From Actinomycetes bacterium (lineage in GTDB: Bacteria > Actinomycetota > Actinomycetes > Streptosporangiales > Streptosporangiaceae), in NCBI GenBank assembly GCA_025964575.1, contig JAOPYO010000195.1:25902-89901 (forward strand): DNA of 64,000 nt, written 5' to 3'. The position numbers were made by a program, and so were the translations under genes. Under the pieces are notes generated by a model, which was not told the DNA's origin, made no database searches, and was given only the letters and a program-made list of their open reading frames with translations. Within the stretch, counting starts at the first letter, position 1, and each line of letters begins with the position of its first letter. Shown here piece by piece: positions 1 to 64,000 of the stretch.

Positions 1-1
1 G

Positions 2-1708
2 GGCGGCGGGATCTATCCGCGCACCGCGAAGTCGATCCGGCTGAACCCGCAGATCCGCGATGCTCTCGGAATCGCCCCCGATGTCGCGGCGATGGCCCCG
101 TACGAGCTGATCCACGCGGCCCTCTGCGCACCTGTGGACCTGCTGTGGAACGGCGGGATCGGCACCTACGTCAAGTCGGCCGCCGAGAACCACGCCGACG
201 TGGGGGACAAGGCCAACGACTCGCTCCGGGCCGACGCCGTCGATCTGCGGTGCAAGGTCATCGGCGAGGGCGGCAACCTGGGGATGACCCAGCTCGGCCG
301 GATCGAGTTCGCCAAGGGCGGCGGCCTGGTCAACACGGACTTCATCGACAACTCCGCCGGGGTCGACACGTCCGACCACGAGGTCAACATCAAGATCCTG
401 CTGGATCAGGTGGTCCGCGACGGCGAGCTGACCGGCAAGCAGCGCAACCAGCTGCTCTACGACATGACCACCGAAGTCGGCGACCTGGTGCTGCCCGACA
501 ACTACCGGCAGAATGTGGTGCTGGCGGCGGCGCGTGCCCAGGCCACCGGCATGATGCACGTCCACTCCCGCTATCTGCGCAGACTCGAGCGGGATGGCAA
601 ACTCAAGCGGCGGCTGGAGTTCCTCCCCGACGACAAGACGCTCGCCGAGCGCAGGCAGGCCGGGCTGGGGCTGTTCCAGCCCGAGTTCGCGGTGTTGCTC
701 GCCTACACCAAGCTGACACTGGAGGACGAGCTGGTCGAGTCGGCGCTGCCCGACGAGAGCTATCTCGAGAGCTGGCTGGTCGACTACTTCCCGACCCCGC
801 TGCACGAGAAGTTCCGCACCTACATGGACCGGCATCCGCTCCGCAGGGAGATCATCACCACCCGGGTCGTGAACGACCTGGTCAACCGCAGCGGAATCAG
901 TTTCGTGTTCCGGATCAACGAGGAGACCGGAGCGGAGCCCTCCGACATCGCCCGTGCCTACCTGGTCGCCCGAGCGGTGTTCGACATGCCGCGATTCTGG
1001 GCCTCGGTGGAGGCACTCGACCATCAGGTCGAGGAGTCCGCGCAGATCTCGATGCTGCTGGAGGCCCGCAAGCTCACCGAGCGGGGCGCCCGTTGGCTGC
1101 TGCACAACCGGCGACCGCCGTTCGACATCGCCGAGACCATCGACTCCTTCGCCGGCGGCGCGCTGGCACTGGCGCCCATCCTGCCCAAGCTGCTGGTCGG
1201 CCGGGATCTGGACGCCTTCGAGGAGCGCCGCTCGGACTTCGCCGAGCGCGGCGTGCCAGACGAACTGGCGGAGCAGGTGGCGATGATGGTGCCCGCCTAC
1301 TCGACGTTCGACCTGGTCGAGATCGCCCGCGCCACCGACCGGCCGGTGCAGGAGACCGCCGAGGTCTACTTCGATCTCGCCGATCGGTTGCAGCTCTCCC
1401 GGCTGCGCGACCGGATCACCGCGCTACCCCGCGACGACCGGTGGCGCTCGATGGCCCGATCCTCCCTGCGCGACGACCTGTACGCGGCGCATGCGGCGCT
1501 CACCCGGGATGTCCTGGTGACCACCTTGCCAGGGGCCCTGCCGGAGGAACGGCTGGCGGCCTGGGTGGAGAAGAACGAGGCCGCGGTCATGCGCTCCCGC
1601 CAGACCCTCACCGAGATCTGGGAGAGTGACAGCTTCGACCTCGCCACCCTGTCGGTGGCACTCGGCGCCATCCGCACCCTTGTGACGGCGAGCACGCTCC
1701 CGCGCTGA
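2..1708 (+). CDS. NAD-specific glutamate dehydrogenase, large type, C-terminal part (5' end outside window)
   Basis: Open frame continues from window start; translation VDLLWNGGIGTYVKSAAENHADVGDKANDSLR...CKVIGEGGNLGMTQLGRIEFA is typical of large bacterial NAD-GDH. Confidence 0.93.
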   Translation, partial: GGGIYPRTAKSIRLNPQIRDALGIAPDVAAMAPYELIHAALCAPVDLLWNGGIGTYVKSAAENHADVGDKANDSLRADAVDLRCKVIGEGGNLGMTQLGRIEFAKGGGLVNTDFIDNSAGVDTSDHEVNIKILLDQVVRDGELTGKQRNQLLYDMTTEVGDLVLPDNYRQNVVLAAARAQATGMMHVHSRYLRRLERDGKLKRRLEFLPDDKTLAERRQAGLGLFQPEFAVLLAYTKLTLEDELVESALPDESYLESWLVDYFPTPLHEKFRTYMDRHPLRREIITTRVVNDLVNRSGISFVFRINEETGAEPSDIARAYLVARAVFDMPRFWASVEALDHQVEESAQISMLLEARKLTERGARWLLHNRRPPFDIAETIDSFAGGALALAPILPKLLVGRDLDAFEERRSDFAERGVPDELAEQVAMMVPAYSTFDLVEIARATDRPVQETAEVYFDLADRLQLSRLRDRITALPRDDRWRSMARSSLRDDLYAAHAALTRDVLVTTLPGALPEERLAAWVEKNEAAVMRSRQTLTEIWESDSFDLATLSVALGAIRTLVTASTLPR

Positions 1709-1742
1709 CACCTCCGCCGTGATCTGCCCGCGCACCATCTTC

Positions 1743-1783
1743 CGTGATCATGCAATCGGTCGACGAACGATTGCATGATCACG
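1743..1783. repeat. Palindromic repeat copy 1 (16-bp perfect arms, 9-nt loop), likely terminator hairpin
   Basis: CGTGATCATGCAATCG-gtcgacgaa-CGATTGCATGATCACG, 35 nt after the gdh stop. Confidence 0.9.
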
Positions 1784-2119
1784 GGCGGGGCGGGGCGTTC
1801 AGCCGCTCTCTGGGTCATCGGGTGCCGGCGGGCCCGCACGCAGCGGTCGCTCGGGATAGTGCCGGACCGCCGGCACCCGACGAGTCTTGGAGGCCCCGCG
1901 TTCAGGGCCGTGACTCAGTGGGCCGATCTAGAGGCCGAGCCACTGCGGGCGCTGAACAGCCCGAGCAAAAGAGGGAGCGCCGCGATTGCGGTAAGACGTC
2001 CACGCATGAGTGCCCCCCGAGGGGTAAGGCGACGGTGCAGTGCACTCATCATCACACGGTGACGGAAAAATTACCCTGCGAATGCGAAAGTCGGCCTCGG
2101 AAGGCCTGTCAGGCCCAGG

Positions 2120-3241
2120 TCAGGAGGCGTCGGCCTCGGCCTCGGCACGGCGGAGCCAGCGGATCTCGGCGTCGATGAAGTCGTCGATCGCACCGTCGAG
2201 GACGGCCTGCGGGTTGCCCTCTTCGTGGTTGGTGCGCAGGTCCTTGACCATCTGGTAGGGCTGGAGGACGTAGCTGCGGATCTGGGTGCCCCAGCTGCTG
2301 GTGCCCTCACCTCGCAGTTTGTTCATCTCATCGGTCTCTTCCTGCCGCTTGCGCTCCAGCAGCTTGGCCTGAAGGACCGTCATCGCGGTGGCCTTGTTCT
2401 GCAGCTGGCTGCGTTCGTTCTGGCAGGACACGACGATGCCGGTCGGCAGGTGGGTGAGGCGCACCGCGGAGTCGGTCGTGTTGACTCCCTGCCCGCCGGG
2501 ACCAGAAGATCGGTAGACGTCCACCCGCAGGTCGTCGTCCGGGATGTCGATGTGGTCGGTCTGCTCGACCACCGGCACCACGTCCACACCGGCGAACGAG
2601 GTCTGCCGGCGGCCCTGGTTGTCGAATGGTGAGATCCGGACCAGCCGGTGGGTGCCATGCTCTCCGCGGAGCGTGCCGTAGGCATACGGGGCCTTGACCG
2701 TGAAGGTCGTCGACTTGATCCCGGCCTCCTCCGCGAAGGAGGTCTCGTAGATCTCGGTCGGATAGCCATGACGCTCGGCCCAGCGGGTGTACATCCGCTG
2801 CAACTGCTGGGCGACGTCGGCGGCGTCCACCCCACCCGCCTGGGAGTTGATCGTGACCAACGCCTCGCGGGCGTCGTATTCCCCGGACATCAGGGTGCGA
2901 ATCTCGAGCTGCTGGATGTCCGCGAGGAGGGTTGCCAGCTCGCGGTCGGCCTCCTCGCGGGTGTCGGCGTCGTCCTCCGCCTCCGCCAGCTCGTACAGCA
3001 CGCCCACGTCGTCGAGACGGCTGCGCAGTCCCTCGACCTTGCTCAGCTCGCTCTCGAGATACGACAGCCGGCGTGTGACGTCCTGTGCGTGGTCCTGGTC
3101 GTTCCACAGGCTGGGGTCGGCCGCCTCCTCCCGGAGCTCGGCGATGTCCCTGCGCATCACATCGAGGTCGAGTACGGCCTCGATGCCGGTGAGCGTCGAG
3201 TTGAGCTCCTTGAGCTGATCTACGGGGTCGATGACTGCCAC
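2120..3241 (-). CDS. prfB: Peptide chain release factor 2
   Basis: 373 aa; GGQ motif in [41 protein letters not shown]2-like N-terminus. Confidence 0.96.
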
Positions 3242-3411
3242 GACCCCAGCTTATCGGCGGTCTGCGGCGCACAGGGCGCCGAATACCCTCGGGTGGGCCG
3301 TTGCCAGGGTTGATGCGCAGTTGAGGCCGGTCGGACTCCGTATGAGTTCGTACGGATGGCAGAATCAGCGGTCAGCAAGAGTGGATTTCGGACGACCTGG
3401 GGGGCTGTACG

Positions 3412-4440
3412 GTGCGAAAGACGGCAGCCGCGCTGATGGCCGTGCTGCTTCTGCCTGGGATGACCGCGTGCGCACAGCGGAAGAAGACGCCCACGAGGCC
3501 GGTGGCCATCACCTCCACGCCCGCCCCTGAGGCGCTCACGCCGCAGGTCGCGGCGCAGGCTCTGAAGGAGTACATCAACAACGAGGACGTGGCCCGGGCC
3601 AGCGGTGACGAACGGCTGGCCCTGTCCTGGGCGGGCGACGGGCAGGCGCTGCTGACCGCGGCGGAGTTCCGCAAGTCGGCGTTCACCGGCGACCCGGTGC
3701 CCCGATACGTCTACGGCAAACCGACCCTGTACGTCCCCCGGCTCACCTCGTACCCGCAGTGGTTCGTGGCGTCGGTGGATCGCACGGTGCAGGGGCATCC
3801 GACGTCGAAGTATTCGGCTTTGATGGCGTTCAACCGCGCCTCGGTCTCCGGCAGGTGGAAGCTGAGCCTGTCCACGCTGGTCCTCAAGGGTGCGAAGGCT
3901 CCCCAGATCAAGGTGGATCCCGAGGGGTACGCGACGCCGCTGGCGACGTTCGACGGGGACCTGGTGATCAGGCCGCGCGACGTGCAGTCCATCCAGGCGG
4001 GCATGGCGGAAGAGGGCGCGGACAATCCCGGCCGGAGGGTCATGAAGCCCGGCCTCTACACCTCGGGCTACTACACGCAGACGCAGAAGGCCAAGAAGAA
4101 GGCCAAGGACGCCGGGCTCACCTACGAGCCCGTCTTCACCGCTACGACCTTCCCGGTGTTCGCGCTGCGGACCGTCGACGGAGGGGGTCTGGTGCTGTAC
4201 GCGCTGAGCCGCAACACCGTGACGTACGTCCGGAAGAAGGGCCTGCAGCCGGCCGTTCCCCGGGAGGTCGCCCACCTGCTCGACTCGCGGATCCTGAAGG
4301 ACCAGCTGCAGGTCTGGGAGACGCTGCAGTTCGGCGTGTACGACCCGGCCAAGCCGAAGACGAAGACCGCCCAGCCCAAGACGGACGTGATCGCTCAGGA
4401 CGGTGCGGCGACCAACGCGGCCAACAAGGCGAGCTCCTAG
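3412..4440 (+). CDS. Hypothetical lipoprotein
   Basis: GTG start; signal peptide with lipobox-like LPGMTAC; 342 aa. Confidence 0.75.
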   Translation: MRKTAAALMAVLLLPGMTACAQRKKTPTRPVAITSTPAPEALTPQVAAQALKEYINNEDVARASGDERLALSWAGDGQALLTAAEFRKSAFTGDPVPRYVYGKPTLYVPRLTSYPQWFVASVDRTVQGHPTSKYSALMAFNRASVSGRWKLSLSTLVLKGAKAPQIKVDPEGYATPLATFDGDLVIRPRDVQSIQAGMAEEGADNPGRRVMKPGLYTSGYYTQTQKAKKKAKDAGLTYEPVFTATTFPVFALRTVDGGGLVLYALSRNTVTYVRKKGLQPAVPREVAHLLDSRILKDQLQVWETLQFGVYDPAKPKTKTAQPKTDVIAQDGAATNAANKASS

Positions 4441-4442
4441 GG

Positions 4443-4482
4443 CATGTCCCCGTGGATCTCGTCCGTCACGAACGGGGACATG
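4443..4482. terminator. Hairpin terminator candidate
   Basis: CATGTCCCCGT...ACGGGGACATG perfect 11-bp arms immediately after stop at 4440. Confidence 0.55.
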
Positions 4483-4503
4483 GATCTACGGGGCTTGCCC
4501 TCG

Positions 4504-4686
4504 TTAGTACATCTGACGGAGCACCAGCGCCAGGACGAACATCAGCACCAGCGCGAGCAGGATCAGGGCCGGCGGCACCGCCGGGCCATGGTGGTGCACT
4601 TCGGCTCGGGTGGCTCGGCAGCTGGGACAGCGTCCCTCGACGACCGGACCCGAGCATCGAGCACAGATCAGATGTTCGCAGCTCAT
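4504..4686 (-). CDS. Small zinc-ribbon membrane protein
   Basis: 60 aa with CEHLICARCSGPVVEGRCPSC and a C-terminal TM helix. Confidence 0.6.
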   Translation of the reverse strand: MSCEHLICARCSGPVVEGRCPSCRATRAEVHHHGPAVPPALILLALVLMFVLALVLRQMY

Positions 4687-4946
4687 CCTGCACCCCTCCC
4701 TTCCCGATCACTGCGGCCCTCGCTCCCGATCCGGTCCCGGTAACGGAACCCTGACTCGGATAGCTGGGTCGGTTACGCCCAAGTTGGACGATCCATGCCA
4801 GTGTCCCCTCTAGACTGCGGGATGGCCAACCGGTCCGCCAAACCGGAGCCCGCTTCGGTAGATGTCTCCTAGCTTTGGTTTTTCTCAGCCAGGAATACGG
4901 ACACCGTTGTTCAACAGCCCCTAGACTGGCACGCCGTGATGCAGCC

Positions 4947-5636
4947 GTGATCCACTTCGACAACGTCACCAAGGTCTACCCGAACCAGAACCGGCCAGCC
5001 CTCCAGCATGTGAACGTCGCCGTAGAAAAAGGCGAGTTCGTCTTCCTGGTGGGTCCGTCGGGCTCTGGTAAGTCGACCTTCCTGCGACTCGTGCTCAAAG
5101 AAGAGCGTCCAACAACAGGTCATGTTCATGTGGCCGGCAAAGATCTCAGCCGGTTGACCAACTGGAAGGTGCCGCATCTGCGGCGCCGGATCGGTTGTGT
5201 CTTCCAGGACTTCCGGCTCCTCCCCAACAAGAACGTCTTCGAGAACGTCGCGTTCGCACTCGAGGTGATCGGCAAGCCGAAGCGGTTCATCGGCAAGGTC
5301 GTGCCCGAGGTGATCGATCTGGTCGGTCTCGAAGGTAAACAGCACCGGCTGCCCGACGAGCTCTCCGGTGGCGAGCAGCAGCGCGTCGCCATCGCCAGGG
5401 CCTTCGTCAACCGACCGATGATCCTGCTCGCCGACGAGCCGACCGGGAACATCGACCCGGCAACCTCCATCGGCATCATGAAGGTGCTGGACCGGATCAA
5501 CCGGACGGGCACCACCGTCGTCATGGCCACCCACGACGCCGCGATCGTCGACGCCTTCCGCAAGCGGGTCGTCGAACTCGAGGACGGCAGGGTCGTCCGC
5601 GACCAGGCGCGTGGAGTCTACGGTCAGGCCTATTGA
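4947..5636 (+). CDS. ftsE: Cell division ATP-binding protein FtsE
   Basis: GTG start; GPSGSGKST Walker [15 protein letters not shown] signature, followed by ftsX. Confidence 0.95.
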
Positions 5637-5730
5637 TCCATATGGCCCCCGCCATGCGTACTGAGTCGTAGGGCCACGGCCTGACCGAACACCCACGTGG
5701 AACCACCGATCAGCGAGGACAGCGAAGGAC

Positions 5731-6642
5731 ATGCGAGTACAGTTCGTCTTCCAGGAGATCTGGATCGGTCTCCGCCGGAACCTGACGATGACGATCTCGC
5801 TCGTCATCACCGTCGCCATCGCCATGGCGCTTTTCGGCACCGGTCTGCTCATCAGGGCTCAGGTCGACAACTCCAAGAGTTATTGGTACGGCAAGGTCCA
5901 AGTCTCGGTTTTCCTCTGCAACAAGGCGAGCTCGAACCCGGCCTGTAGCAAGCGGGACGTCACCGATCAGGAGAAGGCCACCCTCAAGGCTGACCTGGAG
6001 AAGATGCCGCAGGTCAGCCAGGGCGGTGTGATAGAGGAGACTCCGGCTCAGGCGTTCGTGCGTTTCAAGGACCGTTTCGCCAGCCAGCCGGGCTTCGTGC
6101 AGAGCACCAAGGAAGGCGACATCCCCGGCTCCTTCCGGGTCCGGTTGAAGAACCCGGAGCAGTGGAAGATCGTCGTCGATCAGCTGAACGGCAAGCCGGG
6201 CGTGGACCAGGTGGTCAACGAGCAGGAGATCCTGAAGAAGTTCTTCACCATCCTGAACGGCCTGCAGTATGCCGCGCTGATCATCGCGCTCATCCAGGTG
6301 ATCGCGGCGGTGCTGCTGGTGGCGAACACGGTCCGGCTGTCGGCGTTCAACCGGCGACGAGAGACCGGCATCATGCGGTTGGTCGGGGCCTCGAACACCT
6401 ACATCCAGCTGCCGTTCATCCTCGAGGGCGCGATCGCCGGCTTCGTCGGCGGGATCATCGCCACCGGACTGCTGATCATCGCCAAGTTGATGTTGATCGA
6501 CCGGTTGCAGGGCTCGCTGCAGTTCGCCAGTCAGCTGGGCTGGGGGTCGGTGATCCAGGTCATCGTGATCTCGATAGTCTTCGGAATCCTGCTGTGCGCC
6601 GGAGCCTCGTTCCTCACCCTCCGCCGCTACCTGCGCGTCTGA
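5731..6642 (+). CDS. ftsX: Permease-like cell division protein FtsX
   Basis: 303 aa, 4 TM layout, NRRRETGIMRLVGASN; follows ftsE. Confidence 0.95.
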   Translation: MRVQFVFQEIWIGLRRNLTMTISLVITVAIAMALFGTGLLIRAQVDNSKSYWYGKVQVSVFLCNKASSNPACSKRDVTDQEKATLKADLEKMPQVSQGGVIEETPAQAFVRFKDRFASQPGFVQSTKEGDIPGSFRVRLKNPEQWKIVVDQLNGKPGVDQVVNEQEILKKFFTILNGLQYAALIIALIQVIAAVLLVANTVRLSAFNRRRETGIMRLVGASNTYIQLPFILEGAIAGFVGGIIATGLLIIAKLMLIDRLQGSLQFASQLGWGSVIQVIVISIVFGILLCAGASFLTLRRYLRV

Positions 6643-6710
6643 TCGCGCTTTAGCTTCACCTGTGGCGCGGGCCGATGCCGGCGTCGGCTCGCGCGCGTAG
6701 ACTGCTCGGC

Positions 6711-7883
6711 ATGCTCCGGCTCACGGGTCGTGTGCTCCACGGGACGGTCGTCGTCGTCGCCGTGGTCTGCGCCTACGGTGCCGGGATCATGAGCGGCGCC
6801 GGCCCGATGAAACGTACGCCTCAGGCGATCGAACCGGCCCTGCTCGACGAGGCGGCCGGTCGCATCGCCACGGAGGCAGCGGTGCCGGTGCCGCGCGGTG
6901 AGCTGGAACGCGCCGCCATCAACGCGATGCTGCACCGGCTGGGTGATCGCTGGGCGCACTACTACACCGCACAGGAGTACGACGACGTGCAGGGCCGGCT
7001 CAATGGTCGCTACAGCGGGGTCGGTCTGTGGCTGGGCGCGGCCGACGGTTCGGCCGTACGGGTGGCCAGTGTGCAGCCTGGCTCGGCCGCCGCGAAGGCG
7101 GGCGTACGCGTCGGGGACGTGATCGTCGCCGTGTCGGGCGTACCGGCCACCGGCTGGACCGTGACCAAGGTCGCGATGGCCCTGCGCAGTCAATCGGTGG
7201 CCGGGGTGGGGCTCACGGTCCGCCGGGGCGCGATGGAACACCGTTTCCAACTGGTGCGGTCACAAGTGCGGACCACCGACGTGACCGTGGAACAGCGTCC
7301 TGGCCACGTGCGGCTGATCCAGATCGGAGCTTTTACCCGGGGCGTGGGGCGGCAGGTGCGGAGTGCGGTGACCGCGGACCTGCCCGGCCACGCGGGCGGG
7401 ATAGTCCTCGATCTGCGCGGGAACCCGGGCGGCTTACTCGACGAGGCGGTGGACACCACCTCGGCCTTCCTCGCCAATGGTCCGGTGGTCACCTACGAGA
7501 AGCGTGGCAGGGCGCCGCAGCGGTTCGACGTGACCGCCCCCGGCGATGCGAAGACCCCGCTGGTCGTGCTCGTGGACGCCGGTACGGCGAGCGCCGCGGA
7601 AATCGTGGCCGGGTCCCTGAGTGACCGGGAGCGCGCGGTGATCGTAGGATCGCGTACGTTCGGAAAGGGATCGGTCCAGGAACCGGTCCGGTTGGGCGAC
7701 GGGTCCGCGCTGGAACTGACCGTCGGTCGCTACCGGACCCCCGGCGGCCGTAACCTCGACGGGGTCGGGATCGATCCTGACGTGGCGATCTCCTCCGATC
7801 GCCCACCCCAGGTGGCCGAGCAGCGCGCACTGGCCGTGCTGCACGGTCTGCTCGCCACGCTGCCGACGAAAGACCGAGGCTGA
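6711..7883 (+). CDS. S41 family C-terminal processing peptidase with PDZ domain
   Basis: PDZ region (GVGLWLG...[15 protein letters not shown]), [15 protein letters not shown] and [11 protein letters not shown]...[12 protein letters not shown]. Confidence 0.92.
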
Positions 7884-7887
7884 TCAA

Positions 7888-8370
7888 GTGCCACGTGAGC
7901 AAGGGCGCAAGCTCATTGCCCAGAACAAAAAGGCCCGTTACGACTACCACATCGATGACACGTGGGAGGCGGGTCTGGTCCTGATGGGCACCGAAGTCAA
8001 GTCGCTGCGCATGGGACGGGCCTCGCTGGTCGACGGCTACGCTCAGGTCCGTGACGGCGAGTTGTGGCTGATGAACGTGCACATCCCGGAGTACCTCCAG
8101 GGCACGTGGACCAATCACTCGGCTCGCCGGAGCCGCAAGCTGCTCCTGCACAAGAGGGAGATCCAGCGGATCATCGAAAAGACCAGGGAGTCGGGATTGA
8201 CGTTGATCCCGCTCTCCTTGTATTTCAATGACGGCAGGGCCAAGGTCGAGATCGGGCTGGCGCGCGGCAAGAAGTCACACGACAAGCGCCAGGCCATAGC
8301 GGAGCGTGAGGGAAAACGGGAGATGGCGCGTGCCACTCGGCACCGTGGGCGGGCCCCCGGCAGTGTGTAG
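7888..8370 (+). CDS. smpB: SsrA-binding protein SmpB
   Basis: [29 protein letters not shown]...; upstream of tmRNA. Confidence 0.97.
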
Positions 8371-8421
8371 GACACCGGAACATCACCATGCGGTCGAGGT
8401 CTCGGGTGGCGGGGCATAGTC

Positions 8422-10425
8422 ATGGGGGCGATGAAAGGATTGTGGATGACGAAGGCCAGAAGGGCCGGCGCCACGCTGGCCTGTGGGATGCTCATCAGCA
8501 CCCTGGGAGCCTGCGGCTTCGCTGAGCCTTCGCCGTTCCCGACCGTCAAGGACTTCCTGATCGCGTGGCAGGTCCAGAACTACACGGCGGCGGCCGGCCA
8601 CACCACCGGCGACCACGCCGCCGTGGCCGCCGCGCTGCGGGACGTGCCTCAGCAGCTCGACGCGGCCTCGGTCAAGCTGTCGATCAACAAGTCGAAGATC
8701 GTCCCGAGTGGCGACGGCTATGACGCCCAGTTCCAGGTCAAGATCGACTTGGGTGAGAACGGGGATCCCTGGACCTACCCGAGTCAGATGCATCTGCGCC
8801 GGGTCGGTACCGGCTGGAAGATCGTCTGGAATCCCTCGATCATCCACCCACTGCTGGGAGAGGGTCAGCGGCTGGCCGTGGTCACCGACACGCCGAATCG
8901 AGCGCAGGTCCAGGATTCCCAAGGCAAGCCACTGATGCATTCGGTCCTGACCGACGTCGTGGGCGTCGTCCCCCGTTCGCTGCGCGATTCCAAGGCCACT
9001 CTCAGCGCACTGGCCGCGATCACCAAGCTGGACCAGGAGCGGCTGATCGGACGGGTCAACTCGGCACCATCGCAGGAGTTCCTCCAGCTGGCGATGCTGG
9101 AGGACACTCCGGAGAACAGGGCCGTCATCGCCAAGATCGGGCAGATCCCGGGCGTGATCGTGCAGCCGCCCAAGAAGTTGCAGATCGCGCCGAAGATGGC
9201 CACCGAGTACGTCGGCACCCTCGGCCCGGCGACCGCGGTGAAGCTGCAGCAGGTCGGTGCGCCCTACCAGCCGGGTGACACGATCGGCGACTCCGGGCTG
9301 CAGCTGCTCTACCAGCGCCAGCTCGCCAGCACCCCGACGGTGAAGGTCGTTGCGGAGAACCCACAGGACCCGGCGGGCAAAGAGCCCACTGTGCTTGCTA
9401 CCTGGCCGTCCAAGGAGATCCCTCAGCCGGTCCGTACGACCCTGGTGCAGAACATCCAGCTCAAAGCAGAGAGGGCGCTCAAGGGCCTGGGAATGCGGGC
9501 CTCAATGGCCGTGGTCCGCCCCTCCACAGGTGACGTGGTGGCCGTGGCCAACAATGGGACCAACGGCCGGAACCTCGCACTCGAGGGCGAGTATCCGCCC
9601 GGCATGACCTTCGGCCTCGTGTCGGCCGAGGCGCTGTACCAGCGCGGCGAACAGTTGGGCAAGCTGCCCTGTCCCGCCACGGCCACCGTCGGCGGCCAGG
9701 TGATCAACAACCCTTCGCCGCAGTCCGGCACCTTGCCGTTCGAAGGGAACTTCGCCAAGTCCTGCACGACGATGCTGGCGCAGCTCAGCAGCTCGCTCGA
9801 TGGCGCCACTCTGGTCCGCGAGGCGAGCAAGTTCGGCCTGGGCAGCCTCGACTGGGGACTGACGGTCCCCGTCTTCACCGGTTCGGTGCCGGCCCCCGCC
9901 AACGCCGGCGAGAAGGCCCTCGCCATGATCGGCCAGGGCAAGGTGCTCACGAGCCCTCTCTCCATGGCTCTGGTGGCGGGGGCGGTCGAGGCCGGGACCT
10001 GGCGGCCACCGCAGCTGTTGAGCAGCTCATCCGTTCAGTCGCCGTTGCAGACGCAAACGCCTCCGGCGCAGCCGTACCCGCTGGCGCCCCGGGTCGTCAG
10101 TAGCCTCCAGAACCTCATGCGCCGGTCGGTCGTATCCGGCGCTGCCAAGAAGGCCCAACCGCCCAAGCAGGCAAAGGTGTACGGCGTGGCCGCCACGGTT
10201 GACTATGACAAGGGCAAGAACGTCTCCTGGTTCGTGGGCTACCAAGGGGACTTGGCTTTCGCCATCGCGGTGGAGGGCAGGGTCGACGCCGCCACGCTGG
10301 CTGCGAAGTTCCTCGGCCCGTACAAGGTGCCCCAGGCGGCGTCAGCTTCAAAGCCGGGAGTGGGGAAGACCGGTACGGGAGGCACCCGGCCGGCCGGTAA
10401 GACCAGCCCGGTTACGCACCACTGA
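8422..10425 (+). CDS. Penicillin-binding-protein-like protein (NTF2-like N-terminus plus transpeptidase-fold domain), catalytic motifs degenerate
   Basis: Lipoprotein-like signal, NTF2-like N-terminus (FPTVKDFLIAWQVQNYTAAAGHT), YPPGMTFG where YPPGSTFK is expected. Confidence 0.8.
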   Translation: MGAMKGLWMTKARRAGATLACGMLISTLGACGFAEPSPFPTVKDFLIAWQVQNYTAAAGHTTGDHAAVAAALRDVPQQLDAASVKLSINKSKIVPSGDGYDAQFQVKIDLGENGDPWTYPSQMHLRRVGTGWKIVWNPSIIHPLLGEGQRLAVVTDTPNRAQVQDSQGKPLMHSVLTDVVGVVPRSLRDSKATLSALAAITKLDQERLIGRVNSAPSQEFLQLAMLEDTPENRAVIAKIGQIPGVIVQPPKKLQIAPKMATEYVGTLGPATAVKLQQVGAPYQPGDTIGDSGLQLLYQRQLASTPTVKVVAENPQDPAGKEPTVLATWPSKEIPQPVRTTLVQNIQLKAERALKGLGMRASMAVVRPSTGDVVAVANNGTNGRNLALEGEYPPGMTFGLVSAEALYQRGEQLGKLPCPATATVGGQVINNPSPQSGTLPFEGNFAKSCTTMLAQLSSSLDGATLVREASKFGLGSLDWGLTVPVFTGSVPAPANAGEKALAMIGQGKVLTSPLSMALVAGAVEAGTWRPPQLLSSSSVQSPLQTQTPPAQPYPLAPRVVSSLQNLMRRSVVSGAAKKAQPPKQAKVYGVAATVDYDKGKNVSWFVGYQGDLAFAIAVEGRVDAATLAAKFLGPYKVPQAASASKPGVGKTGTGGTRPAGKTSPVTHH

Positions 10426-10522
10426 AGCCACTGCGTTACAGGATTTCCGCCTTCCGTTATCGCTTTGTTATTTCTTTACCCTGAGATCGCAACCTTCACA
10501 GGGGGCCCGTACGTCTTTGTGA

Positions 10523-10562
10523 GTGACTGAGATCCCGCCTGGGGGGTTGCGGACTCAGTCGC
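10523..10562. other. Hairpin-forming sequence upstream of ssrA
   Basis: GTGACTGAG...CTCAGTCGC, 9-bp stem with one G-U. Confidence 0.55.
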
Positions 10563-10574
10563 CGTGATGAGACC

Positions 10575-10600
10575 AGAGCCTCGTCTCGGGGGGAGGCTCT
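10575..10600. other. Second hairpin upstream of ssrA
   Basis: AGAGCCTC...GAGGCTCT, perfect 8-bp stem. Confidence 0.55.
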
Positions 10601-10782
10601 GTCGTCCGGACCGGCCCGACCCTGCCGGTCAGCCCCGGTGGGTGCGACACGTTACGCATCCATCGGGGCCACATCATTTTCTGGCACCCGATCACGCCCG
10701 GGGGGAATCTCGTTGGCGTATCGGGTGTTGACCATGTACGGTCTGTTCTGGACACCTCGGTGTCCGGTTGACAACTCAACAT

Positions 10783-11151
10783 GGGGGTGACTGGCTTCGA
10801 CTGCGGTAGTCGAGTCAGGTGAAGCGGGTCGAGGGTTGTGGTCGTGACCTCGTTAATCCTGTGACCACAAACCAATAAGTGCCAACACTAAGCGCACTGA
10901 GTTCGCCCTCGCCGCCTGAGGCGAGTAGCGACTCTGTCAGCCCGGTAGCGTCTCCGAACCGGGATCTGGCATCGTAAGGAGACTCCACCTGATGGCCCGG
11001 ACGCGGGGTCGGTAGGAAAAACAAACAGCGGCTGAGCCGTTCGGCAACTTGCCTGCGTGAGAGCCGGGGCCGAGAAAACAACTAGCAGGCTGCGCCCGGA
11101 GAAGACCTGAATCATTGCCGTAGGACCAGGGTTCGATTCCCTGCACCTCCA
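10783..11151 (+). ncRNA. ssrA: Transfer-messenger RNA
   Basis: 5' GGGGGTG pairs with 3' CACCTCC acceptor strand; T-loop GGGTTCGATTCCC; tag ORF 10881..10919 encodes ANTKRTEFALAA*; downstream of smpB. Confidence 0.95.
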
Positions 11152-11255
11152 CTCGTGACTGGGATCGCCTGCTCGCAAGCTGTGCTTGCTCGCCGGCGGT
11201 CCTTCGTCATGTCTGCCCGGGGGCGACCCCCGGACCCCCCGGGCGGGGGCTCTGC

Positions 11256-11345
11256 CCCCGCACCCCCGCGTGGGTGCAGGGGTTCGGGTAACTAACGAGG
11301 GACGACCCGTATGCGCCGGGTGCACTGGGCCCCGCACCCCCGCGT
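11256..11345. repeat. 16-bp direct repeat CCCCGCACCCCCGCGT
   Basis: Exact copies at 11256-11271 and 11330-11345. Confidence 0.8.
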
Positions 11346-11357
11346 ATGGGCTCCTCG

Positions 11358-11384
11358 GTCATCTGGTCATCTGGTCATCTGGTC
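11358..11384. repeat. Short tandem repeat, 8-bp unit TCATCTGG
   Basis: GGTCATCTGGTCATCTGGTCATCTGGTC read directly. Confidence 0.85.
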
Positions 11385-11520
11385 GGGTGAGTCAGGCTTG
11401 CGCCGCCCTGCCCGGCGTGCGTTACCGGGCAAGATTCTCGAGGTCACTCTAGGAAGCAGATTGGCCACTAATAAGGTCCAATCTGGGTCAAAGTCATTGG
11501 GCCAATGTAGGCTTGGCGCG

Positions 11521-12351
11521 GTGAACGGGCCTTACGCACAGCCGTCCCTGCCGCCGCGCCAGGGCGGGTTCCGCGACTTCTTCACGGGGATCGGTTACCT
11601 CGTCCGCGGGCTGGGCTGGGTGGCCCGCCATCCCAGGCAATGGCTGTTCGGCCTCATCCCAGCGCTGATCGTTCTGGCGTTCTATGTCGCCGGGCTGGTG
11701 AGCCTCGGGGTCTACGCCGAGGATGTGGCCCGATGGGTCACGCCGTTCGCCGACCACTGGTCGCACGATCTGCGGCAGGCCGTCCGGGTGATCACGGCGT
11801 TGGCCATCTTCGGCTCGGCCGCGTTCCTCGCCATGGTCATGTTCACGGCGATCACTTTGGTGGTCGGTGAACCCTTCTACGAGTCCCTCTCGGAGCGGGC
11901 GGAGAACGACCACGGCGGCGCTCCGCAGGGACCGGACGTCTCGTTGTTCAAGCAGCTGCTCCGTGGGATCGGCGACGGGCTGATCCTGGGCTTTTTTGCC
12001 GGGCTCTTCACCGTGCTGTTCTTCGCGCTGGGCTTCATCCCGGTCGTCGGCCAGACGGTGGTGCCGGTCCTGGCCGCCTGTGTGACGGGCTATTTCCTTA
12101 CCAGTGAGCTCACCGCGCTGGCTCTGGAGCGGCGGGGCCTGCGACGGCGGGAACGTTTTTTGTTGCTGAAGCGGCACCGGCCGCTCGCCGTGGGGTTCGG
12201 CGCCGCCACCGTGGTGCTGTTCCTCATCCCGCTCGGCGCCGTACTGGCCATGCCGGGGGCAGTGGTCGGCGGCACCCTGCTGGCGAGGGAGAGACTCGCC
12301 CCATCTGCACCGATACCTCCGGGCGGACCGTCGGAGCGCGCCCGTCGCTAG
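11521..12351 (+). CDS. EI24 / CysZ-like membrane protein
   Basis: GTG start; GFRDFFTGIGYLVRGLGWVARHPRQWLFGLIPALI and several TM helices. Confidence 0.8.
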   Translation: MNGPYAQPSLPPRQGGFRDFFTGIGYLVRGLGWVARHPRQWLFGLIPALIVLAFYVAGLVSLGVYAEDVARWVTPFADHWSHDLRQAVRVITALAIFGSAAFLAMVMFTAITLVVGEPFYESLSERAENDHGGAPQGPDVSLFKQLLRGIGDGLILGFFAGLFTVLFFALGFIPVVGQTVVPVLAACVTGYFLTSELTALALERRGLRRRERFLLLKRHRPLAVGFGAATVVLFLIPLGAVLAMPGAVVGGTLLARERLAPSAPIPPGGPSERARR

Positions 12352-12495
12352 CCGCTGGACCGTGGGCTCTCCAAATCCGCCCGTGACGGGGCGTAACGGG
12401 GCGGCATCCGCGAACGATCAGTCGATAACAAGATGTGTCCAGAGTGTGATTGCCTCTCCTGCGGCAAATATTGATCTTCGCGTAGCCTGTGCCGC

Positions 12496-13992
12496 ATGTC
12501 CGATCAGGGGGAGCGCTGGAACGCGCCCGGTGGCGAAGTGAATGACTACGCACCGACCGACCGTTCAATGGGTCCGATGCCACGGCCCGGTGAGGCGAAT
12601 CCATTCGCCGCACCGGCCCCGGAGGGCGGGCCGGCCGGGCCACAGCCACCAGGGTCCGGTGTCACGATGGCCTCGCCGCAAGAGTCGGCCGTGGGTCGTT
12701 TGACCTTCTCGGCCGAGCTGATCGAGGTCCCCGATGGCCGTACCGACTTCTCGCCGGTAGAGTTCCCCACTCCCGGATTCCCGCCACCGCCACCGCTGGA
12801 GCCGGCCGCCGCGGAGTCCGCCACCTCAGGGCTCCCAGCGCCGGAATTCCACGCCTCCGACTTCCGGGAGCACAGATACGCCGAGACGGAATTCCACCCG
12901 CAGGGGTTCCCCGATCAGGGCTTTTCCGAGCAGGAGTTCCCAGCCGTCGGCGCTCCCCGAAGGCGTACATCTGAAATGTCAGGATTTGAAGCGCAGGCCG
13001 AGACCCCCGGTGGCCGGTTCGGCACATCCGCAGAGCAGCCGGCCTGGGATTCCCAGTCCTTCGACGGTGTCGAATCGGGCGCGGGCGACAGCAACTACGC
13101 CGGGGTCGACATGTCCGGGCCCGGTACGCCGCCCAAGCCCGGCATGCCGAGCTCCGGGAACTGGCGGATGCCGGAGTGGATGGCTGAGGAGGGCAAGGAC
13201 GGCGGAGCCACCCCGGATGGGCTCGACGGTGACGAGGGTGGCGGCCGGTCCCGTGTGGCGCTGTTCGCGGGCGTCAGCCTGCTGGTGATCGCACTGGTCG
13301 CCGCGGCGGTCGTGTTCCTCCTCAAGTCCAGTGACAACACCAAGAACGCACCGCCATCGACGCCGGCGACGGGTGCTCAGGCGAAGAAGACGGCGGCCAA
13401 GCGGTCGGCAGCCGGTGTCGCGCTGCCTCCGGAGAAGCAGCTGCAGAAGTTCACCGGCACCCACTCCCCGGTGGCCGGCCGCATCAACGACACGTTCAGC
13501 GGGCTCTCGTACCCTCGCTTCGGCCCGCCGTGGCAGGTCCCCACCCGCAAGAGCGGGCTGGCACTGCTCGGCTGGTCCGGCCAGCAGATCGTGGTGACCG
13601 AGAAGAACCCCAAGCAGCTCTGGTACGGCCAGCTGATGACCGGCGTGCTCGGCCCGGCTGAGCAGGACATCTACGGGGGTTCCGGCACCGAGCGTGAGGC
13701 GGCCGTCGCCTACGCCAAGTCGACCGAGGCCCGCCTGTACGGATTCGCCCATAAGACGCGGCCGCTGGCCTCCCAGCCGCTCCAGTTGAACGGCCACAAG
13801 GGCTGGCTGGTCAGCTCGTTTCTGACCTTCCACCGGACGGGCGTCAAGGCCACCGGCGACATCGTGACCGTGGCGGTGATCGATACGGGCCGAAAGAGCC
13901 CGGCGGTGCTGCTCATGGCGGTGCCCAACACCCACAAGAAGCTATGGCCGGACATCAATTTCCTGGTCAGCTCGCTGAAGGTGCTGCCCTAG
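12496..13992 (+). CDS. Hypothetical membrane-anchored protein with low-complexity N-terminus
   Basis: 498 aa; disordered Pro/Phe-rich N-terminus, one TM helix (VALFAGVSLLVIALVAAAVVFLL), C-terminal extracytoplasmic domain. Confidence 0.8.
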   Translation: MSDQGERWNAPGGEVNDYAPTDRSMGPMPRPGEANPFAAPAPEGGPAGPQPPGSGVTMASPQESAVGRLTFSAELIEVPDGRTDFSPVEFPTPGFPPPPPLEPAAAESATSGLPAPEFHASDFREHRYAETEFHPQGFPDQGFSEQEFPAVGAPRRRTSEMSGFEAQAETPGGRFGTSAEQPAWDSQSFDGVESGAGDSNYAGVDMSGPGTPPKPGMPSSGNWRMPEWMAEEGKDGGATPDGLDGDEGGGRSRVALFAGVSLLVIALVAAAVVFLLKSSDNTKNAPPSTPATGAQAKKTAAKRSAAGVALPPEKQLQKFTGTHSPVAGRINDTFSGLSYPRFGPPWQVPTRKSGLALLGWSGQQIVVTEKNPKQLWYGQLMTGVLGPAEQDIYGGSGTEREAAVAYAKSTEARLYGFAHKTRPLASQPLQLNGHKGWLVSSFLTFHRTGVKATGDIVTVAVIDTGRKSPAVLLMAVPNTHKKLWPDINFLVSSLKVLP

Positions 13993-14087
13993 GGCAAGCC
14001 CCGGCGGGCTGCCGAGGTCGATTTTGTGTCATGCGAGTTACCGCCGGGGTCTAGGCCGAGGGTGAGGTTTCGCATACCCTGCCGGAC

Positions 14088-14822
14088 GTGTCAGAGAACG
14101 AGGGGCCGGTCCCTGTCACCAGTGCCTGGCTGAATGCCGCCTACATTCCTCCGGACGATGTGACCACGGGGCCGATCCCGACGATCACCGACGACATGAC
14201 CGCCGACGACGTGGCGCGGCTCTCTCAGGTGCAGGCCCTCATGTCCTCTTCGGCACCCTCCGCGACGGACCCGACCGTCGCCGAGGACCCCGGCGCAGGA
14301 CAGGCATCTGCTCTGGAAAAGCAGGCAGTGCCGGACGACGGTACGGCGGAGACCGTCTCTGCGGCTCCTGTCGAGGTGGCCGCGTCGCGCGAGCCGGCAG
14401 AAGAGGAGACCGTCACCGGCGGCGGCGCGGACGTGGGAAGCGGCGAGAGCGTCGACGACTCCGAAGCCGTGACGACGATGTTCGCCGTGGTGACCGAGGA
14501 GGTGGCGGAGGATGCCGAGACGACGTCGTTCGCGGCCGTGGATCCGTGGATGGAGCCGAGCATCGCCCAGAATCGGGTGGTGCTGTCCAGCGAGGAAGAC
14601 ACCGGGGCCGGGGCACCGCCCCTCCGCCGTCAGCGATCCCGAGCCGTCCTGATCGCGATGGCCGGAGCCCTGGTCGTCGTGATCCTGGGCGTTATGGCCG
14701 CGGTGGCCTTCGGCGGACAGCGTGACCAGGATCCGAATCCGGCGCCGGTTCCGTCCGTTCCGGCCTCGGCACCTCCCACACTGAGCAGCACGGCCGGCCC
14801 GGACAAGGCGTTCCCGCACTGA
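14088..14822 (+). CDS. Hypothetical single-TM acidic protein
   Basis: 244 aa, acidic low-complexity region, TM helix AVLIAMAGALVVVILGVMAAVAF near C-terminus. Confidence 0.65.
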   Translation: MSENEGPVPVTSAWLNAAYIPPDDVTTGPIPTITDDMTADDVARLSQVQALMSSSAPSATDPTVAEDPGAGQASALEKQAVPDDGTAETVSAAPVEVAASREPAEEETVTGGGADVGSGESVDDSEAVTTMFAVVTEEVAEDAETTSFAAVDPWMEPSIAQNRVVLSSEEDTGAGAPPLRRQRSRAVLIAMAGALVVVILGVMAAVAFGGQRDQDPNPAPVPSVPASAPPTLSSTAGPDKAFPH

Positions 14823-15059
14823 TCCGGAGGGAGGAGCCCGGTGCGCGGGCGGATCACCGAACAAGGCGGAGAAGGCCGTGCGCCCGGACATCCGCGCCAT
14901 CGTGAAGTCCCTCCGCGTCGCTCGTTGACCGAGGGCGAGCACATCGCGCGGCCGAGCGGCCGTGGTGCGCCCCGTCAGGGCATTCACGTCCTAGCCGTTC
15001 GCCCTCAGCATCGGGTCTGACAGGGCAAACTAGGGCGGAATCTCGACCCTGGAGTAGCG

Positions 15060-16322
15060 ATGCTGGTCACCCAACTTTCGAAGCCGGCCGCACGGTCTGC
15101 CGATGGCGGGCATCAGGACGCGCTCGACGGGCTCCGGGCGATCGCCATCCTGCTAGTGATCTTCCTCCATGTGGGGGATGAGACGGCTCAGACCAGTAGC
15201 AACGCGTTGCCCTGGCGGATCATCGAAAGCGGCGGCGTCGGGGTGTCGGTCTTCTTCGCGCTGTCCGGGCTGCTGCTCTATCGGCCCTGGGCCCGGGCGG
15301 TGCTGGGTGGGGGCGGGAACAGGGGTGGCCTTCCCGGCCCCGACACCCGGGTGTATCTGTGGCGGCGGGTGCTGCGGATCGTGCCGGCCTACTGGGTGAT
15401 GCTCATCGTCGGCCTGTTCGTCTTCAACCCCGGCCACGTGGGCTCCGTACGCACCTGGTTCGAGATGCTCACCTTGACCCAGAACTACGATCCCGCACCG
15501 TGGTGGAAAGGGGTCGGCCCGGACGGTCTCGGCCCCATGTGGAGCCTGTCAGCGGAGGCGTCCTTCTATCTGGTGCTGCCGTTGATCGCGGCCGGGTTGC
15601 GCCGGTTCGCCCTACGGGCCGGAGAGGATCTGGACGGACGGGCCAAACGGTTGCTCTACGGCCTCGGGACGATTGCCTTGGTGACCTTTGCCTGCACGGT
15701 GGCGATGCGGCTCTGGGCCGACTACGACACGATGTTCTACTACGAGCATCTGCTGCCGCGGTGGATGATCGATTTTCTCGCGGGGATGGCATTGACGGTG
15801 CTGGCCGAGTGGGCGCGGCGCAGACCCAGAGGCCCGGCCGCCCGGTGGGTCACAACGGTCGGCGGGATGCTGGGCTCCTGCTGGCTGGCGGCGTTCTGCG
15901 CGCTGGTCGTGGTCTCCACGCCGGTCGGCCTCTCCCCTGCCGCGGTCCTTCCGGACCTGCCTGTACCACAGAACGCGGCGCAGTACCTCGTCTCCGCGAT
16001 CCTGTACCTGGTGATCGCGGTGGCCCTGGTGGCACCGGTGGCGTTGTCGCCCTCCCATCCCCTGACCCTGGCGGTCCTGGGTAACCGGGTCGTCCGGTGG
16101 CTCGGTCTCATCTCGTACGGGCTGTTCCTATGGCACCAGCTCGTCATCTTCGGCTGGTACAAGGTCACCGGCAGGCCGATCTGGAACCACGACTTCTGGC
16201 TGGTGCTGCCGGTCGTCCTCGTCGTCGGCATCGCCATCTCCACCGTGAGCTTCTACGTGATCGAGAAGCCCGCGTTGCGGCTGCGGGGACTGGTGAAAGG
16301 CGCTAGCGCCAGACGAGCTTGA
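15060..16322 (+). CDS. Acyltransferase family 3 (OafA/YrhL-like) membrane protein
   Basis: DGLRAIAILLVIFLHVG...GVGVSVFFALSGLLLYRPW...MWSLSAEASFYLVLPL. Confidence 0.92.
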   Translation: MLVTQLSKPAARSADGGHQDALDGLRAIAILLVIFLHVGDETAQTSSNALPWRIIESGGVGVSVFFALSGLLLYRPWARAVLGGGGNRGGLPGPDTRVYLWRRVLRIVPAYWVMLIVGLFVFNPGHVGSVRTWFEMLTLTQNYDPAPWWKGVGPDGLGPMWSLSAEASFYLVLPLIAAGLRRFALRAGEDLDGRAKRLLYGLGTIALVTFACTVAMRLWADYDTMFYYEHLLPRWMIDFLAGMALTVLAEWARRRPRGPAARWVTTVGGMLGSCWLAAFCALVVVSTPVGLSPAAVLPDLPVPQNAAQYLVSAILYLVIAVALVAPVALSPSHPLTLAVLGNRVVRWLGLISYGLFLWHQLVIFGWYKVTGRPIWNHDFWLVLPVVLVVGIAISTVSFYVIEKPALRLRGLVKGASARRA

Positions 16323-19300
16323 TCTGTTCGGGCTCCGGCCCGGCCGCGAAGACCCGTTCCTCAGCACGGATACCGAGTGTGGCGATCAGCAGGCCGAGCA
16401 CCCCCAGGCCCAGCAGCTGCGGCACCGTGTCGGTCAGCGGCCCGGACAGGACGCCGTCGCCCTGGAGCTGGAGGTAGGTACCCAAGGCCAGCACGGCACC
16501 TGCCAGTCCCATCATGGCCGCCGCGCTGATCGGCTGGTTGGCCGGTACGAGCGGTGCCGACCGGCGACGGAAGAACACGGCCAGCGCACAGGCGCCGGGG
16601 ACCAGGATCAGCCCGGCGAAACCCCCGGCCCAGAAACCGACGACGACGGAGACCGGCCACATCCACCATGGTCCGGGGCCGCGTGGCCGCGACGCGGGCC
16701 AGGCACCCCGTCCCCGTACGGCGGAGGCCGCGATCACCAGCAGCACCAGGAGCAGCCCGACCAGCAGGACCACTCGATAGGTCCCATCAGGCTCGTAGTC
16801 CAGCCGTACGGTCCCGGCACCGCCGGCCGGCACCGCCCAGCCTTGCCGCCAGCCGTCGATTCGGACCGCCTGCAACCGGGTGCCGTTCAGGGTGGCGGCC
16901 CAGCCGGCGTTGAAGTTCTCGTTGACGACCAGGTAGCTGCGGCCGGCCGTCTGGACATCGACCGTCCGGCTCTGCGGGGTCCAGGGACCGATGGTGGGGG
17001 ACCGGCCGATCACCTTGGGCGGGGCCTTGGCATCGGCGGATCGCAGCACCGCGGACGTGATCCGGTAAGGGTCGGTGGACGGCACGCTGATCCGCTGCTC
17101 GGCCGAACCCGCGCCGGACAGCACCGGAGCCCTACCACAGGAGGTGTAGCGCACCGGCCAGCCGCGGAGCAGGTCGGCGGCGGTCCCCCCGCTGATCCGG
17201 GTGAGGATCCGCTGCTGCCCGAGGGTGAAGGTCGGGCCGGTGCCACAGGCCGTTTTGAGCGGCGCCTCCGGGGCGGACCCCAGCGACGTCACCCCGGGAA
17301 TGCGCAGATCACTGATCTGGATGCCCGGGGACTTCGGAAAGGTGATGACCAGGCGCTTGGCGTGCATCGGGGCGAAGGCGAGCACGCCCTTGTCGTTGGT
17401 CAGCCCTTCGCGGATGACGCCGTCCCCGCTGATCCGCACTGCCGTAGCCGGGGAGCTCTGGAACGGGAAGAGAAAGGTGATCTTCGAGAGACTGATCTTC
17501 TTCCCGAAGTCGATGGTGAGCCGGGGATTGGCATCGTCCGTACTGGCCACCCAGGTGGTGGCCGGATCACCGTCGAACGCGGAGCGGGCAGAATCCGCCG
17601 GATGCTTCACGTAGGTCGAGGACGCCTCGATGTCGGGCTGCCCGGGAACGGAGGCGTACTGCTTGATCAGACCCAGATCGCTGAGGACCGCCGACCCGGT
17701 GAGCCGCTGCTCGCCGGACGCGGACGAGGTGAAGATCCGCTGGAAGGCCTTGCCGTCCTCACTCTGCCTGCCGAGGGAGGGGGAACAGACCAGCCGGGGC
17801 CCGATCATGCAGGGGGCCGCCGCGTCGGTGAGCCCGGTGAACACCAGGGTGGAGGCTCCGGCGCTCTTGGGGAGGGCGATGAACCGTTGCGGGGTCACTC
17901 CAGGGATCGACAACTCCGAGATGGCCACCCGGGTCCCGGCGTTCTGCCTCGGCACCCCGTTCAGCCGGGTGACCTTGACCCGCACCCAATCGGTCGGCCC
18001 TTGCGGTGCCGCCAGTTTCTGCGCGGAGCCGGTGGCCGCGATCGGCTGCTTCAGCGAGCCCGCCGCGGTCGAGATCTCGACTTCGCTGACCGCCGGGCCG
18101 AGCTGCGGCGTGCTGGTGAAGGCCACCGAGATGTGGTTCAGATCGACCGGCCGGTCCAGCCGGACCTCGAGCCATTCCCCTAGGGCCCCGTTCCACCCCG
18201 ATGACATCCACTGGGTGTCCGGGTCGCCGTCCAGCGCCGCGAACGGATGCTTGTTGCGCGACCCGTCGCTGGACAAGGCGGTGCTGTCGGAGGCCGACGA
18301 CGACGCGGTGACGGACTTGATCCCGGAGTAGCGGACCACGGACTGATAGTGGTCCCAGCCCGGCGCGATGACGTCCTTGGTCCGGGAGGCGCCCTTGTAC
18401 GGCTCGTCGACGGTCATCGTGGGGGAGCTGCCGTTGCGCAGATCGGAGAAGTTGACCTCCCGGCGGCGCAGCGTGTCGGTGATCACTGTGTCCGCGCCCG
18501 GAACGTCCTTGCCGTCGTCGTTCAGCAGGATCGGGCGGTCGTCCTTCAGCATCCCCTCGTCGGCCAGAGTGAGCAGCGCCTCTGGCCCGCCGATGACCCG
18601 CAACGGCCTGGCCGCCGAGGTCACGGTGGCGACCGCCGTGGCCTGCGGCACCTCGTAGATCTCCACGGCCTTGTACGGCTGGTCGAACGAGCTCACCGCG
18701 TTGGCGGCCGGGAAGCCCATGTCGCTGCCGAACTCGGCGACCTTGGACAGCCCCGGGCTCCGTTCGAGAGCCTCGTGTACCCGAGCCGGCCAGGCCCCGC
18801 CCAGCTCCGCACGGTCCAGATCGTTGCGTACGACCAGGAACCGTACGCCGATCCGGGACAGCACGTCGACCAGCCCCTGTGAGCCCTGACCGGTGGCGAA
18901 CCGGTCGTCGATCGCCTCCATCAACCGGCCCAGACCGGCGGAGCCGTACGGCACGACCATCCGGTTGGCCCAGCGGACCTGCAGCAACGGCTGGAGCGGA
19001 TCGTCCATGGCCCGCCCCCAGACGAACTCGCCGAAGCGCACTCCGGGCACAGCCAGCACGGTGTTCTTGCCGGCGTTCCGATTGAGCCAGTCCGCAGCGT
19101 CCTGCCAGTATCCGGGGACCGAGCGGAATACCCCCGCAGGGGACAGTCCGGGGCTCAACACGGGGGTGAACGAGGCGGTGACGGACACCAGCACCAGCAG
19201 CGCCCCGGCCGGGCGCCATCGGCGCAGTCCCTGGACTCCCGGCCGCAGGGTGAACAGCGGAGCCTGCAGCGCGTTCCTGAGCAGGTGGGCCAGGCCCAGC

Positions 19301-20478
19301 ACCAGCGGCAGCCGGATCAGCGCGTCGAACTTGTGGATGTTGCGGAACGGGGCCAGCGCCGTGTCGAACAGTCCGCGCAGCTGCCCGGTGAAGGGGGAGG
19401 TGAGTTCGCCGGGATGTCCGGTGACGATGATGGCGACCCCGAGCGCCAGGCTGAGCACCAGGAAGACCCGCTCGGGCAGCCCGCGTCGGCTTAGTCCCAT
19501 CAGCCCGAGCCCGGCCACGGTCCCGGTGATCAGGATCAGCCATGGCCCGGTGGAGAGCGCGTTGCCGGCCGGCCACCAGGGGGACCCCTGGGTGGGCAGA
19601 TACCCCACCCACTGGGAGGCCCCGCGCAGGACGTTGGTGATCGAGGTGACCCGGGTGGTGGTGGCGGCGTTCTCGGTGAAGTCGAGGAAGGGGAAGATGT
19701 ACTTCCCCATCAGATAGGTCGGCACCAGCCACCACAGGGTGGCCGCCGACGTCCACACCAGCCACCAGCCGAGCAGCCGACGCCGGCGAGGGCCCGGCGT
19801 CCGGGTGAGCAGGAACAGCAGTGGCACGACCAGAACGGCGAGCTCGGCGGTGGCGTTGATGCCGCCGCAGCAGACGATCGCCAGCCCGGACAGGGCGGCC
19901 GCCCGCCGGGGGCTGCCGCGGCGCGATCCGTGGACGAGAGGTAGCAGGATCCAGGGCAGCACCGCCATCGGGAGGAACTCCGAGGAGTTGATGCCGATGA
20001 GCTCCTGGGCCCGGGGCGCCAGCGCGTACGCGAACCCGGCGAGCAGCCGGCTGTTGGGACCGCCGATGCCCAGCGCCTCGCCGAGCTTGACGATGCCCAG
20101 GAAGGCGGCGCTCAGCACGGCCGCGATCCACAGCCGCTGCACCACCCAGGGGGCGAGCCCGACCGCATCGCCCAGCAGATAGAAGGGGCCCATCGGGAAG
20201 AGGTAGCCATAGGCCTGGTTCTGCACCTGACCGAAGTACGCGGTGGGATCCCACATGTGCAGGGCCCGGCCGAGGAAGCCCGAGGGGTTCAGGGGCATGT
20301 CGAGCTTGGTATCGGGGAGGATCCGGCCGGGCGCGATCACGAAGGACACGGTGGCGAGGACCAGGGTCGCCACCGCGATCCTGATCCGCTCCCTCAGCTC
20401 CATGTCGGTCCCCGCCACGTCGCCCATGTCATCAGGGGCCGGGGGATGCTCGTGCCGGGAAAGGACCCCGAGGGTCAC
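16303..20478 (-). CDS. AftD-like alpha-(1->3)-arabinofuranosyltransferase with discoidin-like domains
   Basis: 1391 aa; N-terminal GT-C architecture, large extracytoplasmic region with F5/8-type segments (FAALDGDPDTQWMSSGW; SAFDGDPATTWVAS), C-terminal TMs. Confidence 0.85.
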   Translation of the reverse strand: MTLGVLSRHEHPPAPDDMGDVAGTDMELRERIRIAVATLVLATVSFVIAPGRILPDTKLDMPLNPSGFLGRALHMWDPTAYFGQVQNQAYGYLFPMGPFYLLGDAVGLAPWVVQRLWIAAVLSAAFLGIVKLGEALGIGGPNSRLLAGFAYALAPRAQELIGINSSEFLPMAVLPWILLPLVHGSRRGSPRRAAALSGLAIVCCGGINATAELAVLVVPLLFLLTRTPGPRRRRLLGWWLVWTSAATLWWLVPTYLMGKYIFPFLDFTENAATTTRVTSITNVLRGASQWVGYLPTQGSPWWPAGNALSTGPWLILITGTVAGLGLMGLSRRGLPERVFLVLSLALGVAIIVTGHPGELTSPFTGQLRGLFDTALAPFRNIHKFDALIRLPLVLGLAHLLRNALQAPLFTLRPGVQGLRRWRPAGALLVLVSVTASFTPVLSPGLSPAGVFRSVPGYWQDAADWLNRNAGKNTVLAVPGVRFGEFVWGRAMDDPLQPLLQVRWANRMVVPYGSAGLGRLMEAIDDRFATGQGSQGLVDVLSRIGVRFLVVRNDLDRAELGGAWPARVHEALERSPGLSKVAEFGSDMGFPAANAVSSFDQPYKAVEIYEVPQATAVATVTSAARPLRVIGGPEALLTLADEGMLKDDRPILLNDDGKDVPGADTVITDTLRRREVNFSDLRNGSSPTMTVDEPYKGASRTKDVIAPGWDHYQSVVRYSGIKSVTASSSASDSTALSSDGSRNKHPFAALDGDPDTQWMSSGWNGALGEWLEVRLDRPVDLNHISVAFTSTPQLGPAVSEVEISTAAGSLKQPIAATGSAQKLAAPQGPTDWVRVKVTRLNGVPRQNAGTRVAISELSIPGVTPQRFIALPKSAGASTLVFTGLTDAAAPCMIGPRLVCSPSLGRQSEDGKAFQRIFTSSASGEQRLTGSAVLSDLGLIKQYASVPGQPDIEASSTYVKHPADSARSAFDGDPATTWVASTDDANPRLTIDFGKKISLSKITFLFPFQSSPATAVRISGDGVIREGLTNDKGVLAFAPMHAKRLVITFPKSPGIQISDLRIPGVTSLGSAPEAPLKTACGTGPTFTLGQQRILTRISGGTAADLLRGWPVRYTSCGRAPVLSGAGSAEQRISVPSTDPYRITSAVLRSADAKAPPKVIGRSPTIGPWTPQSRTVDVQTAGRSYLVVNENFNAGWAATLNGTRLQAVRIDGWRQGWAVPAGGAGTVRLDYEPDGTYRVVLLVGLLLVLLVIAASAVRGRGAWPASRPRGPGPWWMWPVSVVVGFWAGGFAGLILVPGACALAVFFRRRSAPLVPANQPISAAAMMGLAGAVLALGTYLQLQGDGVLSGPLTDTVPQLLGLGVLGLLIATLGIRAEERVFAAGPEPEQIKLVWR

Positions 20479-21881
20479 GGCCCTGTTCCGGGACGGCCGG
20501 TGAGCAGCTCGGTGCGGGTGGCGGGGCGGATGTCGAGGATCTCCCGGCCGGGGCCGGTCAGCAGCGCCCGCAGCCGCACCGGATCAGTGTTCTCAACGAT
20601 CACGGATCGCGCCGCCGGACCTTCTCGGTAGTCGGCGACATAGGCGTCGCCGCCTCCGGTCACCGGCTCGGATCTGATCAGCCGGGCCATCCGCTCGGCG
20701 CTGCCGTCCCAGGAGAACGCGGCCGCCCAGCGGGTGCAGGCCGCCCTGACCTCGGCCCGCCGCTCCGGCTCCGAGATCTCCTTCAAGGCCCGCTCGATCG
20801 TGTCGGCGAGGTCCTCGCCGACCGTGGCCAGCCAGCCGGTCTCACCGTCACGGACGGCCTCGCGGAGCCCGTCCACGTTAGGGGCGACAGTCGGCACGCC
20901 GAGGGAGGCGGCCTCGATGACGGACAGTCCCCAGCCCTCGAACTCGGAGGCCGAGATGTGCAGCCGGGCACCGGCCAGCAGGGCGTTCTTCTCGGACTCG
21001 GGCAGGTATCCGTGCAGCCGAACGGTCCCCTGCAGACCGCTCTGGGCGATCCGGGCTTTGAGCATGTCGTGTTCGGGTCCGCGGCCGACGATGTGCAGGA
21101 TGAGACCGGGCCAGCGCTGCCGGAGCCGGTCCGCGGCGTCGATGACCCGCTCGATCCGTTTGTGGGTGACCAGCCGGCCGACGACGATGATCGCCGGATC
21201 GCCGTCCGCGTGCGCCGGGTTCACCGGCTGGAGGGCGGGGGTGCCGTTGGGCACGACGAAGATCGGGCCGCCCCAGCGCAACTGGTCGCGCATCGCGGTG
21301 GCGGTGGAAGGGGAGACCGCTACCGCCGGGTGCCTGCGGTAGACCCGGCGGGCGATCGGCCCCTCGAATGCCTTGCCGATGGCGGCCATGGCGCCGCGGA
21401 GATAGACGAAGAACTGCCGGCCGTGCACATGGTGGACCAGCAGGATCACCCGGGTCCGCCGGGAGACGGCCAGCGGGGACAAGAACGGGATCCCGTTCAT
21501 GCAGTCGATGACGACGTCGAAACGGCCCCGGTGGGCCAGCAGCCAGCCGAGCACCAGCGGATACCGGGAGTAGACGCCGCCCATCCGAACCAGCCGGATC
21601 CCGTCGTGTTCCTCGCGTCGTGACTGGCCGGGCTCGCGGCTGGTCACGAAGTGCATTCGCGCGCCACGGGCCCCGAGCCCGCGGCTCATCTGCCAGGCGT
21701 ACTCTTCCGCGCCGCCGGCCGCGTCCTGCCAGGGGTCGCGCCAGTTGACCATGGCGATGCGGAGGCCATCGAGCCGGGTCTGGCCGGCCCCGTCAGGGGC
21801 ACCCTGGACCTGGACGGCCGAACATGCGAGACGCACCTCATGGTGTCTCGTTTCGCATGCACAGTCTGTTGATGGCCGCAC
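20475..21881 (-). CDS. Glycosyltransferase family 4 protein (true start probably downstream of 21881)
   Basis: AGGAEEYAWQMSRGL, VVGRLVTHKRIERVIDAADRL, HISASEFEGWGLSVIEAASLGVPTVA; 4-nt overlap with next gene. Confidence 0.92.
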   Translation of the reverse strand: MRPSTDCACETRHHEVRLACSAVQVQGAPDGAGQTRLDGLRIAMVNWRDPWQDAAGGAEEYAWQMSRGLGARGARMHFVTSREPGQSRREEHDGIRLVRMGGVYSRYPLVLGWLLAHRGRFDVVIDCMNGIPFLSPLAVSRRTRVILLVHHVHGRQFFVYLRGAMAAIGKAFEGPIARRVYRRHPAVAVSPSTATAMRDQLRWGGPIFVVPNGTPALQPVNPAHADGDPAIIVVGRLVTHKRIERVIDAADRLRQRWPGLILHIVGRGPEHDMLKARIAQSGLQGTVRLHGYLPESEKNALLAGARLHISASEFEGWGLSVIEAASLGVPTVAPNVDGLREAVRDGETGWLATVGEDLADTIERALKEISEPERRAEVRAACTRWAAAFSWDGSAERMARLIRSEPVTGGGDAYVADYREGPAARSVIVENTDPVRLRALLTGPGREILDIRPATRTELLTGRPGTGP

Positions 21882-21893
21882 TCAAGCTGCTCG

Positions 21894-22022
21894 TCAGCGT
21901 GACCCGTAGTTGTACAGGGAGTGGATTGGGGTGTCAGGCTTGGCGGAGGCGACGTTCACGATGGCGAGCGAAGATCCGCCCGCGAGGACGGTGCCGATCA
22001 GCACGGCGAACAAGATGCGCAT
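21894..22022 (-). CDS. 42-aa micropeptide with signal/TM segment (DUF2613-like candidate)
   Basis: Reading by eye: MRILFAVLIGTVLAGGSSLAIVNVASAKPDTPIHSLYNYGSR*, AGGAG-type RBS upstream (ctaggagatataacccccATG); below the ORF-track length cutoff. Confidence 0.75.
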   Translation of the reverse strand: MRILFAVLIGTVLAGGSSLAIVNVASAKPDTPIHSLYNYGSR

Positions 22023-22036
22023 GGGGGTTATATCTC

Positions 22037-23776
22037 CTAGGAACCGGTGCGCCGCATTACCAGGAAGTAAGGAGGATATGCGGTGGTCGCCCAGAGTACT
22101 AGGAGGAAAGCGATGAGGTCTGCCGTCAAAACCGTTGCCAGATGAGTACCTTCAGCGACGGGCGCGGGCGATCCGTCGAGTCTGAAGATCGCCAGGTCGC
22201 GTCCGTCCAGGACAGGCCGGGCACCTTGCAGTCTCCGCCGGAGTTCGGCTTCATCCGGTCGCCCGACTTTCTCCAGCACCACATAGCGATAGCCCGCGTC
22301 GCCCAGCGGGGCGGTCAGCGGAGCGGAGGACCGGACCAGTCCGTCGACGGCCCTGGTCAGTGGATCCTCGGGTGCGAGTTCCCGTGACCCGACCTCGAGA
22401 CCGTCGTTCCACACGACCCGCCGGTCCAGCACCCTCGGCAGCGGATCGAGCACGGCCCGGCCACCATTCCAGGGGAAGCGCCGGTACGCGCCCCACGGCA
22501 GGTCGAGCACGAGGCCGCCGGCCGGGTCACCATTGATGATCGTACGGGCGCGGGCCCAGTCGGCCGGATAGTCCACGGCGGCCAGCCGCCCGGACATCCC
22601 CCAGGCCAGTGTCGGCAGGAGCGCGATCGGCGCGATCAGGGCGAGCACCGCCATCCGACTCAACGCGAGCACCAGGAAGCCGAGCCCGATCGCCTCCAGC
22701 AGCGCCAGTGGGGCGAGGTAGACGTGGGCGTCCCGCAGCACCCCGAACCCGGGCCAGAGCTCGACCAGGCCGCGGACCAGGGCCCGTCCCGGCTCGGTGA
22801 TGCCCACACAGGCGACGCCGAAGCCGGTGGCGGCGGCCCAGGCCAGTCCCTTGAGTTGCGGGGTGCGGGCCGTACTGTTTCGCAACGCCCAGCCGAAGGC
22901 CCCGATCGCGGTGAGGGACAGGACCAACCGTCCGGTGGCGCCGAACCAGGTCCCATATCCAGGGGGCACGACCTCGGCGTTCCAGATGCCACCGAGCGAG
23001 AGCAGGCTGCCGAAGGAGCCGAACGGGGTATCGGCCCGGGCGGCGAACAGGTCCACCCCGGCCGGGTCGGTCCGGCCGTGCCCACCGGCGAGGAGTGCGG
23101 GCACCAGCCAGGGCAGCGCCAGCCCGATCAGCACGGCCCCGGCCTTCAGGGCTCTGCGGCCGCGGTGCGGGGCCCCGGCGGCCAGGACCCCGAGGCCCAC
23201 CACCAGGGCCGAGACGTTCATCGCTGCGAATCCGCCCACGGCGGCGGGCAACAGCGATCGGACCAGCCGGGCGGGCCCGTGCCGCTCGTTGACCGACACC
23301 GCGGCGGACAGCGCCCAGGGCAGGCCCGCGTATCCCAGCAGCAGCGCCCACTGGCCGAGCAGCAGCCGTTCGGCCACGTAGGGGTTCCAGACGTAGAAAA
23401 CGGCGGCGGCCGTCCGGGGCAGCAGGCGTTCGCCGGGGACCAACCGGGCCGCGCCCCAGCCGGCCAGACCGAAGATCAGTAGCAGCACCAGCTTCTGGAC
23501 GAGGTCGGCAGGAAGCACCGTGGCCAGCCCGGCGATCACCGCGTCGCTGGGCACCTGCCGGGGGAAGGCACCGGTCAGGCCGAACATGGCGCGGGAGGAT
23601 GGCGGATGCGGCACGAACACCATGTCGTAGCCGAGCGCATACCCCGGTGCGAGCGCCGACCCCAGCATGATCACGCCCAGTGCCAACGCGGTGAGCCCGG
23701 GGATCAGTCCCTTCAGGTCCGTCCGCGGGCGCTCAGGGGCCGGCCGGGGCTGCTGCGGCACTCTGTCCTCCGGCAT
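22037..23776 (-). CDS. Polytopic membrane protein, probable GT-C-like
   Basis: 579 aa, many TM helices, FYVWNPYVAERLLLGQWALLLGYAGLPW; in operon with AftD-like gene. Confidence 0.75.
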   Translation of the reverse strand: MPEDRVPQQPRPAPERPRTDLKGLIPGLTALALGVIMLGSALAPGYALGYDMVFVPHPPSSRAMFGLTGAFPRQVPSDAVIAGLATVLPADLVQKLVLLLIFGLAGWGAARLVPGERLLPRTAAAVFYVWNPYVAERLLLGQWALLLGYAGLPWALSAAVSVNERHGPARLVRSLLPAAVGGFAAMNVSALVVGLGVLAAGAPHRGRRALKAGAVLIGLALPWLVPALLAGGHGRTDPAGVDLFAARADTPFGSFGSLLSLGGIWNAEVVPPGYGTWFGATGRLVLSLTAIGAFGWALRNSTARTPQLKGLAWAAATGFGVACVGITEPGRALVRGLVELWPGFGVLRDAHVYLAPLALLEAIGLGFLVLALSRMAVLALIAPIALLPTLAWGMSGRLAAVDYPADWARARTIINGDPAGGLVLDLPWGAYRRFPWNGGRAVLDPLPRVLDRRVVWNDGLEVGSRELAPEDPLTRAVDGLVRSSAPLTAPLGDAGYRYVVLEKVGRPDEAELRRRLQGARPVLDGRDLAIFRLDGSPAPVAEGTHLATVLTADLIAFLLVLWATTAYPPYFLVMRRTGS

Positions 23777-25211
23777 GGGTGAGGGGTTGCGGCGCGGCCG
23801 TGCCGTCCGGGAGCAGCCGGGACATGGCAGCGGCGATCATGAGGACCGCGACGTTGTACCAGAGGGTATGTCCGGCCGCACGCAGCTGGTCCGCGGCGGT
23901 GACCGGGGGGCCGGCGAAGAAGATCACACCGGCGATCGCGGCCCCGATGGCCGCTCCCATCTGGCTCGCCGAGTTGAACACGCCGGAGGCGGCCCCGGCC
24001 TCGGCGGGCAGCACGTCCCTGAGGGCGGTATGCGGGAGCACCGGGGCGATCATGCCCATCCCGATCCCGCTGAGGAACAGCCAGGGTGCGATCTGCAGGC
24101 TGCCGATCGCGGTGCCGTACCGGCCGAGCGCCAGGATCAGGCCGAGCATCCCCAGGATCGTGATGCAGGCCCCGAGCCCGACGAACAGCCGGCCGGCGCG
24201 ATGGCCGTACCAGTTGGTGAGCTGACCCGTGCAGGCGATACCGAGCGGCCAGCTCAGCATGGTCAGCGCCAGATGCAGCGGGGTCCACCCCAGGCCGTCC
24301 TGCAGGGACCAGGTCAGCAGCAGGTAGTAACAGGTCGTGCTGGAGCTCAGCACGGTCGTGAGGATCAGCCCCGTGGAGAAGGAGCGCCGGGTGAACAACC
24401 GAGGCGGGACCAGGGGGGAGCCGCCCGCACGCTCACGACGCCGCTGGTGCCGTACGAAGAGCGCCCCCGTGGGGACGCTCAGGGCCGGCAGCACCAGCAG
24501 CCACCATGGCCAATGCAGATCCCGGCCCTGCATCAGCGGGACGAGGAGTAGCAGTGAGGCCGCCGCCAGCAGTCCGACCCCCGGCAGGTCCAGCCGGGGA
24601 GGCCGGTCGGCGCGCGACTCACGCAGCCAGCGCAGCCCGCCGGCCAGGGCGAACACGCCGACCGGGATGTTCACATAGAAGATCAACCGCCAGCCCAGCC
24701 CGTACGGATCCGCCGAGATGAGCAGGCCGCCCAGCAGCGGTCCGCTGACGGTGGCCAGGCCCAGCGTCAGACCGGACAGGCTCAGCGCGGCGGTACGCTC
24801 CCGGCCGGCCGCGAACTGCGTCGTGATCACCGACATCACCTGCGGGACCATGATGCCGCCGAAGACGCCCTGGGCCACCCTGGCCGCGATCAGCATCTCC
24901 GGTGAAACGGCGGCCCCGGCCAGCACCGAGGCCAGGGTGAACCCGCCTACCCCGATCAGGAAGATCTTCTGGCGACCGGCGATGTCGCCCAGCCGGCCAC
25001 CGGTGACGAGGGTCAGCGCGAAAGCCAGGGCGTACCCGGCCACCACCCACTGCCCGGCCGAGGCGGTGCCGCCCAGGTCATCGTGGATCGAGGGCAGGGC
25101 GACGTTCACGATGGTCACATCGACCAGATCCATAAAGGCCGCGAGCAGCACGACGAACAGCGCCGGCCAGGGATGTCGGCCGATGCGCTGGAGCTGATCA
25201 AGAGACGGCAT
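23733..25211 (-). CDS. MFS transporter, DHA2 (EmrB/QacA-like)
   Basis: LAAFMDLVDVTIVNVALPSIHDDLGG...GGRLGDIAGRQKIFLIGV; about 14 TM helices. Confidence 0.93.
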   Translation of the reverse strand: MPSLDQLQRIGRHPWPALFVVLLAAFMDLVDVTIVNVALPSIHDDLGGTASAGQWVVAGYALAFALTLVTGGRLGDIAGRQKIFLIGVGGFTLASVLAGAAVSPEMLIAARVAQGVFGGIMVPQVMSVITTQFAAGRERTAALSLSGLTLGLATVSGPLLGGLLISADPYGLGWRLIFYVNIPVGVFALAGGLRWLRESRADRPPRLDLPGVGLLAAASLLLLVPLMQGRDLHWPWWLLVLPALSVPTGALFVRHQRRRERAGGSPLVPPRLFTRRSFSTGLILTTVLSSSTTCYYLLLTWSLQDGLGWTPLHLALTMLSWPLGIACTGQLTNWYGHRAGRLFVGLGACITILGMLGLILALGRYGTAIGSLQIAPWLFLSGIGMGMIAPVLPHTALRDVLPAEAGAASGVFNSASQMGAAIGAAIAGVIFFAGPPVTAADQLRAAGHTLWYNVAVLMIAAAMSRLLPDGTAAPQPLTHAGGQSAAAAPAGP

Positions 25212-25318
25212 TTATAGCTTCATGTAAGGTTGCGGGCGAAGAGCGGCAGCTTGAGTCGATCTATCTGGAATCGCCGCGCGGTCGTTCAATATAACGGCAG
25301 CGTCCAGGAGGCCCGAAA

Positions 25319-26371
25319 ATGCGGCGAAAAGTCGGCACGATCCTTGTGGCATTGGGTGCTTTCCTCCTCGTATTCGCGCCGCTGCTCAAGCTCTACGTCG
25401 CACCCAGGGTCGTGATCGCGCCGACCGACTTCTTTCAGATGACCGAGCTCAGGGGCACGAACGCGTCCTACTTCGACGGCGCCAAGCTGAAGAACATCAC
25501 CGGTGCCTCGATCGTCGCGGTCAACACCGTGCGGGGTGACCCGGTGGCCAGCACGACTGACACCGCGGTCTGGGACTACTTCGTCTCCATCAAGGACCCC
25601 GATCGTGACTACGCCATCGCCAACCAGACGAGCCGGTACGCGCTCAACCGGCACACCGGTGAGCTGATCAACTGCTGTGGGGCCTCGGTCGAGCAGGACA
25701 CCAGCGTCCGGCTGGCGGGCCTGGGGGTGATCTGGCCGATCGGCCGGGTCGAACGGAAGACCTACCCCTACTTCGACCCGCAGACCAAGCGGGCCTGGCC
25801 GATGAAGTACCAGGGTCAGGACCGGATCCAGGGGACCACCGCCTACCGGTTCGAGCAGACGATCCCGGAGACGAAGGTCGCCACCGTCGGTGCGGTCCCG
25901 GGTGCCCTGCTCGGGCTGGACAAGTTCAAGAACTACAAGGTCGACGGCTTCTACACCGCGACCGTGACCATCTGGGTGGATCCGCGGACCGGAATCCCGA
26001 TCGCGCAGAAGCAGTCGATTCACGCCACGAACCGCACCAAGGACGGCGCCGGGATGTTCGTCGCGGCCAAGACTGATCTGAAGACCACCGAGAAGTCCGA
26101 GAAGGACCTGGTCAAGCTGTCGGATGGCTATGCCTGGAAGTTCGCCGCGGTCAACCAGTGGCTGCCGGTCGGAACGCTGGTCCTCGGTCTGTTCCTGCTC
26201 GCCATCGGCGTACTCCTCCCGCTCTTCGAGAGCAGCGGTGGCCGGGACGAACGCCCGAGGTCACATGCCAAGGGCGGCCCAGGGCAGACCCCTCGGCCGG
26301 AGCCGCAGGCCGAACTCGGGCTCCCCGTTCCGGATCGCCCTGGCTCTGACCGGTATTCGAGCCGGTCCTGA
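25319..26371 (+). CDS. DUF3068 domain-containing protein
   Basis: N- and C-terminal TM helices; LLKLYVAPRVVIAPTDFFQMTELRGTNASYFD. Confidence 0.8.
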   Translation: MRRKVGTILVALGAFLLVFAPLLKLYVAPRVVIAPTDFFQMTELRGTNASYFDGAKLKNITGASIVAVNTVRGDPVASTTDTAVWDYFVSIKDPDRDYAIANQTSRYALNRHTGELINCCGASVEQDTSVRLAGLGVIWPIGRVERKTYPYFDPQTKRAWPMKYQGQDRIQGTTAYRFEQTIPETKVATVGAVPGALLGLDKFKNYKVDGFYTATVTIWVDPRTGIPIAQKQSIHATNRTKDGAGMFVAAKTDLKTTEKSEKDLVKLSDGYAWKFAAVNQWLPVGTLVLGLFLLAIGVLLPLFESSGGRDERPRSHAKGGPGQTPRPEPQAELGLPVPDRPGSDRYSSRS

Positions 26372-26387
26372 TCTGATACGTGTTCCA

Positions 26388-26419
26388 GCGCCCCGGGTGG
26401 GAGGTCCACCCAGGGCGCT
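26388..26419. terminator. Hairpin terminator candidate
   Basis: AGCGCCCcGGGTGG-gaggt-CCACCCaGGGCGCT, 17 nt after stop. Confidence 0.7.
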
Positions 26420-26450
26420 GTCTGGTGACGGCTCACTCCAGATCCTCAAC

Positions 26451-26464
26451 TAGAACCTGTTGCA
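26451..26464. promoter_or_regulatory. KstR-like operator candidate
   Basis: TAGAACCTGTTGCA fits TnnAACnnGTTnnA, 31 bp upstream of the next gene. Confidence 0.55.
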
Positions 26465-26495
26465 GTTTTGCGGCCGTAGCGCCTACAGTCGGCGT

Positions 26496-27605
26496 GTGCG
26501 GACACGTGTAACCGAGCTATTCGGTATCGAGTACCCGATCTTTGCGTTCAGTCACTGCCGCGACGTGGTCGCCGCAGTGAGCCGCGCTGGCGGCATGGGC
26601 GTCCTTGGCGCGCTGTACTTCACCCCCGAGGAGCTCGAGCTCGAGCTCAAGTGGATCGACGAGAACGTCGGCGGCAAGCCGTACGGAGTCGACGTGGTGA
26701 TGCCGGCGAAGTACGAGGGTGCGGACCTTGGCGACGCGGACGAGCTGCTCGGCAAGCTCCAGGGGATGATCCCCCAGGAGCACCGGCAGTTCCTCGAGGA
26801 ACTGCTGACGGAGCATGGTGTCGAGCCGTCCACGGAGACCGCCGGGCGCGCTCTGCTGGGCTGGACCGACCAGACGGCACGGCCGCAGGTCGAGGTGGCG
26901 CTCCGGCACCCGATCGCGCTGCTGGCCAACGCGCTCGGCCCGCCGCCCGCCGACGTCGTGGAACTGGCACACGAGCACGGGGTCAAGGTGGCCGGCCTGG
27001 CCTCCAATGCCCGGCACGCGCGCAAGCAGGTCGAGGTCGGCGTCGACATCATCGTCGCGCAGGGCACCGAGGCCGGCGGTCACACCGGTGACGTGTCGAC
27101 CATGGTCCTCATCCCCGAGGTGGTCGACGCCGTCGGCGAGGACACCATGGTGCTGGCGGCCGGTGGCATCGGCCGGGGCCGTCAGATGGCGGCCGCGCTG
27201 GCGCTGGGCGCCGAGGGAGTATGGACCGGCTCGATCTGGCTCACCGTGGAGGAGGCCGACACCCCCGAGGGTGCGCTGCCCAAGCTGCTCAAGGCCACCT
27301 CGCGCGACACCGTACGGTCCCGTGCCTGGACCGGGAAGCCGGCCCGCTTCCTCAAGACGGCGTGGACCGAGGCGTGGGAGAGCGAGAAGTCTCCCGGCTA
27401 TCTGCCGATGCCGATGCAGTTCATGCTGATCTCCGACGCGCTGCGCCGGATCAGCCGGTCCGGCGACGGCGAGCTGATCACCTTCCCGGTCGGCCAGATC
27501 GTCGGCTCGATGAACCAGGTCAAGCCGTCCAGCAAGGTGATCCTCGACATCATCGAGGAGTACATCGAGGCCATCGAGCGCCTCAACACCATCACCGAGG
27601 GCTGA
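26496..27605 (+). CDS. Nitronate monooxygenase-like NAD(P)H-dependent flavin oxidoreductase
   Basis: RVTELFGIEYPIFAFSHCRDVVAAVSRAGGMGVLGA...AQGTEAGGHTGDVSTMVLIPEVVDAV. Confidence 0.9.
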   Translation: MRTRVTELFGIEYPIFAFSHCRDVVAAVSRAGGMGVLGALYFTPEELELELKWIDENVGGKPYGVDVVMPAKYEGADLGDADELLGKLQGMIPQEHRQFLEELLTEHGVEPSTETAGRALLGWTDQTARPQVEVALRHPIALLANALGPPPADVVELAHEHGVKVAGLASNARHARKQVEVGVDIIVAQGTEAGGHTGDVSTMVLIPEVVDAVGEDTMVLAAGGIGRGRQMAAALALGAEGVWTGSIWLTVEEADTPEGALPKLLKATSRDTVRSRAWTGKPARFLKTAWTEAWESEKSPGYLPMPMQFMLISDALRRISRSGDGELITFPVGQIVGSMNQVKPSSKVILDIIEEYIEAIERLNTITEG

Positions 27606-27617
27606 CTCCCGCGCCGG

Positions 27618-28097
27618 TTACCAGCGGGTCAGCCAGGAGAGGGCCCGTCCGATGACCAGGTAGACCCCGGCGGCCAGGCCCCAGTTCTGATACATCTGGT
27701 GCTTGGGGTCGGGGTTGGTGAACACGTCGTGGAACGGCGACGCCAGCCAGGTGCCCATTCGCATGATCGCGTGTACGACGTCGTTGGCCTGGTTGGCGTC
27801 GCTCCAGGTCAGCAATATGCCGAGGCCGAGGATCAGCGCCGCGGCCACGGCCGCCATCCAGAGGGCGGCGCTGATCGGGTTGCGCCGGTGGCGCCGCCGG
27901 CGCCGGGCGGTCTTCTGGTCCGCCGGCACGGTCTTGGGCTCGGCCTCCGCGGCCCGCCGCCCGTTGAAGATCCGCGGCCGGGACGTGCCGGTCTCCTCCG
28001 CCGTACGCCTGCGGAACAGGCGGGGACGGGTGGTCTGGGGCTCGGTTTCGATCGCGGGCTCTTGGGTCTGGCGCCTGCGCCATATCTGAACGGTCAT
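27618..28097 (-). CDS. Hypothetical membrane protein
   Basis: 159 aa, basic N-terminus, TM helix ISAALWMAAVAAALILGLGILLTW. Confidence 0.65.
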   Translation of the reverse strand: MTVQIWRRRQTQEPAIETEPQTTRPRLFRRRTAEETGTSRPRIFNGRRAAEAEPKTVPADQKTARRRRRHRRNPISAALWMAAVAAALILGLGILLTWSDANQANDVVHAIMRMGTWLASPFHDVFTNPDPKHQMYQNWGLAAGVYLVIGRALSWLTRW

Positions 28098-28150
28098 CGG
28101 TGGCTCACTCCTCCTGCGGGGGCAGGTTCAGGTGCCCGCGTTGTGCCTCA

Positions 28151-28164
28151 GGAGACGTGTTCTA
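28151..28164. promoter_or_regulatory. Weak KstR-like operator candidate
   Basis: GGAGACGTGTTCTA; right half-site perfect. Confidence 0.35.
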
Positions 28165-28255
28165 AACAAGACGCAGCACCGCGGCCTCCGCCGCTGCCAC
28201 AACAAGGTCAGCCTGTTCGCCGTGTTCGGCGAAGGCCATCCCCCGCTGGGAGCCG

Positions 28256-29068
28256 TTACTTGCCGTGGTAGACGGCGGGACGCTTCTCCTTGAAGGCGCG
28301 GGAGCCTTCCTTGGCGTCCGCGGAGCCGATCACCGGCCAGCCGATCTCGTCGGAGACCTTCAGTGCCTCCTCCTCGGGCAGGTGCACGGTCTCCCGGTAG
28401 GCGCGCAGGATCGCCTGGGCCGACAGCGGCGCGGAAGCGGCGACGTCGTCGGCGAGCTCACGTGCGACATCCAAGGCCGAACCGTCCGGCACCACCTTGT
28501 TGATCAGGCCGTAGCTCAGTGCCTCGTCCGCGGTGACGGAGCGGCCGGTGAGCAGGATGTCCATCGCGTGCACGTACGGGATCTGGCGGGGCAGCCGGAT
28601 CGCGCTGCCGCCCATCGGGAACAGCCCGCGCTTGGCCTCGAACAGGCCGAGGGTGGCGGAGGCGCCGGCCACCCGCAGGTCGGTGCCGAGCAGCAGTTCG
28701 GTGCCGCCGGCCACCGCGTACCCCTCGACCGCCGCGATCAGTGGCTTGGTCGACTGGCCGTCCCGGAGCAGACCTTTCCAGTGGAAGTTCGGGATCTCCT
28801 GCGCGCGCTGCTGGACTCGCGGGTCCTCCGATGGGGTACCCATCGCCTTGAGGTCGGCGCCCGCGCAGAACACACCGTCGGCTCCGGTCAGGATTCCGAC
28901 CCGCACGGAAGGAGTCTCGGAGATGTACGCCCATGCGTCGGCCAGCCCGACCAGCATGTCCGAGCTCAAGGCGTTGCGTGCCGCAGGGCGGTTCATCGTC
29001 ACGATGACGACATGCCCGTCCTGCTCGACGGTGCAGTGCGGGGTGCTGATCGGCAGCAGCTCGGCCAT
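28256..29068 (-). CDS. Enoyl-CoA hydratase/isomerase (crotonase) family
   Basis: VIVTMNRPAARNALSSDM...GADGVFCAGADLKAMG...AVEGYAVAGGTELLLGTDLRVA. Confidence 0.93.
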   Translation of the reverse strand: MAELLPISTPHCTVEQDGHVVIVTMNRPAARNALSSDMLVGLADAWAYISETPSVRVGILTGADGVFCAGADLKAMGTPSEDPRVQQRAQEIPNFHWKGLLRDGQSTKPLIAAVEGYAVAGGTELLLGTDLRVAGASATLGLFEAKRGLFPMGGSAIRLPRQIPYVHAMDILLTGRSVTADEALSYGLINKVVPDGSALDVARELADDVAASAPLSAQAILRAYRETVHLPEEEALKVSDEIGWPVIGSADAKEGSRAFKEKRPAVYHGK

Positions 29069-29120
29069 GCTCTCTCCTCGCTCGGGAGCCGGTCCCGAAA
29101 GGCAGGTCCGGCCGGAAAAC

Positions 29121-29134
29121 AAGAACAGATTCTA
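29121..29134. promoter_or_regulatory. KstR-like operator candidate
   Basis: AAGAACAGATTCTA (reverse complement TAGAATCTGTTCTT) between divergent genes. Confidence 0.45.
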
Positions 29135-29219
29135 GTAATTGGCCGGGCCGGTGGACAGGTCTTGCCGAGTAAAACTGAAACGTGATCTACTTTGGATCCG
29201 AAACCGACTGAACACACCA

Positions 29220-29237
29220 TACGACGTGCGTCGTATC
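29220..29237. promoter_or_regulatory. Perfect 18-bp palindrome, operator candidate
   Basis: ATACGACG-tg-CGTCGTAT, 31 bp upstream of the acyl-CoA synthetase start. Confidence 0.6.
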
Positions 29238-29268
29238 GGGGACCCGCCAACGAACGCAGGGAGAGCCG

Positions 29269-30834
29269 ATGGGGTCGTTGGGCTTCTGGCGATTGGCGCA
29301 GCAGGATCCGGAATGGATCGCGGCTGTCGACCCGGATGGCACCGAATACACCGCCGGTGAGCTACTGAGCCGGTCCAACCGGCTCGTCCACGGTCTGCGA
29401 GGGCTGGGTCTGCAGCCAGGCGACGGCGTCTGTGGTCTGGTGCCGAACGGCGTCGACGGGCTGGTGCTCTATCTGGCCGCGCTTCAGGCCGGCTGGTACT
29501 ACACGCCGATCAACTGGCACCTGACCGGCCCCGAGATCGGCTACATCGTGGCCGACAGTGAGGCCAAGGCGTTCTTCGTCGATGGCCGTCACGCTGCCGA
29601 GGGCCTCAAGGGTGCCGACGAGGCCGGGCTGGACCCGCACCGCCGCTTCGCCTTCGGTGAGGCCGAGGGTTTCCAGCCCGTCGAGGAACTCGTCGAGGGG
29701 CAGCCCGACACCGCCCCGGCCGATCGCAGCAACGGCGCCACCATGCACTACACCTCGGGCACCACCGGTCGTCCGAAGGGCGTGAAGCGCCGGCTGGCCG
29801 GGATCGACCCCGATGACGCCGCGGAGCTGATGACGTTCCTGCTGACCTTCTTCGGCTTCACGCCGGGGCGGCCCGCGGGCAAAGGCGACGAGGCGCATCT
29901 GATCACCTCGCCGAACTACCACACGGCGGTCACCCAGTTCGGGGGCTCCGCCCTGCACATGGGCCACACGCTGGTCTACATGGACAAGTGGGACGCCGAG
30001 GACACACTCAAGGCGATCGAGAAGTACAAGATCACCAACACGCACATGGTGCCGACCCACTTCAAGCGGCTGCTGTCCCTCCCGAAGGAGACCCGCGAGA
30101 AGTACGACGTATCCAGCATGAAGTGGGCCATTCACGCCGCCGCGCCCTGTCCGGTGCCGCTCAAGCACCAGATGCTCGACTGGTGGGGCGAGTGCATCTG
30201 GGAGTACTACGCGGCCACCGAGGGCGGCGGCACCATCGCCTCCCCGAAGGACTGGCTGGCGCACCCCGGCACCGTCGGCAGTCGCTGGCCGATCAGCGAA
30301 CTGCTGATCGTCGACGATGACGGTAACGAGGTGCCTACCGGCACTTCGGGCACGATCTATATGAAGATGGCCGGCGTTGAGTTCGAGTACAAGGGCGACA
30401 AGGAAAAGACGGAGAAGGATCGGCTTCGCGACTTCTTCACCGTCGGCGACATCGGTTATCTGACCGAGGACGGCTTCCTGTTCCTGTCCGACCGCAAGGC
30501 CGACCTGATCATCTCGGGTGGAGCCAACATCTACCCGGCCGAGATCGAGAACGAGATCATCCTGAATTCCAAGGTCGCGGACGTCGCCGTGTTCGGCATC
30601 CCGAACGAGGAATGGGGCGAGGAGATCAAGGCCGTGGTCGAACCCGCCGAGGGCGTGACGCCAGGCCCTGAGCTGACCAAGGAGATCTTCGAGTTCCTCG
30701 AGGGCCGGCTGGCGAAGATGAAGTGGCCGCGCACCATCGACTTCGTCGAGACGCTGCCCCGCGAGCCCAACGGCAAGCTCCTCAAACGTAAGCTCCGCGA
30801 CCCGTACTGGAAGGACCGGCAAAGTGCCATCTAG
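29269..30834 (+). CDS. Acyl-CoA synthetase (AMP-binding)
   Basis: MHYTSGTTGRPKGVKR, YYAATEGGG, GGANIYPAEIENEI, REPNGKLLKRKLRD. Confidence 0.94.
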   Translation: MGSLGFWRLAQQDPEWIAAVDPDGTEYTAGELLSRSNRLVHGLRGLGLQPGDGVCGLVPNGVDGLVLYLAALQAGWYYTPINWHLTGPEIGYIVADSEAKAFFVDGRHAAEGLKGADEAGLDPHRRFAFGEAEGFQPVEELVEGQPDTAPADRSNGATMHYTSGTTGRPKGVKRRLAGIDPDDAAELMTFLLTFFGFTPGRPAGKGDEAHLITSPNYHTAVTQFGGSALHMGHTLVYMDKWDAEDTLKAIEKYKITNTHMVPTHFKRLLSLPKETREKYDVSSMKWAIHAAAPCPVPLKHQMLDWWGECIWEYYAATEGGGTIASPKDWLAHPGTVGSRWPISELLIVDDDGNEVPTGTSGTIYMKMAGVEFEYKGDKEKTEKDRLRDFFTVGDIGYLTEDGFLFLSDRKADLIISGGANIYPAEIENEIILNSKVADVAVFGIPNEEWGEEIKAVVEPAEGVTPGPELTKEIFEFLEGRLAKMKWPRTIDFVETLPREPNGKLLKRKLRDPYWKDRQSAI

Positions 30835-31753
30835 CCCGAACCACGTCCTGGAGTTCCCGGGCGGGTACACGCGGTCGGTGGGCCCGGTGATCGGCCGGTT
30901 TCTGTCCGAGCTGCGCGACGGCCGCCTGGTCGGCGTACGCGCCGAGTCCGGGCGGGTGCTCTTTCCCCCGACGGAGTACGACCCGGACAACGGCAATGCC
31001 GTCACAGAGGAGTACGTCGAGGTCGGCCCGGTCGGGACCGTCGTGTCCTGGTCATGGGTGGCCGAGCCGCTCGGCTCGCATCCGCTGCAACGGCCGTTCG
31101 CCTGGGCGCTGATCAAGCCCGACGGCGCGGACACCGCGCTGCTGCACGTCCTCGACCTGGGCGTGCACGACCGCGGAGCCAAGCCACCTCGCGAGTTGAA
31201 GACCGGCATGCGGGTCCGCCCGCGCTTCAAGACAGCGCGCATCGGTGACATCACCGACATCGAGGCCTTCCTGCCCGAGGTCACGATGATCAACTCCTCG
31301 ACCCGGCTGGAGTTCGAGCTGAAGCCTGGCAGGGCGCTTGACCGGTTCCTGGACGGCATGTCCGAGGGCCGCATCCTCGGGCACAAGTGCGGGGTCTGCG
31401 GCAAGGTCGTCGTGCCGATGAGGGGTCTGTGCCCGACGGATGGCGTGCCCACCACCGAGGAGGTGGAGATCGCGGACACCGGCACGATCACCACCTTCGC
31501 GGTCAACAACATCCCGGACCCGCGAGCTCCCGAGGTGCCGTTCGTCTCGGCCTACATCCTGCTCGACGGTGCCGACATCGCGATGCTCACACTGGTCGCC
31601 GGCATCCCCGCAAACCAGGTCAGGATGGGCATGCGGGTGAAGGCCGCCTGGAAGCCGCGCGAGGAGTGGGGCCGGACCATCCAGAACATCCGATGGTTCG
31701 AGCCGTCCGGCGAACCCGACGCCCCCTTCGAGTCGATCAAGGATTACACATGA
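30824..31753 (+). CDS. Tandem DUF35 / OB-fold protein
   Basis: 309 aa; C-terminal zinc-ribbon HKCGVCGKVVVPMRGLCPTDG; N-terminal copy RAESGRVLFPPTEYDP without Cys. Confidence 0.8.
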   Translation: MPSSPNHVLEFPGGYTRSVGPVIGRFLSELRDGRLVGVRAESGRVLFPPTEYDPDNGNAVTEEYVEVGPVGTVVSWSWVAEPLGSHPLQRPFAWALIKPDGADTALLHVLDLGVHDRGAKPPRELKTGMRVRPRFKTARIGDITDIEAFLPEVTMINSSTRLEFELKPGRALDRFLDGMSEGRILGHKCGVCGKVVVPMRGLCPTDGVPTTEEVEIADTGTITTFAVNNIPDPRAPEVPFVSAYILLDGADIAMLTLVAGIPANQVRMGMRVKAAWKPREEWGRTIQNIRWFEPSGEPDAPFESIKDYT

Positions 31754-31776
31754 CCGCGAACCGGCGGCTGCGAGCC

Positions 31777-31791
31777 GCGAGCGGAGCGAGC
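31777..31791. repeat. GCGAGCGGAGCGAGC element copy
   Basis: Exact 15-mer 2 nt upstream of ATG at 31794. Confidence 0.85.
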
Positions 31792-31793
31792 AC

Positions 31794-32837
31794 ATGAACA
31801 GAGACGTGGCGATCGTCGCCTTCTCCCAGACGCATCACACCGCCACCGACCAGGGACTGTCGGAGACCGAGCTGATCCTGCCGGTCCTTCAGGAGATCAA
31901 GGCCACGACCGGGCTGAACCGGTTCGGTTTCACCTGCTCAGGGTCCTGCGACTATCTGGTCGGCGCGCCCTTCTCGTTCGTGGCCGCACTGGACGCGGTC
32001 GGCGCCTGGCCACCGATCTCGGAGAGTCACGTCGAGATGGACGGCGCCTGGGCGCTGTACGAGGCGTGGGTGAAACTGCAGCATGGCGAGATCGATACCG
32101 CTCTGGTCTATGGCTTCGGCAAGCCGAGCCAGGGGGTGCTGCGGCAGGTCATGACCCTGCAGCTCGATCCGTACTACCTGGCTCCCCTCGGCGCGGACCA
32201 GGTGTCGCTGGCCGCCCTGCAGGCCCGTGCCTACCTGGACAGGTCCGGCGCCAAGGAGGATGACCTGCTCGCCGTCGCGACCAGGTCCCGTCAGGCCGGC
32301 CGCGAGAATCCGTACGCCCTTCATCTGGACGACCCCACGGGCGACGCGGCGTACGACGTGGCGCCGCTCAAGGTGCACGACGTGGCACCGGACGCGGACG
32401 GGGTCGCGGCGATCGTGCTGGCTGCCGGCGACAGGGCGCGGGAGCTGTGCGAGCGCCCCGCCTGGATCTGCGGTATCGATCACCGCAGCGACGCCCACTC
32501 ACTGGGCGCCCGCGACCTGAGCCGATCGGAGTCCACCCGGATCGCCGGTGTCAAGGCGGGGGCGACGGGCATCGAGGTGGCCGAACTGCACGCGCAGTTC
32601 AGCCACGAGGAGCTCATCCTGCGGGAGGCCTTGGGCCTCTCCGAAGAGGTCGTGATCAACCCGTCCGGTGGGCCGCTGTCCGCCAACCCGGTGATGGCCA
32701 CCGGCCTCATCCGGCTCGGCGAGGCCGCCGCCCGGATCCATTCCGGTGCGGCCACCAGGACCCTCGGCCACGCCAGCGCCGGTCCCTGTTTGCAGCAGAA
32801 CCTCGTCTGCGTCCTCTCGGGAGACAGCAATGGGTAA
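31794..32837 (+). CDS. Thiolase-like / lipid-transfer (Ltp4-type) protein without the canonical Cys
   Basis: Thiolase-fold spacing ALYEAWVKLQHGEIDTALVYGFGKPSQG; CASG position reads EMDG. Confidence 0.8.
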   Translation: MNRDVAIVAFSQTHHTATDQGLSETELILPVLQEIKATTGLNRFGFTCSGSCDYLVGAPFSFVAALDAVGAWPPISESHVEMDGAWALYEAWVKLQHGEIDTALVYGFGKPSQGVLRQVMTLQLDPYYLAPLGADQVSLAALQARAYLDRSGAKEDDLLAVATRSRQAGRENPYALHLDDPTGDAAYDVAPLKVHDVAPDADGVAAIVLAAGDRARELCERPAWICGIDHRSDAHSLGARDLSRSESTRIAGVKAGATGIEVAELHAQFSHEELILREALGLSEEVVINPSGGPLSANPVMATGLIRLGEAAARIHSGAATRTLGHASAGPCLQQNLVCVLSGDSNG

Positions 32838-33987
32838 CCCCTGCGCGGTGATCGGGGTCGGCCAGACCCAGTACCGCACCAAGCGCACCGATGTGTCCAT
32901 CGCCGGGCTGGCCCGTGAGGCGGCCCTGCGGGCGCTGGAGGACGCCGGGCTGACCTGGGCCGACATCGATGCGGTCGTCATCGGCAAGGCGCCCGACCTG
33001 TTCGAGGGCGTCATGATGCCGGAGGCGTATCTCGCCGACGCGCTCGGTGCCACCGGTAAGCCGATCATGCGAGTCCATACGGCGGGTAGCGTCGGCGGTT
33101 CCACCGGCGTCGTGGCCTCCGGCCTCATCCAGTCGGGCGTGCACGAGCGGGTGCTGGTGCTGGCCTGGGAGAAGCAGTCGGAGTCCAACGCCACCTGGGC
33201 GCTGACGGTCAACACGCCCTACAGCACGTCTCTGGTGGTCGGCGCGGGCGGCTACTTCGCCCCGCACATCCGGGCGTACATGCGGCGCTCCGGTGCGCCC
33301 GACCACATCGGTGCGCTGGTCGCGGTGAAGGACCGGCAGAATGCGCTGAAGAACCCCTACGCGCATTTGAAGATCCCGGGCATCTCCCAGGAGATGGTCG
33401 AGATGACTCCGATGCTGTGGGAGCCGATCCGCTATCTGGAGACGTGCCCGTCCTCGGACGGCGCCTGCGCGATGATCCTGGCGTCCGAGGACGCGGCCAA
33501 GAAGGCCCCCAACAGGCCGGCCTGGGTGCACGGCACCGCGATGCGCTCCGAGCCGATCTTCTTCGCCGGCCGTGACACGGTGAACCCGCAGGCCGGCAAG
33601 GACTGCGCGGCGGACGTCTACCGGCAGGCGGGCATCTCGGACCCGCGCCGCGAGCTGGACTGCGCCGAGGTCTATGTGCCGTTCTCCTGGTACGAGCCGA
33701 TGTGGCTGGAGAACCTTGGCTTCTGCGGTGATGGAGAGGGTTGGAAGCTCACCGAATCCGGCGCCACCGCTCTGGACGGGGACATCCCGTGGAACGCCAG
33801 CGGCGGTGTGTTGTCCTCCAACCCGATCGGGGCGTCCGGTCTGATCCGCTTCGCTGAGGCGGCCCTGCAGGTGCGGGGCCTGGCTGGTGAGCATCAGGTC
33901 GATGGCGCCCGCAAGGCGCTCGGCCACGCCTACGGCGGCGGAGCCCAGTTCTTCGCCATGTGGATCGTCGGCTCGGACAAACCCTGA
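32829..33987 (+). CDS. Thiolase-like / lipid-transfer (Ltp3-type) protein without the canonical Cys
   Basis: AVIGVGQTQYRTKRTDVSIAGLAREAALRALEDAGLTWADID...HTAGSVGGSTGVVASGLIQSG; ATG near 32830. Confidence 0.85.
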
Positions 33988-34012
33988 ACCCGTTCTCCGG
34001 AGGAGAAGACCG

Positions 34013-35593
34013 ATGGAGTTCAACCACGCTGACCTGTTCGAAGGTGTGGCAGACGCGTTGCCGGAGAGGCTGGCGCTGGTCGTGGGCGACGACCGGCTGA
34101 CCTTCGCCGAACTGGACGCGCACGCCAACCGGCTCGCCCACTATCTGACCGACACCGGAGTGCAGCCGGGGCAGCATGTGGGCATTCAGCTGTACAACGG
34201 CGTCGAGTACATCGCCACTGTGCTCGCCGCGCTGAAGATCCGGGCCGTGCCGATCAACGTGAACTACCGGTACGTGGAGAGCGAACTGCTCTACCTCTAC
34301 CGGGACTCCGACATGGTCGCTCTCGTCTACGACGTGGAGTTCGATGATCGGGTGGCGGCCACCGCCCCGAAGGCGCCCGCGCTCCGGCATTTTCTCGCGG
34401 TCGGTGGTCCCACTACGGTCCCGGGCGCGGTCGCCTACGAGGACGCGCTGGCCGGGCAGTCGGCGACCCGTGGCTTCCCGGAGCGGTCCGGCGAGGACAC
34501 CTACGTCATCTACACCGGCGGTACGACCGGCATGCCCAAGGGCGTGATGTGGGGCATGGAGGATCTGTTCTTCGCGTTCGCCAACCCGTATGTGGAGACC
34601 CCGAAGAAGCCCGAGGACGTGATCGCCCAGGCTTCGGTGTCCGGTCCGCTGGTGATGATGCCGGTGGCGCCGCTCATGCACGGCGCCGCCCAGATGGGCA
34701 CCTTCATCGGCTGGTGGGGGGGAGCCACGATCGTCTACGTCCGCAAGTTCGACGCCGCCGGAGTGTGGCGGACCATCGAGCGCGAGAAGGTCAACTCCCT
34801 CACCATCACCGGCGACGCGATGGCCATGCCGATGGCCGACGAGCTGGCCAGAGCGCGCGACTCGTACGAGCTGTCCTCGCTCCTCGCGTACGTCTCCACC
34901 GGTGCGATCCTCACGGGTGCGGTCCGGGACCGGATCCAGGAGTTGCTGCCCAACGTCATCATCATGGACCGGTTCGGCTCGACCGAGTCCGGTTCGACGG
35001 CCGAGGCGGTGTCGGGCTCCAGCCCGGAGAAGGGGCTGCGGTTCGCGCCCGACGTCGCCAACGTGACCGTGCTGGACGACGACCTGCAGCCGGTCAAGCC
35101 CGGCTCGGGGGTCATCGGTCAGGTGGCACGGACCGGCTTCATCGCCCGCGGCTACTACAACGACCCGGACAAGACCGAGCGCACCTTCCCGGTGGTCGAC
35201 GGAGTTCGCTGGCTGCTCACCGGCGACATCGCCACTGTCGAGTCCGACGGGACGATCGCGGTGTACGGTCGCGGCTCCCAGGCCATCAACACCGGCGGAG
35301 AGAAGGTCTTCCCCGAGGAGGTCGAGGCGGTCCTCAAGGGCCACCCCGGCGTGTACGACGCGGTGGTGACCGGTATCCCGGACGAGCGGTTCGGTTTCCG
35401 GGTGGCCGCCGTGGTCCAGCTGTACGACGACGGTACGCCGGTCGAGGAACTCGATCGGCACTGCCGTACCCAGCTCTCGGGCTACAAGGTGCCGCGGACG
35501 TACGCCTTCGTCGCCGAGATGCGGCGTTCGCCGGCCGGCAAGGCCGACTACCGTTGGGCCAAGGAGGTCGCCGAGGAGGCGGCGCAGGCATAG
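34013..35593 (+). CDS. Acyl-CoA synthetase, FadD19-like
   Basis: RBS AGGAG; ADALPERLALVVGDDRLTFAELDAHANRLAHYL, YTGGTTGMPKGVMWGMED, RSPAGKADYRWAKE. Confidence 0.9.
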   Translation: MEFNHADLFEGVADALPERLALVVGDDRLTFAELDAHANRLAHYLTDTGVQPGQHVGIQLYNGVEYIATVLAALKIRAVPINVNYRYVESELLYLYRDSDMVALVYDVEFDDRVAATAPKAPALRHFLAVGGPTTVPGAVAYEDALAGQSATRGFPERSGEDTYVIYTGGTTGMPKGVMWGMEDLFFAFANPYVETPKKPEDVIAQASVSGPLVMMPVAPLMHGAAQMGTFIGWWGGATIVYVRKFDAAGVWRTIEREKVNSLTITGDAMAMPMADELARARDSYELSSLLAYVSTGAILTGAVRDRIQELLPNVIIMDRFGSTESGSTAEAVSGSSPEKGLRFAPDVANVTVLDDDLQPVKPGSGVIGQVARTGFIARGYYNDPDKTERTFPVVDGVRWLLTGDIATVESDGTIAVYGRGSQAINTGGEKVFPEEVEAVLKGHPGVYDAVVTGIPDERFGFRVAAVVQLYDDGTPVEELDRHCRTQLSGYKVPRTYAFVAEMRRSPAGKADYRWAKEVAEEAAQA

Positions 35594-35763
35594 GTCCTCG
35601 GCAGGCCCTCAGCACGTATTACGGCAGGTCCGTCCGGATGACGTCGGTCGGACCCGCCGTCGTGAGGTCGTGGGCTTCCCGGACGGAGGGAAGCGCGGTC
35701 GCGGCGTTCCTGGCCGCACGGCGACCGGACGGCTAAGCTCTCCTCAGGCGAGTTGCTCTAGTA

Positions 35764-35774
35764 GAGAGTCTCTC
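35764..35774. promoter_or_regulatory. Palindrome upstream of MarR gene
   Basis: GAGAG-T-CTCTC, 22 bp upstream of start. Confidence 0.35.
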
Positions 35775-35796
35775 GTTATGCGAGTAATTTGGAGGA

Positions 35797-36270
35797 GTGG
35801 TGACGGTGTCGACCCGTGAGCAGATGGCGCTCGAGCTCCAGCAGGCCATGCAGCGCAACACCATGTGGACGGTGTTGCTGCATCACACGGTCGCGGGCAA
35901 GGCCGGCATCAACGTCACCGACCTGCAGTGTTTGAACCTACTGTCCCTGGACGGTCCAATGACTCCGGGGCAGCTGGCCCAGTCGATGGGTCTGACGACA
36001 GGGGGCGCCATCACCGCCGTCGTCGACCGCCTGGAGAAGGCCGGTTACGTGCTGCGGAGCCGCGACCCCGACGACCGCCGCAAGGTGATCGTCGAGCCGG
36101 TCCAGGAGAAGGTGGCGGCGTTGGGCGCGTACTTCGGGCCGATCGCCCAGTCGGTCGGGGCCCGTTTCGCCGGCTACACCGACGAGCAGCTGGAGTTCCT
36201 GCTCGAGTTCGCCCGGTCCAACAACAACGCCATGCCAGGTGTGATCAAGCAGGTTCAGTCGATGCGCTAG
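35797..36270 (+). CDS. MarR family transcriptional regulator
   Basis: MTPGQLAQSMGLTTGGAITAVVDRLEKAGYVLRSRDPDDRRKVIV. Confidence 0.94.
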   Translation: MVTVSTREQMALELQQAMQRNTMWTVLLHHTVAGKAGINVTDLQCLNLLSLDGPMTPGQLAQSMGLTTGGAITAVVDRLEKAGYVLRSRDPDDRRKVIVEPVQEKVAALGAYFGPIAQSVGARFAGYTDEQLEFLLEFARSNNNAMPGVIKQVQSMR

Positions 36271-36737
36271 GGGCGGCCGGTCGTCTTCGAACTGGACACC
36301 TCGATCTTCCTGGACGAATGAGGGTCCAGCCCGGGGACGGGCGCGTACCCCCCAGCCGCGTCATCCGTCCCCGGAGTGACTGGTCAGTGCAAATAGCACA
36401 GACCCGCTTGCATCCTTCGGCCTCCCGACCGGAGATCTATTTTTCGCCTTACCCACGAACATCGTGACCATGCCCATGTTGAGGTGATGGCCGTCTCAAG
36501 AGTGAGGAAAAGATTCCAACCAGGTCGGGTGGTTGAGATGGTGGGCCATGAGCACCGCGGCGGCTTAACGTCACCTGGCGCGTTCGGCCGAGGGGCCGCG
36601 GGGGGTTTCCGCGGCGCTGGGTTCTTCTGGGCCCCTCGCCCGTGGCCGGGCGGACGTGATTGGGCCCGGAGACCTATTGAAATTAGGTCTTTGAGGCTAT
36701 AGGTGCCCGGCTGGCCGAATGGTACCTTCCTCCAGGA

Positions 36738-37445
36738 ATGCTCCGCTCCCTGCTGATGTCGAGGTATCTGGAAATGTCGAGTAAATTCGGCCGCGTATTC
36801 ATGGCTATTTCCGGGATGGTGATGGCGGGGGTCGCGATCGCGCCAGCTTCTGCCCAGGCGGCCGCCAAGCTTCCTCCTTTGGGGAAGACGGTTTGGCCCC
36901 TTGCCTACAACAAGAGCTACTGCGCTTACAACCAAGGGCGCACGAGGGCGATCAAGGTACAGCTCAGTGGAAAGCTGCAGTACACGCGCACGGTTGAGAA
37001 GTTCAACAAGAACATCCGGGTCATGTTCCACGACCCGGCGGTGGTCGATCCGAAGCTCAGTGTCACGGTGCTCACAAAGTGTTCCAACGGTAAGAAGGTA
37101 AAGATCGACCGGATCTTTGCCGTGCAAAGCTGGTATGCCTGGAAATGTGGAAATATATCGGTCTCCGTAAAGAGTCCCTGGGGCAAAGAACGCTCCAACA
37201 CCTTCAAGTGCAAAAACCAGGTTCCGGTTGCTTACCGGAGGGGTGACACACGCAAAGGTTCCGCCCTTGCCTGGAACGAGAAGGGTAAGAAGGCGTCGTG
37301 GAACTGGGGGAGCAGCGGGAAGTCCATCGGCCAGAATGGAAAGATATGCATGAACTTGGACGTCTACACTGAAACCACTGGCGATGCTATACCGGGAAGG
37401 GCATTCGACGTCTGTGTGCCCGCCTCCTACAAGGCGAAGCCGTAG
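36738..37445 (+). CDS. Hypothetical secreted protein, six cysteines in mature part
   Basis: Signal peptide (MAISGMVMAGVAIAPASAQA); start could be later in frame; lower-GC codon use than neighbours. Confidence 0.7.
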   Translation: MLRSLLMSRYLEMSSKFGRVFMAISGMVMAGVAIAPASAQAAAKLPPLGKTVWPLAYNKSYCAYNQGRTRAIKVQLSGKLQYTRTVEKFNKNIRVMFHDPAVVDPKLSVTVLTKCSNGKKVKIDRIFAVQSWYAWKCGNISVSVKSPWGKERSNTFKCKNQVPVAYRRGDTRKGSALAWNEKGKKASWNWGSSGKSIGQNGKICMNLDVYTETTGDAIPGRAFDVCVPASYKAKP

Positions 37446-37464
37446 CTGCCGTCCAGCGCGGATG

Positions 37465-37502
37465 CGGGACCCCGTCCCCTTCAAGGCACATGCGGGGTCC
37501 CG
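37465..37502. terminator. Hairpin terminator between convergent genes
   Basis: CGGGACCCCG...CGGGGTCCCG perfect arms. Confidence 0.65.
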
Positions 37503-37514
37503 TGCGTCGGGCGG

Positions 37515-38705
37515 TCAGCGGGTGGTGATGATGGCGGAGCCGTGGCCGAAGAGGCCCTGGTTGACGGCGATGCCGGCCCGGGCGCCATCGACCTGACGGC
37601 CCTCGGCCTGGCCACGCAGCTGCCAGGTCAGCTCGCACACCTGGGCGATCGCCTGCGCCGGGATCGCCTCGCCGAACGAGGCCAGCCCGCCGCTCGGGTT
37701 GACCGGGATCCGCCCTCCCAGCGCGGTGGCGCCCGACCGCAACAGGTCCTCGGCCTCACCGGGCGCACAGAGCCCGATGTCCTCGTACCAGTCGAGTTCG
37801 AGAGCGGTCGACAGGTCGTACACCTCGGCCAGCGACAGATCCGAAGGACCGATCCCGGCCTCGTCGTACGCGGCGTCCGCGAGGGCCGAGCGGAAGGGCC
37901 GGGAGGGCGGGGGCACGGTCATCGCCGAGTCGGTCGCGAAGTCCGGCAGGTCCAGAACCGTCTTGGGGAAGGTGGGGGTCACCGTGGACAGCGCCGGGAT
38001 CCTGACCGGGTCGTCGATGCCGCGGGAGCGAGCGAACTCCATCGAGCACAGCACCAGTGAAGCGCCGCCGTCGCTGGTCGCGCAGATGTCGAGCAGCCGC
38101 AGCGGGTCGGCCACCACGGCGGACTCGCGGACGTCCTCGACCGACACCTCCTTGCGATAGCGGGCGTTGGGGTTGGCCAGGCCGTGTCGGGCGTTCTTCA
38201 CCTTGACCGCGGCGAAGTCGTCCAGCGTCGCGCCGTGCAGAGCCATCCGGCGCCGGGCGTACAGCGCGAAGTAGATCGGGTTGGTCGCGCCGAGCAGCCG
38301 GAACCGCAGCCAGTCCGGATCGTCCGGCCGGTCGCCGCCCACCGGCTTGAAAAACCCCTTGGGGGCGGCATCCGCGCCGACCACGAGGGCGACATCGCAG
38401 AGCCCGGCCAGGATCTGCGCACGTGCGTTGGCGATCGCTTGGGCCCCCGAGGCACAGGCGGCATAGCTACTGGACACCCGGGCGCCGGACCAGCCGAGTG
38501 CCTGGGCGAACGTCGCCCCGGCGATGAACCCCGGATAGCCGTTACGGATGGTGTCGGCACCGGCGACGTACTGGATGTCCGGCCAGGTCAGTCCCGCGTC
38601 CGCCAGCGCCGCACGGGCGGCGGCCAGGCCGTACTCCACGAAGTTGCGGCCCCACTTGCCCCACGGATGCATCCCCGCACCCAGAACGGCTATGTCCCTT
38701 GTCAT
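37515..38705 (-). CDS. Thiolase family / lipid-transfer protein with canonical Cys
   Basis: SSSYAACASGAQAIANARAQILAGLCDVALVVGADA. Confidence 0.88.
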   Translation of the reverse strand: MTRDIAVLGAGMHPWGKWGRNFVEYGLAAARAALADAGLTWPDIQYVAGADTIRNGYPGFIAGATFAQALGWSGARVSSSYAACASGAQAIANARAQILAGLCDVALVVGADAAPKGFFKPVGGDRPDDPDWLRFRLLGATNPIYFALYARRRMALHGATLDDFAAVKVKNARHGLANPNARYRKEVSVEDVRESAVVADPLRLLDICATSDGGASLVLCSMEFARSRGIDDPVRIPALSTVTPTFPKTVLDLPDFATDSAMTVPPPSRPFRSALADAAYDEAGIGPSDLSLAEVYDLSTALELDWYEDIGLCAPGEAEDLLRSGATALGGRIPVNPSGGLASFGEAIPAQAIAQVCELTWQLRGQAEGRQVDGARAGIAVNQGLFGHGSAIITTR

Positions 38706-38833
38706 TGCTCGCTCCGCTCGCTGTTCGCGTCCGCCGGGATGCGACGGCTTCCCTCGTCGCTCGTGCCTCGCTCCTCAGTCCAGCCGCCGCGCGGCCGCTC
38801 ACGGGTCATTGCTCGCTCCGCTCGCTGTTCGCG
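38701..38833. repeat. 29-bp direct repeat, two copies
   Basis: GTCATTGCTCGCTCCGCTCGCTGTTCGCG at 38701-38729 and 38805-38833. Confidence 0.92.
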
Positions 38834-39276
38834 ACGGGCTTCCATAGCCAGGTGATGTATTCGGCCTCGTCGTCCTCGTAGAGGGTGCCGGTGGTCAGCT
38901 CGACCTCCATGCCGACGGCCAGTTCGGCCACGCCGACGCCGGGCGCCGTCTGGCCGAGGATCACCATCTGCTCGACCTCCAACTCGACGGCTACGACGGT
39001 GTACGGCTCGAAGGGTTCGGCGGCGATGTAGGGCGGCGGCGGCTTGTAGCGGGCGTCGGCATACGACCAGACCCGGCCGCGGTTCGACAGTGCGTACTCC
39101 TCGAGCTCCGACCCGTCCTTGGGTCCGCCGCATGAAGGGTTGCGGCAGGCCAGCTCGTTGCGTGGGAAGTACGGCGTGCCGCAGCTCGTGCAGCGGGTGC
39201 CGAGCAGACGCACGTCGCCCTCCTCGGTCGTGAACCAGCCCTCGATGGCGGGGCGTTGTTCTTTGATCTGCGGCAC
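38806..39276 (-). CDS. DUF35 OB-fold zinc-ribbon protein
   Basis: GTRCTSCGTPYFPRNELACRNPSCGG; upstream of thiolase gene. Confidence 0.88.
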   Translation of the reverse strand: MPQIKEQRPAIEGWFTTEEGDVRLLGTRCTSCGTPYFPRNELACRNPSCGGPKDGSELEEYALSNRGRVWSYADARYKPPPPYIAAEPFEPYTVVAVELEVEQMVILGQTAPGVGVAELAVGMEVELTTGTLYEDDEAEYITWLWKPVANSERSEQ

Positions 39277-39317
39277 TCGAGCGACCTCCGTCTATCAACC
39301 AAGCGACCGTTCAAATC

Positions 39318-39331
39318 TATAACGCGTTCTA
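39318..39331. promoter_or_regulatory. KstR-like operator candidate
   Basis: TATAACGCGTTCTA fits TnnAACnnGTTnnA, between divergent genes. Confidence 0.55.
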
Positions 39332-39368
39332 ATAGGTCGGAAGCGCCGGGGTCCTCGGGGGCCTACAT

Positions 39369-39382
39369 ACCGACTGGTCGGT
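39369..39382. promoter_or_regulatory. Palindrome, TetR-type operator candidate
   Basis: ACCGAC-tg-GTCGGT upstream of SDR gene. Confidence 0.45.
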
Positions 39383-39447
39383 CGCCTCGCTAAAGTGTCG
39401 ACCGAGTGGGATTCGGCTAGGTACGGCGTGACACGAGGAGTGCGTAC

Positions 39448-40215
39448 ATGCAGACAGGACTGCAGGGGAAGACAGTGCTGATCACTGGCGCTTCGCGGGG
39501 CATCGGCAAGGCCATCGCCTTCGCGCTGGCCGAAGAGGGCGCCAACGTCGTGCTCTCCTCCCGCAGGCAGGAGGCCCTCGACGAGGTGGCGGCGGAGCTC
39601 AGGACCGCCTACCCCGACGTCGGCGTGCTGCCCAAGGCCGCGCACGTGGGCGACGAGGATCAGGCTCGCGCGTGCATCGACGCGGCGATCACCGAGTTCG
39701 GCGGGCTCGACGTGCTGGTCAACAACGCCGGAACCAGTGTGCACTTCGGGCCGATGGTCGAGATCGATGCCGCGGCTGCGGCGAAGACCGTTCAGGTCAA
39801 CCAGTTCGCGGTGGTCATGTGGACTCAGCTGGCCTGGAAGGCATGGATGGCCGAGCACGGTGGCACGATCATCAACATGGCGAGCGTCGGGGGTCTCGCC
39901 ACCGAGCACGGCATCGGCTACTACAACGCCACCAAGGCCGCGGTCATCCACCTGACCCGGCAGTTCGCCATGGAACTCGCCCCGGGCGTACGGGTCAACG
40001 CGATCGCCCCGGGCCTGGTCAAGACCCAGCTCGCCAAGGCCCTCTGGGAGGGCAACGAAGAGGCGATCAGCAAGTACTTGCCGCTCGGCCGGCTGGGGGA
40101 GCCTTCGGACATCGCCAGCGCCGCCGTCTTTCTGGCCGGGGAGACCTCATCCTGGATGACAGGACAGACCATGGTCGTCGACGGCGGTGCCATCATCCGT
40201 CCCTCCATCGCCTGA
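39448..40215 (+). CDS. SDR family oxidoreductase
   Basis: VLITGASRGIGKAIAFALAEEGANVVLSSRR, LVNNAG, YYNATKAAV. Confidence 0.94.
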   Translation: MQTGLQGKTVLITGASRGIGKAIAFALAEEGANVVLSSRRQEALDEVAAELRTAYPDVGVLPKAAHVGDEDQARACIDAAITEFGGLDVLVNNAGTSVHFGPMVEIDAAAAAKTVQVNQFAVVMWTQLAWKAWMAEHGGTIINMASVGGLATEHGIGYYNATKAAVIHLTRQFAMELAPGVRVNAIAPGLVKTQLAKALWEGNEEAISKYLPLGRLGEPSDIASAAVFLAGETSSWMTGQTMVVDGGAIIRPSIA

Positions 40216-40227
40216 CCGACCCCACCC

Positions 40228-40257
40228 CGTGATCGTGCAATCGACTGCATGATCACG
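40228..40257. repeat. Palindromic repeat copy 2
   Basis: CGTGATCGTGCA-atcgac-TGCATGATCACG, 13 nt after stop. Confidence 0.85.
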
Positions 40258-40277
40258 AAGGAGAGAAGGAGAAGAGC

Positions 40278-41270
40278 ATGAGCACTCGCTGGGGACTCAC
40301 CATTCCGCTGGCGGGGATGGCGCTGCCGGAGCAGCGCGAGATCATCTCTGAGTTGCCCGCGCTGGGCTACACCGATGCCTGGTCCGCGGAGACCAACGGC
40401 GCCGACGCCTTCACGCCGCTGGCGCTGGCCTCGCAGTGGGCGGCCTGCTCCGCCCCCGCGGCCACGCCCCAGCCCTCCCGTGAACTGCGGCTCGGCACGG
40501 CGATCGTGCCGGTCTACACCCGTGGTCCGGCGCTGCTGGCCCAGCAGGCCGCGACCATGGCGGAGCTGACCCCCGGCCGGTTCGTCCTCGGCATCGGCAC
40601 GTCCTCCCCGGCGATCGTGGAGCGCTGGAACGGCGTTCCGTTCGTGGAACCGTACAAGAAGGTCAGGGACACCCTGCGCTTCCTCCAGCGCGCGCTCGCC
40701 GGGGAGAAGGTCTCCGACGAGGCACTCGGCGTCAAGGGCTTCAAGCTGGACCTGGTGCCCGAGATCCCGCCGAAGATCGTGCTCGCCGCGCTCCGGCCCG
40801 GCATGCTGCGGCTGGCCGCGCGCGAGGCCGACGGAGCCATCACCAACTGGCTGGCCCCGCATGACGTACGGAAGGTACGCGGGGAGCTCGGGGCCGAGAA
40901 GGAACTGATCGCGCGGGTCTTCGTCTGCCCGACCGAGAATGTCGACGAGGCCCGGCAACTGGGCCGCTGGCTGATCGCCGCCTACATGACCGTGCCGGTG
41001 TACGCCGCGTTCCACGAGTGGCTCGGCCGGGGGGACGCGCTCAAGCCGATGAACGAGGCCTGGGCGGCCGGCGATCGCAAGGGCGCGCTCGAGGCCATCC
41101 CGGACGAGGTCGTCGACGATCTGATCGTGCACGGCTCCCCGGCCGCCTGCCGGACTCGCATCCGGGAGTACCAGGAGAACGGACTGGACACCCCGGTTCT
41201 CATGGTGCTGCCCGGCGGTGGTCTGACGATGCCCGACGCCGTACGCGCTCTCGCGCCCACCGCGGGCTGA
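40278..41270 (+). CDS. LLM class (F420-dependent type) oxidoreductase
   Basis: ELRLGTAIVPVYTRGPALLAQQAATMAELTPGRFVLGIGTSSP. Confidence 0.9.
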   Translation: MSTRWGLTIPLAGMALPEQREIISELPALGYTDAWSAETNGADAFTPLALASQWAACSAPAATPQPSRELRLGTAIVPVYTRGPALLAQQAATMAELTPGRFVLGIGTSSPAIVERWNGVPFVEPYKKVRDTLRFLQRALAGEKVSDEALGVKGFKLDLVPEIPPKIVLAALRPGMLRLAAREADGAITNWLAPHDVRKVRGELGAEKELIARVFVCPTENVDEARQLGRWLIAAYMTVPVYAAFHEWLGRGDALKPMNEAWAAGDRKGALEAIPDEVVDDLIVHGSPAACRTRIREYQENGLDTPVLMVLPGGGLTMPDAVRALAPTAG

Positions 41271-41373
41271 TCTTCTGCCTTTGCGTTTACCCGACGTTTC
41301 CGTGGTGGCTGCTTGGCTGTTCTAGTATCGCCGAGCTCTTCTCTGTGGGCAACATCCGGGGGCGACACGCAAC

Positions 41374-42471
41374 ATGGGTCTGCTGGACGGGTCATTGTTG
41401 ACCCTGTCGGTTCTGCTCGCGATGGCGGCTCCGGCCGCCTGCATGGTTCTGTGGAACCGGCTCGGCGGTCCGAGGGCCGTACAGTTCGGCGGCCGGCTCG
41501 GACTGATCGCGGTCTGCCAGGTGACGGTGCTCCTGCTGGCCGGGCTGCTGGTCAACCGGAGCTTCCAGCTGTACGCCTCCTGGGACGACCTGTTCGGCCG
41601 CAGCGGAAGTGGGGGTGATGTCCAGCCGGCCCCCGGAGCGGGACCCCGGGAGGGCGGTCGGTTGTCGCCGCACGGTGTCGGCACCAAGATTAACTTTGGG
41701 TACGTCCGTGACAACCAGACCTACAGCGCGACCTTCCTCGGGCACGCCTCGGGAATACGCGCGCTGGTGCGGGTCTGGCTGCCGCCGGAGTACACCCACT
41801 CGGCCTACGCCAACGCGAGGTTCCCGGTGATCGAGCTGTTTCCCGGCTTTCCCGGCACGCCGTCGACCTGGTTCAACGCCTTGCAGGCGGGGAACAAGCT
41901 GCGCGAGGCCATGTTCCGGGGACAGGCCAAGCCGTACATCCTGGTGGCGCCGACCATCACGGTCCAGCCGGGCCGGGACACAGAGTGCACCGACATCCCG
42001 AACGGCCCACAGGTCGCGACCTGGCTGACCAAGGACATCCGGGAGGCGATGACGGAGAACTTCCGCGCCCTGCCAGGGGCGGACTCCTGGGCGGCCATGG
42101 GCTACTCGACCGGCGGCTTCTGCGCGGCCAAGCTGACCGAGCAGCATCCGGAGATGTTCCGTGCCGGAGTCAGCCTGGCCGGCTATTTCGCCCCGAGCTC
42201 GCCCGACATCACCAGAGATCCCAAGTTGGCCAAGGCCAACAACGCCTATGAGCTGCTCAGCACCAAACCGGCGGTCTCGTTGCTGCTGGCCGGGTCCGAC
42301 CAGGATTCGAACACCGCGTCCTCGATCGCCGCGATGACCAAAGCGATGCGACCGCCGACGCAGATCTTCAAGTACATCGTGCCGAAGGGCGGCCACAACG
42401 TCCACGTCTGGCAGCAGATGCTGCCCAAGGCCTACGAGTGGATCAGCAAGCAGCTCCTTGGCCCCACCTAG
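41374..42471 (+). CDS. Esterase family protein with N-terminal TM helices
   Basis: VIELFPGFPGTPSTWFNAL, nucleophile GYSTGG, late His region KGGHNVHVWQQMLPKAYEW. Confidence 0.87.
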   Translation: MGLLDGSLLTLSVLLAMAAPAACMVLWNRLGGPRAVQFGGRLGLIAVCQVTVLLLAGLLVNRSFQLYASWDDLFGRSGSGGDVQPAPGAGPREGGRLSPHGVGTKINFGYVRDNQTYSATFLGHASGIRALVRVWLPPEYTHSAYANARFPVIELFPGFPGTPSTWFNALQAGNKLREAMFRGQAKPYILVAPTITVQPGRDTECTDIPNGPQVATWLTKDIREAMTENFRALPGADSWAAMGYSTGGFCAAKLTEQHPEMFRAGVSLAGYFAPSSPDITRDPKLAKANNAYELLSTKPAVSLLLAGSDQDSNTASSIAAMTKAMRPPTQIFKYIVPKGGHNVHVWQQMLPKAYEWISKQLLGPT

Positions 42472-42512
42472 GAAAGCACCCGCTAGGAAAGCCCTAACTA
42501 GGAAAGAAAGGG
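42468..42512. repeat. 15-bp-period tandem repeat, CTAGGAAAG x3
   Basis: CTAGGAAAG at 42468, 42483 and 42498. Confidence 0.9.
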
Positions 42513-43852
42513 GCGTGCCTAGGCCAGGGGTGCTGCCGTTCGAGCTGGGCGGCCAGTCCGATCAGCAGCGACTCCTTGCCGGGGGTGGCGACGAGCTGGA
42601 CGGCGAGAGGCAGCCCTTCCGGGCTCAGCCCGGCGGGGACGGACGCCGCCGGATAGCCCGCCAGGTTCCACGCCCCGGCCATCGGGGCGTACCTCAGTGA
42701 GGTCACCACACTGTGCATCCAGGACCCCTCGCCCCACCGGCGCGCGTGCGGGGCGAGCTGGGCCAGGGTCGGCATGACCAGCACGTCGTGCCGTTCGAAG
42801 AACGGCGCGAGGGCCTGGCAAAGCCGCTCCCGGTCGTCGTCGCGCGGTGGCCTGACCTTGGTGAACAGCCGTCCTGCGGCGGCATGCCGGCGGGTGCGGG
42901 TCTCGAGTCGCGGATCAGAGAGGTACGGCTCCGCGTCGGCGGCCGGGCAGGCCAGCCAGCGCGCGGTCACTGCGGTCGCCGCCCAGAGGGGATAGCGGGG
43001 ATCGTCGTGCTCGACGGTGTGGCCGAGCCCGGCCAGGGTCTTGCCGGCCGCGCGGACCGCCCCGACGAAGTCCCGGTTGATGATCACACCTGCGGCGGGC
43101 GGCTTGGCCGAGATCGCCACTCTCACGCGTTCCGGCTCCGCGATCGCGGCGAGTGAGGCGTCACCGGCCATGACCGCGAGCATCAGGGCGGCGTCGCCTA
43201 CCGTCGTGGTGAGCGGGCCGTTCTCCGACATTCCCGCCCAGTTGTCGCCGCCGAGCTCAGCGGGGACGACTCCGGTCCCCGGCTTGATCCCGAACAGCCC
43301 GCAGTTGGCAGCGGGGATGCGGATGGATCCGGCGCCATCGTTCCCGTGTGCGATGGGGACCATGCCCGAGGCCACGGCCGCGGCGGACCCGCCGGAGGAG
43401 CCGCCCGCCGTACGCCCCCGGTCCCAGGGATTGCGCGTGATGCCGTACACGCTGTCGCTGAAGGGATAGATGCCCAGCTCGGGCAGGTTGGTGAGGCCGA
43501 CGACGACCGCTCCGGCCGCCCTCAGCCGGGCCACCACCGAGTGGTCCTTCTCCTGTGGCCCGTCGGGGGTGGCCGCCGAACCGGATCGCATCGGCTCCCC
43601 GGCGACCGGAACGTTGTCCTTGATCGCGACAGGCACCCCGGCCAGCGGCAGATCCGCCCGGTCGGCGCGCGCATCGACCTCCGCCGCCTCGCGGAGGGCG
43701 GCCTCGGCGCGGACCCGTACGAAGGCGCCCAGTTCACCGTCCAGTGCGGCGATCCGGTCCAGATGGGCCCGGACGACCTCCTGGGCCGTGACCTCGCCCG
43801 CCCGAACCGCCGCCGCGATCTCCGTCGCGGTCCTACCCACCCACTCAGTCAT
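42494..43852 (-). CDS. Amidase (amidase signature family)
   Basis: [51 protein letters not shown]. Confidence 0.94.
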
Positions 43853-43886
43853 GACCGGAGTCTCCCCCTTCGGGCCCCATTCCGTC

Positions 43887-43943
43887 GAGTCGTGGCGTGT
43901 CCCGCACCGGAGCAGGCCCAGAGTGCGGGACATGCCACGAGTC
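43887..43943. terminator. Long hairpin downstream of the 43950 gene
   Basis: CGTGGCGTGTCCCGCAC...GTGCGGGACATGCCACG (one G-U), extendable to about 21 bp. Confidence 0.7.
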
Positions 43944-43949
43944 AACGGG

Positions 43950-45050
43950 TCAGTCCGGGAGGGACGGGTGCGGGCCGAGGGCCCAGTACTCGAAGAGGCC
44001 GTAGCCGACCTGCCCCTCGGCAGGGTCCTCCTGGTACTGGAACCGGCCGACGGCGTCGACCAGGCCCCACATCCGGGCGGCGTCCTCGGCTCGGGTGGTG
44101 TCGTAGGTGACGCCCTGCACCTTGAGCTGCTCGCCCTGGTACATCCCGTGCTTCCAGTCGGGTTCCAGTCCGTATCCCGTGCCGACCATGAGGTGCACCG
44201 GGAGGATCGGTGTCGCCTGCAGGTCGAAGGGCTCGCCACCCGGTGGATGAAAGGAGATCGTCGCGGTGACGACGTCGCGGGTGCCCTCCGCGTAGACGGG
44301 GCGGTACTCGGGCCGGCCGAGGTACTCCGGCTCGCGCGTCTCGTCGGGCCACACCCGTACCGCCTCCTCCAGCACCCGGCGGCCCTTTTCGTCCTCCTGG
44401 ATGATGCACAGGATCGAGTGGTCCTCGAACTGGATCGGGGTGTAGAGCCAGTAGAACGTGCCGGCGTTCTTGGCCTGGATGCCGGGCGGTTCGGACTCGC
44501 CGACCGGACGGATGCCCCAGGACCGGTCCCGGGAGCCCCACCAGTGGTCGGGAGTGACGTCGATCGTCTCGCCGTCGACGGTGATGGAGCCGGTCCAGCG
44601 GCCGGTCTGCGCCATCCGCTTGGAGTCGAACATCACCCGCTCCTGCCAGCGGATGTAGTGCTGCGGCTCCACCTGGGCGGGGATCGAGCCCTCCCAGGTC
44701 AGGTCGAAGGACAGTCCGTGCTCGTTGTCCTCCAGCACCACCCGGAGCTTCCTGAGTCCCTCGATGACCTCGACCCGGAACGGCCCGATCTCGGTGTTCA
44801 TCCGGTCGAGACCGAGTTCGCGGGAGGCCCGTACGACCTTGTGGATCGGGCCTCTTCTGACCACGGCGAACGCGTCGGTGACGCCCAGATTGGGATACTG
44901 CCCCACCCCGATGATCAGCATCAGCTCGTCCGAGCAGGGGTGGCAGTTGAAGTAGTACCGATCGTAGAAGTTCCGGTCGGAGGTGCCGACGTTCCGCATG
45001 ACCTCCGGCACCTGATGGATCGGATAGTCGTCCAGCGGGGACAGAGTCAT
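43950..45050 (-). CDS. Hypothetical protein (DUF7064/DUF7065-like candidate)
   Basis: 366 aa, W/H-rich motifs TPDHWWGSRDRSWGIRPVG, FYWLYTPIQFEDHSI; overlaps next gene by 4 nt. Confidence 0.7.
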   Translation of the reverse strand: MTLSPLDDYPIHQVPEVMRNVGTSDRNFYDRYYFNCHPCSDELMLIIGVGQYPNLGVTDAFAVVRRGPIHKVVRASRELGLDRMNTEIGPFRVEVIEGLRKLRVVLEDNEHGLSFDLTWEGSIPAQVEPQHYIRWQERVMFDSKRMAQTGRWTGSITVDGETIDVTPDHWWGSRDRSWGIRPVGESEPPGIQAKNAGTFYWLYTPIQFEDHSILCIIQEDEKGRRVLEEAVRVWPDETREPEYLGRPEYRPVYAEGTRDVVTATISFHPPGGEPFDLQATPILPVHLMVGTGYGLEPDWKHGMYQGEQLKVQGVTYDTTRAEDAARMWGLVDAVGRFQYQEDPAEGQVGYGLFEYWALGPHPSLPD

Positions 45051-46096
45051 CGCAGACCCTCCATGACCTTGGCGAGCAGTTGCGAGCAGTTGTTGTTGTA
45101 GGGGAAGTCGTTGTCCGGCTCGATCCATCCGAAGTCGATCATCGCCTGGCCGATCCGGGACATGACCACGGTGAATTTGAAGCCGGACAACACCTCGTAG
45201 TACGCCATCTCCCGCATCGGCCGGCCGAGCAGTTCCTCGTATCTGCGCACGGTCTCCTCGGGGGTGGGGAAGCCGCGGAGGCGGGGGACCCCCAGACCTT
45301 CGGAATGATGCCGGTCCAGGAACAGGAACCAGGCCAGGTCCTCTTCGGGCTGGCCGAGCACGGCGATCTCCCAGTCGAGCACCGCCTGCGGCACGCCCTG
45401 ATCGAAGATGATGTTGCCGATGCGGGAGTCGCCCCACAGTGCCACCGGCTCGGGCTCGGCCGGTCGGTTGGCCTTCAGCCAGGCCAGCGCCTCCAGCGCG
45501 GTCTCCTTGGGACCGGGATAGGCCCAGTGCAGGTAGTGCTCGTAGTAGGCGAGCCGCTGGTCCAGCCCGGTCGTCCCCCACGCCGGCTGGTCGAGGAACT
45601 CCAGGCCGAGCGCCTTCGGATCCAGCCGATGCAGCCGGGCCAGGATCTCCAGCGAGTTCCACCACATGGCGGCCCGCTCGTCTTCGGAGATCTCGGTGAC
45701 CCAGCCGCCCTGGTGGTAGGGCGGTATGTCCGTCGGCACCTTGCCGTCGATCCGGCCCATCACGAAGAACGGGGCGCCCAGCGGCTCGTCCGAGGGCTCG
45801 TACCAGCGGATCGGCGGCACCGGGATGTCCGTACGCTCCGCCAGGATCCGCATCAGCCGGTACTGCTCCTCGAACCGCGGCTCCGGGAAGACCTGGTAGT
45901 GGTGCGGGGCGACCCGGGCCACGAGCGCCTCGCTGCGCCCGTCGTGCTCGGCATCGAAGAGCAGGGTCTCGCTGGAGAATCCGTTGGCCTCCGGGGTCTG
46001 CAGGTGAGTGATCTTCACGCCGGGAAGGTGCCGGTCGAGCCACGCGGTGAGAGCACCGCGAGTGACCTCCGGATCGCGCTGGTCGGGTACGGGCAT
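45047..46096 (-). CDS. Phosphotransferase family (APH/ACAD10-like kinase fold)
   Basis: LARLHRLDP, VALWGDSRIGNIIFDQGVPQAVLDWEIAVLGQPEEDLAWFLFLDRH. Confidence 0.88.
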   Translation of the reverse strand: MPVPDQRDPEVTRGALTAWLDRHLPGVKITHLQTPEANGFSSETLLFDAEHDGRSEALVARVAPHHYQVFPEPRFEEQYRLMRILAERTDIPVPPIRWYEPSDEPLGAPFFVMGRIDGKVPTDIPPYHQGGWVTEISEDERAAMWWNSLEILARLHRLDPKALGLEFLDQPAWGTTGLDQRLAYYEHYLHWAYPGPKETALEALAWLKANRPAEPEPVALWGDSRIGNIIFDQGVPQAVLDWEIAVLGQPEEDLAWFLFLDRHHSEGLGVPRLRGFPTPEETVRRYEELLGRPMREMAYYEVLSGFKFTVVMSRIGQAMIDFGWIEPDNDFPYNNNCSQLLAKVMEGLR

Positions 46097-46131
46097 GCGC
46101 CGGCCTCCTTGCACGTAACGCGCCCTCAAAG

Positions 46132-46145
46132 TGAAACGTGTTCTA
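46132..46145. promoter_or_regulatory. KstR-like operator candidate
   Basis: TGAAACGTGTTCTA fits TnnAACnnGTTnnA, upstream of minus-strand operon. Confidence 0.55.
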
Positions 46146-46178
46146 TCAACGGGGGTTGGTCCCGTCAATGGGTAAACG

Positions 46179-46192
46179 ACCAAGCGCTCGTT
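46179..46192. promoter_or_regulatory. KstR2-like operator candidate
   Basis: ACCAAGCGCTCGTT fits AnCAAGnnCTTGnT except one base. Confidence 0.4.
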
Positions 46193-46238
46193 AAAGTCGA
46201 CTCTGGTCGCCGCGCCTTCCAGGGGTCACCATGGGGCC

Positions 46239-46375
46239 ATGATCGAATTTGCCGACCGGGTGGTGCTCGTGACCGGCGCGGCCCGGGGCATCGGGGCCGC
46301 CACCGCCCGGCTGTTCGCCGCCAGGGGTGCCTCGCTGGCGCTCTGCGACCGCGACTCACCGGCCGAGACCGCCGA
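46239..46375 (+). pseudogene. Truncated SDR N-terminus remnant
   Basis: MIEFADRVVLVTGAARGIGAATARLFAARGASLALCDRDSPAETAD, Rossmann motif only, then non-SDR sequence. Confidence 0.7.
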
Positions 46376-46466
46376 CGCTTGCTTACGGACCTGTGCCTGC
46401 TTACGGGCTTACGGAAAGGACGGGGCTCTGCCGAGGGCGGGCGGAGGCGCATGCGAGGATCGAAGG

Positions 46467-47108
46467 ATGCGCCTTACCAAGCTGGGACACGCATGCGTAC
46501 GGCTCCGGAAGGACGACCGGACTCTGGTCATCGATCCTGGTGCGCTGACCCCCGAGGGGGACGCGTTCGCCGGTGCCGACGCCGTGCTGATCACCCATGA
46601 GCACTTCGACCACTTCGAGGCCGAGAGGCTCCGCCAGGCCATGCTGGAGAACCCGCGCCTGGAGGTGCTGACCTGCAGTGCCGTCGCGACGAGCCTCGCC
46701 GACCTCGGAGCCCGCGTCCGTACGGTCGGTAACGGCGACGCCCTGAAGGTCGCCGACTTCGAGATCGCGGTCCTGGGGGAGAAACACGAGGTCACCCACC
46801 CCGACGTGCCGCCGGTCGACAACATCGGGTTTTTCGTGGACGGCGAGGTCTTCCATCCGGGCGACGCCTTCACCATCCCGGCGGTCACGGTGCCGACGCT
46901 GCTGACGCCGACCAACGCGCCGTGGATGAAGGTCACCGAGATGTACGCCTACCTGCGCGAGATCGATCCGGCACGGGCGTACTCCATCCACGACGGCCTG
47001 GTCAACGACGTCGGCCTGATGCTCATCGACTCGCAGCTCGGCGGCGAGGCCGAACGGACCGGGAAGGATTTCCGACGCCTCCAGCCCGGCGAGTTCATCG
47101 ACCTGTAG
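46467..47108 (+). CDS. MBL-fold metal-dependent hydrolase
   Basis: MRLTKLGHACVRLRKDDRTLVIDPG...LITHEHFDHFE. Confidence 0.9.
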   Translation: MRLTKLGHACVRLRKDDRTLVIDPGALTPEGDAFAGADAVLITHEHFDHFEAERLRQAMLENPRLEVLTCSAVATSLADLGARVRTVGNGDALKVADFEIAVLGEKHEVTHPDVPPVDNIGFFVDGEVFHPGDAFTIPAVTVPTLLTPTNAPWMKVTEMYAYLREIDPARAYSIHDGLVNDVGLMLIDSQLGGEAERTGKDFRRLQPGEFIDL

Positions 47109-47133
47109 AAACGTGCCGACGGAAGGGCGGGGT

Positions 47134-47790
47134 ATGCGGATCGAGGCGGTCTTCTTCGACATCGGAGAGACGCTCATCAACGAGAGCGAGATCTATGGGC
47201 GGTGGGCGGACTGGCTGGGTGTGCCCCGGCACACGTTCCTCACCAAACTCGGCGCCATTCTCGCCACCGGCGGCACGCATCCCGACCTCTTCGAGTACTT
47301 CCGGCCAGGTTTCGACCTTGCCATCGAGGAGAAACGGCGCCAGGAGGCCGGGGTGCCGAACGGCTTCGGTGCCGACGATCTCTATCCGGACGCCCGCGCC
47401 TGCCTCAGTGAACTGCATGCCCAAGGGCTCTTCATCGGTGTCGCGGGCAACCAGCCGGTGGAGGCCGCCGAGCAGTTCGCGGCGCTCGGTCTGGAGGCTG
47501 ATCTCGTGGGGATCTCCGACGTCTGGGGTCTGCAGAAACCGTCCCCGGAGTTCTTCGCCCGTTGTGCCGACGAAGCCGCCCTTGCGCCGGATCGGATCCT
47601 GTACGTGGGGGACCGGATCGACAACGACGTCCGCCCCGCACTGTCGTCCGGCATGCAGGTCGCCTTCCTCAGACGGGGCCCCTGGGGCCATATCCAGCAG
47701 GACGACGAGGTCTTGGCCCGCTGTCGGTTCCGCCTCGACGACCTCGCCGAGCTCCCTGGCCTGGTCGCCGTCCACAACGCCGCCGCCTGA
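47134..47790 (+). CDS. HAD family hydrolase
   Basis: AVFFDIGETLINES, GVAGNQP, LYVGDRIDNDVRPALSSGMQVAFLRRG. Confidence 0.9.
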   Translation: MRIEAVFFDIGETLINESEIYGRWADWLGVPRHTFLTKLGAILATGGTHPDLFEYFRPGFDLAIEEKRRQEAGVPNGFGADDLYPDARACLSELHAQGLFIGVAGNQPVEAAEQFAALGLEADLVGISDVWGLQKPSPEFFARCADEAALAPDRILYVGDRIDNDVRPALSSGMQVAFLRRGPWGHIQQDDEVLARCRFRLDDLAELPGLVAVHNAAA

Positions 47791-48021
47791 TCCCGGTCGC
47801 CCCCGGGGGGTGTGCCTCTGGGATTCCTTGGCCGTGACCACATATACGCGGCCAGTGCGTGTCGGCCGCGTTGGGGTGGCCAGGGCAAAGCTCCCTTAGG
47901 GGATGTCCCCTAGGTCTGGGGTATCAGGGGAAGACCAGCTGTTCGGATGATCCGGAACCGGGTGTCCGTTTCGTAGCGTGGAACACGTAAACGAAAACCG
48001 AACACTCGGGGAGTGAAGGAA

Positions 48022-48225
48022 ATGGCCGGTCTCTACCGCCCGCATCAGGGCCGAATGATCGCAGGGGTGTGCGCTGGGCTGGGCCGCCGGTTCGGGCTCA
48101 GCAGCACGACCGTACGGCTGCTCGCGCTGCTGTCCTGTCTGCTGCCCGGCCCCCAGTTCGTGGTCTACCTGATTCTCTGGGTGATGATGCCCAGCGAGGA
48201 GAAGTACGCCGCGACCCGCTACTGA
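48022..48225 (+). CDS. PspC domain protein
   Basis: LYRPHQGRMIAGVCAGLGRRFGLSSTTVRLLALLSCLLPGPQFVVYLILWVMMP. Confidence 0.9.
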   Translation: MAGLYRPHQGRMIAGVCAGLGRRFGLSSTTVRLLALLSCLLPGPQFVVYLILWVMMPSEEKYAATRY

Positions 48226-48273
48226 TCGACCGTAGACGGATGCCTCCAAGGCCACCGTGGGCGGAGCCGACGG

Positions 48274-48927
48274 TCAATAGCCGATCCAGACGGCGGTCCG
48301 GTGAAAGTCGGAGTCGTCGATGAGGCCGAGCATGCAGTCGGCCAGGTCGGCCCGGGAGATCCGGTAGCCGCGGCGTAGCCCCTGGTCAACGGCGGTCCGA
48401 TAGTCGCGGGTACGGGGGCCATCGGTCAGCCTCGGAGATCGCATGATCGTCCAATCGAGGCCGCTGCCCCTGATCAGTTCCTCCATGGTGCGAACGTCGG
48501 CGAACGAGTGCTTGAGTATCCGCTGGAGCAGGGGTTTCGCTATCAACCGGATCCCCGGCCCGTCCGTCTCGTCGGTGAAGGCGCCGTCGGCGCTCACCAC
48601 GATCAGCCGGCGCGCCCCGGCCTTGTCCATCGCCGTGATGATGCTGACCATGCTGTCCGCGCACACGGTCGTCGGTTTCCGGCCGTCCCGGGTGCCAATG
48701 GCCGACAGCACGGCGTCCTGGTCGGCCACGATCGGCTCGATGGCCGCCGGGTCCGTCACGTCGGCTTGCACGATCGTGAGGTGTTCATGCGCGGCGGGGG
48801 TCAGTTCGGTGGCGATCACCTGTGGATGGCCGCGGACCACTGCCGTCACCTGGTGCCCTGACTCGAGTGCTTGCCGGACCAGCCTGCTGCCCGTTCCGCC
48901 GGTCGCTCCGAAGATCGCCAGACGCAT
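48274..48927 (-). CDS. NAD(P)-binding (NmrA/atypical SDR) oxidoreductase
   Basis: MRLAIFGATGGTGSRLVRQALESGHQVTAVVRG. Confidence 0.9.
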   Translation of the reverse strand: MRLAIFGATGGTGSRLVRQALESGHQVTAVVRGHPQVIATELTPAAHEHLTIVQADVTDPAAIEPIVADQDAVLSAIGTRDGRKPTTVCADSMVSIITAMDKAGARRLIVVSADGAFTDETDGPGIRLIAKPLLQRILKHSFADVRTMEELIRGSGLDWTIMRSPRLTDGPRTRDYRTAVDQGLRRGYRISRADLADCMLGLIDDSDFHRTAVWIGY

Positions 48928-48969
48928 GGCCACTCCCTCACTATGTCTGAGTATCCGTTCAGCCAATAA

Positions 48970-48983
48970 TGAACGTATGTTCA
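48970..48983. promoter_or_regulatory. Operator candidate A for adjacent TetR
   Basis: TGAAC-gtat-GTTCA upstream of 48927 gene. Confidence 0.5.
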
Positions 48984-49029
48984 GCGCAGGGTCAAGCCCG
49001 TCAGCGGATGTGGGGAGTCCTTCGGTGGG

Positions 49030-49653
49030 TCAGTGAGCCGTGACGGCCGGGTCGCCGGGGGCCCGGACCAGCGCGCCCACCAGCTGGCCAGCGAAGGTGC
49101 CGAGGTCGTCGCCGAAGGGCGACTCGTCATGGAAGAGCCGCTGAAACGCGTACTCATGGCAGCCGCCGAGCAGCGCAGCGACCAGGATCACCGGTGCGGC
49201 CGGCAGGACCACCCTGCCCTGTGCCTCCTCGATTCTGAGGTAGGCGGCAACCGCTTCCACGCCTCTGGCGGGCCCGATGCGCCGGTCGGCGAGTTCCCGA
49301 CGTAGGACAGCGCCGGTCTCGGGGTCCGAGGCGAGCATCACGGCGATCGCGTCCAGTTCCTGGTAGGCGGCCACGGCGTCTCTGCAGAGGGCTTCCAAGT
49401 TGCCGATCACGGTGCCCTGGCCCACGCTGCTCAGCAGTCTCTGGATCGCGTCCTTGAGCAGGATCCGGGGCATGCGCTCGACGAAGACCGCGCTGATCAG
49501 GTCGTGTTTTCCGGTGAAGTGGTTGTAGACACTTCCCTCGGCCACGCCGGCCGCCTTGGAGATCATCCGGATCGTCGTGCCTGCCAGCCCTCGCTCACGA
49601 ATGACCGAGGCCGCAGCCTCCATCAACTTGTCGCGCATGGACTCTGTGGGCAC
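49030..49653 (-). CDS. TetR/AcrR family transcriptional regulator
   Basis: LMEAAASVIRERGLAGTTIRMISKAAGVAEGSVYNHFTGKHDLISAVF. Confidence 0.94.
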   Translation of the reverse strand: MPTESMRDKLMEAAASVIRERGLAGTTIRMISKAAGVAEGSVYNHFTGKHDLISAVFVERMPRILLKDAIQRLLSSVGQGTVIGNLEALCRDAVAAYQELDAIAVMLASDPETGAVLRRELADRRIGPARGVEAVAAYLRIEEAQGRVVLPAAPVILVAALLGGCHEYAFQRLFHDESPFGDDLGTFAGQLVGALVRAPGDPAVTAH

Positions 49654-49709
49654 GGCCTAGCCGCCTTTCCTCGTGGGTTTGACATGAGTCTATCTTCAGG
49701 CAAGTCTGA

Positions 49710-49721
49710 GTGAACGTTCAC
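49710..49721. promoter_or_regulatory. Operator candidate B upstream of TetR gene
   Basis: GTGAACGTTCAC perfect palindrome. Confidence 0.5.
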
Positions 49722-49781
49722 CCGGTCGATAGGGCGGAAGGCCAGACCGCTCGGCTTCCGAGAAAGCAAGACTTCCGACCC

Positions 49782-52700
49782 TCAGGTGGTGCCGGTGCGG
49801 AAGGCTTTCACGGCATAGCGAAGCCGGACGGTCGTCAGCAGTTCCTCCTCAGCGGGGCAGTCCAGGACCGTCCGGGCGTACATGATCAGTTGGTCATCGC
49901 TGAGGGCCTGCCCGCTCTCGGCGAGATCGCGGATCAGATCGAGCAGCTCTGCCCGTTTGTACTCGACGATCGACCGGCCCGGCCGGAGCGGCAGATCCGC
50001 CAGGGGCGGCGTCACCACGCCCGCGGGTTCGGCGGGCGTCTCGAGCGCGGACGCCATGGGCGAGCCTGATCGGACGACCGGGCCGAAGCGCGCCTCGAGC
50101 GCTTCGAACAGGGTCGCTGACGGCCGTACGGCGTCGCGAAGCCCGGCAGGCAGGCTCGCACCGGACTGCTCCGCCGAGAGCTCCGCATCGAACCCGGGCG
50201 GGAATTCCGAGGCGGGCGCGTCCGGGAGATCCACCGAGGTGGAGGCCGCCCCGGAGCCGACGACGATCACGCGTGCGGTAAGCCAGAGCAGGAACAGCGC
50301 CTCCACGGGCTCCCCGGCGCCCTCGTCCACGATCACGACGTCGAAGCAGTCCGCCCGCGGTGGAACCGTCTCGGGGACCTGCCACAGTGGCATCGCCAGC
50401 GCGGGGAGCGCGGCAACGGTCAGAGAGCCTGGGTGAGCGGTCATCCGGGACAGACACCAGCCCCAGGCCTGTTCGGCCGTGAGCCCCGCAGAGATCGCCG
50501 CCTGTCGTTCAGCCGTCTCCTGGAGCGACTCCTCGAACTGGCGCTCCAGCTCCGAACGTGGCCGTTCCCGCAGCGACACGGACGCGTACGCCCAGTTCCA
50601 CGCCTGATCCCACACCTCGAGCCGCCCCGCCCAGACGGCGTCCGCCGGCCGTTCGGCGAGCAGCGAGGCCAGCCGGGGATGGGCGGACCGGACGCGTTCC
50701 AGCAGATCCTCGCAGCGGGCCTGCACCAGTCGCTCCCCATGAGCCTCGGCCAGCGCGGCGACACACCGCGCATAGGCGGCAACGTCCCGGGCCGCGATGG
50801 CCGCGACCGCCTCGGGCAGTTCGGGAGGCCCCGGTCCCTTGCGGACCTCTAGCTCCAGACCGTCCTCGAGTGCCGCCAGCGCCGCGGTGGCCCGGGTGGC
50901 CGCCAGCCGCAGCCGTACGCCGCCCAACGCCGCCGTATAGGCCTGCCACTCGGCCGGACCGCCCAGCGCCACCCGCACGCCCGCACCGAACAGCAATCCC
51001 GCCGTCTCCTCCACGGCCGAGAGTGCCGTACGGACCTGGTTGAGCCGCCGGTAGGCCTCGGCGAACAGCGCGACCGTCGGTGCCAGCGGCAGATCGGAGG
51101 GAAAGGAGACGCCGGCGGCCCGCCATCCGCTCACCAGCTCATGGCAGGCGGCCCGGCCCTCCAGTTCGGCGATCACGATGTCGAGCAGATCGGCAGTGAC
51201 CGGCGCGGCGCCGTCCACCGAGGCCCCGGTGAGGAGGGGCTCGGCGTTCTTCTGTACGGATGGGCGCAGCGGGCCGCGGCGAAGGCCGCCACCCGACGCG
51301 AGATAGTCGCGGAGCTCCCGCGCGGGCGGCAACATGGCCAGCGTCGCGACCGGGGGAAGCGTCAGCCGGCGGTTGCCGATCACGCGCAGTGCCCGGTCCG
51401 CCGCGGCCGCGCGGACGGCGAGATCGGAGACGTGCTCCCAGGCCGAGGTGCGCCGCACCAGTCCGTCGCGCAGGGCCCGCACCGCCCAGTCCGCGGGGTC
51501 CCACTGCTCAGGATCCGCCGGCAGCCCCAGCTCGGTGAAGGCGCTCTCCACCGCTGTCGCGCACGCGTCCAGTCTCCTCAGCGTCGGCGCGTCGCTCTCC
51601 GCGAGCCGCCCGGACAGTTCCGGAGCCGAACGCCTGGCCCGGTCCAGGGCGGTCCGCTCGGTCTCGATCAGCGCCTGGACCCGCTCGACCTCCGGCAACG
51701 CAGCCGGTTCGGGAAGCAACTGGCCGGTACGGGCGGCACGTTCCGGCGTCCGGCCGGCCAGCAGCCCCAGCAGCTCGGCCGCCTCACCGGCGGTCAGCGG
51801 CGGGGTATCCGGCATCAGCTCGTCGAGCGGCAGCCATGAATATGTGCCCGCCTGCTCCGTCACCCGCCGGGTGAGCTCGGCCAGCGTGCCGGTGTAGCCG
51901 GGTGCGAGATCGTACGTCTCCAGCGCCCGCAGCGACTCGACCTGTTCGCGCAGGTCCCTTTCGATGCCCTGCATGGTGGCCAGCCGCGACTCCTGCTCGG
52001 CCAGCACCTGCCGATGCCGTTCCGGGTCGTACGCGGCGAAGCGAGCGGCCAGTGCGGACAGGCTCTGCCGGACCGTCGCGGACGTGGCACAGAGCGGTGC
52101 GACCTCGGCGGGCAGCGCCGCCGTCAGTTCCGCGGCGGCGGAGCCGGTCACCAGCACCCGCCGGCCGCGGGCGAGCAGCGCCACCAGCAGGTCGGCGATG
52201 GACTGTGGGCTGCGATCCGGCACGTAGGCGAGGTTCCGCTGGGCCCGCCCCGTGACGAAGCGGGCAAGACCGGTGGGGACGTCGGCGCCGTGGCCGGTCA
52301 GCTCGGTGAGCATCGCGTCGTAATAGTCGATCACTGCCGTGTGGTCGCGCCTGCGGAGCACGAGCGCCGGCGCCAGCCGTATCTTCGAGGTGGCGCCCAC
52401 CTGATCGTCGGTCCAGTCCTCACGGAACCCGACGGTGCCGTCCTCGAAGGCGAACGCGCACCACTTGCGGAGAACATCGGCCGCCGAGTCCTGCAGACCG
52501 TAACCCTGCCCCGACCGCACCGCGTCGCGGACCCAGTCCGTGCGCGCCGGCCGGAACCCGGCCAGGCCGTCCAGCAGTGCGCGGTCCTGGATGACGGTGG
52601 GCCGGTCGACCAGCAGCACGTCGGCCCGTTCGGTCTGCGGGTCCACGGCCACGTGTACGGGAGTGGCCAGCAGATGGTTGCGCACCCGTACGCCGTCGGC

Positions 52701-53054
52701 GGACTGCCAGGTGAGCAGGCCGACCGCGAGCACCAGCTCGTACTCGTCTCCGGCCCGGTCGGCGAGGGAGCGCAGCGTGCGATACCAACGACGCAACCCG
52801 AGCCAGTCGTCGAACTCCTCCAGCGCAGTCGGGGGGGTGATCGGGATGACCGGAACGCTGAACAGAATGTCGCCGGCGGCCGCGTCGGTCTCCACATAGA
52901 CCGCGCCGGGCAGCTCCGCCAGCCAGTGAACCTGTTCGTAGGCGGCGAGATCCCGGACCGGTTCGCGGCGCACCTGGGCCAGGTGACGGAGGTATCGGAT
53001 CAGCCGAACCGTCGTGTCGAAGGTCGGCTCGTCGTCGGCACCCGGTCGCGGCAC
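49782..53054 (-). CDS. SF1 helicase/AAA-like protein with degenerate ATPase motifs
   Basis: 1090 aa; LVALLARGRRVLVTGSAAAELTAAL and FDVVIVDEGAGEPVEALFLLWLTARVIVVGS resemble SF1 helicase Ia and Walker B contexts; GPPGTGKS replaced by VPDRSPQS. Confidence 0.6.
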   Translation of the reverse strand: MPRPGADDEPTFDTTVRLIRYLRHLAQVRREPVRDLAAYEQVHWLAELPGAVYVETDAAAGDILFSVPVIPITPPTALEEFDDWLGLRRWYRTLRSLADRAGDEYELVLAVGLLTWQSADGVRVRNHLLATPVHVAVDPQTERADVLLVDRPTVIQDRALLDGLAGFRPARTDWVRDAVRSGQGYGLQDSAADVLRKWCAFAFEDGTVGFREDWTDDQVGATSKIRLAPALVLRRRDHTAVIDYYDAMLTELTGHGADVPTGLARFVTGRAQRNLAYVPDRSPQSIADLLVALLARGRRVLVTGSAAAELTAALPAEVAPLCATSATVRQSLSALAARFAAYDPERHRQVLAEQESRLATMQGIERDLREQVESLRALETYDLAPGYTGTLAELTRRVTEQAGTYSWLPLDELMPDTPPLTAGEAAELLGLLAGRTPERAARTGQLLPEPAALPEVERVQALIETERTALDRARRSAPELSGRLAESDAPTLRRLDACATAVESAFTELGLPADPEQWDPADWAVRALRDGLVRRTSAWEHVSDLAVRAAAADRALRVIGNRRLTLPPVATLAMLPPARELRDYLASGGGLRRGPLRPSVQKNAEPLLTGASVDGAAPVTADLLDIVIAELEGRAACHELVSGWRAAGVSFPSDLPLAPTVALFAEAYRRLNQVRTALSAVEETAGLLFGAGVRVALGGPAEWQAYTAALGGVRLRLAATRATAALAALEDGLELEVRKGPGPPELPEAVAAIAARDVAAYARCVAALAEAHGERLVQARCEDLLERVRSAHPRLASLLAERPADAVWAGRLEVWDQAWNWAYASVSLRERPRSELERQFEESLQETAERQAAISAGLTAEQAWGWCLSRMTAHPGSLTVAALPALAMPLWQVPETVPPRADCFDVVIVDEGAGEPVEALFLLWLTARVIVVGSGAASTSVDLPDAPASEFPPGFDAELSAEQSGASLPAGLRDAVRPSATLFEALEARFGPVVRSGSPMASALETPAEPAGVVTPPLADLPLRPGRSIVEYKRAELLDLIRDLAESGQALSDDQLIMYARTVLDCPAEEELLTTVRLRYAVKAFRTGTT

Positions 53055-53296
53055 AGAGAATCCCCCCTCCGCCTCTATTCATCTCACGCGGCAGCCATGT
53101 GCAATAGCGAAATCCGTGTGAAACAGCGCGCAAGTTGGAGGACATACCCACGGGTAGTCATGATCAAGGGAGACGTGCGCCGGTCTGGCCGGGACCGGCC
53201 CAGCCACGCGGCGTGAATTCTGCGTTACGTGTGATTATCTTTCGCCGAGATCCACCGGGACCGGCGAGAAACTGGGAGTTCGCCCCCTATCGGGAG

Positions 53297-53578
53297 ATGT
53301 GGATGATCAGACGTTCACCGTTGTTCGGTCGCAAGACGCGGGTCACCTTCAGCATCGCAGTGGATCAGCCGCCCGGCACGGTCAGCGTCGTCGGTGACTT
53401 CAATGGCTGGGAGCCCGGCCGGCATGAGCTGGTCCGGCGGCGGAACGGCAGGCGCAGCGTCTCGGTGACGCTCACCCCCGGCGTTCACCGGTTCCGTTAC
53501 CTCGGCACCGATGGTCTCTGGTTCGACGAGGACCAAGCGGACCGCATCGACGGCGCGGGCGGCCTCCTCGAGGTCTGA
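53297..53578 (+). CDS. Isoamylase early-set / AMPK-CBM48-like domain protein
   Basis: VTFSIAVDQPPGTVSVVGDFNGWEPGRHELVRR...PGVHRFRYLGTDGLWFDEDQAD. Confidence 0.88.
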   Translation: MWMIRRSPLFGRKTRVTFSIAVDQPPGTVSVVGDFNGWEPGRHELVRRRNGRRSVSVTLTPGVHRFRYLGTDGLWFDEDQADRIDGAGGLLEV

Positions 53579-53581
53579 CCT

Positions 53582-53628
53582 CTTCGTGATCATGCAATGG
53601 TCCGCTAGACCATTGCATGGTCACGAAG
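53582..53628. repeat. Palindromic repeat copy 3
   Basis: CTTCGTGATCATGCAATGGTC-cgcta-GACCATTGCATGGTCACGAAG, 21-bp arms, one G-U; 3 nt after stop. Confidence 0.92.
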
Positions 53629-53804
53629 TGGGTGCTCGTGCTCCGCGCGCTTCGGGCCTGCAGCCACCGGCTGACGAACATGAAGGGGCCGATGACATCG
53701 GGGGAGACCTGGCGTTGGGGAGCAATCATGGTGGCCAGAACCTACCAATGATCACATGTCAGGTCGTAACGGGACTCGGCTCCCGGAGGTCACTCGGTGC
53801 TGGG

Positions 53805-56800
53805 TCAGCCGCCGGGGCGGACCAGCGGGAACGCGATGGTCTCCCGGATGGTCTTGCCGGTGAGGGTGATGAGGAGGCGGTCGATGCCCATGCCCATGCC
53901 GCCCGCGGGGGGCATGGCGTATTCGAGGGCGCGCAGGAAGTCCTCATCCAGTTCCATGGCCTCGGCGTCGCCGCCGGCGGCCAGCAGGGACTGCTCGGTG
54001 AGGCGCTGGCGTTGCAGGATGGGGTCGATCAGCTCGGAGTAAGCGGTGCCGAGTTCCAGACCGAACACGACGAGGTCCCACTTCTCGGCCAGTCGCGGGT
54101 CTTTTCGGTGTGGACGGGTCAGCGGTGAGGTCTCGGCCGGATAATCCCGGACGAACGTCGGGAACATCAGCGTGCTCTCGACCAGGTCCTCGAAGAGCTC
54201 TTGGACGAGCCTGCCCTGCCCCCACTCCGGATCGAACTTCAGCCCGGTCCTGGCGGCGTGCTTCTGCACGATCGGCAGCGGGGTGTCAGGAGTGACGGTC
54301 TCGCCGAGGGCCTGGGACACCGAGCCGTAGACGGTGATCTCGTTCCACGGCTGCGCGAAGTCGTATTCCACGCCGTCGCGGACGACGACCGTTGTGCCCA
54401 GCGCGGCCTCGGCGGCGTCCACCACCAGGGAGCGGGTCAGCGCGGCCATCGTGTCGTAGTTGCCGTAGGGCTCGTAGGCCTCCAGCATCGTGAACTCTGG
54501 GTTGTGGCGCGGGGACACACCTTCGTTGCGGAAGTTGCGGTTGAGCTCGAAGACCTTGCCGACCCCGCCGACCAGCAGCCGCTTGAGATACAGCTCGGGC
54601 GCGATCCGCAGGTACATCTCCATGTTGTACGCGTTGATCTTGGTGGTGAAGGGCCGGGCCGTCGCGCCGCCGTGGATCGGCTGCAGCATCGGCGTCTCGA
54701 CCTCGAGGTAGCCGCGCCCCCGAAGGTTCTCACGGACCGAGGCCACCGCGTTACTGCGCGCCCGGATCATCCGCCGGGAATCGTCGTTGACGATCAGGTC
54801 GACGTACCGCTGCCGGACCCGGGTCTCGTCCGACATTCCGCTGCGCGTGTTGGGCAGCGGCCGCAGGCACTTGGAGGTCAGCGTCCACGACGTTGCCAGA
54901 ACCGACAGCTCACCGGTTCTGGACGTGATCACCTCACCGACCATCCCGACCTGGTCGCCCAGGTCGATGAGCGACTTCCAGGCTCGCAGTGCGTCCTCGC
55001 CGACCTGGTCGGCGGCCAGCATGATCTGCAGCTCGCCGGTCTCGTCCCGCAGCTGTACGAAACAGAGCCGGCCGTGCTCGCGGGCCAGCACCACCCGGCC
55101 CGCGACCCGAACCGTGGTCCCGGTGTGGGTGTCGGGCGCCAGATCACCGAAACGCTCCCGGATGTCCTGGGCGTAGTCGGTGCGGTCGAAGCCGATCGGA
55201 TAGGGCTCGATGCCCGCCGCCCGCAGATCATCCAGCTTGTCGTGCCGCACCCGCTCCTGCTCGGACAGCCGTCGCTGCGGAGTCCTGGCCGCGTCCACCG
55301 TCTCTTCCATCGCCTCGATGTCCGCGATGAGCTGTGACGACGGGGCGGCCATGGCGGCCAGCTTGGGCTTCTCGAGCGTGGGCAGGTAGCCCTCGGCGCG
55401 GGCGGCGGCCAGCGCGATCCGGATCACGTCACGGGACTGGGCGAAGCAGACGAAGCGCGGCAGCCAGATCGGTTGGTACTTGGCGTTGGCCAGATAGAGC
55501 GACTCGAGCTGCCAGAACTTCGACGCGAGCGACAAGAAGCTGTACGCCAGCCGCAGGATCGGGCCCGCGCCGATCTGCGAGCCCCGCTCGAACACCGAGC
55601 GCAGCACCGCGAAGTTCAACGACAGCCGGGTGACTCCGACCAGGGCGGCGTTCTCGGCCAGCTTGGCGACCATGAACTCGTTCAGGCCGTTCTCCGCTGT
55701 CCGGTCCCTCCGCATCAGATCCAGCGAAAGGCCGGTCCGGCCCCACGGCACGAAACTCAACAGCCCCCGCAGGGCACCCGAAGCGTCGAATGCCTCAACC
55801 ATCACGCACCGGCCGTCCGCCGGGTCACCCAGCCGGCTCAGCGCCATTGAGAAGCCGCGCTCGGTCGCGCCGTCCCGCCACCGGTCGGCGTGCGCGATCA
55901 GGTCGGCCATCTCCTCCGGCGGGATCTGGCTGTGCCGCCGGACTCGCACGGTGTAGCCGGCACGGTCGATCCGCCGTACGGCCTGGCGCACCTGCCGCAT
56001 CTCCCGGCCGTCCAGGTTGAACTCGCTCAGTTCCAGGATGGCCTCGTCGCCCAGTTCCAGGGCGTCCATGCCATGCCGTCTGTAGGCCGTCGCGCCGCGT
56101 TCCCCGACGCTCATCACCCCGGGGATCCAGGCGTGGGCGTAGCACTCGGCCAGCCAGGCCTCGATCGCGCCGTCCCAGGCCTCCGGATCGCCGAGCGGGT
56201 CACCGCTGGCCAGGCAGACCGACCCGTCCACCCGGTACGCGATCGCGGCCCTGCCGTTCGGCGCCACGATGACGTCCTTGTCCCGGCGCAGCGCGAAATA
56301 GCCCAGAGAGTCGTTCTCGCCGTACTCCGCCAGTAGCGCGCGGGCCGGAAGTTCCTCCTCCGGGGTCAGCACCGCCTCGCCACGAGCGGGACGGAACAGT
56401 GCCCACACGGTCACGAGCAGGAGCACGCTGCCCATCAAGCCCAGGCTGAAGTCCACCCACGTCGGCACCGAGACGTCGATCGGCTTGCCCTTTATCCCGG
56501 CGCCGACCAGGGTCTGCAGCGCCACATAGGTCGGGTGCGTCCAGAAGTCGCCCTTCGGATTGGTGTCGCCGATGGTGACGATGACGGTGCCGATGATCCC
56601 GTTGATGAGGAGCAGGCCGGTGAAGACCAGCAGCGCCAGCCGGCGGTTGGCCCGGTCGGGCAGCGTGGAGAACTCGCCGCGGCCGACGATCAGCAGCACC
56701 AGCGCGGAGCCGTAACCGATGAACGCGATCCATTCACCCGTGCCGCCGAACTGCGTGACTCCGACCATGGTGACGAGCGTGTAGAAGCCGAAGAGCATGA

Positions 56801-57065
56801 CCAGGATGCGCCATGCGGCCTTCTTACGCCGTCGTACGCCCATGGAGAGGAGCACGAGGAACAGACCGTAAGGCAGACTGGGGGACGAACCGAGGTAGTT
56901 GATCCAGTGCAGCAGCCAGACGCCCTCGATCTCTTCGATGATCTCCGAGGACATCCAGGTGAGAATTGACACGATCCCGGACAGCCGGACATACCAAAAA
57001 AAGATGGTCGGCACGGCCTTGATCAGGCGCTGCCATGCGTCAGACAGTCCGCGCTGTGTCTTCAT
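53805..57065 (-). CDS. lysX: Bifunctional lysylphosphatidylglycerol synthetase / lysine--tRNA ligase
   Basis: 1086 aa; N-terminal MprF-like TM and DUF2156 region fused to class II LysRS ([49 protein letters not shown]). Confidence 0.95.
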
Positions 57066-57226
57066 CCTGCCCCCGAATCGACTCTAGTCCTTCCCCATTT
57101 GTACCGACTCTCACGACCAGGGCGCGTCGATCGAGAGGATGACCTCCCGGGAGGGGTACTGGGGTAGTGGCCTGAAGCCCGTAGGCTACGTTCAAGGTTG
57201 CACGCAATGTCGAGACGGTCATAAAT

Positions 57227-58996
57227 ATGCCAAATGAGTCGACTCCGGGCGATCCCACGCCCGGCCCCGAGGTAACGCGTGACGATGGGGGTCGACTGCT
57301 CGCCCGACGATATCGGCTGGGCGCTCAGGTGGGCCGGGGCGGTATGGGCACGGTCTGGCAAGCCTATGACGAGGTCCTCGGTCGTGACGTCGCCGTCAAA
57401 GAGGTCATTTTTCCGTACGGACTGACCGACGACGAGCGGGACACCCAGTACAAACGCACTTTCCGTGAGGCTCGCACGGCCGCCAGGCTGGGACATCCCG
57501 GAGTGGTGACGGTCTACGACGTGGTCGAGGAGGACGGCCGCCCGTGGATCATCATGGAGCTGATCCGGGCCCGTTCGCTGGACCAGGTGATCAAAAAAGA
57601 CGGACCGCTGCACTGGCGCCGTGCCGCCGACGTCGGCCGGCAGATGCTCGGAGCCCTGCACGCCGCGCACGAGGCCGGAGTCCTGCACCGGGACGTGAAG
57701 CCCAGCAACGTGCTGCTGGCCCCGGGTGATCGGGCGGTGCTCACCGACTTCGGCATCGCCACCTCGGTGGGCGACACCACCCTCACGACCACCGGACTGG
57801 TGATGGGCTCGCCCGCCTACATCGCGCCGGAGCGGGCCCGTGGCCGCCCCACCGGTCCCGCCTCGGACCTCTGGTCGCTGGGCGTGGCGATCTATGCGAT
57901 GGTCGATGGGAAGTCGCCGTTCGAGCGGGTCGAGCCGATGGCCTCGCTGGTTGCGATCATCTCGGACGACCCTGCGTGGACGGCGTCCGCCGGCCCGTTG
58001 TGGCCGGTGATCGAAGGACTCCTCCACAAGGACCCCGACCAGCGGATGACGGCGCACCAGGCCGGGCTGGTGCTGGACGACATCGTCCGCCGCGATTCGG
58101 TCGAGGACAAGGGCACCCTGCGGATTCCGGTGTCCCCTCAGCCCAAGCAGAGCATCCCTCCGGAAGCCGGCGAGTTCGATCCCTCGCAGGAGCAACCGAC
58201 CTCGGTGGAAAATCGTCCCACCCGGCTGAAGAAGCTCTCCGCCAAGAGGCAGCTCCGTGCGGAGGAACGACCTGTCGCCATGGCGGAGCAGGCTCCGCTC
58301 ACCAGTGCCAGCCCCGTCAGCGAGCGCACGGCCCCCGCGGTGGACCCGTCAGGTCCGCCCGGCCGCACGCGGTTGCTGTGGGCGGCCGCGGTGCTGGTCG
58401 CCGTGCTCGGGCTCGGCTGGGCCGTCTACGCGCTCTCATCGGGTGACCACAAGACCACTGCCAAACCGCCCGGGAAACCGACGACGGGCGCGACCGCGAG
58501 CGTCACCCCCTCGCCGACGCCGACGCCGACCACTGTCCCGGCCGGGTTCAAGATCTACAAGGGCGACGGCTTCACCACCGCGGTCCCTGCCGACTGGGAT
58601 GGACCCAAGAAGTGGGACAGCCCGGGGGAGTTCTTCTTCAACGGCTCCGATAGGAGCACCCGGCTCATCTTCCGGAAGCTGGCCGACACCACCGACAGCG
58701 CCCTGGACGTCATGAAGAGCAGGCAGGGCGAGGCGCTGGCCGGAAAGGGCGGCTACACACCCCCCGTGATAGGCCCGGCGACCGGACCCGGCGCGGACCC
58801 CACCGGGACCGGGACCAAGGCCGCAGACCTGGTGTACGAGTGGAGATCCGACAGCGGCAAGAAGCACATACTCGAACGCACCGTGGTGATGAACGGTCAC
58901 GCGTACGCCATCACGTTGCAACTCTCCGCCGACTCCTGGCAATCGGACCTCCAGCATCTGGCACCGGTCTTGTCGAACTTCACCCCCACCCCCTGA
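57227..58996 (+). CDS. Serine/threonine protein kinase, paralog 1
   Basis: GRGGMGTVWQAYDEVLGRDVAVKEV, HRDVKPSNVLL, DFGIA, TM helix plus C-terminal sensor-like domain. Confidence 0.95.
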   Translation: MPNESTPGDPTPGPEVTRDDGGRLLARRYRLGAQVGRGGMGTVWQAYDEVLGRDVAVKEVIFPYGLTDDERDTQYKRTFREARTAARLGHPGVVTVYDVVEEDGRPWIIMELIRARSLDQVIKKDGPLHWRRAADVGRQMLGALHAAHEAGVLHRDVKPSNVLLAPGDRAVLTDFGIATSVGDTTLTTTGLVMGSPAYIAPERARGRPTGPASDLWSLGVAIYAMVDGKSPFERVEPMASLVAIISDDPAWTASAGPLWPVIEGLLHKDPDQRMTAHQAGLVLDDIVRRDSVEDKGTLRIPVSPQPKQSIPPEAGEFDPSQEQPTSVENRPTRLKKLSAKRQLRAEERPVAMAEQAPLTSASPVSERTAPAVDPSGPPGRTRLLWAAAVLVAVLGLGWAVYALSSGDHKTTAKPPGKPTTGATASVTPSPTPTPTTVPAGFKIYKGDGFTTAVPADWDGPKKWDSPGEFFFNGSDRSTRLIFRKLADTTDSALDVMKSRQGEALAGKGGYTPPVIGPATGPGADPTGTGTKAADLVYEWRSDSGKKHILERTVVMNGHAYAITLQLSADSWQSDLQHLAPVLSNFTPTP

Positions 58997-59003
58997 CCCA
59001 CTC

Positions 59004-59044
59004 CGTGATCATGTAATCGTTCGACGATGAGTTGCATGATCACG
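59004..59044. repeat. Palindromic repeat copy 4
   Basis: CGTGATCATGTAATC...GTTGCATGATCACG, 7 nt after stop at 58996. Confidence 0.85.
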
Positions 59045-59079
59045 CTGTGCGAGGGGATCTGTCCGGTGTGTAATGCGAG

Positions 59080-60780
59080 TTGGTGGGGTCCTGTTTGCTT
59101 GACGGAGGAGTAGGTCGGGTGCTGGCCGGGAGGTATCGGTTGCTGACCCGCGTGGGCCGGGGCGGTATGGGAACTGTCTGGCACGCTCGCGACGAGGTGC
59201 TCGACCGGGACGTGGCGGTCAAGGAAGTACTGGTGCACCCGGGTCTCGGCGACGCCGAACGCGACGTGCTCCAGGAGCGCACCAAGCGGGAGGCCCGGGC
59301 CACCGCCCGGCTGAGCCATCCCAGCGTGGTGACGGTCTATGACGTCGTCGAGGAGGACGGTCGCCCGTGGATCATCATGGAGCTGATCCGGGCTCGTTCC
59401 CTGGACCAAGTGATCAAGAAGGACGGCCCGCTGCCCTGGCGCCGGGCGGCCGAGGTGGGCAGGCAACTGCTCAGTGCCCTGAGCGCCGCGCATGAGGCGG
59501 GGGTGCTGCACCGGGACGTGAAGCCCAGCAACGTGCTGCTGGCGGCCGGGGAGCGGGCCGTGCTCACCGACTTCGGGATCGCCACCTCGGCGGGCGACGC
59601 GACCCTGACCACCACCGGACTGGTGATGGGGTCGCCGGCCTATCTCGCGCCGGAGCGGGCCCGCGGCCATCCCGTGGGTCCGGCCTCCGATCTATGGTCG
59701 CTGGGCGTGACCCTCTACGCGATGGTGGACGGGAAGTCACCGTTCGAGCGGACGGAGCCGATGGCCTCCCTGGTGGCGGTCATCTCGGACGATCCGGTGC
59801 GAACCGCGTCCGCGGGACCTTTGTGGCCGTTGATCGAAGGATTGCTGCATAAGGACCCGGACCAGCGGATGACACCACTGGAAGCCGGTTTGGTGATCGA
59901 CCGGCTTCTGCGCGGCGACCTCGAGGAGGCCGGCGGCACCCTCCCGGTGCCGATCCCGCCGCCGCGCTCCGTCCTCGCCGATCAGCCCACCCGCGAGAGG
60001 CCCGCGGATCTCTCCGGCCACCCGGCAGGCCCGGCCGAGGCCACCACGGACCCGGCCGACGCGCCCGCCGGGCCGACCGATGCCGTGATGGCACAGCACC
60101 TTGGTGAACCCACTGTGCGGTCGGCCGCGCGCCCAGCCCAGGGACGACTGCTGTGGACAGGGGTGGCGCTGGTCGCCGCCCTGGCCCTCGGCGGGCTCGT
60201 CGTCGCTCTGAACTGGCAGCACGGCGGTGAGAAGCCCGTCTCCGCCCCCGGCTCCCCGAAGACTTCCGCGGGGACACCGACGAGTGCCACGGCCACGGCC
60301 AAGCCGTCAGCAGCGACCCTTGTCGGGTTCAGGACCTACAAGGACTCGACCGGTTACTCCATCGCCGTCCCCAAGAGCTGGGCCGGCCCGCAGCACAAGA
60401 ACGGCGGAGACTTCTTCTACTCTCCGGACCACAACACTTATGTGCAGATCGACCAGACCTCCCATCCCGACCCCAGCGCGCTGAAGGACTGGCAGGACCA
60501 GGAGCCCAGCGTGGCCGGGCGGTTCGCGGGCTATCACCGGCTCCGGCTCGATCCGGTCGCCCAGGGTGCCCCGGTCGCCGATTCCTCCGGCAAGAAGGCT
60601 TCGGACTGGGAGTACACCTGGCAGGCCGGCACCGGCAAGAAGCACGTGCTCAGTCGCGGTTTCATCATGAACGGCCACGGCTACGCCATCGTGATCTCCG
60701 CGCCGGACGGTGAGTGGGAGAAGACCCGAACGGAACTCGCTCCCGTCTTCGATCATTTTGTTCCGGCGTCCCCGCCCTGA
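59080..60780 (+). CDS. Serine/threonine protein kinase, paralog 2
   Basis: GRGGMGTVWHARDEVLDRDVAVKEV, HRDVKPSNVLLA, TM plus C-terminal domain; start may be slightly later. Confidence 0.95.
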   Translation: MVGSCLLDGGVGRVLAGRYRLLTRVGRGGMGTVWHARDEVLDRDVAVKEVLVHPGLGDAERDVLQERTKREARATARLSHPSVVTVYDVVEEDGRPWIIMELIRARSLDQVIKKDGPLPWRRAAEVGRQLLSALSAAHEAGVLHRDVKPSNVLLAAGERAVLTDFGIATSAGDATLTTTGLVMGSPAYLAPERARGHPVGPASDLWSLGVTLYAMVDGKSPFERTEPMASLVAVISDDPVRTASAGPLWPLIEGLLHKDPDQRMTPLEAGLVIDRLLRGDLEEAGGTLPVPIPPPRSVLADQPTRERPADLSGHPAGPAEATTDPADAPAGPTDAVMAQHLGEPTVRSAARPAQGRLLWTGVALVAALALGGLVVALNWQHGGEKPVSAPGSPKTSAGTPTSATATAKPSAATLVGFRTYKDSTGYSIAVPKSWAGPQHKNGGDFFYSPDHNTYVQIDQTSHPDPSALKDWQDQEPSVAGRFAGYHRLRLDPVAQGAPVADSSGKKASDWEYTWQAGTGKKHVLSRGFIMNGHGYAIVISAPDGEWEKTRTELAPVFDHFVPASPP

Positions 60781-60846
60781 TCGTGCGGTCGGTCGGCCGC
60801 GAGCGCGTTTCCGAACTGTTAGCTGGAGTCGGTAGGGTCGCGTCCC

Positions 60847-62595
60847 GTGTCGGATGGTGCGGAAGGTGCGGGACGAGTACTGGCTGGGCGCTACCGGCTG
60901 CTGGCGCATGTCGGCCGAGGCGGCATGGGCACGGTCTGGCATGCCCGGGACGAGGTGCTCGGCCGGGACGTCGCCATCAAGGAGGTCCTGGTCCACCCTG
61001 GGCTGAGTGACGCCGACCGTGATGTGCTCCACGAGCGCACCAAGCGGGAGGCTCGGGCCACCGCCCGGCTGAGCCACCCCGGCATCGTGATCGTCCACGA
61101 CGTCATCGAGGACGACGACCGGCCCTGGATCGTCATGGAGTTCGTGCGGGCCCGCTCGCTGCAGGAGATCGTCGACGCTGATGGTCCGCTGCCGCCCGCC
61201 CTGGTGGCCGGGATCGGCCGACAGTTGATCGGCGCACTCCGTACCGCCCATGCGGCGGGCATCCTGCATCGCGACGTCAAGCCGGCCAACGTTCTGTTGC
61301 TGCGCGAAGCGCACGAGGACCGGGCCGTGCTCACCGACTTCGGAATCGCCCAGGTGGAGGGGGACGCGACGCTGACCCAGACCGGTCTGGTCATGGGTTC
61401 GCCCGCCTACATCGCCCCCGAGCGGGCCAGGGGAGATCGGGCCACCCCGGCCACCGACCTGTGGGCACTCGGCGCGACCCTCTACGCCGCCTGCGACGGC
61501 CGGCCGCCGCACGAGCGCACCGACGCGATGTCGACCCTGGCCGCGGTCCTGACCCAGGAGGCGCCGCCGCCCCGCAATGCCGGGCCCCTCACTCCGGTGC
61601 TGATGGGGCTGCTCCATCAGGACCCCGCTGAGCGGCTGACCGGCGAGGCCGCCGCGGACCGGCTCACCGAGGTCGTGGCCGGCCCCTGGCCCGCCGAGGG
61701 GCGCACCCAGCCGGTGCCGCCTCCCACCCCGGCGGAATCCACCGTGGGATCCGGGATGGGAGCGTGGACCGAGTCGCCCGGTGGGTTGCGTACGGAGACC
61801 CGCCCCGACGAAAGGTGGGCCGCGGACACTCCGCCCGCTTCGTATGATCCGTCGCCTCCCGTGCGCGCCACCGCGTCCCCGTCCGGTGGGCTCGGGGAAT
61901 ACCGGCCGCCGCTGCCGGTCGACGTGCCGGAGGCCCGGCGGGGCCGGGGGATCAACTCGGGTCTGGTGGCCGTCGTGGCCCTGCTCGCCGGGGCCGTGGT
62001 CGTACTCGCGGGGTTCCTGGTGTTGCGTTCCCAGGACAAGACGGGAACACCCCCCGGCACTCAGGTCGTGCCGTCGAACCCCGCCGCCTCGAACGTCGGC
62101 GCATCCCCATCAGCCCCATCGGCCTCATCGGCGAAGCCGTCCCACTCGGCGGCCGCTTCACTGCCCGCGGCCGGCTGGCATAAGGTCAGCGGTCCTGGCT
62201 ACTCGCTCCGGGTGCCTTCCGGCTGGCACCGTATCGCGAGTAGCCGCGGTGAGATCTGGCGCGATTCCCATTCGCCGGCGTTCGTCCAGGTGGACCATAC
62301 GGGCTGGAAGGGCGACGCGTACCGGCACTGGGAGACCTGGGAGCCGAAGGCCAAGGCCGACGGTGCGCTGCCGTCATACCAGCGTGTGGGACTGACCCGG
62401 GTGTCAGGGCTCGCCTACGACGCGGCAGACCTCGAGTTCACCTACGTCACCCCGTCGGGGACCGCGATGCACGCTATGGACCGCGGCGTCCGATCCGGTG
62501 GACGGTCGTTCGCGGTCTTCATTTCGATTCCCGTCAGCCAGTGGAAGTCCCGGGCCGATAATGTAGACAATTTCCTCAATTCGTTCCGCCCATAG
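60847..62595 (+). CDS. Serine/threonine protein kinase, paralog 3
   Basis: GRGGMGTVWHARDEVLGRDVAIKEV, HRDVKPANVLLL, DFGIAQ, TM plus C-terminal domain. Confidence 0.95.
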   Translation: MSDGAEGAGRVLAGRYRLLAHVGRGGMGTVWHARDEVLGRDVAIKEVLVHPGLSDADRDVLHERTKREARATARLSHPGIVIVHDVIEDDDRPWIVMEFVRARSLQEIVDADGPLPPALVAGIGRQLIGALRTAHAAGILHRDVKPANVLLLREAHEDRAVLTDFGIAQVEGDATLTQTGLVMGSPAYIAPERARGDRATPATDLWALGATLYAACDGRPPHERTDAMSTLAAVLTQEAPPPRNAGPLTPVLMGLLHQDPAERLTGEAAADRLTEVVAGPWPAEGRTQPVPPPTPAESTVGSGMGAWTESPGGLRTETRPDERWAADTPPASYDPSPPVRATASPSGGLGEYRPPLPVDVPEARRGRGINSGLVAVVALLAGAVVVLAGFLVLRSQDKTGTPPGTQVVPSNPAASNVGASPSAPSASSAKPSHSAAASLPAAGWHKVSGPGYSLRVPSGWHRIASSRGEIWRDSHSPAFVQVDHTGWKGDAYRHWETWEPKAKADGALPSYQRVGLTRVSGLAYDAADLEFTYVTPSGTAMHAMDRGVRSGGRSFAVFISIPVSQWKSRADNVDNFLNSFRP

Positions 62596-62707
62596 GGAAG
62601 GATTGAACCTGTGGGTGGACTCGCGCGTCCCAGATAGGCAGTCGCACGGCAGACGGCTACAGGGTTCGTCTGGTCAGTAGTCCATCGTCCGGGGGACCAT
62701 AAAGTCA

Positions 62708-64000
62708 TGACGCAGGATCAGGGTCGTCTGGTCGGTAATCGATACCGGCTGGTGGCGGCGGTGGGCCGAGGCGGGATGGGCACGGTCTGGCGTGCCTATG
62801 ACGAGATCCTCGATCGTGAGGTCGCGGTCAAGGAGGTCCTGCTCCCGCCGGGGCTCAGCGCGGCCGAGCGAGACGTGCTCTACCAGCGTACGTTTCGGGA
62901 GGCCCGTGCCTCCGCACGGCTGAGCCACCCTGGTGTGGTGACCGTGCACGACGTCATCGAAGAGGACGGCCGGCCCTGGATCGTCATGGAACTGGTCCGG
63001 GCCCGGTCGCTCCAGGACGTGATCGACGAGGACGGACCGGTCACCCCCCGTACCGCCGCGGACATCGGCCGCCAGGTCCTGGCCGCGCTGAGCCACGCGC
63101 ACCAGGCCGGCATTCTGCACCGCGACGTCAAGCCGAGCAACGTGCTGATCACCGAGGACGGGCGGGCCGTGCTCACCGACTTCGGGATCGCCCAGGTCGA
63201 GGGGGACGCGACACTGACCCAGACCGGTCTGGTCATGGGTTCGCCCGCCTACATCCCGCCGGAGCGGGTGCAGGGAGAGCGGGCGGTGCCCGCCTCGGAT
63301 CTGTGGGCCCTTGGCGCGACGCTGTACGCGGCGGTCGAGGGCAAGGCGCCGTACGAGCGCTCGGACGCGATGTCCGCGCTGGCCGCCGCACTGACCGAGG
63401 AGGTGCCGCCGCCTCGCAACGCGGGTTCGCTGCGCCGGGTGCTGCTCGGGCTGCTGGCCCGCACCCCGGCCGAGCGCATGACGGCGGAGACCGCGATGCC
63501 CCTGCTCTCCGAGGTGGCCAACGAGCGGGTCGTCCCGCCGACCTCCCGTCGGCCGCAGGTGGCCGAGACCGTGCTCGACCAGCCGGCCAAGCGGCAGGAG
63601 CCGGTGGCGCTGGAGACCGTGCTGGACTCGGCCGAGCTCGAAGCGCTCGCCCGGGAAAGCGTGGCGGCCCGGGAACGCGCCGCCGTCGAGGAGAACGCGG
63701 CCGCCGCACAGCGGCCCGCAACCTTCCGTCAGGAGTCCCGTCCGCGGTCCGAAGACGAGATGCAGACGGAGATTCAGTCGGACTGGCAGCCGCCCGTGCA
63801 CGGCCCGTGGCAGCAGCCCACCACCCACGCGCATCAGCCGGCGTATGACCATCAGCCATACACACAGCCGCAGCAGCGGCCCGGCCGGACCAGGACCGTG
63901 GTGATCGTGCTCATGGCGGCCATCGTGGTGGCCGCCTCACTGATCGCCGGAGCCCTCATTCTGAAGAGCAAGACGAGCGGGCTGGGGCCGAACACCTCCT
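62708..64000 (+). CDS. Serine/threonine protein kinase, paralog 4 (3' end outside window)
   Basis: Read by eye: MTQDQGRLVGNRYRLVAAVGRGGMGTVWRAYDEILDREVAVKEVLL...HRDVKPSNVLITEDGRAVLTDFGIAQ...VVIVLMAAIVVAASLIAGALIL; missing from ORF track because no stop in window. Confidence 0.93.

What the first reader, a model, noticed from the sequence alone, without database searches (positions are those of the whole stretch)
49782..53054. 1090-aa helicase-like pseudo-ATPase lacking Walker A
Seen: the context NLAYVPDRSPQSIADLLVALLARGRRVLVTG resembles the SF1 pattern GPPGTGK[ST]xTIxxLxxxLLARGxRVLVT, but the P-loop is VPDRSPQS with no GKS/T. The Walker B region is VVIVDEGAGEPVEALFLLW rather than DEASQ. Later helicase motifs (III to VI) are not obvious before a short C-terminal wHTH-like tail. 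Inference: an ATPase-dead, truncated member of large actinobacterial SF1 helicases, some relatives of which occur in anti-phage systems, kept as a long intact ORF.
Basis: partly seen in the sequence, partly recalled or inferred. Interest (0 to 1): 0.7.

Follow-up and report, generated by a model that had tools for sequence, protein, structure and literature searches.

The report
Hollowed-out helicase kept as core gene
A large protein descended from a DNA-unwinding and DNA-cutting enzyme has lost the parts that burn ATP and cut DNA, yet actinobacteria of the Actinomadura group keep it intact, one copy per genome and always at the same chromosomal spot, so it has probably been recruited for a new, non-enzymatic job.

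Summary
The 1090-aa protein has no Walker A and no motifs III-VI. It is homologous (39-49% identity) to intact 1490-1830-aa actinobacterial helicase-nucleases (AAA_11/AAA_12 plus a MTES_1575 nuclease). These are distant relatives of the anti-phage candidates PDC-S37, Hhe and ProA. Compared with them, the protein has lost about 35 aa at the P-loop, motifs III-VI and the nuclease. It keeps the N-terminal domain, the RecA1 strands, the helical insert and, after a Pro-rich linker, a tail homologous to one found after the nuclease in some intact relatives. It is therefore hollowed out rather than simply truncated. I found 27 distinct copies without a P-loop. Fifteen tested in a tree form one clade nested inside the intact family. 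All 13 genomes sampled from the Actinomadura/Spirillospora genus carry exactly one copy, without any intact paralogue. The gene sits in a fixed slot (HAD-PspC-[gene]-LysX-two kinases) and is under purifying selection (dN/dS 0.32). A decaying pseudogene is excluded, and a defence-island gene or a decoy for a paralogue is unlikely. The best reading is a vertically inherited pseudohelicase acting as an ATP-independent scaffold or adaptor. What it binds is unknown.

The parts
49782..53054 (-). Pseudohelicase gene, 1090 aa, GTG start; SF1 helicase-nuclease derivative without Walker A, motifs III-VI or nuclease
52350..53054 (-). N-terminal part (aa 1-235): helix plus beta-rich domain shared with the intact helicases; the most conserved part within the short clade (62-71% mean identity); no PDB fold match
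52080..52211 (-). RecA1 remnant (aa 282-325): strand/helix and RVLVTG (motif Ia side); about 35 aa with the Q motif and GPPGTGKT deleted just upstream
50415..52079 (-). Large helical insert between RecA1 strands (aa 326-880), present in both short and intact forms
50250..50414 (-). Motif II region (aa 881-935): FDVVIVDEGAGEPVEALFLLW in place of FDVVIVDEASQ...; Walker B Asp kept; Glu kept only in a few copies; no GDDKQ after it
49986..50249 (-). Low-confidence Pro-rich linker (aa 936-1023) replacing RecA2 and nuclease; about 650 aa in A. madurae and K4S16; dN/dS about 0.7
49785..49985 (-). Conserved three-helix tail (aa 1024-1090), GRSIVEYKRAELLDLIRDLAE...; homologous to a tail after the nuclease in Actinopolymorpha intact forms; dN/dS 0.20
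47113..47790 (+). HAD-family hydrolase, conserved neighbour of the slot
47977..48222 (+). PspC-domain small membrane protein frame; directly upstream of the short gene in Actinomadura, Spirillospora and Actinocorallia
53805..57065 (-). LysX-like lysyl-tRNA synthetase fusion, other border of the conserved slot

Best explanation
The gene is a vertically inherited pseudohelicase. An ancestral actinobacterial SF1 helicase-nuclease lost its nucleotide-binding loop, its second motor domain (motifs III-VI) and its nuclease, but kept the N-terminal domain, the shell of the first RecA domain, the long helical insert and the C-terminal tail. It was fixed as a single-copy gene in the Actinomadura/Spirillospora/Actinocorallia lineage and in the window's genus. 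Shown: homology, monophyly, the deletions, conservation and selection. Inferred: it works without ATP as a scaffold or adaptor, the folded helicase shell and helical arm holding one partner (protein, or possibly nucleic acid) and the three-helix tail on a flexible Pro-rich tether holding another. Its role is a housekeeping one rather than being tied to an intact paralogue. I put the identity part at about 0.95, ATP-independence at about 0.9 and the scaffold/adaptor role at about 0.55.
For: Homology to intact P-loop forms. Of 80 named relatives, 64 carry GPPGTGKT in the main reading frame and 15 lack both GPPGTGKT and DEASQ; the other, L111, is an artefact of masked stretches that has the P-loop in another frame. 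Fourteen of the 15 (all but the frameshifted L058) plus the window protein form one clade, SH-aLRT 100, inside the intact family. No Walker A, GDDKQ or nuclease signature in 27 distinct copies. One copy tolerates a ~570-aa low-complexity insert exactly at the old P-loop site. dN/dS is 0.32 overall and 0.18-0.20 in the beta domain and tail, against 0.12 for LysX and 0.19 for TetR. Constraint has moved: mean identity in the short clade is higher than in intact relatives in the N-terminal part (0.66 vs 0.54) but lower around the P-loop (0.42 vs 0.71) and motif II (0.67 vs 0.90). 13 of 13 genomes of one genus hold exactly one copy and no intact paralogue. Same chromosomal slot in all short copies examined with enough flank. 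Tail retained although the region before it is gone.
Against: No partner, phenotype or expression data. Foldseek found no significant PDB match for the whole model or the N-terminal part, so RecA1 topology rests on homology and strand order, and pTM is only 0.52. A few copies, the window's included, keep the motif II Glu. The gene differs in orientation and immediate neighbours between clades, so no operon partner is fixed except nearness to PspC. The two clades compared for constraint differ in age. Actinocorallia sp. API 0066 lacks the conserved tail.
Confidence: 0.6

Rival explanations
1. RecC/AddB-like role: a dead helicase subunit that scans or grips DNA inside a complex with a separate active helicase or nuclease.
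For: Direct precedent: inactivated SF1 domains of RecC and AddB keep the helicase topology, lack the motifs and recognise Chi (PMC4824097). The DNA-linked ancestor kept its N-terminal domain and tail.
Against: RecA2 is gone, so half of the ssDNA track used by RecC and AddB is missing. Motif Ia residues are not conserved. The window protein is acidic (pI 5.0), with no region of clear K+R excess. No helicase or nuclease gene in the slot.
Confidence: 0.2
2. Decoy or dominant-negative regulator of the intact helicase-nuclease paralogue.
For: The window's close relative G001 and G017 hold both forms.
Against: The window genome has only the short form and no MTES_1575 nuclease. All 13 genomes of the Actinomadura/Spirillospora genus have only the short form at E<=1e-10.
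Confidence: 0.05
3. Anti-phage protein: an ATP-independent sensor or effector that keeps the defence role of its ancestors.
For: Intact relatives match PDC-S37, Hhe and MkoA in PADLOC and ProA and Hhe in NCBIfam.
Against: Those NCBIfam scores are far below cut-off. The short forms match no defence profile. Single-copy, syntenic and universal in a genus, unlike patchy defence genes. Effector (nuclease) and motor are both lost.
Confidence: 0.12
4. A decaying pseudogene of a lost helicase.
For: Internal deletions of catalytic parts; one frameshifted copy (L058) in Actinomadura sp. J1-007.
Against: 27 distinct copies have open frames over long divergence; dN/dS 0.32; 13 of 13 genomes in one genus; conserved tail.
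Confidence: 0.03

Closest known systems
Actinobacterial SF1 helicase with AAA_11/AAA_12 and MTES_1575 (Vsr-like) endonuclease; PADLOC candidate PDC-S37, relatives Hhe and ProA
   Same: Homologous over nearly the whole length: N-terminal domain, RecA1, helical insert, and a tail in some members
   Different: The window protein lacks Walker A, motifs III-VI and the nuclease, and is a syntenic single-copy gene
Inactivated helicase domains of RecC and AddB
   Same: SF1-derived, lacking the motifs needed for translocation, retained as a structural or recognition module (PMC4824097)
   Different: A different SF1 branch; RecA2 lost here; no known helicase partner
Pseudohelicases Utp25 (PMC9539457) and Deinococcus radiodurans PriA (PMC4504706)
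   Same: Helicase relatives described as pseudohelicases
   Different: Unrelated sequence families. Only titles and abstract starts were read here
HEPN/transglutaminase/SF1 helicase/Vsr REase/wHTH giant proteins (MTES_1575 type; PMC3710099)
   Same: Same helicase plus Vsr-type nuclease plus C-terminal module logic in the ancestors
   Different: No HEPN or transglutaminase domain was reported by Pfam for the intact relatives scanned; nuclease absent in the window protein

Membership tests
Functional SF1 helicase (AAA_11/AAA_12) | Walker A GxxxxGK[ST] | tested here: not met
   absent in the window protein and all 27 distinct copies
Functional SF1 helicase (AAA_11/AAA_12) | Motif II DE(A/S)xQ and motif III GDDKQ | tested here: not met
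   DEGAGE, DGEHGA or similar instead; no GDDKQ
Functional SF1 helicase (AAA_11/AAA_12) | RecA2 with motifs IV-VI | tested here: not met
   region replaced by linker; no AAA_12 match
SF1 helicase-nuclease lineage (descent) | Significant homology to, and nesting inside, the intact family | tested here: met
   E down to 1e-147; tree
PDC-S37 / Hhe / ProA anti-phage proteins | Match to the family profile | tested here: not met
   no PADLOC or NCBIfam match for the window protein
Pseudohelicase (helicase homologue without ATPase) | Helicase homology with catalytic motifs lost and the gene under selection | tested here: met
Pseudohelicase (helicase homologue without ATPase) | No ATPase activity | not testable with these tools
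   needs biochemistry
RecC/AddB-type dead helicase subunit | Complex with an active helicase-nuclease | not testable with these tools
   no candidate gene in the slot

The most novel reading that the evidence does not exclude
A helicase-nuclease from a lineage related to anti-phage proteins was domesticated: its motor and nuclease were excised while both ends of the protein were kept, and it became an essential or near-essential, ATP-independent core component of Actinomadura-type actinobacteria, with an unprecedented function.
Probability: 0.35. Interest if true: 0.7.

Novelty: new variant of a known kind. Interest (0 to 1): 0.52.

Why it matters
It is a clear case of a helicase-nuclease, from a lineage related to candidate anti-phage proteins, turned into a fixed, catalytically dead core gene. 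It matches no family scanned (Pfam, NCBIfam, PADLOC). Genus-wide conservation, single copy and a fixed locus make a knock-out and pull-down directly informative. It also warns that profile-based annotation sees nothing in such derived proteins.

Tried and rejected
Profile scans of the window protein alone found nothing (Pfam, NCBIfam, PADLOC, PHROGs, PDB sequences). A single-sequence scan of genome contigs found no relatives; the alignment-based scan did. Foldseek on the full model returned only coiled-coil look-alikes, and on aa 1-345 nothing. L111, which seemed to be a helicase without a P-loop in Frankia, is an artefact of masked N runs: the P-loop lies in another frame. The tail has no Pfam match. 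An intact paralogue in the window genome was sought and not found; one other AAA_12 frame, on C187, was not identified further and did not match the window protein. Whether the slot exists empty in relatives without the gene could not be settled: G002's contig ends too early. Several larger genome-search runs failed on the server.

Full report
What is there. The ORF at 49782-53054 lies on the minus strand, starts at GTG 53054 and encodes 1090 aa. A GGAGG-type ribosome site precedes the start. Alone it matches nothing: Pfam, NCBIfam, PADLOC, PHROGs and PDB sequences gave no significant hit.

Relatives. A whole-genome search of 100 related genomes found two size classes. The first is about the same size as the window protein, with 80% (G001) and 48-49% (G039, G017) identity. 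The second is 1490-1800 aa, with 43-48% identity over aa 283-876 for most members. The large class has GPPGTGKTHxIANLLxALLAQGQRVLVTS, DEASQ, GDDKQ and the later motifs. Pfam sees AAA_11, AAA_12, a MTES_1575 endonuclease and, in one of the two scanned, an Lsr2-type DNA-binding tail. PADLOC gives PDC-S37, MkoA/C and Hhe, and NCBIfam gives ProA and Hhe far below cut-off. So the large class is related to, but not shown to be a member of, those anti-phage families.

The short class. An alignment-based scan gave 80 named loci. Sixty-four have the P-loop in the main frame and 15 lack both GPPGTGKT and DEASQ; L111 is an artefact. The 15 come from Actinomadura, Actinocorallia, Spirillospora albida and a Streptosporangiaceae MAG. 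With further genomes there are 27 distinct copies, all without Walker A, GDDKQ or the nuclease signature. The deletion at the P-loop is about 35 aa. In G142 a ~570-aa low-complexity stretch sits exactly there. After motif II the protein runs into a Pro-rich linker, about 90 aa in the window and about 650 aa in A. madurae and K4S16. It then ends in a conserved ~65-aa tail. That tail is homologous to one following the nuclease in Actinopolymorpha intact forms (E 2.6e-7 in a nine-sequence search). The gene is therefore hollowed out rather than simply cut short.

Evolution. In a tree of 43 proteins the 15 short forms included (the window protein and 14 of the named loci, the frameshifted L058 left out) make one clade (SH-aLRT 100). 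It lies inside a group with Streptosporangiaceae and Actinopolymorpha intact forms (99), and nearest to L037, L043 and L057 (90). This used a quick tree with midpoint rooting. dN/dS between the window and RYN_225 is 0.32 overall, 0.18 in the beta domain, 0.20 in the tail and about 0.7 in the linker. Mean identity within the short clade is higher than within intact relatives in the N-terminal part and lower in the ATPase remnants, as expected if constraint moved away from catalysis.

Genomic place. All short copies with enough flank lie in one slot: DUF/APH/MBL/HAD-PspC-[gene]-LysX-two Ser/Thr kinases, with some members of the block missing or out of range in some genomes. None of nine intact copies tested lies there. 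The gene's orientation and the TetR/NAD-binding neighbours differ in the window clade, so an operon is not implied. Thirteen of 13 genomes of genus g39 and 3 of 3 of g17 have it; g39 has exactly one copy and no intact paralogue at E<=1e-10. The window genome has no intact paralogue and no MTES_1575 domain, though it is only 94% complete.

Structure. AF2 gave mean pLDDT 85.9 and pTM 0.52. Strands at 275-278, 300-303, 322-324, 885-888, 906-910 and 928-932 fall where the intact proteins have VVVQG, RVLVTS, LCVS, AWIMP, DVVIVD and VIVVGD. The RecA1 shell is thus likely intact around the missing P-loop. Foldseek gave no significant PDB match, and the N-terminal part alone had none either. RecA1 is therefore supported by homology and strand order, not by an independent fold match.

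Mechanism. Shown: descent, loss of catalytic parts, conservation and fixed location. Inferred: no ATP use, and a scaffold or adaptor role with a folded shell, a helical arm and a tethered tail. The nearest precedent for how such a protein can work is the dead helicase domains of RecC and AddB (PMC4824097). Pseudohelicases Utp25 and D. radiodurans PriA are other cases. The acidic composition and the loss of RecA2 speak against a plain DNA-scanning copy of RecC. A decoy role needs a paralogue that most genomes lack. A defence role is possible but not supported by location or distribution.

Verdict. The added facts are the strand, the family-wide conservation, the retained tail, the fixed core locus and the absence of an intact partner.

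Noticed in passing
window 46239-46460 (+): N-terminal ~60 aa of a short-chain dehydrogenase read in frame into the MBL-fold hydrolase ORF; looks like an SDR remnant.
   Followed up: no
window 53135-53578 (+): Small ORF with a stand-alone AMPK1_CBM-like domain (E 1.4e-5, just under the Pfam cut-off), divergent from the pseudohelicase gene; conserved in RYN_225 only among the loci tested.
   Followed up: partly
window 57227-60780 (+): Two tandem Ser/Thr kinases next to LysX, conserved at the same slot in Actinomadura.
   Followed up: partly
L118:3545-8548: G142 copy has a ~570-aa Gly/Pro/Ala-rich low-complexity insertion exactly where the P-loop was lost.
   Followed up: yes
L058:9491-13239: Actinomadura sp. 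J1-007 copy is split by a frameshift (sequencing error or pseudogene).
   Followed up: no
L035:9953-13564: Actinocorallia sp. API 0066 copy lacks the conserved tail and ends in a Thr/Pro-rich stretch.
   Followed up: no
L031:8688-9874: G029 carries a broken remnant of an intact-type helicase gene in two frames.
   Followed up: no
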